A DNA stretch of 38,435 nucleotides from assembly GCA_036397555.1 (NCBI GenBank), contig DASWIS010000026.1, positions 1-38,435 on the forward strand, read 5' to 3'. This document shows, one piece after another, positions 1-38,435 of this stretch. Source of the DNA: Candidatus Zixiibacteriota bacterium (GTDB lineage Bacteria > Zixibacteria > MSB-5A5 > WJJR01). Below the pieces are notes generated by a model. That model was not told where the DNA came from and searched no databases. It was given only the letters and a program-made list of their open reading frames with translations. The translations under genes were made by a program, and so were the position numbers. The first letter of the stretch is position 1, and the number at the start of each line of letters is the position of its first letter.

Positions 1-569
1 GAGCCGTTGAGCTGGACAGTGGAGTAGCGTCCCGCCATGCCGCGCACCACCAGTCTCTTGTCGTCGACGGCAGTGACACCGACGATGCGCTGGATCGCTT
101 CGCCGGCATGGCTGTCACCGCTGCGCCGAATCGTTTCCGCGGAAATCCCGTCGGTGACGCTCGCGGCCGACCGCCGCTTGATCAGTACAGCATCTTCGGT
201 CGCCCTGGCGCGTTCGGCGGTGACTTCGATCTTCTCGATCTCGGTGGCCTGAGTCGACAGGGAGGCATCCAGTGTCGTTGTCTGGCCGGATTGGACTTTC
301 ACGCCGGTGATCACCCTCTTGCTGAATCCGACACTCGCGACCACGACGGCGTGCTCACCCGCCGGAACATCCCGGATGTAATACCGCCCCTCCAAATCAC
401 AGGCGGCGCCGGTACTCGTCCCCTCGACGAGAACGCTCGCTCCGATGACGGGACGCCCGGAGGATTCATCAAGCACGACACCGGCAATCATGCCGGTATT
501 GGCCCCGGCTGCCGATGACACGAGCATGTACGTCGCGATGGCAATCGCCATGATTGCGACTTTCTTCAC
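1..569 (-). CDS. TonB-dependent receptor, N-terminal part (runs off window start)
   Basis: This is the N-terminal 189 residues of an outer-membrane TonB-dependent receptor; the rest lies beyond position 1. The minus strand reads from a GTG at 567-569, preceded by GAGGTG four bases away. It begins with a signal peptide (MKKVAIMAIAIATYMLVSSA). Residues ~26-110 form a carboxypeptidase-regulatory-like beta-sandwich (SSGRPVIGASVLVEGTSTGA, then DLEGRYYIRDVPAGEH), the usual N-terminal domain of SusC-like and other FCB-group receptors. The start of a plug domain follows (IEKIEVTAERA, then GEAIQRIVGVTAVD and VVRGMAGRYSTVQLNG). The family imports large or scarce ligands across the outer membrane using TonB energy. 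The substrate cannot be read from this fragment. An internal ATG at residue 7 would spoil the signal peptide, so the GTG is preferred. Confidence 0.85.
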   Translation of the reverse strand, partial: MKKVAIMAIAIATYMLVSSAAGANTGMIAGVVLDESSGRPVIGASVLVEGTSTGAACDLEGRYYIRDVPAGEHAVVVASVGFSKRVITGVKVQSGQTTTLDASLSTQATEIEKIEVTAERARATEDAVLIKRRSAASVTDGISAETIRRSGDSHAGEAIQRIVGVTAVDDKRLVVRGMAGRYSTVQLNG

Positions 570-852
570 AAGACACCTCGCTTGGGATTCAAACTGATCA
601 TCTGCGGATTTCTGCGCATCCTTGGCAATGCCCGCATGGGATTCGAATCAGATTGGACAACGAGAGTTCGTGGACATCGCACACGGGGAGTCAGGATCAT
701 TCCCAGCGTACGCTTGAACACACCGAGAGACCGACCCTTCCATTACAGGGCGCAATCGACACTCAGACCGTTATGTGAGTATGGAGAACCCGTTAAGGAT
801 CGATTAAGGGGAGATTGGCCTGGAGGTTTCCCACAGACTCGTGGGACGTGTG
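570..852. other. Intergenic region upstream of the receptor gene, with a direct repeat
   Basis: No gene is supported here. It lies between the 3' end of rpiA and the start of the receptor, both on the minus strand, and should hold the receptor promoter. A 15-base imperfect direct repeat sits at 579-593 (CGCTTGGGATTCAAA) and 633-647 (CGCATGGGATTCGAA), two mismatches, 54 bases apart. A second short direct repeat, TTAAGG-5-TTAAGG, lies near 793-810. Either could be an operator; neither matches a known box that I can name. Confidence 0.35.
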
Positions 853-1542
853 TCAGGGCGTGAGCACGCGGACTCCTGCCGGTCCTGCCACAATGACCGT
901 CGTCGCCAGTCCTAGAAACAAGCCGTGCTCGACGATGCCGACTCGTTGGCAGAGCCGGTCGGCCAACGCGGACGCGTCCGTGATCGGCCCAAAGTTGCAA
1001 TCGAGAATCATGTTTCCATGATCGGTGCGAAATGGCTCTGTCCCTTTCATGCGGACAGAGACCACCGCACCGAGCGACTCGACAAACTGCGCCTGGGTCC
1101 GCCAACCAAACGGGACAACCTCGACCGGCACCGCCCACTTCGTTCCCAAAACATCAGACATCTTGGAATCGTCAATCATGATCACTTCGCGGCGCGACGC
1201 CTGGGCCGCGATCTTCTCGCGCAGCAGCGCCCCGCCTCCCCCCTTAATCAGGTTGAGCTGCGGATCGACCTCGTCGGCGCCGTCCAGCGTGATGTCGATC
1301 ACCGGATTCTCTTCGAGTGTTGACAGCGGGATCCCCAGCGAACGGGCTTCGGCTTCGATCTCCTTTGAGCAGGGGATACCAACAATCCGCGTGAGGCGAC
1401 CGTCTTTCAAATATTGCGCCAGTTCACGGACAGCCAGAAGCGATGTGCTGCCATGCCCGAGTCCAACGGTCATGCCGGATTCAACCATGGCGGTCGCGTG
1501 CCGGGCTGCGAGTTGTTTGAGTTCTGTTTTGTCGTGTGACAT
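853..1542 (-). CDS. rpiA: Ribose-5-phosphate isomerase A
   Basis: RpiA interconverts ribose 5-phosphate and ribulose 5-phosphate in the non-oxidative pentose phosphate pathway, in the cytosol. The family signatures are present: DGADEVDPQLNLIKGGGGAL (active-site DGADE and KGGGGA loops) and the N-terminal phosphate-binding loop GLGHGSTS. In most RpiA proteins that loop reads GxGTGST, so the His is unusual. The ATG at 1540-1542 gives 229 residues, close to the usual 220-230. The frame stays open upstream to a TTG at 1624-1626, but the extra 28 residues are not family-like. No strong ribosome-binding site is visible at the ATG. The gene is divergent from the aminomutase-like gene at 2133. Confidence 0.93.
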   Translation of the reverse strand: MSHDKTELKQLAARHATAMVESGMTVGLGHGSTSLLAVRELAQYLKDGRLTRIVGIPCSKEIEAEARSLGIPLSTLEENPVIDITLDGADEVDPQLNLIKGGGGALLREKIAAQASRREVIMIDDSKMSDVLGTKWAVPVEVVPFGWRTQAQFVESLGAVVSVRMKGTEPFRTDHGNMILDCNFGPITDASALADRLCQRVGIVEHGLFLGLATTVIVAGPAGVRVLTP

Positions 1543-2132
1543 CGCGGTCGCCAAGGAAGCAGTCTGCCTGGGTTCGTTCAAGGCACGAATCCCCGCCCGA
1601 CGCTCGCGAGGCGACTTCGTGAGCAATCAGTGATGTAGCGGCCGTTCTTCGTCCCAGTCGGCGGACGAAATGGATAAGCTATGATATAACAAGCTGATAC
1701 GAGGGTTTTCCGCTGATCTGACGTCATCGGCCACCGTGCGGCACAAAAATCCCTGGGACTTTGACAACTCGTTATATAGCAATATCATAGGAATCACGTA
1801 CAATCGCGATTGCCTCCGGATTTCATTAGCGAAAGTGTTCCGAACCTCGTATTATCTATAGGGATAGCGTAAGTACCTCGGTAGTGGTTCCGGGATCGCC
1901 AGTATAGCTTGCGGCGACTTCCATTCCCGGTCGCACAACTTAAGACTCTGGATTCGCGCACGGTATATCCCGGCGCTTGAAAGCGACGGCCAAGAATGTT
2001 CGGATAGGAACAGTCAACGCGGACGGCTTGACCGAAGGGATCGTCAGAGCGTCGGATGATCCCGGAAGTTGGGGCAAGCCACAATCTCCGCCTCACACAG
2101 CCCCGGCAGGGGACACCGTGAAGGAGGAAGCT
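1543..2132. other. Divergent intergenic region / long leader of the aminomutase-like gene
   Basis: No protein gene is supported. AT-rich patches contrast with the GC-rich surroundings. A perfect 9-base inverted repeat, CTATGATAT (1679-1687) and ATATCATAG (1782-1790), brackets about 94 bases; its right arm overlaps a good plus-strand promoter. A second pair, ATATAAC (within 1684-1690) and GTTATAT (1771-1777), is nested inside. If the promoter is used, the leader before the ATG at 2133 is about 340 nt, long enough for a regulatory RNA, but I recognise no riboswitch consensus. A minus-strand ORF crossing this region and the next gene is a shadow. Confidence 0.4.
1761..1788 (+). promoter_or_regulatory. 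Sigma-70-type promoter candidate for the aminomutase-like gene
   Basis: TTGACA (1761-1766, 6/6 to the -35 consensus), a 16-base AT-rich spacer, and TATCAT (1783-1788, 5/6 to the -10 consensus). It is the best-looking promoter I found in the window. It faces the gene at 2133 and overlaps one arm of a 9-base inverted repeat, which could be an operator. Confidence 0.55.
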
Positions 2133-3299
2133 ATGACGCAGACAACCACCGGGCCGACCGCCAGGAGGCGGCGCGCCAAGTACGTCACCCATCTGGACCG
2201 CGTGACCGAACTCTCGGAACGAGAACGGCTCGCCCTCAAGCCGGTGACCGAGCGCTTTGCTTTTCGAGCGAATGATTACTACCTCAATCTGATCAACTGG
2301 GACGACCCCAATGATCCGATACGCCGCCTTGTGATTCCCCATGCGCAGGAAGCATTTGAGTTCGGCAATTGGGATGCCTCCAATGAATCGGCGATCACCG
2401 TACAGCACGGTGTGCAGCACAAATACGGAACAACAGTTCTGCTGCTGGTCAATGAGGTATGCGACGCTTACTGCCGCTATTGTTTCCGCAAGCGGCTCTT
2501 CACCAATGACAACGACGAAACGATCAACGATGTCTCCGCCGGCATTGAATACATTCGCGAGCACGCCGAAGTCGACAATGTCCTGCTGACCGGTGGCGAT
2601 CCGATGCTGTTGTCGAATCGGCGCCTCGACGGCGTGCTTTCGGCGCTGCGGGAAATCGACCATGTCCGGATCATCCGCATCGGCAGCAAGACGCCCGCCT
2701 TCAATCCGTTTCGCTTCCACGATCCCGAACTGCTCGCCATCTTCCGCAAGCATTCGCAACGCGACCGCCGCATCTATCTGATCTGCCATTTCGATCACCC
2801 GGTCGAGCTCACCGAGGAAAGCCGTGAGGCGTTGCGCCTGGTGCAGGAGGCGGGAGTCATCTGTGTCAACCAGTGCCCGATCATCCGCGGCATCTCCGAC
2901 GACCCGGGCGTGCTCTCGGCGCTCTGGAACGAGTTATCGTATCTTGGGGTGACGCCTTACTACATTTTTCAATGCCGGCCGACCGCGGGCAACTCGGCCT
3001 TCGAGCTGCCGATCACCGAAGCATATTTCAATATCGAAGAGGCCAAACGCCGTTGCTCGGGACTCGCCAAGCGCATCAAGTACGTTATGTCGCACGAGTC
3101 CGGAAAGATCGAGATCCTTGCGGTCGACGCGGAACACGTTTACCTGCGCTACCATCGCGCCAGGAACGCTGAGGACGAACAGCGCTTCATCGCGTGCGAG
3201 CGCAACGACGAAGCATTCTGGCTCGATCAGCTCCGGCCGCTGCCGGGGTACGTCAACGAGTACTACTCGAAAGCCGATCAGTTCCACGCCGTGGCGTGA
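2133..3299 (+). CDS. KamA-family radical SAM enzyme (lysine 2,3-aminomutase-like, substrate unknown)
   Basis: A 388-residue radical SAM/PLP protein of the lysine 2,3-aminomutase family. The [4Fe-4S]-binding motif CDAYCRYCF gives Cys110, Cys114 and Cys117, and LLTGGDPMLL is the SAM-binding GGD segment. The region SGLAKRIKYVMSHESGKIEI aligns with the KamA segment holding the PLP-binding lysine (PGGGGK in classical enzymes); here it is SGK, with Lys325 the likely Schiff-base lysine. The two aspartates that bind the lysine side chain in clostridial KamA fall at QCRP and YVMS here, so both appear lost. Lysine is therefore probably not the substrate. The start is fixed by AAGGAGG at 2121-2127, five bases before the ATG; the frame is open further upstream from a TTG at 1977. 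An intrinsic terminator follows directly. Confidence 0.85.
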   Translation: MTQTTTGPTARRRRAKYVTHLDRVTELSERERLALKPVTERFAFRANDYYLNLINWDDPNDPIRRLVIPHAQEAFEFGNWDASNESAITVQHGVQHKYGTTVLLLVNEVCDAYCRYCFRKRLFTNDNDETINDVSAGIEYIREHAEVDNVLLTGGDPMLLSNRRLDGVLSALREIDHVRIIRIGSKTPAFNPFRFHDPELLAIFRKHSQRDRRIYLICHFDHPVELTEESREALRLVQEAGVICVNQCPIIRGISDDPGVLSALWNELSYLGVTPYYIFQCRPTAGNSAFELPITEAYFNIEEAKRRCSGLAKRIKYVMSHESGKIEILAVDAEHVYLRYHRARNAEDEQRFIACERNDEAFWLDQLRPLPGYVNEYYSKADQFHAVA

Positions 3300-3319
3300 C
3301 AAACTCATCAAGACATCAC

Positions 3320-3348
3320 ACGGGCGGCCGATGCAGGCCGCCCGTTTT
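3320..3348 (+). terminator. Intrinsic terminator after the aminomutase-like gene
   Basis: A perfect stem CGGGCGGCC (3321-3329) / GGCCGCCCG (3336-3344), extended by an A-T pair, with a 6-base loop and the T-tract TTTT at 3345-3348. It starts 20 bases after the stop codon and separates this gene from the aminotransferase gene. Confidence 0.9.
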
Positions 3349-3424
3349 GAATGTGCATGGTCCTGTCTGATCCTGAAAAATGTTCGTGGCGCGGGCACTG
3401 GGGTCGGCCTATGATGGCGGCGCC

Positions 3425-4750
3425 ATGCACCTTCCCGCGGGAGCCGATGTGAGAATCGACAAACCGGTCAGTCTCAACATGAATGTCCGCGCCCTGGGGC
3501 AGTCTGCCACGCTGGCGATCAACGACATCAGTCGCAAGTTGAGCGCCGAAGGACACACGGTGTACCGGCTGGGATTGGGACAGTCCCCCTTTCCAGTACC
3601 ACAACCGGTAGTGGAAGCGCTCAAGGCGAACGCCCACGAGAAGGATTACCTCCCCGCAGCCGGACTCCCGGCGCTGTGCCAGGCGGTCGCCGACCACCAT
3701 CGGCGTCGCGATGGCGTCGAAATACGTCCGAGGGACGTACTGGTCGGGCCCGGCTCCAAGGAACTGATGTTTCTCTTGCAGTTGGTCTATTACGGAGAGT
3801 TGATCGTGCCGACTCCGTGCTGGGTCTCGTATGTGCCGCAGGCGGCGATCCTGGGACGACACGTAAGTCTCGTCCCAACCTCGGCGGACGATGGCTGGCA
3901 CATGACGGCCGAGAGTCTCATCAGTCTCTGCGAGCTTGAACGCGATGACTACCGACCGCGTATCCTGGTCCTCAACTATCCCAGCAACCCGGTCGGAAGC
4001 TCTTACACGACCGATGAACTGAAAGAACTGGCAGGCGTCGCCCGCAAATTCCAAGTCATCGTGCTCTCCGATGAAATCTACGGCCCCCTGCACCATCGGG
4101 GTGAGCACGTCTCGATCGCGCGCTACTATCCCGAGGGGACGATCATCAGTTCGGGGTTGTCGAAGTGGTGTGGCGCCGGCGGGTGGCGGCTGGGAACGTT
4201 TGCGTTTCCCAGCTCTCTGGATTGGCTGCATGCGAAGATGGCCGCCGTCGCCAGCGAGACCTACACTTCGGTCAGTGCACCGATTCAGTATGCGGCTGTC
4301 CGTGCCTTCGAGGGCGGGACAGCGATCGAACAGTATCTGTGCCATGCGCGTCGGATCCTCTCAGGTCTCGGACAACAATGCGTGGCCACGCTGACCCGAT
4401 CGCATATCAGCGTGACTCCGCCCGTGGGCGCATTCTATCTCTTCTTAGACTTCACTCCGCTGATGGACCATCTGGCCAGGCGCGGAATCCGGACGAGCGA
4501 TGCACTCTGTTCCAGACTGCTGGTAGAGACCGGTGTCGCTGTTTTGCCGGGAAACGCCTTCGGACGCCCCCCCCGCGAATTGACGGCGCGGTTGGCCTAT
4601 GTCGATTTCGATGGAGCAAAGGCGATGGCCGCCAGTGAGACGGTTCCCCTCGATCAGCCGCTGTCCGACGATTTCGTCGAATTGCTCTGTCTCAACGTGA
4701 TGAAGGCGACACGTCTCCTGGCCGATTGGGCAAACGGCGTCGATTCCTGA
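3425..4750 (+). CDS. PLP-dependent class I aminotransferase
   Basis: A fold-type I aminotransferase. It carries the substrate and cofactor motifs of the family: NYPSNPVGSSY (cofactor-contacting Asn), LSDEIYG (Asp and Tyr contacting the pyridine ring) and SGLSKWCGAGGWRLG. The Schiff-base lysine in SGLSK is residue 247 with this start, and the last motif also holds the phosphate-binding Arg. It should transfer an amino group between an amino acid and a 2-oxo acid in the cytosol; the substrate cannot be assigned. The protein ends with an extra helical stretch of about 30 residues. Starts at 3380, 3425 and 3479 are all ATG and in frame, and none has a good ribosome-binding site; 3425 has GGCGGC upstream. 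The terminator upstream implies its own promoter, so it need not share a pathway with the aminomutase-like gene. Confidence 0.87.
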   Translation: MHLPAGADVRIDKPVSLNMNVRALGQSATLAINDISRKLSAEGHTVYRLGLGQSPFPVPQPVVEALKANAHEKDYLPAAGLPALCQAVADHHRRRDGVEIRPRDVLVGPGSKELMFLLQLVYYGELIVPTPCWVSYVPQAAILGRHVSLVPTSADDGWHMTAESLISLCELERDDYRPRILVLNYPSNPVGSSYTTDELKELAGVARKFQVIVLSDEIYGPLHHRGEHVSIARYYPEGTIISSGLSKWCGAGGWRLGTFAFPSSLDWLHAKMAAVASETYTSVSAPIQYAAVRAFEGGTAIEQYLCHARRILSGLGQQCVATLTRSHISVTPPVGAFYLFLDFTPLMDHLARRGIRTSDALCSRLLVETGVAVLPGNAFGRPPRELTARLAYVDFDGAKAMAASETVPLDQPLSDDFVELLCLNVMKATRLLADWANGVDS

Positions 4751-4869
4751 CTCATTTCGGGCAGTACCGTCCCATACAAATCCGGTCAGAATCGTCCCCA
4801 GGGCCGTGCGTTCCCCTTGGCTGGTTGTTCCTGCGGTTTGTTAAGATTTTCCCGGTCGCAAGGAGCCGG

Positions 4870-4899
4870 TTGATTCGTCGATGGCCGTCGTTGTAGTAT
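4870..4899 (+). promoter_or_regulatory. Promoter candidate for the polyphosphate cluster
   Basis: TTGATT (4870-4875), an 18-base spacer and TAGTAT (4894-4899) lie 34 bases before the sixA-like ATG. The -35 overlaps CCGGTTGATT, which is mirrored by AATCAACGG just downstream of the -10, so a dimeric regulator could bind across the promoter. The match is moderate. Confidence 0.35.
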
Positions 4900-4933
4900 T
4901 ACTTCAATCAACGGGGCACATTGAGAGGAAAAC

Positions 4934-5671
4934 ATGAAGACGCTGTACCTTGTTCGGCACGCTGAAGCGGTCGGAAAAGGGAATGCGATTCCCGATTTCG
5001 AGCGTTCGCTGACGCCCAAAGGAATCAAGTCGGTGCGCGCGGTCGCACGCCGTCTGGCCAAACGTGACATCCGTCCCGATCAGATCGTGTCGAGTCCGGC
5101 CAATCGCGCGCTGGAGACGGCGCACATCTTCGCGAAGACCTTCGAGTATCCCCTCGAGCAAGTCGTCCTGAAATCGGCGCTCTATGACGACCAACGCATT
5201 CCGACGCTTCTGGAAGTTTTGCGCGGACTCGACGAGAGCGTCGAGTCCGCCTTGCTGTGCGGTCACGACCCACTGTTCACGGAGGCAGCCGGTGCGTTGA
5301 TCGAAGGATTCGACAAATCATTGCCCAAAGGCGCCGTCGTGGGGATGTCGGTCGAGGGCAACGAGTGGGCATCGGTGATGCCCGGCAGGGGACGCTTCAT
5401 TCTGTACGACTATCCCATGTCCAAAACCGAACTGCAAAAAAGACACAAAGTGCTTCGCCGCCGGCTGACCGAGAGCATGGTCGCTGAGCTGCTTACCGTG
5501 CTCGATTCCGTCGACCCGATCGCGGCGAAAGCGATTCGCGATTACACGACCAAAGCATGCCGGCGGGTGGCAAGCAGGTTTGTCCTGACAGCCGGGCACG
5601 CGGCGCTGATGCCGATGATCGTGACTCCCGCGACCCCGCCCAAAGACGCCGCGACAACGGCGTCTGCCTGA
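4934..5671 (+). CDS. SixA-like histidine phosphatase with C-terminal extension
   Basis: A histidine phosphatase superfamily protein of the SixA branch, which removes phosphate from phosphohistidine or other small phospho-substrates. The N-terminus MKTLYLVRHAEA holds the RH catalytic pair (Arg8, His9). SSPANRALETA supplies the second arginine and CGHDPLF the second histidine. SixA itself is about 160 residues; this protein is 245, with a basic helical C-terminal extension (after about residue 155) that I do not recognise. The start is supported by GAGAGGAAAAC before the ATG. It is the first gene of a run with ppk, ppx and a CHAD gene, so its substrate may relate to polyphosphate or phosphohistidine signalling; that is inference from position. 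Confidence 0.82.
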   Translation: MKTLYLVRHAEAVGKGNAIPDFERSLTPKGIKSVRAVARRLAKRDIRPDQIVSSPANRALETAHIFAKTFEYPLEQVVLKSALYDDQRIPTLLEVLRGLDESVESALLCGHDPLFTEAAGALIEGFDKSLPKGAVVGMSVEGNEWASVMPGRGRFILYDYPMSKTELQKRHKVLRRRLTESMVAELLTVLDSVDPIAAKAIRDYTTKACRRVASRFVLTAGHAALMPMIVTPATPPKDAATTASA

Positions 5672-5783
5672 GCCTGCGCACAGCAACACGCGTGCCGCCG
5701 ATCTGCCGCCCAAGCCGACGCGCGAGACGATCAACACAACTGGGCGACTGAAACGTACATCTTGTGAGAGGTATAAATAGCCG

Positions 5784-7838
5784 GTGAGCACACCCTTCGC
5801 CAGCAAAGAAGTCAGTTGGCTGTCGTTTAACGAACGCGTCCTGCAGGAAGCTTCCGATCCGTCGGTTCCTCTGATGGAGCGGATACGCTTCATGGGGATA
5901 TTCTCCGCGAACCTCGACGAGTTCTTCCGCGTGCGAGTGGCGACCCTGCAGCGGCTCGCCCGTCTGGGCAAACAGGCCAAAACGAGCGAGGGCCACAATC
6001 CCAAGAAAGTGCTGAAGGATGTGCAGGATATCGCGCTCCGCCAGTATCAGCGGTTCGACCAGGTGTACGAGGAGATCCTCAGGGTGCTGGCGGAACGCGA
6101 TATCCACTTCGTCACCGAAACAGAATTGACCGACGACCAGATGGAGTTTCTCAAATCGTACTTCCACAGCGCGGTACGCCCTCGCATCAGCCCGTTGCTG
6201 ATCGATCAACTGTCCAAGCTGCCCGATCTGCGTGACGATGCGACCTATCTGGCGGTCATCCTCCGCAACGGGGCGGGCAAATCATCGCCCAAACACGCGT
6301 TGATCGAGGTCCCTACAGGCGTGCTGCCGCGCTTTTTGTTGCTGCCCGCGGAGGGGAAAAAGCGATACGTCATGTTTCTCGACGATGTCGTCCGTTTCGG
6401 CCTCAAGCACATCTTCCGCGTGCTGCACTTTACGACGTACGAGGCGTACGCGATCAAGTTCACACGCGACGCAGAACTCGACTTCGATGACGACGTCTGG
6501 GACAGTTACATCAAGCGCGTCTCGCGCAGCCTGAAGCATCGCAAGGCCGGCATCCCGGTCCGCTTTGTGTACGACGCGAGGATTCCCCCGTCGCTGTTAC
6601 AGGTTCTCGTCAAGAAACTGCGTCTGACCAAGGACGATCCGTTGATTCCCGGCGGGCGATATCACAACTTCCGCGACTTCATGGTATTCCCCGAGCTGGA
6701 GTTGGGCAACGGGCGCTACGAGCCGCTGAAGCCGCTGTTCCCGGCCAGCGTGGACCGACGACGGCAACTGACCGATTCGATCGCGAAACGCGACATCCTG
6801 GTCCACTATCCGTATCAGACGTTCCAATACGTCGTCGACTTTCTCCGTGAAGCGTCGATCGACCCGCAGGTCCGGTCGATCAAATGCATGCTGTATCGGA
6901 TCGCCAGGGTCTCATCGGTCGCCAATGCGTTGATCAATGCGGCCCGCAACGGCAAACGCGTGACGGTCGTGCTGGAACTGCAGGCGCGCTTCGACGAAGA
7001 GAACAACATCTACTGGTCCAACCGTCTGCAGGAGGAGGGCGTGCGTGTCCTGCACGGAATTCCGGGGCTCAAAGTCCACGCCAAACTCTGTCAGATCACG
7101 AGGCAGGAGAAAAAATCCTCGATCCGATACGCCATCATCGGCACCGGCAATTTCAACGAGGAAACAGTCCGGACGTACAGCGACCACTGCCTGTTCACAG
7201 CGGACAAACGACTGACCGCTGAAGTGGCGCAAGTCTTTCAGTTTTGCGAGAGCACATTCCGTGCCCCGAGATTTCGGCACCTCTGGGTCGCGCCCTTCGA
7301 CATGCGCAAGAAGCTGCTGCGCCACATCCATGAGGAGATACGCACTGCGCGCAAGGGCCGCGAAGCATTCATCACGATCAAGGTCAACAACCTCGCCGAG
7401 GGCGAGGTGGTCCGCGCGCTCTACCGCGCCGCCCAGGAAGGCGTCCAGGTTCGGCTGATTGTCCGATCGATGATGTCGCTCATTCCCGGACGCGAGGGAC
7501 TCAGCGAGAATATCCAGGCCGTCGGCATCGTGGATCGCTTCCTGGAGCATACGCGCATCTTCGTGTTCGGCGGCGCGGGGCACCCTCAATACTTCATCTC
7601 ATCGGCCGATCTGATGCAACGGAACCTCGATCGTCGACTGGAGGTCGTCTGCCCGATCTACGATGCGTCACTCCAAAAGGAACTGCAGCGGTTCCTCGAC
7701 ATCCAATGGGCGGACAACGTCAAATCGCGAGTTCTGGACAGTGCACTGACCAACCGAATCCGCAACGGAACCGGCGGGCCGTCCGTGCGCGCACAGCAGT
7801 CCATCTATGACTACCTCAAAACGCAAGCGGTCGAGTAA
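5784..7838 (+). CDS. ppk: Polyphosphate kinase 1
   Basis: PPK1 reversibly transfers the terminal phosphate of ATP onto long-chain polyphosphate at the inner face of the membrane. Length (684 residues) matches the family. The N-terminal domain begins with SWLSFNERVLQEA. The autophosphorylated histidine lies in LKVHAKLCQI (His432, equivalent to His435 in Escherichia coli PPK), followed by YAIIGTGNFNEETVRTYSDH. The second essential histidine is in RFLEHTRIFVF (His589, equivalent to His592), followed by SSADLMQRNLDRRLEV. It uses a GTG start at 5784 with GAGAGG upstream; no ATG lies near. The 3' end overlaps the following exopolyphosphatase gene by 32 bases, which suggests translational coupling of synthesis and breakdown enzymes. 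Confidence 0.96.
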   Translation: MSTPFASKEVSWLSFNERVLQEASDPSVPLMERIRFMGIFSANLDEFFRVRVATLQRLARLGKQAKTSEGHNPKKVLKDVQDIALRQYQRFDQVYEEILRVLAERDIHFVTETELTDDQMEFLKSYFHSAVRPRISPLLIDQLSKLPDLRDDATYLAVILRNGAGKSSPKHALIEVPTGVLPRFLLLPAEGKKRYVMFLDDVVRFGLKHIFRVLHFTTYEAYAIKFTRDAELDFDDDVWDSYIKRVSRSLKHRKAGIPVRFVYDARIPPSLLQVLVKKLRLTKDDPLIPGGRYHNFRDFMVFPELELGNGRYEPLKPLFPASVDRRRQLTDSIAKRDILVHYPYQTFQYVVDFLREASIDPQVRSIKCMLYRIARVSSVANALINAARNGKRVTVVLELQARFDEENNIYWSNRLQEEGVRVLHGIPGLKVHAKLCQITRQEKKSSIRYAIIGTGNFNEETVRTYSDHCLFTADKRLTAEVAQVFQFCESTFRAPRFRHLWVAPFDMRKKLLRHIHEEIRTARKGREAFITIKVNNLAEGEVVRALYRAAQEGVQVRLIVRSMMSLIPGREGLSENIQAVGIVDRFLEHTRIFVFGGAGHPQYFISSADLMQRNLDRRLEVVCPIYDASLQKELQRFLDIQWADNVKSRVLDSALTNRIRNGTGGPSVRAQQSIYDYLKTQAVE

Positions 7839-8769
7839 CGGCGGGACGCACGCGCCGCCCGGAATCAAGTTTGCGGCCGTCGATGTCGGCTCCAACGGCG
7901 TCCGGCTGATGCTCGCGCGCGTCATCGGCAACAACGGCGCGCCCGTGGTGAAGAAAGAGTCGTTAATCCGTATCCCGATCCGCCTCGGTGAGGATGTCTT
8001 TTCCGGCCGGCCGATCTCGAAGCAGACGATCCGCACCCTGTCGGAAACCATGCGGGGTTTTCAGCACTTGATCACGGCCTATGAGCCCGTCGATGTCGCC
8101 GCCTGCGCCACGTCGGCGATGCGCGAGGCCAGAAACGGCCCCGACCTCGTCGAGGCGATTCGCGCAGAGAGCGGAATCGATCTGGAGATCATCGACGGCG
8201 CCCGCGAAGCCGAGTTGATCGCCGCGAATGTCTATGGGAGCAGCGCCGACCTCGATCGTCCGCTCTTGCACCTGGACATCGGGGGCGGCAGCATCGAACT
8301 GACGCTCTTTGATGGCGGCGAACGCGCCGACAGCCGCTCGTTTCGGATCGGCACCGTGCGCCTGCTCAAAAATCAGGTGGCCGATGAGGAGTGGGGCGCC
8401 TTGAAGGACTGGCTGCGGCACCTGGCGCGCACGCACGAGCGCATCATCGCTCTGGGCAGCGGCGGCAGCCTCAACAAGCTGTTCCGCATGTCGCGGGTCA
8501 AAGAGGGACGCCCGGTGACCTACAAGCAGTTGAAGGAACTGGCGCGCGTCATTGCCTCGTATTCGTACGAGGAACGCATTCTGCAACTGAGCATGCGGCC
8601 CGATCGCGCCGATGTGATCGTGCATGCCGGCGATATCGTGCTGTCGGTCATGAAATGGGCGCGCATCTCCAAGATGCTCGTGCCCCAGGTCGGATTGGCG
8701 GATGGCCTCATTCGTCAGTTGTACGCGCGCCATACCGCCGCGACCAGCGACGCCCCGGCACGAGCGTGA
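7807..8769 (+). CDS. ppx: Exopolyphosphatase / Ppx-GppA family phosphatase
   Basis: A 320-residue Ppx/GppA protein, which hydrolyses polyphosphate from its ends or converts pppGpp to ppGpp. The actin-like ATPase-fold motifs are present: AAVDVGSNGVRLM (first phosphate loop), ACATSAMREARN, and LHLDIGGGSIELTLF (second phosphate loop), then IALGSGGSLNKLF. The protein ends soon after the second actin-like lobe, so it lacks the C-terminal HD-type domain of E. coli Ppx; short forms are common outside proteobacteria. The ATG lies inside ppk, giving a 32-base overlap, and the basic N-terminal tail of about 20 residues precedes the fold. No other start codon fits. Direct linkage to ppk favours the polyphosphate role. 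Confidence 0.92.
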   Translation: MTTSKRKRSSNGGTHAPPGIKFAAVDVGSNGVRLMLARVIGNNGAPVVKKESLIRIPIRLGEDVFSGRPISKQTIRTLSETMRGFQHLITAYEPVDVAACATSAMREARNGPDLVEAIRAESGIDLEIIDGAREAELIAANVYGSSADLDRPLLHLDIGGGSIELTLFDGGERADSRSFRIGTVRLLKNQVADEEWGALKDWLRHLARTHERIIALGSGGSLNKLFRMSRVKEGRPVTYKQLKELARVIASYSYEERILQLSMRPDRADVIVHAGDIVLSVMKWARISKMLVPQVGLADGLIRQLYARHTAATSDAPARA

Positions 8770-8823
8770 CGCCGCATCACAAACGATGTTCGGCCCGACC
8801 CGTGCATCGTGCGGAGCGGTTCC

Positions 8824-9708
8824 ATGGAGTTGCTCACGACCCCACGTACGACGATCGCGGTCTTCATCGGAGAACTGTCCGAGACTATCCGTCAGCTTGC
8901 ACGCTCGGCCCGACGGGACGGTGCCGCCGATGATTTTCATCGATTGCGCGTCGCGATCAAGCGCCTGAGGGCCCTTGCGGCCCATGCCCGCGACACGGGA
9001 AACACAAATCAAACCGATCCGCCCCGGCGCCTGCTGAGACGTCTCTTCCGGGCCGCCGGACGGGTCCGCAACTGCCATGTCCGCAAACAGCGCATCATTC
9101 GGCATTGGGAGCTCTCCCCCGATTCTCTGAGTGAGTATTTCAATGATCTGACCGCACACGAGGCGGTGGCCCGACACCATTACGACCGCGTCGCGCGCGC
9201 ACACGAGGCGCGCATGTTCCAGAGCATCTCCGAACGGATGATGCGCGAATTCGAGCGCCGAAACGGCGATGATTTGGCGCAGCGGTCGGTGCACAGCATC
9301 CTGTCGCTGCTCGACTTGTTGGTGGGGGCCGATTTGAACTCCACGGAGATCAACTTTCACACCGTGCGAATTCTGGCGAAGGAAACACGATACCGGATCG
9401 AGTTCGTGCGCGACTGCGTGGTTTCGCTGGATGTCTTCGATCGCCTCGGGATCGCACTGCGCGATGTGCATCGGGCGCTGGGATTGTGGCACGACCGGGA
9501 TGAATCGGTGTACGCGTTGGACGCCTTCATCGCCAGGTCCGAAAACGCGACGCTGCTGAGGGAACCTCCCTATGCGCAGTTCCGCCTGACCCTCCTGCGA
9601 GAGGGCGCTGCGGCGCTCAATTGCTTCTTCGGGAAATGGATGGATCTGAAGGAACAGTTGCCCGCGTTTCGTTTGGAATTATCGCGTTTCCCGGACCGAC
9701 AGACTTAA
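8824..9708 (+). CDS. CHAD domain protein
   Basis: CHAD domains are alpha-helical bundles rich in conserved His, Arg and Lys that bind polyphosphate. Two CHAD signatures are visible: DDFHRLRVAIKRLRAL (His39 with this start) and FHTVRILAKETRYRIEFV, one for each half of the bundle, with many basic side chains between. The ATG at 8824 has GGAG (8813-8816) seven bases upstream and is preferred over an in-frame GTG at 8809. At 294 residues it is a stand-alone CHAD protein with no CYTH (triphosphatase) domain attached. Its place after ppk and ppx fits a polyphosphate-binding role, perhaps organising granules; that is inference from context and family behaviour. Confidence 0.88.
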   Translation: MELLTTPRTTIAVFIGELSETIRQLARSARRDGAADDFHRLRVAIKRLRALAAHARDTGNTNQTDPPRRLLRRLFRAAGRVRNCHVRKQRIIRHWELSPDSLSEYFNDLTAHEAVARHHYDRVARAHEARMFQSISERMMREFERRNGDDLAQRSVHSILSLLDLLVGADLNSTEINFHTVRILAKETRYRIEFVRDCVVSLDVFDRLGIALRDVHRALGLWHDRDESVYALDAFIARSENATLLREPPYAQFRLTLLREGAAALNCFFGKWMDLKEQLPAFRLELSRFPDRQT

Positions 9709-9734
9709 GCTCGCTGCGTCACGATCCCGCTGAA

Positions 9735-10679
9735 TTACGGTCGCATCCGCCGGAAGAACACAATCGGCAACAATTGCAACAGTTCCAGCACAGTCGCCCA
9801 GATACGCGTTATGACGGCCAGCACACCGGCGACGCCGGCGCCCAACGCCGGCGACAAGAGCCACGCCAATACGCCCTCGCGGACACCCAATCCACCGGGC
9901 GAGAAGAGCGCAAGGAATCCCAGGAGGTAGGCCGCGACAAAAGCGGCTGCGGTGCTCCAAAACGGCTGCCCTTCGATTCCGATGGCATTCAACAGCAGCC
10001 AAAAGGTCGCGCCATAGCAGGTCCACGCGGCCAGGTAGCCGAAAAAGAAAGCCACCGCCCGCAGGAACGGTATGGCAACGACAATCGGATCGCGCTTCAG
10101 CAGCCGCATGCCCCGGTTGACCAGTCGAGAGAAAATCGGCGGGTACAAGAGGATCGTGCAACCGGCGAGCACGGCAATGACGACGACGATCGGCAGGTCG
10201 CGCACGATGAGCGTGCCGAGGATCGCGACGATGAAGATCGCTCCGGAAACAACGGTGTAGGCTTGATGGAGGATCGTTGCCGCAAGCGAGACGGCAGGCG
10301 CAAACCCATCCTCCCTGAGAAAGTAAACCAACCCCATCACGCTCCAGACTTTTCCCGGCACGTATTTGCCAAGGTTGGCGAGCGCTGTCGCACGGTACGC
10401 GCGCGCGTAGCTGATCGTGCGCCGTGAAATCGCGGTCAACAGCAGCCGCCACAATTGAACGAGCGATGCAAAGCTCAGCCACCCGACGATGACCGACGCG
10501 GAGAGCCAAAGTGGTCGTACAGTCCAGTCCTGGGCGACAACGGCATCCCAGCCGGACCAGATAGAACGCCCAATCACAAATGCGACGACACCGACGAGGA
10601 CGAGTGTCAGCGTCAGGCGAAGGATCGAACGCCAGCCCTGCTTTGGTCGGTCGGTCGGCGTCGGGTGAGCGTTATCCAT
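9735..10679 (-). CDS. Flippase-like integral membrane protein (lysylphosphatidylglycerol synthase TM / UPF0104 family)
   Basis: A polytopic inner-membrane protein of 314 residues. Family markers are ALANLGKYVPGKVWSVMGLV (the conserved 'PGK' loop) and LFSPGGLGVREGVLAWLL near the C-terminus, with about eight hydrophobic segments. Relatives include the flippase half of MprF and glycolipid-linked transporters; no catalytic GNAT-like domain is fused, so a lipid or lipid-linked sugar transport role is the most that can be said. ATG at 10677-10679 has AAAGGA five bases upstream; ATG at 10685 and a longer frame to 10847 are less likely. It converges on the CHAD gene with a 26-base gap and is divergent from the kinase gene at 10922. 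Confidence 0.82.
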   Translation of the reverse strand: MDNAHPTPTDRPKQGWRSILRLTLTLVLVGVVAFVIGRSIWSGWDAVVAQDWTVRPLWLSASVIVGWLSFASLVQLWRLLLTAISRRTISYARAYRATALANLGKYVPGKVWSVMGLVYFLREDGFAPAVSLAATILHQAYTVVSGAIFIVAILGTLIVRDLPIVVVIAVLAGCTILLYPPIFSRLVNRGMRLLKRDPIVVAIPFLRAVAFFFGYLAAWTCYGATFWLLLNAIGIEGQPFWSTAAAFVAAYLLGFLALFSPGGLGVREGVLAWLLSPALGAGVAGVLAVITRIWATVLELLQLLPIVFFRRMRP

Positions 10680-10921
10680 TCGCATCCTTTTATCCGGTAA
10701 CCACATAGTGAGCCAGAAGCTGCCCGGCTTCATCGCATGAGCGTACGTGTCACCTGTGTGTGCGTCAAGACATGTTCGGGTTAGAGCAGCCCGCTGCAGA
10801 TTCGTCGATTGGCTGCACCGATAGTCCCTCAACCGATTCTCGCACATTCCGATAACCTGAATGGAGGGGTCCGGCTCGCCTCACGCGGCCCGGCGATGTG
10901 GCATTGTCGGACCGTGTTCAG

Positions 10922-12472
10922 ATGAACGTCCCGTTAACCGATACCTCGCGAATCATACTTGAGAAGACCGGCATCTTCGCCGGTCTGCCGTCTGACGCTC
11001 TGATTTCGGTGCGTGCGTTTATGGAGGCGCGCGACGTTCCGGCGGGCACAGTTCTGTTCCGCGAGGGTGACAGCGGCGACAGCGTCTTCGTCGTTCGCCA
11101 GGGATTGGTGCGGATTCTCAAGGAGCAGGACGACACGACCGTTGAACTGGCACAGCGAGGTCCCGGTGAAATCATCGGCGAGATGGCGCTGATCGATGCG
11201 AGTCCGCGTTTCGCCAGCGCGCAATGCATCGAAGATACGTCACTCTTTGTCCTCTCGCGGTCGCATTTCTTCAAGATGCTCTCCTCCCATCCGCTCGTGG
11301 CCGAGCGAATTCTGCATGTTCTCACGGCGCGTGTGCGCGAAGCGGACACAACACGCCTGCGCGAGCTGGAATCCAGCAACCGCGACCTGCGGCAGGCGCA
11401 TCAGCGTCTGGAGACCGCGCTGCGGATTCGCCAGCAGATTCTGCATGTGGCTCCGTATCCGATCGTCGTGACCAATCCGCAACGCGAGGTGTTGTTTTCC
11501 AATCCGGCGGCGGTCTCAGCTTTCGGGCTGCAGGCGGGCCGGGGATTGTGGCAGTGGATCAATGTCCGCGATGTGAAACTGCGACATCAGGCCGACACCG
11601 CGGAGACGTCGATGGCCGCATGGCGCGGCGAGATGGAAATCGACGGTCCCGACGCGCAGGTGCTGCTGTGCAAAGTGAACGCCACCCCCATTACCGACAC
11701 CGGCGATGGTACCCCTGGACGACTTTGGGTCTTCGAAGACTTGACCGAGGTCCGGGTGTTGGAGAGACAGGCCGCGGAGCATGAGCGACTCGCGATGAAA
11801 GGCGAGATGGCCTCCGAGATTGCCCATGAGTTGAAAAACTATCTAATGGTTCTGTCCGGCCATACCGACCTCATGGAGGTTCGCTTCAACCGTGAAGACC
11901 TCAATGGCATTCAGGCCTCGCTCGGCGCCGTTCATCAGACCGTCGGCCAGATGCGCGTCTTTGTCGAAAGCCTGTTGCACTCACGGCACCCCTCCGGGGA
12001 GCGCTGTCCGCTCGATCTCAATGCCTTTCTGGAAGGTCAGATCGCATTTCTCCAGCCGCAGAGGAGATTTAAGGGGATCGATTTTCGGACTAATCTCGGG
12101 CAGAATGTCCCACTCCTGGTCTGCGACGCCGCCGGACTGCAGCAGGCGCTCTACAATCTCGTGCTGAATTCGACCGATGCCATGCGGGCCGCCGCTACGT
12201 CGTCCCCGACGATCCACCTGGCCACGAGCCATGACACGGCCGGGCAGCGGCTGGTACTAAGCGTCGCCGACAACGGTCCCGGCATCCCACCCGACATTGC
12301 GCGCCTCTTGTTCAAGGAGCGCGTATCGTCCAAACCGACCGGCCACGGATTCGGAACCCTGACCGTTGCACGTATTGTCGCCGAGCACGGCGGTTCGATT
12401 CAAGCCGGTTCGCGCGCCGGAGGCGGTGCGGAGTTTGTGCTCTCGTTCCCCGTGTCCCAGGCGAATTCCTGA
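10922..12472 (+). CDS. Cyclic-nucleotide-binding, PAS-containing sensor histidine kinase
   Basis: Domains in order: a cyclic nucleotide-binding (CNB) domain (residues ~15-140) with VLFREGDSGDSVFVVRQG and the phosphate-binding cassette GEIIGEMALIDASPRFASA, which keeps the Glu and Arg used to bind cyclic nucleotide; a coiled-coil linker; a PAS domain (~175-280, APYPIVVTNPQREVLFSNPA); then the kinase core. The H-box is IAHELKNYLMVLSGH with phospho-acceptor His302, the N-box NLVLNSTDAM, the G1 box DNGPGIP and the G2 box GHGFGT. There is no membrane segment, so it should act in the cytosol. No response regulator gene is in the window. The start is uncertain: GTG at 10898 is in frame, and neither start has a strong ribosome-binding site. 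It leads a three-gene run with a DUF3307 protein (11-base gap) and a class III cyclase, which suggests it senses that cyclase's product. Confidence 0.9.
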   Translation: MNVPLTDTSRIILEKTGIFAGLPSDALISVRAFMEARDVPAGTVLFREGDSGDSVFVVRQGLVRILKEQDDTTVELAQRGPGEIIGEMALIDASPRFASAQCIEDTSLFVLSRSHFFKMLSSHPLVAERILHVLTARVREADTTRLRELESSNRDLRQAHQRLETALRIRQQILHVAPYPIVVTNPQREVLFSNPAAVSAFGLQAGRGLWQWINVRDVKLRHQADTAETSMAAWRGEMEIDGPDAQVLLCKVNATPITDTGDGTPGRLWVFEDLTEVRVLERQAAEHERLAMKGEMASEIAHELKNYLMVLSGHTDLMEVRFNREDLNGIQASLGAVHQTVGQMRVFVESLLHSRHPSGERCPLDLNAFLEGQIAFLQPQRRFKGIDFRTNLGQNVPLLVCDAAGLQQALYNLVLNSTDAMRAAATSSPTIHLATSHDTAGQRLVLSVADNGPGIPPDIARLLFKERVSSKPTGHGFGTLTVARIVAEHGGSIQAGSRAGGGAEFVLSFPVSQANS

Positions 12473-12483
12473 GCAGGCGCATC

Positions 12484-12825
12484 ATGGATCTCATGTGGTT
12501 TCTGTTGCTGGGGCATCTGACCGGGGATTTCGCGCTGCAGTCTGACCACATGGCGCAACGCAAAGGAACGTCCATCGCGGTCCTCACCGCTCACGTCGTC
12601 GTGTACACCCTGTGCATCGCAGTCGGGCTGTACGGTTTCCGCCTGTGCGTGGGTGTCTGGGGTGCCGGGACAGCGCTGACCGGTCTGCTGTTGGCGCTGC
12701 TCTTCAGCGTACACTGGGCGCAGGATTTCATCAAGTCGCGTTACTTTCATTCACGGCAGGCGTTCTACGTCGATCAAACCCTGCATGTGCTTCAACTGTT
12801 CGCGCTGCGATGGCTGCTGATGTGA
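12484..12825 (+). CDS. DUF3307 small membrane protein
   Basis: A 113-residue protein matching DUF3307 by its opening GHLTGDFALQSDHMAQRK and by HWAQDFIKSRYF, with three to four hydrophobic segments. The family has no known function. It begins 11 bases after the kinase and its end overlaps the cyclase start by 16 bases, so all three are probably translated from one message. Longer relatives have a cytosolic extension that is absent here. Its role as a membrane anchor or input for the kinase or cyclase is possible but unproven. Confidence 0.8.
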   Translation: MDLMWFLLLGHLTGDFALQSDHMAQRKGTSIAVLTAHVVVYTLCIAVGLYGFRLCVGVWGAGTALTGLLLALLFSVHWAQDFIKSRYFHSRQAFYVDQTLHVLQLFALRWLLM

Positions 12826-15800
12826 CAAAGCTGACAACGCTGTCGGCGCGCGCTGCGTGCCTGGTGCCCCGTCGGTTGTGGACCCTTCAGGGGCCATCCT
12901 CTCTGCAACGCTCTTCGGGCGTGGTGTTGTTCGCCGATATCGCCGGGTTTACGGCGATGACCGAACGCGCGCGGCGTCGTCACGGCGAGCGCGGTATTGA
13001 GGTGCTCACACAGCGGTTGAATATCGTGTTTAAGTCGATGGTCGATGTCGTCGCCACGGCGGGCGGCGATGTCCTCAAGTTCGGCGGCGATGCGCTGTTG
13101 GTGGCCTTCGACGATCAACGGTCTCCGCATGATCGCTGGTCTGCTCCGTTGTGGTGTGCCGACCGTCTGCAGCGACTATTCCGGCGAGGCCGACACTCTG
13201 TGTCCGGCGGCTCGCTGTCGTTACGAGTCGGCATGTCGTATGGCGGGTGGCAGGAAGCCATCGTCGGCGCCGTGGGCGGGCGGCGCGAGCACTTTGTCGA
13301 TGGGGCCGCGATCGCAGACGCGATCGACGCCTCCGGTGAGGCGGTTCAGCGCGGATGTCTGATTCGCGCATCACGACCACTGCTCCCCAGACAAGAGCAC
13401 GTGCGATTGACCGCTGCGGGTCGTGGGCGCTGGACCGTTGTACCGCCGAAACGTCCGTGGGGCCACCCCACCCCAGTCTCGAAATCCGCGGACCCTCTGG
13501 CCGACAACTTGTCCGACTTCATCCCGACCCTGCTTCGGTCCCGTCTCTCCGATGAGCAGTTTGTGCCGCTGGACGCCGGCGAACACCGGCGGGTCTGCAC
13601 CCTCTTTCTGTTTTGGAAGCACTCCGAATTGTCAACGGTGGCATCGGACCGGCATTCGACGATCTGGGACGACGTGCACCGGTGCGTAAGCGATGCGGCA
13701 CAGACCCATACCGGACTGTGGGCACGCAGTGATCCCGGCGGACCGTATCAAAAGATCCTCATCCTGTTTGGGGCGCCGGTCGCAGCCGCCGATGATGTCG
13801 ACCGCGCGCTGTGCTGTGCGGCCGACCTGTGTGACCGATTCACGGCGCTGCAAACAAGTCATCGCCGCGTCCGCTTTGGAATCGGTCTGACAGTCGGCAG
13901 CGTCTATACCGGGTATGTCGGCGCGCCCGGACGTTACGAGTTCACGGCCATGGGTGATGCGGTCAATCTCGCAGCACGATTGGCGTCGAAAGCACCATCG
14001 GGCGCAGTTTATGTCGATGCGCAGACCGCGTCGCAGTCGGGCCGCTGGCGATTCCGGCCGGGACCGTCGTTGCGACTGAAGGGCGTGGCCCGGCCTGTGC
14101 CGGTTCTGTGTCCGATTGAGAGATTGGCGGAAGAGGCGGCAACCGACGACGACGCCGTGGTTGAGCACCCCTTCGCCATGAAGCGCGCATTGTCATTATT
14201 GCAGGAAGTGCCGCGAAGGTCGATCGAAGTTGTCGCTGCCGCCGACACCGATCCGGGCCGATTTGCTCGACAACTCGCCGATCGCCTCGGGCATGACGAT
14301 TGTTTCATCATGCGCCATCGATTCCGTCCGCAGACGGAATCACACCCTCATTCAGGACTGACCGATTGGCTGAAATCGCTGGGGCACAGTGCCCCAATCG
14401 ACAGCGAGCAGCACAATGGCGCGCGTACAGCAACGGAACATGCCGTGGAAGCGGCGTTGCGCAACGAATCGGCCTTCACCCGATCGATCAGTCGGGTCGG
14501 TGCCGGGGCATGGGCGGAACGCGTCGCCCGCTATGTCGCAACGCATCCGGTCCTGGTGTCCACAGGTCATGACCACACACTGCACCTGCTCGAAGAGGCA
14601 CAGTCACTCTCGGCGATCGATCGCGCAGTCTTCGAGTCACTGCGCCGCCTTCACGGCCAGCGCTGGCAGTTGGTGCTGCTCCGGCGGGAGCATGGTACGT
14701 CACCGGAGACAGCCGACGACAGTGCGGTCCGGCTGGCGGCATTGTCCCAACTGGAGATGCGTACGGTCATTGGCGAGACATTGGGACACGCCGCCATTCC
14801 GAATCGTCTCGTAGGGTTCGTGCAAGCGAAGTCACGCGGGCTGCCGCGCATTGCGCGTCTCTTCGTGACGGGACTTCTGACCGGCGGACACCTGCGCCCA
14901 CACCGAAAGCCGAACGACTCATGGCGGCTGCTGGCATTGGATGATGCCTCCCTCCCGACGGACCTTCGCGCGCATTACATCCAGCGTGTCGACGCACTGT
15001 CCCCGCAGGCGATCTTGTTCGCCCGCACGCTGGCGGTCCTGGGCGGCAGTATCTCCGAGTCCGGACTGCGGGCGGTTTCCGGCGAGCCGGATTGCGCACG
15101 TGCGATCGAAGAATTGCATCGGGCGGGATTGGTGACGGCCGACACAGCACCGCAACGGACGATTGAATTTATTGAGCCGGCGTGTCGCGACGCTGTCTAC
15201 GAGACCATGTCGTATGCGGGCCGTGAAGCGCTGCATCGTCGGGCCGTGGCCTATTGGCGCCGTGAAAAGGTGCGTGGCCGCAACGAGGTGGCCGAGCATC
15301 TGTTCTGGTCGCGCGATCCCAAAGCGCACCCGCCTTTGCTGGCCTCGGCACGACGTGCACGACGGCTGTGGGCATTGGACCGCGCGGCTCGATTCTATCG
15401 CTGGGCGCTGTTGGCGCTGGATCGGCGTTTTGATGACGGGACCGGGAGCGGATTGCCGCCGATGCCGGCATCCCTAAACGACGTTCACCGCGCCGTACTC
15501 AATGAATTCGCCGATGTGCTGCAGCAGTCCGGTCAGTATGTCGATTCGATCCGGCTCTACGATCGACTGGCTCGCGACGCACGATCGCGACGCGCCAAGG
15601 CGCAAACAGGAGCGTATCGTCTGTCGATGGCGCGTGTGGCGTGGTTGAGCGGCCGTTACGGCATCGCGGAACGTGTCGCCGCGTCCGTGCAGAAGAGCGC
15701 GGCCCGCAGTCGCAATCAGACATTGGAAGCCCATGCGCTCTCGATCCTGGCGGATACGTTTCGCAGAACCGGACGACTTGTCAAAGCCCGCGATGCGCTG

Positions 15801-16946
15801 CATCGGGCCATTGCCGTGTACCGGCGTGGGCGAGACGACGAGGCATGGGCCGATGCGCAAAACGCACTCGGCCTGGTCGAGTGGAACGCGGGCCAACTGG
15901 AGACGGCGCGTGAGTGTTTTCAGGACGCGATGTCGCGCATGTCCGGGCGCTCCGGTCCGCTCAAGCGCGGACGCGTCGCCAATAATCTGGGGCTGCTGTT
16001 CGAAGAGGCGGGGCGACTGACCGTCGCGCGGCGATACTACGAACGCGCCTTCCGCATCTTCGACCGCCTCGGACACACTCGTAATCGTTCCTACTGTCTG
16101 GGCAATCTCGGAAATCTCCATCGCCACGCCGCCCGGTATGAACATGCGCGCAATGCGTATGAGGAAGCGCAGCACGAGTTCCGTGCCATCGGCGAACAGC
16201 ACGCCGCCGCATATACGACGGGCAATCTGGGCGATTTGGCGTTCGACTTCGGCAATGCTCAACAGGCGTTGTCATTGTATCAGCGCACATTGGAGTTCGC
16301 CGTTTCAGTGGGCGATCTGGAGCTCGTTGCAGAGAGCTGTGCCCGTGTGGCCTCGGTGCATTTGGCCGCCGGACGCGCGGATCAGGCGCGCCGTTTCATC
16401 CGAGAATCACATCAGGCGGCGACACAGGCGCGGTCGCAGGAATTCCTGTTGCGGGCACGGCTGCTCGCGGCGGACTTGACAACCAGTGATGGAAAGCACG
16501 CCGACGCGCTCCACGAGTATGAGCGAGCCGCTGACGATTCGACGGAAACCGGCCTTTTGTTCTACCGGCTCTGGGCGCAGTACGGACGCGCTCACTGCGC
16601 TCTATCCGGGGACCGTCTAATCGAGGCCGGGGAAATCGCCCAAGCCGGGTCACGGGACGCGCATCGCGCAGGATACACCTGGTGGGAACTGCGCTTTGCC
16701 GTCATCAATGCGCGCACACAATCACACGTAAGCGCCACGCACCGACGCACAAAAAACGCAGGCACGACTTTGAAGAGGGCCGTACGACTGATCGACCAGA
16801 TTCGTCGGACGATCGGCGAGACATCCGTGCGTGGGCAGTTCGACCGATTGCCGGTGGTATTGACTGTCAACAGAATTATCGATGATACAGACCGTCCGGA
16901 CATCGCCCGATCGCACACAGCCGACATGCCCGATCTCACGCTTTGA
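12810..16946 (+). CDS. Soluble adenylyl cyclase-like protein: two class III cyclase domains, decayed P-loop region, TPRs
   Basis: A 1378-residue cytosolic protein. Cyclase domain C1 (~35-185) has VVLFADIAGFTAM and LKFGGDALLVAF, giving the two metal-binding Asp43 and Asp94. C2 (~258-435) lacks both (Phe268 replaces the first) but has YEFTAMGDAVNLAARL, giving transition-state Asn386 and Arg390, and a Lys315 where soluble adenylyl cyclase has its adenine-contacting lysine. C1 lacks the Asn/Arg pair, so the domains look complementary and should build one active site, as in mammalian ADCY10. A STAND/AAA-like region follows, with the P-loop position reading AAADTDPGRFARQL, without the GxxGxGK consensus. 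From about 830 to 1290 are TPR-type helical repeats (for example NNLGLLFEEAGRLTVARRYY and GNLGNLHRHAARYEHARNAY). The ATG at 12810 overlaps the DUF3307 gene; the open frame before it is a shadow. Confidence 0.88.
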   Translation: MAADVTKLTTLSARAACLVPRRLWTLQGPSSLQRSSGVVLFADIAGFTAMTERARRRHGERGIEVLTQRLNIVFKSMVDVVATAGGDVLKFGGDALLVAFDDQRSPHDRWSAPLWCADRLQRLFRRGRHSVSGGSLSLRVGMSYGGWQEAIVGAVGGRREHFVDGAAIADAIDASGEAVQRGCLIRASRPLLPRQEHVRLTAAGRGRWTVVPPKRPWGHPTPVSKSADPLADNLSDFIPTLLRSRLSDEQFVPLDAGEHRRVCTLFLFWKHSELSTVASDRHSTIWDDVHRCVSDAAQTHTGLWARSDPGGPYQKILILFGAPVAAADDVDRALCCAADLCDRFTALQTSHRRVRFGIGLTVGSVYTGYVGAPGRYEFTAMGDAVNLAARLASKAPSGAVYVDAQTASQSGRWRFRPGPSLRLKGVARPVPVLCPIERLAEEAATDDDAVVEHPFAMKRALSLLQEVPRRSIEVVAAADTDPGRFARQLADRLGHDDCFIMRHRFRPQTESHPHSGLTDWLKSLGHSAPIDSEQHNGARTATEHAVEAALRNESAFTRSISRVGAGAWAERVARYVATHPVLVSTGHDHTLHLLEEAQSLSAIDRAVFESLRRLHGQRWQLVLLRREHGTSPETADDSAVRLAALSQLEMRTVIGETLGHAAIPNRLVGFVQAKSRGLPRIARLFVTGLLTGGHLRPHRKPNDSWRLLALDDASLPTDLRAHYIQRVDALSPQAILFARTLAVLGGSISESGLRAVSGEPDCARAIEELHRAGLVTADTAPQRTIEFIEPACRDAVYETMSYAGREALHRRAVAYWRREKVRGRNEVAEHLFWSRDPKAHPPLLASARRARRLWALDRAARFYRWALLALDRRFDDGTGSGLPPMPASLNDVHRAVLNEFADVLQQSGQYVDSIRLYDRLARDARSRRAKAQTGAYRLSMARVAWLSGRYGIAERVAASVQKSAARSRNQTLEAHALSILADTFRRTGRLVKARDALHRAIAVYRRGRDDEAWADAQNALGLVEWNAGQLETARECFQDAMSRMSGRSGPLKRGRVANNLGLLFEEAGRLTVARRYYERAFRIFDRLGHTRNRSYCLGNLGNLHRHAARYEHARNAYEEAQHEFRAIGEQHAAAYTTGNLGDLAFDFGNAQQALSLYQRTLEFAVSVGDLELVAESCARVASVHLAAGRADQARRFIRESHQAATQARSQEFLLRARLLAADLTTSDGKHADALHEYERAADDSTETGLLFYRLWAQYGRAHCALSGDRLIEAGEIAQAGSRDAHRAGYTWWELRFAVINARTQSHVSATHRRTKNAGTTLKRAVRLIDQIRRTIGETSVRGQFDRLPVVLTVNRIIDDTDRPDIARSHTADMPDLTL

Positions 16947-16981
16947 CCGAGCGCGCCGAACATGATTCCCAAAATGCCGAA

Positions 16982-17010
16982 AGCCCCCGCCAGACAATGC
17001 GACAGGGGCT
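16982..17010 (-). terminator. Possible terminator of the lipoprotein gene
   Basis: Read on the minus strand, AGCCCC...CGC pairs with GCG-GGGGCT across an 8-base loop, with a 3-base bulge on one side, and is followed by TTTC. It lies 40 bases after the lipoprotein stop. The T-tract is short, so the call is tentative. Confidence 0.4.
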
Positions 17011-17049
17011 CTCGGGTGTAAAACGCAGCGGCGAAACTCAATTCAGCGA

Positions 17050-17643
17050 TCAGTTGATCCCATACTTTGAGAAATGATGAATCTCGAAGGAGACGGAGCC
17101 GTTCTGGACCTCGGCCGTCCCTTCGACCTGCCAGCGGCTTTTGTTGGGATTGTACCACCACAGTGTCTTGACCGTCCCATCAGGGTCATGGCACTCCTGC
17201 GTCAGTGTGGCGGGTATGTTGAACTCCAGCCCGTCCGGACTGCAATCATAAACAGTCGCCACGCCCCACGGAGTGTTCACCTGCACCGCACGAAGCTCGA
17301 TCGCCACGGTGTATTCGAGAGCGCCCGGCGGCACGATCAAGACGCTGCTGAGGTCGCCCAGTTCCAGTTCGATCAGCCCGCCGTCGGACCCGATGGAGAC
17401 GATGTTGCCGAGCAGGTCGAAGAAAAAGCCCAGCAATTGTTCGGGCTGATCGCCATCATCACCGCTGCCGCCGCCGCCAATGAGATGCTCCAGTTGGCTG
17501 TCGGCCGTCGTAATACTGCCAAGACTGTCGTTGTTCGCAGTCGGTGCCAGCCCATTTTGGCCGCATCCGGCGAAGATCAGGATGATCGCCGCCAGGCACG
17601 TGACGAATGTCGCGGCCAAGGTCAGTCGTCGCATCCAGCTCAC
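17050..17643 (-). CDS. Lipoprotein with ZU5-like domain
   Basis: A secreted lipoprotein of 197 residues. The signal sequence MSWMRRLTLAATFVTCLAAI runs into a lipobox IFAGC, so Cys27 should be lipidated. After a Gly/Asp-rich linker (HLIGGGGSGDDGDQ), residues ~85-195 resemble a ZU5-type beta domain: GGLIELELGDLSSVLIVPPG, EYTVAIELRAVQ, then a segment with LWWYNPNKSRWQ and a final SFEIHHFSKYGI. Such domains occur in bacterial surface lipoproteins of unknown role. The start is chosen as GTG at 17643 because GGAGG sits directly upstream at optimal spacing; ATG codons at 17667 and 17655 extend the frame by 8 or 4 residues. It stands alone between two operons. Confidence 0.75.
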   Translation of the reverse strand: MSWMRRLTLAATFVTCLAAIILIFAGCGQNGLAPTANNDSLGSITTADSQLEHLIGGGGSGDDGDQPEQLLGFFFDLLGNIVSIGSDGGLIELELGDLSSVLIVPPGALEYTVAIELRAVQVNTPWGVATVYDCSPDGLEFNIPATLTQECHDPDGTVKTLWWYNPNKSRWQVEGTAEVQNGSVSFEIHHFSKYGIN

Positions 17644-18014
17644 ATCAACCTCCATTCGTTTCACCATTCATAGGGTCCCGTCGATCTCCCGCCGATTCAG
17701 GACCGCTTTAGTCGGTGCAACTGTGCTGCCCATCGGCACTCATACTTGAACAGCACGTCATGATGTTGCCGGTCAATGCGTTCCGTATGATGCCTGCCGT
17801 GGCAGGTTCAAAGTCTGATCAATTCTACTCAAGCGAGAAGGCAGAATCCCTTGGGATGCTCCCATAGTGTAGGGGTGACTCGGCAACACTTTAGAGGGAC
17901 CGATCGGTTGACGGCATGCGCCGAACGCTATAGTGTGCCGGCGTATCGTTGGTGATCTTACGGCTCCGTGTGGGTCGCTACAGCGGTCTGTGGCAACGCA
18001 CGTCGGGCATAACG
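17644..18014. other. Divergent intergenic region between lipoprotein and antiporter
   Basis: No gene is supported in these 371 bases. They should contain back-to-back promoters for the lipoprotein gene (leftward) and the antiporter gene (rightward). One plus-strand promoter candidate is listed separately; I see no convincing minus-strand promoter and no strong repeat. Confidence 0.4.
17908..17934 (+). promoter_or_regulatory. Promoter candidate for the antiporter gene
   Basis: TTGACG (17908-17913, 5/6) and TATAGT (17929-17934, 5/6) are separated by 15 bases, slightly short of the usual 16-18. The predicted leader before the ATG at 18015 is about 75 nt. Confidence 0.4.
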
Positions 18015-19883
18015 ATGACACTCGCACCCCTTACAATCGCACTGGCGTTGATGGCGGGAATCCTCGCGCAGGCAGTTGCCCACCATCTTCGCATCCCGGG
18101 AATCGTTCTTCTGTTGGCCGCTGGGGCCACATTGGGTCCGGATGGTTTGGGATTGATCGACCCGGGGTCGGTGAGCGGGGCTCTTCACGCGCTCATCGGC
18201 TATGCCGTTGCCGTCATCCTCTTTGAAGGGGGCCTGAATCTGACGTGGTCGCGCCTGCGGCACGAATCCGGTGTCATTCAGATGCTCATTACGGTCGGTG
18301 GACTGGTCACAGCGCTCGGTGCGGCCACGGCGGCGCACTTTGCACTGCAATGGGATTGGCGAACATCGGTCCTGTTCGGAACACTGGTGATCGTGACCGG
18401 CCCAACCGTGGTGACTCCGCTGTTGCGTCGCATCAAGATTGACCGAAAGCTTCACACCATTCTGGAGGCGGAGGGCGTGCTGATCGACCCGATCGGCGCG
18501 ATTATCGCCGTGGTCACCCTCGAGGTCATGCTCAGCCAGGATACCGGCTCATTTGTTTCGGCGCTATGGGGTGGTGCGGCCAAACTCGGGCTTGGCATCG
18601 CCATAGGCGCCATGGGGGGGCTGCTGATCGCACTCCTGCTGCGCCCGGCGCGATTGATCCCGCAGGGTCTGGAAAACGTGTTCACCCTTGGAGCGGTGTG
18701 GGCGGTCTTTCACGTCGCCGATGCCGTCCAGTCCGAAAGCGGCATTATGGCGGCCACGGCCGCCGGTCTGGTGGTCGGCAACATTCGGTCGCGTGCACTT
18801 CGTGAGTTGATGGAATTTAAGGAGGGCATGACGCTCCTGCTGATCGGAATGCTCTTTGTCCTGTTGGCTGCCGACCTCCGAATTGCCGAGATGCGGGAGC
18901 TCGGGTGGCCGGGTCTGCTGACCGTGGCGCTGCTCATGTTTGTGGTACGCCCATTAACCATTGCGCTGTCGACGGCGGGCTCGACCCTGAATTGGCGCGA
19001 GCGCTTGTTTCTGATGTGGCTGTCCCCCCGTGGGATCGTAGCCGCGGCGGTGGCCACGTTTTTTGCCGAATCGATGGCCACCCATGGAATGCCGGGCGGT
19101 GAGATGCTGCAGGCGATGGTCTTTCTCGTGATCGCCGTGACGGTGACCGTTCAGGGACTGACCGGCGGGGCCGTTGCGCGATGGCTGGGTGTTCGGCGCG
19201 CCCGCCGGGCCGGGTACGCCATCCTTGGCGCCAATGAAGTCGGCCGGCTCCTGGGACGCCTCCTTCATGACGCCGGCCAGGAGGTCGTCTTTTTGGAATC
19301 GAACGCGGACGCAGTCCGCACCGCGCAACACGATGGCTTCCGCGTTGTGTATGGCAATGCGCTGGAAGAAAGTACGCTTCAACGTGCGTCGATGGAAGAC
19401 GCCGAAGCATGCGTCGCGCTCACTGCCAACGAGGAAGTCAACCTGTTGGTCGTTCGGCGCGTACGACGCGACTTCAGAGTGCCGCGATCCTATATCGTCC
19501 GCAGCGGTTCAGTCACCGGGGACATGATACGTGAGAGCGCTGCCCACATCTTGTTCGGAGAATCGCAGGACATCGGTTTGTGGTGTGTCCGGCTGCGACG
19601 TCGGATCACGGTCGAACAACGCTGGACATGCGTACGAGCCGACGGGAGACAATGGCCGGCCGGCACCAGGATTCCGGATGTGCCGGAAAACGTCATATTG
19701 CCCCTGGTCCTGACACGGAACGGCAGACCGACTCCATTCCATGAAGCAATCACCGTCAGAAAAGGGGATGTACTAACCTTGCTGACACTGTCGGAACACG
19801 CCGAGCGGGTGGGACAGTGGCTGGTGAGCCAGGGATGGGCGTCTGGCCCGTCCAATCCGGCGACAGCGCCGACCCGGTTGTGA
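18015..19883 (+). CDS. Cation/proton antiporter (CPA1) with TrkA-N domain
   Basis: An inner-membrane antiporter of 622 residues that should exchange Na+ or K+ for H+. The first ~385 residues form about twelve membrane segments with LFEGGLNLTW, the core motif VTGPTVVTPLLRR (residues ~127-139) and EAEGVLIDPIGAI, whose Asp158 is the expected ion-binding acid. This is the NhaP/NhaP2-like pattern. A cytosolic TrkA-N (RCK) nucleotide-binding domain follows: AGYAILGANEVGRLLGRLL (its glycine loop reads GANEVG instead of the commoner GxGxxG), then VVYGNALEESTLQRA. The last ~100 residues end in VRKGDVLTLLTL, like a RCK-C module. ATG at 18015 removes a non-hydrophobic 22-residue extension beginning at a GTG (17949). 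It converges on the permease gene with six bases between. Confidence 0.88.
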   Translation: MTLAPLTIALALMAGILAQAVAHHLRIPGIVLLLAAGATLGPDGLGLIDPGSVSGALHALIGYAVAVILFEGGLNLTWSRLRHESGVIQMLITVGGLVTALGAATAAHFALQWDWRTSVLFGTLVIVTGPTVVTPLLRRIKIDRKLHTILEAEGVLIDPIGAIIAVVTLEVMLSQDTGSFVSALWGGAAKLGLGIAIGAMGGLLIALLLRPARLIPQGLENVFTLGAVWAVFHVADAVQSESGIMAATAAGLVVGNIRSRALRELMEFKEGMTLLLIGMLFVLLAADLRIAEMRELGWPGLLTVALLMFVVRPLTIALSTAGSTLNWRERLFLMWLSPRGIVAAAVATFFAESMATHGMPGGEMLQAMVFLVIAVTVTVQGLTGGAVARWLGVRRARRAGYAILGANEVGRLLGRLLHDAGQEVVFLESNADAVRTAQHDGFRVVYGNALEESTLQRASMEDAEACVALTANEEVNLLVVRRVRRDFRVPRSYIVRSGSVTGDMIRESAAHILFGESQDIGLWCVRLRRRITVEQRWTCVRADGRQWPAGTRIPDVPENVILPLVLTRNGRPTPFHEAITVRKGDVLTLLTLSEHAERVGQWLVSQGWASGPSNPATAPTRL

Positions 19884-19889
19884 TGGGTG

Positions 19890-21287
19890 TTATGAACTGT
19901 GTGTTCCCTGGCGCCGAATACCATGCCAGCGTCGCCAGGCAAAGTAGGTCGGCAGACTCGCGGCCAACACTACAAGCCCGATGGTCGCATCGCGCATATT
20001 GGCCAGATACAATTGGATCATCAGTCCGACAGCGACCAGCAGAAACACCGCGGGCGTGATCGGATAAAAGGGTACGCGGTAGGGGCGCTCGGCATCCGGG
20101 CGACGTCTGCGCAGCAGGAATACGGACAGCACGACCAGCACGAACCAAATCATCGCCACAAAAACGAAATAGCGGATGATCTGTTCGAATGTCCCGAACA
20201 AACAATACGCCGCCGAGGTAACCGCCAGGATGGCCAGTGAATTCGCCGGCGTTTTGAATCGCGGTTGAACGCGACCCACTGACTCGAAAAACAATCCGTC
20301 ACGTGCCATCGCAAAAAACACGCGGGAGCCGGCGATGGTCATTCCGTTGACACTTCCCACCGTCGAGACCAGCACCAGCAGCGTGACCACAATGGCGCCC
20401 TTCGATCCAAATGTTGTCTGTGCCAGATCGACCGCGACCGAATCGCTCGCGGCAATCGTTGGAATCGAGAGAACATAGACATAGGCCGCATTGACCAGGA
20501 CGTAGACGACAGTCACCAACAGAGTGGACATCAGCAGTGCGCGCGGGAGATCGCGTTTCTTGTCCCGTACTTCGCCAGAGAGCGTCGGACCATCGGCCCA
20601 TCCCTCGAAGGTCCACATCACCGCCGCCATCGCCAACACCCATGTCGTCATGCTCCATCCGCCCGACGGGGCCGCCCAGACGGGAGTCAGGTGGGACCAT
20701 TGCCCAGCCGTGGCAAAGACGGCGGAACCGCCCAGAACGACCAAGGCGACAACCTTGGCCGCCGTAAACGTGCGCTGGACACGCGTACCGAGGACGACTC
20801 CCAGCATGTTCATCCCACACATGAGCACCGCCATCGCGGCCGCGACAACGGACTGCGGAACGGGATGCAGAGGGACGAGACGGTTTAAGTACGCCGCGAA
20901 GACCACCGCGACCGCCGCGATCGACGCCGGGTAAGTGATCAGCAGCGCCGACCAGCCATAGATAAAGGCCGGAGCGCGCCCGTAGGTTTCGCGCAGAAAG
21001 ATATACGCTCCCCCAGTACGGGGAAACATCGCCGCCAGCTCGGCATAGGTGAGCGCACCGCAGAGCGCCAGCAGACCGCCGACCAGCCAGACGGAGATCA
21101 TCGGCCCGAAGCGATCCAACGACACGGCAATCGACGGCGGTGTGGCAAAGATCCCCGATCCAATAACGATGCCGACCATCAGCGCGGCCGCGTCCCACAT
21201 GGTCAGCACCCGGCGCAGCGATCCGGGGGACTCGGACCCCGACGGCTCCGTGGCGGGCGGGCTCTTCAGTTGTGTCGGGTCGGGCAT
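19890..21287 (-). CDS. APC-family amino acid permease
   Basis: A 465-residue inner-membrane amino acid transporter of the APC superfamily with twelve predicted membrane segments. Helix 1 carries MVGIVIGSGIFATPP, the unwound GSGIF substrate-binding loop. Further family features are ELAAMFPRTGGAYIFLRETY in helices 2-3 and FEGWADGPTLSGEVRDKKRD between helices 6 and 7. This resembles the LAT-type exchanger/permease branch; the substrate cannot be told. The ATG at 21287 was chosen because the hydrophobic core starts about 37 residues later. The frame is open to 21389, but the extra residues are not family-like, and neither start has a good ribosome-binding site. Confidence 0.86.
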   Translation of the reverse strand: MPDPTQLKSPPATEPSGSESPGSLRRVLTMWDAAALMVGIVIGSGIFATPPSIAVSLDRFGPMISVWLVGGLLALCGALTYAELAAMFPRTGGAYIFLRETYGRAPAFIYGWSALLITYPASIAAVAVVFAAYLNRLVPLHPVPQSVVAAAMAVLMCGMNMLGVVLGTRVQRTFTAAKVVALVVLGGSAVFATAGQWSHLTPVWAAPSGGWSMTTWVLAMAAVMWTFEGWADGPTLSGEVRDKKRDLPRALLMSTLLVTVVYVLVNAAYVYVLSIPTIAASDSVAVDLAQTTFGSKGAIVVTLLVLVSTVGSVNGMTIAGSRVFFAMARDGLFFESVGRVQPRFKTPANSLAILAVTSAAYCLFGTFEQIIRYFVFVAMIWFVLVVLSVFLLRRRRPDAERPYRVPFYPITPAVFLLVAVGLMIQLYLANMRDATIGLVVLAASLPTYFAWRRWHGIRRQGTHSS

Positions 21288-21633
21288 ACGAAGCTCGGCG
21301 GGAAGAACGCCAACCAGAGCGTTTGAATCAATTGCCCTTTGCACCGCTGATTGACATCCGGCAATCGCCGGCGCGACCTTTGGATGCAATGGCTACGGCC
21401 ACTCCTCGGTTGCCATGAAGACACAGTCCATCAACCCCCACTGCGGCGAATCATTTCCGCACGGACTGCAAGCCGCCGGACGACTCAAACTCGGCGGCGC
21501 CAACCGGTCGTACACGACTTCCACGATGGGGAAAGCCCTCGGAGGTGTGACAGCGATCCGGCCGTTTCACGAAGCGCGCAGAATTCTAAAACGAATGACA
21601 CCGCATGAAGTTTCACACCGAAAGGAGTGCATC
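21288..21633. other. Intergenic region between permease and VOC genes
   Basis: No gene is supported. The VOC reading frame is open through part of this region, but the strong ribosome-binding site at 21620-21627 marks the true start. A TTGACA at 21351-21356 has no matching -10 box at normal spacing. A small hairpin, CCGGC-AATC-GCCGG, lies just after it. Confidence 0.35.
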
Positions 21634-21993
21634 ATGGCACAACCATTCGTCCATTTTGAAATCGGCGCCCGCGACATGGATAGAGCGTGTGATTTCTACA
21701 AAAAGCTCTTCAACTGGGAGATCCAGAAGGCCGAAGGCATGCCCTATGGCATGGTGGCCCCGGGTTGCGAAGGGAGTATCGGCGGCGGCATCGGCCCGTT
21801 GCCCGAAGGCATGGCGCCGTATGTCACCGTCTATGTGCAGGGTGACGATCTGCAAAAGTCCCTCGACAGCGCCGAGAAACTCGGCGGCAAGACGTTGATG
21901 CCGCCGACGCCAATACCCGGCGTCGGGAGTTGTGCCTGGTTCGCCGATCCCGACGGTGTCGCTATCGGTCTCTATAAGCCGCTGCGGGGCTGA
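21634..21993 (+). CDS. VOC-family (glyoxalase-like) protein
   Basis: A 119-residue single-module vicinal oxygen chelate protein. The opening FVHFEIGARDMDRACDFYKK is the typical beta-alpha start of a VOC half, and the end WFADPDGVAIGLYKP carries the usual DPDG turn and final strand. Relatives include the bacterial 'glyoxalase/bleomycin resistance' family; a specific reaction cannot be assigned. The start is fixed by AAAGGAG a few bases before the ATG. It stands alone, followed by a strong hairpin shared with the convergent nitroreductase gene. Confidence 0.85.
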   Translation: MAQPFVHFEIGARDMDRACDFYKKLFNWEIQKAEGMPYGMVAPGCEGSIGGGIGPLPEGMAPYVTVYVQGDDLQKSLDSAEKLGGKTLMPPTPIPGVGSCAWFADPDGVAIGLYKPLRG

Positions 21994-22015
21994 GTCTCTG
22001 AATCATCGAACGTCA

Positions 22016-22041
22016 CGGGAGGCCGCTATTGCGGTCTCCCG
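22016..22041. terminator. Hairpin terminator between convergent genes
   Basis: An 11-bp stem, CGGGAGGCCGC / GCGGTCTCCCG, with one G-T wobble and a TATT loop, 22 bases after the VOC stop and 33 bases from the nitroreductase stop. There is no long T-tract on either side, so termination may be weak or factor-assisted. Confidence 0.55.
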
Positions 22042-22074
22042 CTGAAGTTGATTCCCCTGTATTCAAACCGGAAG

Positions 22075-22743
22075 TCAAAGAAACGTACAGATATCACCCA
22101 GGGGTTTGCGGCTGATATCGGGAACCATCGCGCCCTCCTGGGGATGCCCAACGACAAGAATCAGATACGGCCGTTCGTTCTCGGGCCGACGACACAAGCG
22201 GTTGAGAAACCGCATCGGGCTGGGCGTGTGCGTGAGAGTGGCCAGCCCGGCGTGGTGCAGCGCGGTGATTAGTATTCCCGTTGCGATGCCGACTGATTCA
22301 CTGCCGTAGTAGTGTTTCACCTTGCGGCGATCGGGCAGATATCCGTAAACCTGCATGAAGATACAGATCAAGTACGGTGCCGTTTCGAGAAACGGCTTGT
22401 TATGGTCGGTTCCCAGCGGCGCCAGTGCATCGAGCCACTCTTTCGGCGCGCGATGCTCGTAGAACTCGCGCTCCTCAGCTTCCGCTGCCTTGCGGATTTC
22501 GCGCTTCAGCCCTGAATCGCAGACTACCACGAAGTGCCACGGTTGCATGTTGGCGCCACTGGGAGCCGACCCTGCGGATGCAATGCAGTCTTCAATGATG
22601 CGCCGATTGACCGGCCGACCCGAAAAGTGTCGCACGGTCCGGCGATGGCTGATTTCGGAGCGAAAAGCTGCGGACCGGCGCGACATCTCGGCGGGCGGGT
22701 ACTCCTGATATCCGGCCAGGGATATCATCTGCGGTTTATCCAT
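22075..22743 (-). CDS. Nitroreductase-family flavoprotein, iodotyrosine deiodinase-like
   Basis: A 222-residue FMN protein. [10 protein letters not shown] is the phosphate-binding start of the nitroreductase fold, and [15 protein letters not shown] is the segment contacting the flavin. The whole sequence follows the iodotyrosine deiodinase (IYD) branch from the N-terminal [13 protein letters not shown] to the final [12 protein letters not shown]. In IYD three lid residues bind the amino acid part of halotyrosine (Glu157, Tyr161, Lys182 in the human enzyme). The matching residues here are Glu91, Tyr95 (in EEREFY) and Lys116 (in HNKPFL), so reductive dehalogenation of halotyrosine is plausible. 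ATG at 22743 has GAAAGG at workable spacing; ATG at 22752 is too close to it. Confidence 0.85.
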
Positions 22744-22874
22744 ATCCTTCATCCTTTCAACATGGAGCTCGGCATTGGCGTCTGGTGTCGACCCAAAAGG
22801 GAATTCGGAATCCGTCGATAATGAAGAACAGGTGACTTCCGACCGGGGATGGCCCGTTCGGAGGCGGCATCGCT

Positions 22875-24569
22875 ATGGCCACATCCAAGTCGATTTATCC
22901 CCGTTTGGGCGACCTGCTGGTTGCGCGCGGCCTGATTTCCGAAGAGCAGCTCGCCCAGGCGCTGCGTGAGCAGAAGGACAGCAACAAACGGCTCGGCGAC
23001 ATCCTCACCGAGCAGGGACTGATATCGCCGAATGATCTGGTGGATGTCCTCAGCGAGCGACTGGGAATCCCCAAAATCAGCATCGCCGGAATTACGGCCG
23101 ACCCGGAGGTCGTGCACACAATCCCCCTGCGCATCGCCAAGAAGCATCTGGCGGTTGCGCTATTCAAGATCAACGACATGCTGACGGTCGCGATGGCCGA
23201 CCCGCTGGACATGGTCGCCATCGACGAGATCCGCTTCCAGACCGGGCTGAAAGTCAACCGCGTCATATCGACGCCATCGGACATCGAAGCCGCCATCGCG
23301 CATTTCTACTCTGTCGCCGAAAACGTCGAGCGCGTGATCAGCGATGCCGGGGCCCGTTCCCAGGGACGCGAGACCGGCGAATCCGACGCGCCGATCATCC
23401 AGTTGGTCGACGTGCTGTTGTCCGAAGCGGTCAAACAGCAGGCCTCCGATATGCACATCGAACCGCTCGAAGACTCGCTCCGCGTGCGCTTTCGCGTGGA
23501 CGGCATCCTCCGCGAAGAAGCGCACCCGCCGGTGCGGCTGCATCCGGCGATCGTCTCGCGCATCAAGGTCATGGCGGGCATGGATGTTTCGGAGAAACGC
23601 ATTCCGCAGGACGGGCGCTTTGGCGTAGGCAGCGGACGCGACACAGTCGATATGCGCGTCTCGACCATACCGACCATCTATGGCGAAAAGGTCGTCGTGC
23701 GGCTCCTGGGACGCCATGGTCTGGACCTGCGATTGGCCGCCATCGGGTTGTCGAAAGATCAGCAGCGACGCCTCGCGGAAGAGTTCGCGGCGACCGAAGG
23801 AATGATCCTCATTTGCGGGCCGACGTCGAGCGGAAAGACGACGACGCTCTATGCCGCTCTGGCCGAAATCACGACGCCGGAGAAGAATATCGTGACGGTC
23901 GAAGATCCCGTGGAGTACGCACTGCCGCATGTCAATCAGGTGCAGGTGAACGAACGCGCCGGGCTGTCGTTCGCGACGGCGCTGCGGGCCTTTATGCGTC
24001 AAAACCCGGACGTCATCATGGTCGGCGAGGTGCGTGATACACCGACGGCGCAGATTGCCACGCGGGCGGCCATGACCGGGCATCTGGTGCTGTCGACGAT
24101 CCACACGATTGACGCCGCCGCCGTGCCGCATCGACTCATCGACATGGGCGTCGAACCGTTTCTGGTCGCGACCGCGCTGCGCGCGGCGATCGCGCAGCGG
24201 CTGGTCCGTCGCCTCTGCCCCGACTGCTCCGTTCCAATGGAACCGACCGAGCTGATGAAGGAACAATTGGGTTTTGATATGCTCGGCGAGGTCGGCTCGT
24301 GGAGACGCGCGGTCGGATGCCGTCAATGCCGGGGCACGGGGTATCGCGGACGCATCGGCATCTTTGAGGTTCTCAACATCGACGATGAGATCCGTCGCAT
24401 GATCTCCGAAAACTGCAGTACCGGTGCGCTGCGCGAATACGTGTCGCATCGCGGGCTACACGACTTGCGACACCAGGCGCGTGAACTGATTTCCCAGGGC
24501 AGGACCACTCCCGAAGAGGCGTTGCGCGTCATTCCAAGACGTGCCGAACTGCTTGAAGTGATCGTGTGA
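22875..24569 (+). CDS. pilB: Type IV pilus / type II secretion assembly ATPase
   Basis: The hexameric ATPase that drives pilus or pseudopilus extension at the inner membrane. The N-terminus (~1-140) is an MshEN/T2SSE-N domain with two 'RLG' motifs at residues 10 and 39; the first matches the c-di-GMP-binding MshEN pattern throughout, the second deviates at two places. The ATPase core has Walker A GPTSSGKTTTLY, VTVEDPVEY (Asp box), the Walker B region VIMVGEVRD, and the His box STIHTIDA. Four cysteines (CPDC and CRQC) form the zinc site. The usual RDxETA after Walker B is RDTPTA here. 564 residues is normal length. GGAGG lies about ten bases before the ATG. It starts an operon that continues to the secretin gene. 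Confidence 0.94.
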   Translation: MATSKSIYPRLGDLLVARGLISEEQLAQALREQKDSNKRLGDILTEQGLISPNDLVDVLSERLGIPKISIAGITADPEVVHTIPLRIAKKHLAVALFKINDMLTVAMADPLDMVAIDEIRFQTGLKVNRVISTPSDIEAAIAHFYSVAENVERVISDAGARSQGRETGESDAPIIQLVDVLLSEAVKQQASDMHIEPLEDSLRVRFRVDGILREEAHPPVRLHPAIVSRIKVMAGMDVSEKRIPQDGRFGVGSGRDTVDMRVSTIPTIYGEKVVVRLLGRHGLDLRLAAIGLSKDQQRRLAEEFAATEGMILICGPTSSGKTTTLYAALAEITTPEKNIVTVEDPVEYALPHVNQVQVNERAGLSFATALRAFMRQNPDVIMVGEVRDTPTAQIATRAAMTGHLVLSTIHTIDAAAVPHRLIDMGVEPFLVATALRAAIAQRLVRRLCPDCSVPMEPTELMKEQLGFDMLGEVGSWRRAVGCRQCRGTGYRGRIGIFEVLNIDDEIRRMISENCSTGALREYVSHRGLHDLRHQARELISQGRTTPEEALRVIPRRAELLEVIV

Positions 24570-24607
24570 TGACGACGAGACAACCGCCGGACCGATAGAC
24601 ATATCGT

Positions 24608-25819
24608 ATGCCGCTTTTTCGCTACCAAGCCGCCACATCCGACGGGCGAACAGTACGGGGCACGCTGGAGGCCGACACGCCCGGGCTGGCCAGTGAGCGT
24701 CTCGATGCCAGCGGGCTGATCCCGCTCGATGTCCGGCCGTCCGTGAGTCTGATCGATCGTCTGCGGGCGCAGCGCGGCGGCAGCGCTTGGGACATCCAGG
24801 AGAAGATTCTCTTCACTCAAAAATTCGCTTCGCTCATGAAAGCCGGAATCCCGCTGTTGACGGTTCTGGAGATGCTCGCGCGCCAGACGGCCGGCACGAC
24901 CGTTCGGGAGTCGATCCGCCAGATTGCAGCGGGGGTTGCCAACGGCCAGACGTTGCACGATGCGATGGCGACATGTCCGCGACTATTCGACGCGGTCTAT
25001 CTGGGAGCGGTCAATGCCGGAGAGTCGACCGGACATCTGGATACCGTCCTGGCCCAGACCGCGGACTATCTGGACCGCGAGATGGATACACGCCGCCGTG
25101 TTCGCGAGGCGGTCCGGTATCCGATCATGGTCGTGATCGCGATCAGCATCGCCAGCATTGTCATTCTCAAGTTCGTCGTGCCGCGGTTTTTGGCGTTTTA
25201 CTCAAACTTCAATGCCTCTCTACCCCTGCCGACGCGCATGCTCATTGCGGTCGCCGGCTGGCTGGAGCATGTGTGGTGGCTCTTTCCGGTGCTTGCCATC
25301 GTCGGCGTCTTCGTGTGGCGTCATTGGACCAGAACGGAGCCCGGACGCCGGTGGCGTGACCGTATGCTGCTGCGACTTCCCATCATGGGCTCGCTCTTCT
25401 TAAAGGTCGCGGTCAGCCGCTTCACCCGTCTGTTCGGCGTTCTGCATGCGGCGGGGCTTCCGGCAACGAGTGCGTTGGACATTGTCGCCATCGGCGCCGG
25501 CAATCAGGCGGTCGGTGACGAAGTACGCGAAATACGCCGGCGACTGACCGCCGGCGCCGATGTCGGGACGCCTCCGGAGCAGGCATTGATGCCCGAACTG
25601 GTCTACGAAATGCTCGGTGTCGGTTTTGAATCGGGAGATGTGGAACGAATGATGGGTGAAGTCGCACGCCACTACGATCAGGAAGTCGACTATGACATTC
25701 GCCGCCTGACCGATCGGATCAAGCCGCTCCTGTTGGCCGTGCTGGGAGTGGGTGTGCTGATTCTGGCCCTCGCCGTGCTCTTGCCGATGTGGAACCTCAT
25801 CACGCTTTTCCGCCAATGA
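24608..25819 (+). CDS. pilC: Type IV pilus / type II secretion inner-membrane platform protein
   Basis: A 403-residue GspF/PilC protein, the membrane platform rotated by the assembly ATPase. The short N-terminal leader MPLFRYQAATSDGRTVRGTL is typical. Two repeated cytosolic domains begin at KILFTQKFASLMKAGIPLLT and VAVSRFTRLFGVLHAAGLPA. Three hydrophobic segments are visible, including VVIAISIASIVILKFVVP and the C-terminal LLAVLGVGVLILALAVLLPM. It lies 38 bases after pilB and precedes the prepilin genes, as in many gspE-F-G clusters. Confidence 0.93.
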   Translation: MPLFRYQAATSDGRTVRGTLEADTPGLASERLDASGLIPLDVRPSVSLIDRLRAQRGGSAWDIQEKILFTQKFASLMKAGIPLLTVLEMLARQTAGTTVRESIRQIAAGVANGQTLHDAMATCPRLFDAVYLGAVNAGESTGHLDTVLAQTADYLDREMDTRRRVREAVRYPIMVVIAISIASIVILKFVVPRFLAFYSNFNASLPLPTRMLIAVAGWLEHVWWLFPVLAIVGVFVWRHWTRTEPGRRWRDRMLLRLPIMGSLFLKVAVSRFTRLFGVLHAAGLPATSALDIVAIGAGNQAVGDEVREIRRRLTAGADVGTPPEQALMPELVYEMLGVGFESGDVERMMGEVARHYDQEVDYDIRRLTDRIKPLLLAVLGVGVLILALAVLLPMWNLITLFRQ

Positions 25820-25902
25820 CTTAGCCCCGGTTCCCCGATTGCACAAAATGAAACTCTCAAGCGCAAGTTTCCGGGACCCGTGCCGATATGAGTAGTGACG
25901 AC

Positions 25903-25917
25903 TGGCCGGAGATTGAA
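25903..25917 (+). promoter_or_regulatory. Possible sigma-54-type promoter before the first prepilin gene
   Basis: TGGCCGGAGATTGAA resembles the -24/-12 pattern (TGG... then TTGCA), with correct GG-to-G spacing but A in place of the conserved C of the -12 GC. It lies 34 bases before the prepilin ATG. Pilin genes are often sigma-54 dependent, but no PilS/PilR pair is in the window, so this is weak. Confidence 0.25.
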
Positions 25918-25950
25918 CGGACAAAGACTAATGTAAGGAGCGATCGAGCG

Positions 25951-26388
25951 ATGCGCAGATTCAGGAATCTTAACCGCGACCGTGCCGGGTTCACCTTGAT
26001 CGAGTTGGTCATCATCATCGTCATCCTCGGTATCATTGCCGGCGTGGCGATCCCGCGCTATTTCGACATGGTCTCCGAAGCGAAGAAGTCATCGTGCAAA
26101 GGAGCCCTGGGTGGCTTGCGCTCGGCGATTTCCATCTGGTATGGAAACGAGGCGTTGACCACCGGCACCGCCGGCTGGCCGGCCATTGATTCGCTGCGCA
26201 CTCCCGGTGTGGTTCTGATGCAGGCGATTCCGCCGAATCCGTACCAGGTAAGCACAAGTGCGCCCGACTCGATCGTGACCGGCGTGACCAAGGGCGTGAT
26301 AGTCGGCACCCGGGGCGGATGGGCCTACAAACCCACGACCGGGGAAGTCTGGCCGAATACCAACGTGGCCAGCGAAAACCAATTCTAA
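25951..26388 (+). CDS. Type IV prepilin, probable major subunit
   Basis: A class III signal peptide ends in DRAG|FTLIELVIIIVILG: cleavage after Gly13 would leave Phe at +1 and Glu at +5, followed by the ~20-residue hydrophobic helix. The mature protein is about 132 residues, with the alpha-1 extension IPRYFDMVSEAKKSSCKGAL and a small C-terminal domain. Only one cysteine is present, so there is no pilin disulfide loop. The ribosome-binding site AAGGAG lies 11 bases before the ATG; the frame is open upstream to 25888. A strong terminator follows within 55 bases, and the gene has its own upstream gap after pilC, so it may be expressed at a different level from its neighbours, as expected for a major pilin. 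Confidence 0.87.
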   Translation: MRRFRNLNRDRAGFTLIELVIIIVILGIIAGVAIPRYFDMVSEAKKSSCKGALGGLRSAISIWYGNEALTTGTAGWPAIDSLRTPGVVLMQAIPPNPYQVSTSAPDSIVTGVTKGVIVGTRGGWAYKPTTGEVWPNTNVASENQF

Positions 26389-26440
26389 AGGCGATTCCGG
26401 GGCCGACTCAACTCGGAAACGAACATGCTGACCAAGCATC

Positions 26441-26471
26441 ACCGCCCCGGTTGTCAAGCCGGGGCGGTTTT
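26441..26471 (+). terminator. Intrinsic terminator after the first prepilin gene
   Basis: A perfect 10-bp stem, ACCGCCCCGG (26441-26450) / CCGGGGCGGT (26459-26468), with an 8-base loop and a TTTT run ending at 26471. It lies inside the pilus operon, 20 bases before the next prepilin ATG, and should make the downstream genes depend on read-through or another promoter. Confidence 0.88.
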
Positions 26472-26490
26472 CATTGGATCACCGACTGCG

Positions 26491-26922
26491 ATGAGACGTG
26501 CCGGGGAAGCCGACAAGGGATTCACGCTGATCGAGCTGGTGATCGTCATCGTGCTGTTGGCGATCACGGCGGCGGTCGCTATTCCGGTTGTCGGGTCGAT
26601 CATCAATTCGTCCAAGGAAACGGCGACCAAAGATGAGTTGCGACGAATCGCGCGGGCGCTGGCGGGATCCACAGATGACCGTGACAACGGTTTTGAAGGC
26701 GATGTCGGATTCCTGCCGTCGGCACTCGCCGATCTGGTGGCCAAACCGGATTCGGTACCGGTGTGGAACGCATACCAGCATATCGGCTGGAATGGGCCGT
26801 ACGTGGATGCAACCGACAACAGCTATCTCAGCGACGCGTGGGGATCCGCGTACGTTTACGCGCCCGGGTCCCGGACGATTTCCAGCGTCGGCGGCAGCGA
26901 CACGATCACGCTGGGGTTTTGA
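26491..26922 (+). CDS. Prepilin / GspG-like pseudopilin
   Basis: The leader MRRAGEADKG|FTLIELVIVI has a prepilin peptidase site after Gly10 and Glu at +5. The globular part carries NGPYVDATDNSYLSDAWGSA, close to the calcium-binding C-terminal loop of GspG (WxGPY ... DxWGxxY). The precursor is 143 residues. The ATG at 26491 follows the terminator directly; the frame is open through the hairpin to 26425 but those codons are part of the terminator. No strong ribosome-binding site is visible, which fits a low-abundance minor subunit. Confidence 0.83.
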   Translation: MRRAGEADKGFTLIELVIVIVLLAITAAVAIPVVGSIINSSKETATKDELRRIARALAGSTDDRDNGFEGDVGFLPSALADLVAKPDSVPVWNAYQHIGWNGPYVDATDNSYLSDAWGSAYVYAPGSRTISSVGGSDTITLGF

Positions 26923-26946
26923 CGATCCGGCGAGACGAGGATAACC

Positions 26947-28083
26947 ATGATTGTTCGGCGCAATCAGACCGGCTTCACCCTCATCGAGATTTTGATGGTC
27001 GTCGTCATTATCGGGGTTCTCTCGACGGTGGCGCTGCGCTCCGTGCAAAACAGCATGGAGAGCGCGCGGGTCAATGAAACCCAGGACGAGATGCAGGCGC
27101 TGGCCCATGCCATCGCGGGCAATGCCGAGTTGTATGCCAACGGGTTCCGCTCCGACTTCGGGTATGTCGGCGACGTGGGCGCTTTGCCCGTTGCACTCGA
27201 CAATCTGGTCACCAATCCGGGGGGCTATTCCACCTGGAACGGACCGTACATCGGTCGGCGTTTCACGGAGGATTCCGACGGCTACAAGAAAGATGCCTGG
27301 GGCAACACATACACGTTCTCCGGCGGAATCACGATTGCATCGACGGGGGGCGGAGTGACGCCGCTGACCAAGAATGTCGCATCGGCGGCAACGGATCTGA
27401 CAACAACACCGGTCGCCGGGACTCTCACGGACGCCGCCGGTAATCCGCCCGGCGATTCATCGGTCGCCGTCTCGATTACGATCACCTATCCGGACGGCTC
27501 GGGGGGCACCACCACCGCGACGGCCAACCCCAATGGCGGCGGCAGCTTCTCATTATCGACGATTCCGGTCGGAAATCACCAGGTTTACGCCGTCTATCGC
27601 GCCACCGACGATACGGTGTTCGCGGTGGCCTCGACCCTGCCGCGCAGCGGGGCAACCGTCGGCCTGCGGCTGCCGGGGGCCGTCTTCGCCCCGACCGGCG
27701 GCGGCGTCGGCGGGATTGAGTATGTCGCCGGCACCGCGGCCACAAGCGGCGCCAGTGATGAAGATCTTAATTTCAGCATCACGAACACCAGTTCCGCCGG
27801 CATCGTCGTTCAGTGGATGGTTTTGACTTATTCGCCGTCAGTGCACTATCGACGCATTCGCTGGAATGGGACAAGCGTATTCAACGAGACCAACCCGCGC
27901 GCGAGTAGCGGCGACACAGCGCCTTTCACCAGTCCGCAATCGATCAACGCGGGGGCCATCATCCCGATCAAGGTGCAGGACTTTCAGGACGCGCCGACTG
28001 GCGGCAGCAACACGAGCGTTGAGGGCGTCACATTCACGATCGAATTCAGCAGCGGCGAGTCGATCAGTTTCACGACGCCGTAA
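26947..28083 (+). CDS. Large prepilin with GspG-like domain and C-terminal extension
   Basis: A 378-residue prepilin. The leader MIVRRNQTG|FTLIEILMVV has the prepilin peptidase site after Gly9 and Glu at +5. Residues to ~135 resemble GspG, with WNGPYIGRRF and YKKDAWGNTYTF. It then adds about 240 residues: a carboxypeptidase-regulatory-like beta-sandwich (GTLTDAAGNPPGDSSVAVSI, then GSFSLSTIPVGNHQVYAVYR) and a Ser/Thr/Gly-rich beta domain to the end. Prepilins with such added domains usually sit at the tip and bind ligands or substrates, which is inferred here. GAGG lies nine bases before the ATG. It follows the second prepilin after 24 bases. Confidence 0.86.
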   Translation: MIVRRNQTGFTLIEILMVVVIIGVLSTVALRSVQNSMESARVNETQDEMQALAHAIAGNAELYANGFRSDFGYVGDVGALPVALDNLVTNPGGYSTWNGPYIGRRFTEDSDGYKKDAWGNTYTFSGGITIASTGGGVTPLTKNVASAATDLTTTPVAGTLTDAAGNPPGDSSVAVSITITYPDGSGGTTTATANPNGGGSFSLSTIPVGNHQVYAVYRATDDTVFAVASTLPRSGATVGLRLPGAVFAPTGGGVGGIEYVAGTAATSGASDEDLNFSITNTSSAGIVVQWMVLTYSPSVHYRRIRWNGTSVFNETNPRASSGDTAPFTSPQSINAGAIIPIKVQDFQDAPTGGSNTSVEGVTFTIEFSSGESISFTTP

Positions 28084-28122
28084 CCGGGGCGTGCGCCCTG
28101 CGATCCGCCACGGAAGACGGAG

Positions 28123-29814
28123 ATGGGATCACCAACCGTCAGGACATCAGCCACGGCCAGAATCGACAGCGAGGCGACTCGTGCGGAGGCGCGCCCTGCC
28201 GCCGACTCTCGTTTGGTCGAATCGCCCGATAACGCCAGGCCGCGCGGCTTGATCCACTGGGAATACCAACCCCCGGTGGCGCGCGGGCGGCGCATCGGCA
28301 TCGAATTCGACGGTCGCAATCTCATTGTTGTGGGCGTTCGCCCGCACGGAGACGGGCATGCCATCGACGCACTCTCCGTCTGCGAATGGGAGGAAACACC
28401 GGATGCGTCGACGGTGGCCAAGACGCTGCGGGAGATGATCTCCGAACGAGACCCGATCGTCGATCTGGTCATCTCGGCCCCGCGTGCCGTTGTCCGTCAT
28501 TTCCATTTGCCGCCCTTGCCCAAGCGCCAGTTGACACCCGCTGCGCGCTGGGAAGGACAGAAACTGATCCCCTTTTCCCTCGAAGAATCCGAATCACTGA
28601 CCGGCACCAAGCTTGTCCGCGACGGCGACGACGGCTGGTGGGTGACGCTCGTAGCGATACCGCGCGAGGACGCCGAGTTGATGCTCGAAGCGATCGCGAT
28701 CCTGGGATGGCAACTGCATGAAGTCTCATTGGTCGGGACACAGCGACTCCCCGACAGGAACGACGGCGAATTGGAATCGATCGCCCCGCATTCTGTCGTC
28801 TTCTGGTCGGAACAGCGTGGAACATTCTCCGTCTTCGCCGGCGGAGCGTTGCGATTCCACTATGACATCGGCGCGATGCCCGCGCCGCCGGAATTCGAGG
28901 GGGACATCAGCGACGACATTAGGGCCGCGGCCCTGCGCGATTGGGTCCGGGAGTTGGGCGGAACGATCGCCGATCCTTTCGATTTCTATCTGAGCAAGGG
29001 TTCGAGCCAGACCCCCAAAGCGATGGCGCTGATCGGACCACCCGGGGAGATCGCGCCGATGCTCGATAACTGGGGCAGCCGCTTTGACACTGTGCTCTCG
29101 GTCGTCAATCCCCTGACCTCGCTGGGAAGCCTGATGCCCGATCATGTCGGGGGTTGGTCGGAGCGCCAGATCGGCATGATCGCGCCCGCCGTGCTGGCGG
29201 CATGCGGCCGGGCCACGGTCGATCTGACGCCACAACCGATCAAGCGGCGACGTCAGTTGCTTCGACTTCAGCAGGTCGCACGGCTTAGTTGCTTCGTCTC
29301 GGTGGGGATCGTGATTGCGTCCACGCTTCTGCAATGGAACTCGGTTCGCCAACAGGCCAGCGAGCTGGCATCGGCACGGAAACGACTGGACATGTACGAG
29401 CAGTCGACGGCGATTTCTGAAGTGTCACGCCAATCGGCTTCATTAATGGCACGGACAGCCGCTCTCAGGATGCTGCGCAACAGCCGCGAGCTATGGATGC
29501 CCTGGATCAAGACGGTGATGGCGACACTGCCGGAGAATGGGTCAATCGCTGAATTCGAGATAATCCGACGCTGGGGGCTTTCTCCGGACGAGGCGCCGAT
29601 GTTACACGCACGAATCGACGGATTGCTCTCCGACGGCGAGCTTCCGCACGAGCTGATCTATCGCGATTGGCTGACTCAGCTCCGGGGGCTGTCGGGAAGC
29701 GCTGAGCGGCCCGACTTGCAGACGCGCGACTTGTTCTGGAAAGGGCGGCACCGCTCGGCATTCAGCATCAATATTGAAACACAGCCGCTGACGGTGGACG
29801 GGAGACTGCCATGA
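28123..29814 (+). CDS. PilM-PilN fusion (GspL-like) pilus assembly protein
   Basis: A 563-residue protein. Residues ~55-370 look like the actin-like PilM / cytosolic GspL domain: IGIEFDGRNLIVVGV at the start, LVISAPRAVVRHFHLPPLPK, and ACGRATVDLTPQPIKRRRQ at its end. A single membrane helix (~390-408, SCFVSVGIVIASTLLQW) is followed by a coiled coil and a small periplasmic domain, which is the layout of PilN. The two are separate genes in most type IV pilus operons but one chain in type II secretion (GspL). It connects the cytosolic ATPase to the periplasmic PilO/PilP parts. The N-terminal ~50 residues are low-complexity. The start has CGGAG directly upstream. The stop overlaps the next ATG (ATGA). 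Confidence 0.82.
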   Translation: MGSPTVRTSATARIDSEATRAEARPAADSRLVESPDNARPRGLIHWEYQPPVARGRRIGIEFDGRNLIVVGVRPHGDGHAIDALSVCEWEETPDASTVAKTLREMISERDPIVDLVISAPRAVVRHFHLPPLPKRQLTPAARWEGQKLIPFSLEESESLTGTKLVRDGDDGWWVTLVAIPREDAELMLEAIAILGWQLHEVSLVGTQRLPDRNDGELESIAPHSVVFWSEQRGTFSVFAGGALRFHYDIGAMPAPPEFEGDISDDIRAAALRDWVRELGGTIADPFDFYLSKGSSQTPKAMALIGPPGEIAPMLDNWGSRFDTVLSVVNPLTSLGSLMPDHVGGWSERQIGMIAPAVLAACGRATVDLTPQPIKRRRQLLRLQQVARLSCFVSVGIVIASTLLQWNSVRQQASELASARKRLDMYEQSTAISEVSRQSASLMARTAALRMLRNSRELWMPWIKTVMATLPENGSIAEFEIIRRWGLSPDEAPMLHARIDGLLSDGELPHELIYRDWLTQLRGLSGSAERPDLQTRDLFWKGRHRSAFSINIETQPLTVDGRLP

Positions 29815-30410
29815 AGCGCTCGCCGGCATGGATCAAATGGGTCGTTCTGACCGTGGGGATCTGGACCTGTTGGATGTATTTCGTCGTCTGGCCGCTCCAC
29901 GGGCGCAGCCGCAGTTTGGAAGCGCAAATCATGGACATCGACGCGCGACGCGGTCGCTCCGAGCAGATGGTCGCGACGGCCCCCGGGATCGTGGCGCAGT
30001 TGGAAGCGGTGACCGACACGATTCGATGGGTCACAGACAGTTTTGCGACGACGGGGTCGATCACGCGGCTGTTGAGTGAGTTGCGCGCCGCAGCTGACAG
30101 CCATAACGTCTCCGAATCGACCGCTCGTCCCAGTCTGGAAAGCACTCTGGACTTGACGAGAGTCACCGATCAGAACGGATCCAAAGTCGCATTCGACACC
30201 TTGATTGTCGAATTCAGCGCGGCAGGGGCGTTTTCCGCCATCGGCGGCTGGCTGGACAAAATAGAGAAACGTGCCGATTTCCAACAGTGGCGATCCTGTC
30301 TCTGGCGCAAGGACGAAGACGAGCGGCTGATCCTGTTTTCGGGACGGGCCGCATTCTGGATCGTCGTCGCGTTGCCGGATCCAAAACAGCAAACAGATGC
30401 GAGTCTATGA
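29811..30410 (+). CDS. pilO: PilO-like pilus assembly protein
   Basis: A 199-residue inner-membrane protein with one N-terminal helix (WIKWVVLTVGIWTCWMYFVV), a coiled coil (RSLEAQIMDIDARRG) and a periplasmic ferredoxin-like part (VAFDTLIVEFSAAGAFSAIG, then FQQWRSCLWRKDEDERLILF). This order is that of PilO/GspM. Identification rests on topology, size and position after the PilM-PilN fusion, since the family is poorly conserved. Its ATG overlaps the previous stop by four bases and its stop overlaps the next ATG, so the three genes are translationally coupled. Confidence 0.78.
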   Translation: MKRSPAWIKWVVLTVGIWTCWMYFVVWPLHGRSRSLEAQIMDIDARRGRSEQMVATAPGIVAQLEAVTDTIRWVTDSFATTGSITRLLSELRAAADSHNVSESTARPSLESTLDLTRVTDQNGSKVAFDTLIVEFSAAGAFSAIGGWLDKIEKRADFQQWRSCLWRKDEDERLILFSGRAAFWIVVALPDPKQQTDASL

Positions 30411-30856
30411 TGGAATCGAAACGCAAGGTCATCCTGGGAATCGTCCTCGGCCTGACGGTCACTCTTGGACTCATTGTGCAGCCCTGGAAACGGCCGTCGC
30501 ACAAATCGGACGCGGACAGTTTCGGCAACGAGCCGGCAACGACTCCGTCCGGGGCCGACCTTGCTGCGGCAACCGCGCACACGGCTCCGGTCAGTCTGGC
30601 GGGCGATTGGCCCGACGATCCGTTTCGGCGACCCGAGGAACGATCGGCAGCGCCGGCCGCAGGAACACGATCCGCCCGTCCGAGTCCGGGTGTGCGTCTG
30701 CAGGGCATCATGGTCATCGGCAGCGAGCGGGTTTGTGTCCTGGATGGTCAGACATATACGGCGCAAGCGACGGTGCGCGGCTGGCAGATCGAACGAATCG
30801 GCGACGATGATGTCGTTATGACGCGCGGCGAGTCGCGTGTCCGACTGACTCTGTGA
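30407..30856 (+). CDS. PilP/GspC-like periplasmic linker protein
   Basis: A 149-residue protein with an N-terminal membrane helix (VILGIVLGLTVTLGLIVQPW), a disordered Ala/Pro/Thr stretch containing DDPFRRPEE, and a small beta domain: VRLQGIMVIGSERVCVLDGQ, then WQIERIGDDDVVMTRGESRV. This is the homology-region pattern of GspC and PilP, which link the inner-membrane complex to the secretin. ATG at 30407 overlaps the pilO stop; a second ATG follows at once (30410). The frame is open back to 30287, inside pilO, and that part is a shadow. It precedes the secretin gene by 13 bases, as expected for its partner. Confidence 0.77.
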   Translation: MMESKRKVILGIVLGLTVTLGLIVQPWKRPSHKSDADSFGNEPATTPSGADLAAATAHTAPVSLAGDWPDDPFRRPEERSAAPAAGTRSARPSPGVRLQGIMVIGSERVCVLDGQTYTAQATVRGWQIERIGDDDVVMTRGESRVRLTL

Positions 30857-30869
30857 CAGGACAACCCAT

Positions 30870-32192
30870 ATGCTGACGCGGCCCAAAAAACTGACGGCAC
30901 TCGCCCTGGTGCTCCTCTGTGCAGGATTGTTCACGACAGAAACGTGGTCTCGCCCGGCCCCGCAAACAATCAGTCTGCGCTTCGCCCGGACGAAGGTCAC
31001 GACCGTGCTGTCGTCCCTGGCGACGGAAGTCGGATTTGACCTGGTCATTGCGCCCGGCGTCGAGGGCGAAAGTGATATCAACCTGACCGATGTCGATTGG
31101 AGCACCGCGCTCGATGCCATCGCCGCCGCCAATGGACTGCGTTACTACTGGAATGACGACGTGCTCGTGATTTCCAGCGCCTCCGACCAGACCGCCATAC
31201 CGATGGCGCATCGGGTCGTCTCTCTGCGTCATGCCGATCCGCTGGCGGTGCAGACGGTTCTGGCGGGTGTTCTGACCGAAGGGGCGTCCGTCAATGTGTT
31301 GGGCGGCGTGGCGCCGACCGGAACGACTGTGGCCTCGGGATCGACGGGACAATCCGGCCGCCCGATCCTTGTCGTCACCGAAAAGCAGGCACGGATGCAG
31401 GCGGTCCTGGATCTGATCGACTCACTCGATACGCCCCGTCCGCAATTTGAAATCGCGGTCAAATTCATCGAGACCTCCCTCGACGATCAGCAGGGAGTCG
31501 GACTGAGCTGGCCGACGCGCATCGGCGCGACCGTGGCCGACTTTGACGCCGTGCAGAGCACAACCACGGGTGGGGGCCAGACGCGCACGCCGCCGTCGGC
31601 CGAGTATCCCATCCCCGACGGCAAGATCTGGAATTTCGGAACCCTGAGCGTCGATCAGTTCAGCGGCTTCATCGAGTTTCTCGATCAGAACGGCAAGTCA
31701 CATCTGCTCTCCGATCCCCGCGTCACGGTGCTGGAGGATGAGACGGCAGAGATTCGTGTCACGACGACCTTTCCGGTTCAAACCGTGACCCGATTTACCG
31801 AGGGCGCGGCGACGCAGGACATCGTCGACTTCATCGACATCGAAGTCGGCATCACGCTGAAGGTGCGGCCGCGCCTGAATGATTCCGGACTGGTGACGCT
31901 GTTCGTCGAGCCGATTGTGCAGGAGATCACCGGCTTTTCGGGCCCATCGGACAATCAGCGCCCGATCACCGCCAATCGACGCGTGACCACTTCGGTGCGC
32001 GTCGCCGACAATGAAACGCTCGTCATCGGCGGACTCATGCGCGAGACCGACTTTACCACCAAGTCAAAAGTCTTCCTGCTCGGAGACATTCCCATTCTGG
32101 GCGCGCTGTTCACGCATCGGAAAACGCAGAAACAGAAAACCGATCTGCTGATCTTCATTACGCCGCGGATACTGTCCGCCGGTAGTTCCTGA
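30870..32192 (+). CDS. pilQ: Secretin (PilQ/GspD family outer-membrane channel)
   Basis: A 440-residue secretin, the outer-membrane ring through which the pilus or secreted proteins pass. A signal peptide (MLTRPKKLTALALVLLCAGL) is followed by a secretin N-terminal STN-type domain (TISLRFARTKVTTVLSSLAT), an N1-like domain ending ILVVTEKQARMQAVLDLIDS, and the C-terminal beta-barrel domain: SHLLSDPRVTVLEDETAEIR, RVADNETLVIGGLMRE and FLLGDIPILGALFTHRKTQ, then DLLIFITPRIL. It is short for PilQ (no AMIN domains) and for GspD (fewer N domains). It ends the operon; no pilotin gene is evident. Confidence 0.93.
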   Translation: MLTRPKKLTALALVLLCAGLFTTETWSRPAPQTISLRFARTKVTTVLSSLATEVGFDLVIAPGVEGESDINLTDVDWSTALDAIAAANGLRYYWNDDVLVISSASDQTAIPMAHRVVSLRHADPLAVQTVLAGVLTEGASVNVLGGVAPTGTTVASGSTGQSGRPILVVTEKQARMQAVLDLIDSLDTPRPQFEIAVKFIETSLDDQQGVGLSWPTRIGATVADFDAVQSTTTGGGQTRTPPSAEYPIPDGKIWNFGTLSVDQFSGFIEFLDQNGKSHLLSDPRVTVLEDETAEIRVTTTFPVQTVTRFTEGAATQDIVDFIDIEVGITLKVRPRLNDSGLVTLFVEPIVQEITGFSGPSDNQRPITANRRVTTSVRVADNETLVIGGLMRETDFTTKSKVFLLGDIPILGALFTHRKTQKQKTDLLIFITPRILSAGSS

Positions 32193-32250
32193 TCCGAGGG
32201 AGCTCCGTCCGATACCTGACAGCTTTGAGCCGCTCCGACTTGATCATGAC

Positions 32251-32667
32251 CTATCGTTTCGCACTCTCGTCGTACTCTCCCCAGATCAGTCGCGTGAGCT
32301 TGGATAGGAATGCACGGTTATTCGCCACAATTCTATACAGCCACTCGGCCGCGATGCGAAACGGCGCGATGCGTTCGTAGAGCGTCAACAGCCACCGCCT
32401 GTGGCGCGCGGCCGCCAATGTCGTCAGCACGGCATGTGCGCCGGCCCGAATGGTGCCGTCGGGCGCGACGTGAACAACCGATCGTTTGAATTGTTCGATT
32501 GGGATGGCAGGGAATCGGGCCGCTGCCGATTGATACGGTTCGTAGTCGACTTGGCCGCAAGTCAGCGTCTGCCAACGCATGATCCAGAAACGGCAGAAAC
32601 CGCATTCGCCATCCCAGATCAAAAGCGGACGCGCCGGTTTCGGGATATTGTCTGCTTGCCCGTTCAT
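32251..32667 (-). CDS. DCC-family (DUF393) thiol protein
   Basis: A 138-residue protein of the DCC/DUF393 group, named for the motif near its N-terminus, here IWDGECGFCRFW with Cys22 and Cys25 as a CxxC pair. The fold is thioredoxin-like; thiol-disulfide exchange is predicted but not proven for the family. A later segment LYERIAPFRIAAEWLYRIVA is typical. ATG at 32667 is used; an open extension begins only at a TTG (32712). No ribosome-binding site is obvious. It converges on the secretin gene and lies 102 bases downstream of the DUF255 gene on the same strand, so they may be co-transcribed as two thiol proteins. Confidence 0.84.
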   Translation of the reverse strand: MNGQADNIPKPARPLLIWDGECGFCRFWIMRWQTLTCGQVDYEPYQSAAARFPAIPIEQFKRSVVHVAPDGTIRAGAHAVLTTLAAARHRRWLLTLYERIAPFRIAAEWLYRIVANNRAFLSKLTRLIWGEYDESAKR

Positions 32668-32769
32668 GCGGCCATACAACAACGACGACGACTCATCACG
32701 GCGGCTGAGCAACCCCGAGCCGCTGAGATGCCGCCGGTCAAATGTAAGTGAGAATGATCCTGCCCGATA

Positions 32770-35007
32770 CTACGGCAAGCGTGTCGGCGCTTGCTCCGCC
32801 AACAGCCGATTCAGCGCGTCGGTCGAGGTGACCGGCAGCTCGCACTGGTAGTTGCGGCAGACATAGACTGTCGGCTGTCCGTTGACCGGCTTCATCGCTG
32901 CGAGATACGGTGCGAGTTTCGCTACGGGCGGATTGTCACCGAAGCGTGCCATCAAAACCTTACGCGGCAGGTATCGCGACCGGATCGCCTGGGCGATATC
33001 CGAATGGATTGCGTCAGGATTGTCGGCCGCCAGCACGATCTCATACGAGGGGCCGTGGGCGAAATCGAGCGCCCACCAGGCCTGCATGTAGTTGGTCGGC
33101 GACTGGGCAAACCGGGAACCGAATGAACGCAGCATTGCATCCGCCCGTGCTTCAAGCCCGGTATTGCCCGTCATTCGTCCGAGGCGCAGCAGATTGAGCG
33201 CCGCGACAGAGTTCGCCGACGGCATCGCGCCATCGCCGTATTCTTTGGGACGCACCAGCAGTTCCTCGGAATCGATCCCGGTAAAGTGCAGGCCGCCGTC
33301 CGCGTCGTCCCAGAAGAGCCGCAGCATCTCATCATTGAGCGCAAGCGCCTCCTGCAAGTAGCGCGCGTCAAATGTTGCCTCGTACAACTCGATCAGCCCC
33401 CACACGAGGTAGGCGTAGTCCTCGCTGAATGCCGGAATCCCCGCGCTGCCGTCACGGTAGCGCCGCAATAGCCGTCCGCGGTCATCGCGCAAGGTCTCCA
33501 GAACGAATCTCGCTGCCTGCGCGGCCGCGTCGGCGTAACGCGGCTGGTCGAATGCCTGGCTCGCCTTCGCCAGCGCGGCAATCATGAAACCGTTCCAGGA
33601 CATCAGGACTTTATCATCCTTGAACGGGTGTTCGCGCTGCTGCCGCAACTCAAACAGCCGGCGACGCGCGTCATCGATGTCGCGCCTGACCTCATCGACG
33701 GGCCGGTTGACCGCTTCGGCGAGGACATCGGGCGACATCACCTGATGCAGGATGGCCCGGCCACCCTCGAAGTTACCCGTGGCGGTCACACCCCAGAATC
33801 GCCGCGCGAGATTGCCCCGATCGGGACCGAGCGGTTGGTCGAAGCCATCGGGCTCCCAAACATAGAAGGTTCCCTCTTCGCCCTCGGAGTCGGCGTCTTC
33901 CGCAGAATAGAACGCCCCGTCCGGTGACGTCATATCGCGAAGCACATAGGTGAAGATTTCCTCGGCGACCGCGCGCCACTCATCGTTGCCCGTCAGTTGG
34001 TACATCTCGGTGTACGTGATCGCCAATCCCGCGTTGTCGTACAGCATTTTTTCGAAGTGCGGCACCAGCCATTGCGGATCGGTCGAGTACCGATGGAATC
34101 CGTAGCCGAGTTGATCGTAAATCCCGCCCCATCGCATCGCGCGCAGCGAGTGCTCAAGCTGGCCCAGCACGGTGGCATCGCCGGTGCGATGCACCCAGCG
34201 AGTCATTGCGGTCAGCCGGTGCGGCATCGGGAACTTCGGGGCGCCGCCGTATCCGCCGAAACGCGCGTCATATTGCGAGCGCATTGTCAGCACGGCCGCT
34301 TCCAGCGTGCCCAGCGAGGGAATGACGCCGTCGGATCCGGCACCTGCCTGGCGCAATGCCAAAGTGACGCGTTCTCCCAACTCGCTGAGACTCGCGCGCT
34401 CGGTACGCCACTTCTCCTCGATCAAATTCAGCAGGTCCAGTAGACCCATTCGCCCATAACGGGGCTCCTTGGGAATGTAGGTTCCCGCAAAAAACGGCCG
34501 CCCGTCGGGGGCCATGATGACGGTCAACGGCCAGCCGCCGCTGCCAGTCATCATCTGGCAGACATTCATGTAGATTTCGTCGATATCGGGACGTTCCTCG
34601 CGATCGACTTTGATCGCGACGAAATGTGCGTTGAGCAGATCGGCGACGGCGGAGTCTTCAAACGACTCCTCCTCCATCACGTGGCACCAGTGGCAGGTCG
34701 CATATCCCACGGACAGAAAAATCGGGCGATCCAGCTCATTGGCGCGCGCGAATGCCTCCTCCCCCCAGGGATGCCAGTCCACCGGGTTGCCCGCATGCTG
34801 CAACAGATAGGGGCTTTTTTCGTCGCGCAGACGGTTGCCCTGGGTCACCATCGTCTCGTCAGCGTCATCATTTCGGCTGTGCCCGTGATCAACATTGTCC
34901 GACCCGCCGCACCCGGCGGCGCAGGCGACGAAGATCGCCACGCCGTACAGTCGCCACGCACTCGGGCGTATGGAGTCTCCGGTTGTACGTGCGAGGCACA
35001 GGGACAT
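32770..35007 (-). CDS. DUF255 thioredoxin-domain lipoprotein (YyaL / SPATA20-like)
   Basis: A 745-residue protein of the YyaL/SPATA20 family. The signal sequence ends in a lipobox ACAAGC (Cys33), so it should be a lipoprotein, which is unusual for this family. The thioredoxin-like DUF255 domain follows: [20 protein letters not shown], then [18 protein letters not shown] with the CxxC motif. The rest is an alpha/alpha barrel like N-acylglucosamine 2-epimerase ([20 protein letters not shown], then [20 protein letters not shown]). The biochemical role of the family is not established. ATG at 35007 with GAGGAG nine bases upstream is chosen over GTG at 35034. An upstream structured RNA with an intrinsic terminator ends about 90 bases before the start and may control this gene. 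Confidence 0.9.
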
Positions 35008-35097
35008 GATACGGCGCTCCTCAACAATGCGCACAGGCGCAACTGTTCAAGTCAACAGACGGCCGACGCGATTGTTTCTCGCGTTGAGGGAATGCAC

Positions 35098-35133
35098 AAA
35101 AAAGAACGGCCGGATCAGGCAGCGATCCGGCCG
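35098..35133 (-). terminator. Intrinsic terminator (minus strand) upstream of the DUF255 gene
   Basis: On the minus strand a perfect 10-bp stem, CGGCCGGATC / GATCCGGCCG (35124-35133 and 35107-35116), with a 7-base loop, is followed by TTCTTTTTT (35098-35106). It is one of the strongest terminators in the window. It faces leftward, toward the DUF255 gene, with no minus-strand coding gene for 600 bases behind it. Confidence 0.88.
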
Positions 35134-35252
35134 GCGACTCTGCCGCAACACCTGGCAGCATCCGTGCCACGGCAGACTTTCGATGCGACACCCGTCAGCG
35201 ACCCGGACGTCAAGGACGCCGCCCCCGTCGCTCCAACTCCGACGGGTGTCGC
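35107..35252 (-). ncRNA. Structured RNA of unknown family: attenuator/riboswitch-like leader or small RNA
   Basis: Three consecutive stems on the minus strand end in an intrinsic terminator. Stem 1 is GCGACACCCGTC (35241-35252) with GACGGGTGTCGC (35185-35196), twelve perfect pairs, continued after an 8-base one-sided bulge by AGCGAC/GTCGCT and an inner GGCGTC/GACGTC. Stem 2 (about 35137-35175) is CTGCCG/CGGCAG enclosing TGGCA/TGCCA. Stem 3 is the terminator. The element sits directly upstream of the DUF255 lipoprotein gene, which is the layout of a transcription attenuator or riboswitch. No riboswitch or known RNA consensus that I can recall (TPP, cobalamin, SAM, glycine, c-di-GMP, fluoride, T-box, 6S, SRP, RNase P) fits. 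The 5' end is unknown. Confidence 0.45.
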
Positions 35253-35744
35253 GTCCTATGTGATTTCGTCAGACAACATCATGCGAGCACCCGCGAATGC
35301 ACTGCGCTCGATTGCCCGGTCCTCCGGCCTCGTGCGGCTATGCCACGCGTCACATTGCCGAGATTCCGCGTTCCATCACCAGCGAGCGACGCGATGAACC
35401 GGTAATGCCGAGTACTTCCCTGTCTGGTACGGTTGCGCCGGGACTATACAGTATCCGGCAAAAAGCGGGTCACGATTGGATCGAGGTATTCTCCTGCAGA
35501 GCTGCGTAAGGACTACCAACTGACAACGCCCCAATTCAAACACATGGGCCGATTCGTGTCAAGCAAAATCTTGCGGCCGCCGCCCGTGCGTCGCGGCGCC
35601 CCAGATGACCGCTCGGACGCCGGCACGGCCGGCAAGACGTCGTGCCCGGGTCGGCCGCGTGCGGGTGTTGTCCTTCTGCGAGGGACCGCGAATTGAATTC
35701 GCGGCCACATGTTCACATGAGGCGCACTCTGGCTTTGGTATCAC
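35253..35744. other. Region without a supported gene, with a short decayed repeat
   Basis: No convincing protein gene is seen on either strand in these ~490 bases. On the minus strand, about 35625-35655 encodes ADPGTTSCRPC and is a close copy of the DNA at ~35755-35785 that encodes the end of the next gene (ADPDTTFCRPCE), about 129 bases away; flanking sequence is not similar. It may be a relic of another dockerin-type gene. A TATACAGTAT near 35446 resembles a -10 box on the plus strand but has no clear gene behind it. Confidence 0.4.
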
Positions 35745-36632
35745 TCACTCACATGGCCGGCAGAATGTCGTGTCCGGGTCGGCATACTGGAAGCAGACAG
35801 CCCCCATCTTGTCTAAGTCAGTCTGATCAGTGTCTCCGTCACAGTCCACGTCTGTCTTCTTGTATGGACAGCAGGGATTCGGGTCAGCCGGCTCCGGATA
35901 GCCTTGATTTACCACTTGGCTAATCTTGACCACGTCAAACACATTGTACACGCCGTCACACTGCGGGTCAGCGTGGCAGTCGCAGGCGCAGCAGATCTCG
36001 ATTGTCGACTTCAAGAAATCGACCCCCTGCACTGGTTCATAAAACTCGTCCACGAATGCCAGCCTATTTGCCGGACTGATACATACAGTATCGATCTCCA
36101 TTGAGCCAAGAACATTCCCAATCCCGAAAATAAGCTCTATCGAAGGTGTTCCTGAACCGGGAATGCCATCATCTCCTGCTTCCAGCACCGGCGGATTGAT
36201 TCCGATAATCATGAGCACAGATGCATCGGGGCTAACAAAGTCAAACGTGTCTGACGGTGTGCTCCAAGTGAGCCCGGTACTGTCCTGCTCGCATGCCGCG
36301 CCTCGCCAGTCAAACGCACTGTAATGCTTCTCTGTATAGAACTCGGAGACCGTGTAGCTAGCGCCCGGCTCCGCCCAAGCGGAGAGCCTTCCCTGCACCG
36401 TCAAATCCCATGACTCTGACATGTAGGCGTTCGAGTCGAGCGCAACATATCGCAATGGTATGACAAGTCCTGAAAGGTCCATGTCGTTTGCAATATACAC
36501 CCCGACCAATGCCTCCGACGACCCGGCTGGCAATTGCTTGGACTCTATCGACACCATGTTAGCTCCTAGCGCAATCGAGCCAGCGTATGACGCGAGGATT
36601 ATCGCCAAGCACATCGCACGAAAAGTGTCCAT
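35745..36632 (-). CDS. Secreted protein with dockerin-like repeats
   Basis: A 295-residue exported protein. A signal peptide (MDTFRAMCLAIILASYAGSI) precedes a ~190-residue beta-rich region (IESKQLPAGSSEALVGVYIA, then LSGLVIPLRYVALDS) that resembles a cohesin-like fold, though that is only a suggestion. The C-terminus has two dockerin-type calcium-binding repeats: DPQCDGVYNVFDVVKISQVV and DVDCDGDTDQTDLDKM, ending DTTFCRPCE. The ribosome-binding site AGGAGGGATGA overlaps the stop of the upstream M4 peptidase gene, so the two form an operon. Base composition is lower (about 50-55% G+C in lines counted, against 60-72% elsewhere) and codon use is less biased, which suggests a different history from the surrounding genes. 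Confidence 0.8.
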   Translation of the reverse strand: MDTFRAMCLAIILASYAGSIALGANMVSIESKQLPAGSSEALVGVYIANDMDLSGLVIPLRYVALDSNAYMSESWDLTVQGRLSAWAEPGASYTVSEFYTEKHYSAFDWRGAACEQDSTGLTWSTPSDTFDFVSPDASVLMIIGINPPVLEAGDDGIPGSGTPSIELIFGIGNVLGSMEIDTVCISPANRLAFVDEFYEPVQGVDFLKSTIEICCACDCHADPQCDGVYNVFDVVKISQVVNQGYPEPADPNPCCPYKKTDVDCDGDTDQTDLDKMGAVCFQYADPDTTFCRPCE

Positions 36633-36641
36633 TCATCCCTC

Positions 36642-38279
36642 CTATTTCGAATGACTTAAAGCCAGAGCAGGCGATTGCAGCTCATGAGAAGGCGCGCAAT
36701 GGCAGAAGTATGTAGTCGGTAGGCCATTCCGGAATCCAACCTCCACAGCGGCAACGACGTCAAATACGTCTGTGATTCCGCTGCAATCGACGTCAGTCGC
36801 CTCGAATGGGCACCAGTCATCTGTAATCTCTGCATCCTGACGAAACGCCCTACCTACCACTTTTACGATGTCGAATACGTTTATGACTCCAGAATGATCA
36901 ATGTCAGCCATTGAGGGACAATCGCATACCCCTACCGCCGCCCAAGCCAGTCCTGACTGCTTCTTGTATCCGCCTGACGGATCTAACTCATCTCCAGCCT
37001 TACACATTCCCTGCATTGCGTCACGGAATCCATCATTCGGCATCCAATGTGACTGCGATGCCCTATACAAGACATTGAAAGCCTCGTACACACCTATGGC
37101 CCCTACAGTGATTCCGAAGTGTGTACCACCGTCTGACAACAAATAGAACATCTTATTCGGTACTCCTGAGTTGGTATGCACACCGCAGTAATCATTCGCT
37201 GGCGTTGGATCGCAGTCGTTTACATCGATCCAGCCTTCTCCCTCATCCAGATAGAAGTCTGGACGGCCTCCGACGGTAGGATCGGCCAAGTACCTGATTC
37301 CCACGTTAGCAGGCTTAAAGCTATCCTCCCCGAAGAGCCAAATGTCTGGCAAGTAGCCTTCTGCGTAGGCGCGAACCGTCGCGCCAAATGCATCGGCATA
37401 GCCTTCATTCAGAGCTCCGGATTCCCGTGCATAGTTGAGGTTCCCTTGCGAGGTATGCAATATCCCATGTGCCCATTCGTGGGCAACAATATCTATAGCC
37501 ACACCCGTCGAGTTGCGATTCGGATTGTCAACAACACAGAAACGACATTGTTGTGCCTCGGGAGAGTAGTAGGCGTTATCGACGCAGTCGGGCCCTGTTG
37601 GATTACCCTCCGTCGGACCGGAATAATTAACTGTCTGGATCATGTCGCTTCGGTTCCCGTCAAAGCTTTCCCGATTCAGATAATATGCCATGTATTCCTG
37701 GGTGATCAGTGCATTAGCGTGACCCTCTACATGATCGCATATCCATGGATCAAACCAGTGGTTGTCACTGTCAGTCGGCATCGTCCCGGGAAGGGGGTCA
37801 AAGGTCGAGAACTGAAAGGTCCTAACAAATGTCTCGTCTGGGATCGCGTATATAAGCCCGCGTAACTGGAACTGCCCATCACTACAGTATGTCCTCAATG
37901 GAGATACATCAGGTCCCACAACAGAACATCCATCACCAAAGTATGCAGGCCCATCAGTACAATTCACCAGTACTTCAATCTGGCAAGAGTTGTTGCTCTC
38001 GTTCGTTTCACCAACTTCATCGAATTCATCGATCACGAGCCGCAGTGTATGCCACCCTGCGTCCGCGAAAAGGAACGCGAAGTCGCTTACTCCGGCCCAT
38101 TCATAGGCGTCTAGGGTCGTTGGGTTTGTGGTCCCGATCAGTACGTCGTTGTCATACAATCGACCTACGTGAGTTCCTGCGGGATTCTCGGAGTTATTGA
38201 TCCATGCCAAATCAATGTACACCGTCTCATCCTGATTGAACGTCGAAGCAGATGTATGCGTCCCCTCGACTGGAGACAC
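36642..38279 (-). CDS. M4-family (thermolysin-like) metallopeptidase with CARDB-like and dockerin-like domains, 5' end lost to IS insertion
   Basis: The surviving 545 residues start with a CARDB-like adhesion domain (VYIDLAWINNSENPAG, then HTLRLVIDEFDEVGETNESN). The peptidase domain keeps zinc ligands in HEWAH (His267, His271) and ESGALNEGYADAFG (Glu292), and the thermolysin His231 equivalent in CGVHTNSGVPNKMFYLL (His368), so catalysis looks intact. Two dockerin-like repeats follow (DIDHSGVINVFDIVKVV and DVDCSGITDVFDVVAAV), then TTYFCHC. The reading frame runs upstream without a stop into the IS end, meeting the transposase stop in the same frame. There is no signal peptide or propeptide; the only start in frame is a GTG at 38279 with a poor ribosome-binding site. 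The original N-terminus was probably removed by the insertion, so the gene may be non-functional or expressed from the IS. Confidence 0.8.
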   Translation of the reverse strand: MSPVEGTHTSASTFNQDETVYIDLAWINNSENPAGTHVGRLYDNDVLIGTTNPTTLDAYEWAGVSDFAFLFADAGWHTLRLVIDEFDEVGETNESNNSCQIEVLVNCTDGPAYFGDGCSVVGPDVSPLRTYCSDGQFQLRGLIYAIPDETFVRTFQFSTFDPLPGTMPTDSDNHWFDPWICDHVEGHANALITQEYMAYYLNRESFDGNRSDMIQTVNYSGPTEGNPTGPDCVDNAYYSPEAQQCRFCVVDNPNRNSTGVAIDIVAHEWAHGILHTSQGNLNYARESGALNEGYADAFGATVRAYAEGYLPDIWLFGEDSFKPANVGIRYLADPTVGGRPDFYLDEGEGWIDVNDCDPTPANDYCGVHTNSGVPNKMFYLLSDGGTHFGITVGAIGVYEAFNVLYRASQSHWMPNDGFRDAMQGMCKAGDELDPSGGYKKQSGLAWAAVGVCDCPSMADIDHSGVINVFDIVKVVGRAFRQDAEITDDWCPFEATDVDCSGITDVFDVVAAVEVGFRNGLPTTYFCHCAPSHELQSPALALSHSK

Positions 38280-38312
38280 TACGATGCTGTTGTCCCATCC
38301 GGTCGGCTGTGA

Positions 38313-38435
38313 TGATCCCCCGTTTTCGTTGACACTCGTTTAGATAGATTCCAGCAACAAGCGTTCCTCAAATTCAACCGGACTGAGATCGTCCAGGCTG
38401 GTGTGCATGCGTTCGCGGTTGTACCAGCCCTCGAT
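38313..38435 (-). mobile_element. End of an IS3-family insertion sequence (rest beyond the window)
   Basis: The last 123 bases hold the 3' end of a transposase gene and, beyond its stop, a terminal-repeat-like sequence starting TGATCCCCCGTTTTCGTTGA at 38313 (plus strand), which has the look of IS3-group ends that begin with TG. The peptidase reading frame resumes right after it. The exact edge may be off by a few bases, and the target duplication cannot be checked because the other end is outside. Confidence 0.7.
38340..38435 (-). CDS. IS3-family transposase (OrfB), C-terminal fragment
   Basis: The minus strand encodes 31 residues before TAA (38340-38342): EGWYNRERMHTSLDDLSPVE is the conserved C-terminal block of IS3/IS150-type OrfB transposases (rve integrase core), which catalyse cut-and-circularise transposition with a DDE triad. 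The catalytic residues lie beyond the window. It may be an intact gene continuing off the end. Confidence 0.85.
   Translation of the reverse strand: MEGWYNRERMHTSLDDLSPVEFEERLLLESI

Follow-up and report, generated by a model that had tools for sequence, protein, structure and literature searches.

Cyclases paired with a receptor that carries a cyclic-nucleotide-binding (CNB) domain follow a known logic. The kinds of protein concerned are known as well, namely CNB domains, AtoS-like kinases and cyclases resembling soluble adenylyl cyclase (sAC). The described systems closest to the locus reported here are human sAC (ADCY10), AtoS/NtrB-type kinases and the Pycsar anti-phage systems. In the open-access literature we found no described system that combines a CNB kinase, a DUF3307 protein and a cyclase of this type, and DUF3307 was mentioned there in a single paper out of 5.39 million. 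For human sAC, the roles of the catalytic-site residues Asp47, Asp99, Thr405, Asn412 and Arg416 have been published (PMC12250328, PMC12867704).

Here we analysed such a trio of genes in a Candidatus Zixiibacteriota genome. The window, which is the whole stretch of DNA analysed, is 38,435 nucleotides long. We consider it fairly probable that the operon forms a self-contained relay from a cyclic nucleotide to phosphorylation, with the DUF3307 protein at the membrane.

Results

Gene organization of the trio

The three genes lie in order on the forward strand. The first (10922..12472) encodes a CNB-PAS-HisKA-HATPase histidine kinase with no predicted transmembrane segment, and its start is assigned to ATG 10922, with GTG 10898 as a possible alternative. 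After a gap of 11 bases, the second gene (12484..12825, forward strand, ATG start) encodes a DUF3307 membrane protein with four main helices. Its open frame overlaps by 16 bases that of the third gene (12810..16946, forward strand, ATG start), which encodes a soluble-adenylyl-cyclase-like protein of 1378 residues. Open frames and Pfam matches agree with the sequence-only reading of this DNA, which had described a kinase, a small DUF3307 protein and a class III cyclase with the same gap and overlap. Of the three proteins, only the DUF3307 protein has a hydrophobic stretch of sufficient length to span a membrane; the kinase and the cyclase have none. A scan for promoters and terminators returned no more sites than shuffled sequences did.

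The kinase and its CNB domain

The kinase matches the Pfam families cNMP_binding (PF00027, E 1.3e-21), PAS, HisKA (weakly, E 0.0047) and HATPase_c (E 1.9e-20), and its core is AtoS-like (NCBIfam AtoS model, E 9e-46). The CNB domain (11030..11290, forward strand) contains the cassette GEMALIDASPRFAS, in which Glu95 and Arg104 (numbered from GTG 10898) are kept in 29 of 29 covering sequences. An N-terminal CNB domain with both of these cassette residues had been read from the sequence alone, and the PF00027 match and the alignment bear this out. The codon of the predicted phospho-acceptor histidine, in the H-box EIAHELKN, lies at 11825..11827 on the forward strand; the histidine is found in 28 of 29 relatives and is replaced by Cys in one (L052). 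Many histidine kinases have no neighbouring response regulator. No response regulator family was found as a conserved neighbour of the trio in the loci compared, and the window's genome holds 32 receiver domains.

The profile PF00027 finds two proteins in the window's genome, namely the kinase of the trio and a standalone CNB protein of about 167 residues (G000:C21:35726-35974). If the product of the cyclase is a 3',5'-cyclic nucleotide, the kinase is thus one of two candidate receptors found in the genome. We also considered that the cyclase and the kinase might share an operon because both respond to one membrane input through DUF3307; in this reading the product would not be the ligand of the kinase, and the CNB domain would be a structural or degenerate regulator. 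The residue right after the key Arg of the cassette is Phe, which fits a CNB domain that does not read the cyclase product, and the standalone CNB protein could be the receptor instead of the kinase. However, the invariance of the cassette Glu and Arg, which extends across sequences of about 30% identity, is unexpected of a degenerate domain, and so small a number of CNB proteins in the genome also speaks for the kinase as receptor. We regard a shared input of this kind as unlikely.

The cyclase resembles soluble adenylyl cyclase

The class III cyclase of the sequence-only reading is confirmed, and can be described more exactly as a tandem C1-C2 protein of the soluble-adenylyl-cyclase type with a 900-residue extension of ATPase-like and TPR parts. 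It matches the Pfam family Guanylate_cyc (E 2e-12) together with TPRs, and its best match among solved structures is human ADCY10 (phmmer, E 5e-24), with both halves aligned. Half C1 (12912..13379, forward strand) contains the metal-binding aspartates D43 and D94 as well as K90, and half C2 (13572..14129, forward strand) contains T379, N386, R390 and the conserved K315. They are followed on the same strand by a STAND/AAA-like ATPase region, delimited by alignment (14127..15449), and by a TPR region with TPR_12 and TPR_MalT matches (15645..16583).

The ADCY10 residues Asp47, Asp99, Thr405, Asn412 and Arg416 correspond to D43, D94, T379, N386 and R390, all of which are conserved in every relative with a letter at the site. 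The equivalent of Lys144 is Arg in the window and His in most relatives. For the bicarbonate switch, the equivalent of Lys95 is kept in 27 of 27 sequences, and Arg176 is never found in the relatives, the position being Ile in the window and Tyr or Phe in most of them. Bicarbonate sensing as in mammalian sAC is ruled out by the absence of Arg176; the mammalian form of the switch is also missing from most non-mammalian sAC (PMC12867704). In human sAC, Lys334 reads the base via a water molecule (PMC12250328, PMC12867704). Its equivalent here is not conserved (Pro in the window, variable in the relatives), which leaves room for a nucleotide different from cAMP. K315, close to the position of Lys334, is almost invariant among the relatives. 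In the ATPase region, the P-loop (GxxGxGKS) is intact in most relatives outside the window's family f1, and is lost within this family (the window, L032, L033 and L034).

From these residues, the cyclase looks catalytically competent, and its base specificity is not readable from the sequence. The absent Lys334 equivalent and the P-loop lost in the window's family would also suit a catalytically dead protein that serves as a sensor or scaffold, in which case the trio would be an ordinary orphan kinase operon. This is very unlikely in our view, since both metal-binding aspartates and the active-site Asn and Arg are kept in every covering relative.

Across the window's genome (2.63 Mb, with an estimated completeness of 100%), PF00211 matches nothing but the two halves of this cyclase, in a census of the class III cyclases that this profile recognizes. 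The reading that the operon both makes and senses a cyclic nucleotide is strengthened by these counts, as the genome has a single class III cyclase found in this way and, besides the kinase, just one further CNB protein found with PF00027.

The trio is conserved among relatives

Among 146 relatives searched, DUF3307 was matched 33 times, the window's own copy included, and 31 regions were examined. All 29 close matches (L032-L060) have the order CNB kinase, DUF3307, cyclase on one strand, allowing for contig ends, which cost one locus its cyclase (L049) and another most of its kinase (L057). A lack of conserved synteny in relatives had been named beforehand as a result that would refute the make-and-sense reading of the operon, and the same trio was present in 29 of 29 close DUF3307 relatives as far as their contigs reach. 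The order and strand are kept down to about 30% identity, and adjacent genes of the trio are at most about 30 bases apart or overlap, the exception being one fragmented frame (L051). The genomes with names are nearly all Candidatus Zixiibacteriota, together with one metagenome-assembled genome (MAG) labelled Calditrichaeota (L079). Because the trio recurs in all relatives open to view, we consider the arrangement to be more than chance.

Gene presence across 127 related genomes points the same way. DUF3307 was found in 30 of 30 genomes with the cyclase (presence threshold, E below 1e-10) and in 2 of the 97 without it, one in which the contig stops after DUF3307 (G007) and one in which DUF3307 is of the SatD type (G070). 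The Fisher p of this co-occurrence is 4e-27, a value that overstates the evidence because the relatives are not independent. The pairwise distances of kinase and cyclase correlate with r 0.94, which is also what plain shared descent would give.

DUF3307 accompanies cyclase-fold proteins in other phyla

Outside the class, 28 genomes with DUF3307 were compared. In the 25 of them that were also searched for PF00211, a cyclase lies within 3 kb of DUF3307 in nine, whereas cyclase counts and genome sizes would predict 0.14 (Poisson P 6e-14). CHASE2-type class III cyclases are encoded upstream of DUF3307 in several genomes, with Pfam confirmation for L151 and the cyanobacterial L091 and L111. A CNB gene directly precedes DUF3307 in L156, L160 and L204, and a SatD gene does so in L143-L145, L147, L203 and L207. 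Counted by genome, 17 of the 28 have a cyclase, CNB or SatD neighbour (nine cyclase, three more CNB, five SatD), and the other 11 have none of the three. In 24 of a set of 26 distant named loci (L086-L111), a frame for a cyclase or a CNB protein lies no more than 3 kb from DUF3307; these loci are mostly from one lineage, the picocyanobacteria, with two gammaproteobacterial MAGs and one Roizmanbacteria MAG.

In the phylum of genome G333, which appears to be Bacteroidota-like, DUF3307 occurs in 48 of 198 genomes, and SatD is immediately upstream in 30 of 30 loci examined. The N-terminus of SatD aligns collinearly with the class III cyclase profile (hhalign E 1.5e-5, probability 80%), compared with E values of 0.07-0.6 for control profiles (CNB, kinase, DUF3307 and lipoprotein). 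We note that this match came after several profiles were tried: four sequences gave nothing, and 34 SatD sequences with a broader cyclase profile did. The alignment suggests, and does not prove, a cyclase-like fold for the N-terminus of SatD. An apparent SatD-DUF3307 fusion in G340 was ruled out, as the overlapping open stretches are two genes in different frames.

Given its recurrent closeness to cyclases, CNB genes and SatD, DUF3307 looks as if it partners cyclase-fold proteins at the membrane quite generally. The view of DUF3307 as an accessory, put forward in the sequence-only reading, gains support from its closeness to cyclases in these other phyla.

Small plasmids and a viral contig also carry SatD-DUF3307 pairs, which counts for reading the trio as a Pycsar-like anti-phage system, that is, a cyclase and a nucleotide-triggered partner with a membrane component. 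The trio has the same logic of a cyclase with an adjoining CNB receptor, and it gives matches to the PycC and PycTIR profiles through shared domains. However, the order, co-occurrence and correlated distances of the trio are stable across one phylum, unlike a mobile patchwork. Furthermore, its CNB protein has no TIR or other toxic effector, and PADLOC has no model for DUF3307. We rejected the defence-system identity on these grounds and hold a Pycsar-like function to be highly improbable. No plasmid-borne DUF3307 close to that of the window was found.

The DUF3307 protein

The protein matches Pfam PF11750 with E 7.2e-13 and 49.1 bits, against a curated cut-off of 23. Its AlphaFold2 model (pLDDT 95.9) consists of helices at residues 3-17, 31-56, 63-87 and 91-112 and a short one at 21-26. 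Eleven polar residues (H11, D15, Q19, K27, H37, H77, D81, K84, D97, Q98 and H101) are almost invariant among 113 DUF3307 sequences, and in the model they are located at the helix ends linked by loops 1 and 3. These loops are positively charged, so by the positive-inside rule the conserved residues should face the cytoplasm. The motif HxxxD occurs twice. An internal duplication was considered, and its profile support is weak (P 0.017). A fold search against the PDB found no match better than the noise level of helical bundles (best hits: Foldseek, E 2; VIA, Z 6.6).

A conserved site for a metal, an anion or a substrate is a reasonable guess from the model, and the conservation may fit a membrane anchor, a sensor or an enzyme alike. 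One specific possibility is that DUF3307 is a membrane enzyme with a metal/phosphate site formed by the two HxxxD motifs, the Lys, the Asp-Gln and the His, such as a phosphodiesterase embedded in the membrane that clears the cyclase product, or a modifier of a lipid or nucleotide of the same circuit. The near-invariance of the eleven residues, their position at one membrane face that the loop charges mark as cytoplasmic, and the occurrence of DUF3307 with cyclases, CNB proteins and SatD alike are consistent with this idea. On the other hand, the fold matches no known enzyme, and the conservation would equally suit a ligand or ion sensor. We hold an enzymatic role to be possible, if somewhat doubtful; it concerns the role of DUF3307 only and is thus compatible with the relay.

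A neighbouring lipoprotein with a ZU5-like domain

A predicted lipoprotein with a ZU5-like domain that ends in HFSKYGIN is encoded convergently to the trio (17050..17667, reverse strand). Of 30 loci, 14 have a member of this lipobox protein family next to the trio, and several, L037 and L039-L042 among them, have tandem copies. It is rare elsewhere: the window's genome has two copies, and all members found in three other genomes (G081, G098 and G073) adjoin the trio. The best Foldseek matches of the model are all ZU5 (E 5.5e-5), with Z 10.8 over 122 residues at 2.8 Å. The His-Phe of the family is invariant and the Ser is kept in at least 90% of members. According to a published study, eukaryotic ZU5-like domains can self-cleave before Ser in a related motif (PMC3210808).

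Discussion

In the relay that we favour, the ATPase-like/TPR sensor region of the sAC-like enzyme would control its synthesis of a 3',5'-cyclic nucleotide, which is most likely cAMP. The kinase from the same operon would bind this product through its CNB domain; binding would alter the autophosphorylation of the kinase, and with it the state of a response regulator whose gene lies elsewhere. DUF3307 may hold or tune the cyclase at the membrane via its conserved pocket of polar residues facing the cytoplasm. Observed are the genes, their conserved order and co-occurrence, the catalytic and binding residues, and the association of DUF3307 with cyclases. Catalysis, the nucleotide made, binding by the kinase, gating and the role of DUF3307 are the parts that we infer. 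The earlier proposal of an operon that makes and senses a cyclic nucleotide, with DUF3307 as an accessory, is thus borne out in part, by the synteny, the co-occurrence, the gene counts and the closeness of DUF3307 to cyclases.

More broadly, we tentatively suggest, as a possibility somewhat short of even, that DUF3307 serves nucleotide second-messenger systems across the bacteria as a dedicated part at the membrane, perhaps as an enzyme, together with class III cyclases, receptors of the CNB type and SatD, which in this view is itself a divergent cyclase-fold protein. The Zixibacterial trio would be the kinase-coupled form of such systems, and the ZU5 lipoprotein may be an extracytoplasmic input or output. 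With a relay of the kind described above, the trio would be a genetically fixed, direct link between cyclic nucleotides and two-component signalling, with the maker and the reader of the messenger in one operon. The locus also provides DUF3307, a family present in several phyla, with a role that can be tested, and hints at what SatD might be.

Comparison with known systems

Like ADCY10/sAC, the cyclase has C1 and C2 halves in tandem with a single full set of catalytic residues, followed by a long C-terminal stretch that includes an ATPase-like and a TPR region. It differs in that Arg176 is replaced by Ile (by Tyr or Phe in most relatives), Lys334 is not conserved, the window's family has lost the P-loop, and the gene is co-encoded with a CNB kinase and DUF3307. 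The kinase has the PAS-HisKA-HATPase core of AtoS/NtrB-type kinases, but its sensor is an N-terminal CNB domain, it has no transmembrane segment, and no response regulator adjoins it. SatD-DUF3307 pairs of Bacteroidota-like genomes and small enterobacterial plasmids likewise consist of a protein that matches a cyclase profile followed by DUF3307, whereas SatD has a C-terminal helix-turn-helix and the pairs lack a CNB kinase. As in Pycsar, a class III cyclase gene accompanies the gene of a CNB-domain receptor, here with DUF3307 between them. In contrast to Pycsar, the CNB domain of the trio is fused to PAS-HisKA-HATPase with no TIR or transmembrane effector, and the trio is a conserved chromosomal gene set, not a defence cassette.

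Neighbours of the trio and other cyclic-nucleotide-binding proteins

The trio adjoins a gene for a ZU5-fold lipoprotein on the minus strand (window 17050-17667). Such lipoproteins are also found downstream of the trio in five related loci (L037 and L039-L042), often as tandem copies, and those beside the trio carry an invariant His-Phe(-Ser) close to the C-terminus. Just upstream, on the plus strand, lies a polyphosphate cluster encoding a polyphosphate kinase, a Ppx/GppA phosphatase and a CHAD protein (window 5784-9708), which is not conserved next to the trio.

Besides the trio kinase, the only CNB protein found in the window's genome is a standalone protein of ~167 residues (G000:C21:35726-35974; positions 2562-3062 of locus L209), which may be a second receptor. 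We note that the kinase of locus L052 (genome G038) lacks the phospho-acceptor His (ELACTMGQF), with the trio still present.

DUF3307 and SatD outside the trio

A 131-kb viral contig (L194) encodes DUF3307 (3944-4327) immediately followed by a phosphoesterase-like frame, and cyclase, CNB and SatD genes are all absent from the vicinity of DUF3307. SatD-like/DUF3307 pairs are found on Salinivibrio and Enterobacter plasmids and on another viral contig (L193). Such a pair (1792-3481) is the main cargo of pEC34A, a mobilizable 3.77-kb Escherichia coli plasmid (NC_019077.1, L198), and its close relatives are present on small Klebsiella plasmids. The SatD proteins encoded at L162-L191, which are Bacteroidota-like loci, appear to consist of a divergent domain with the class III cyclase fold and, after it, a helix-turn-helix.
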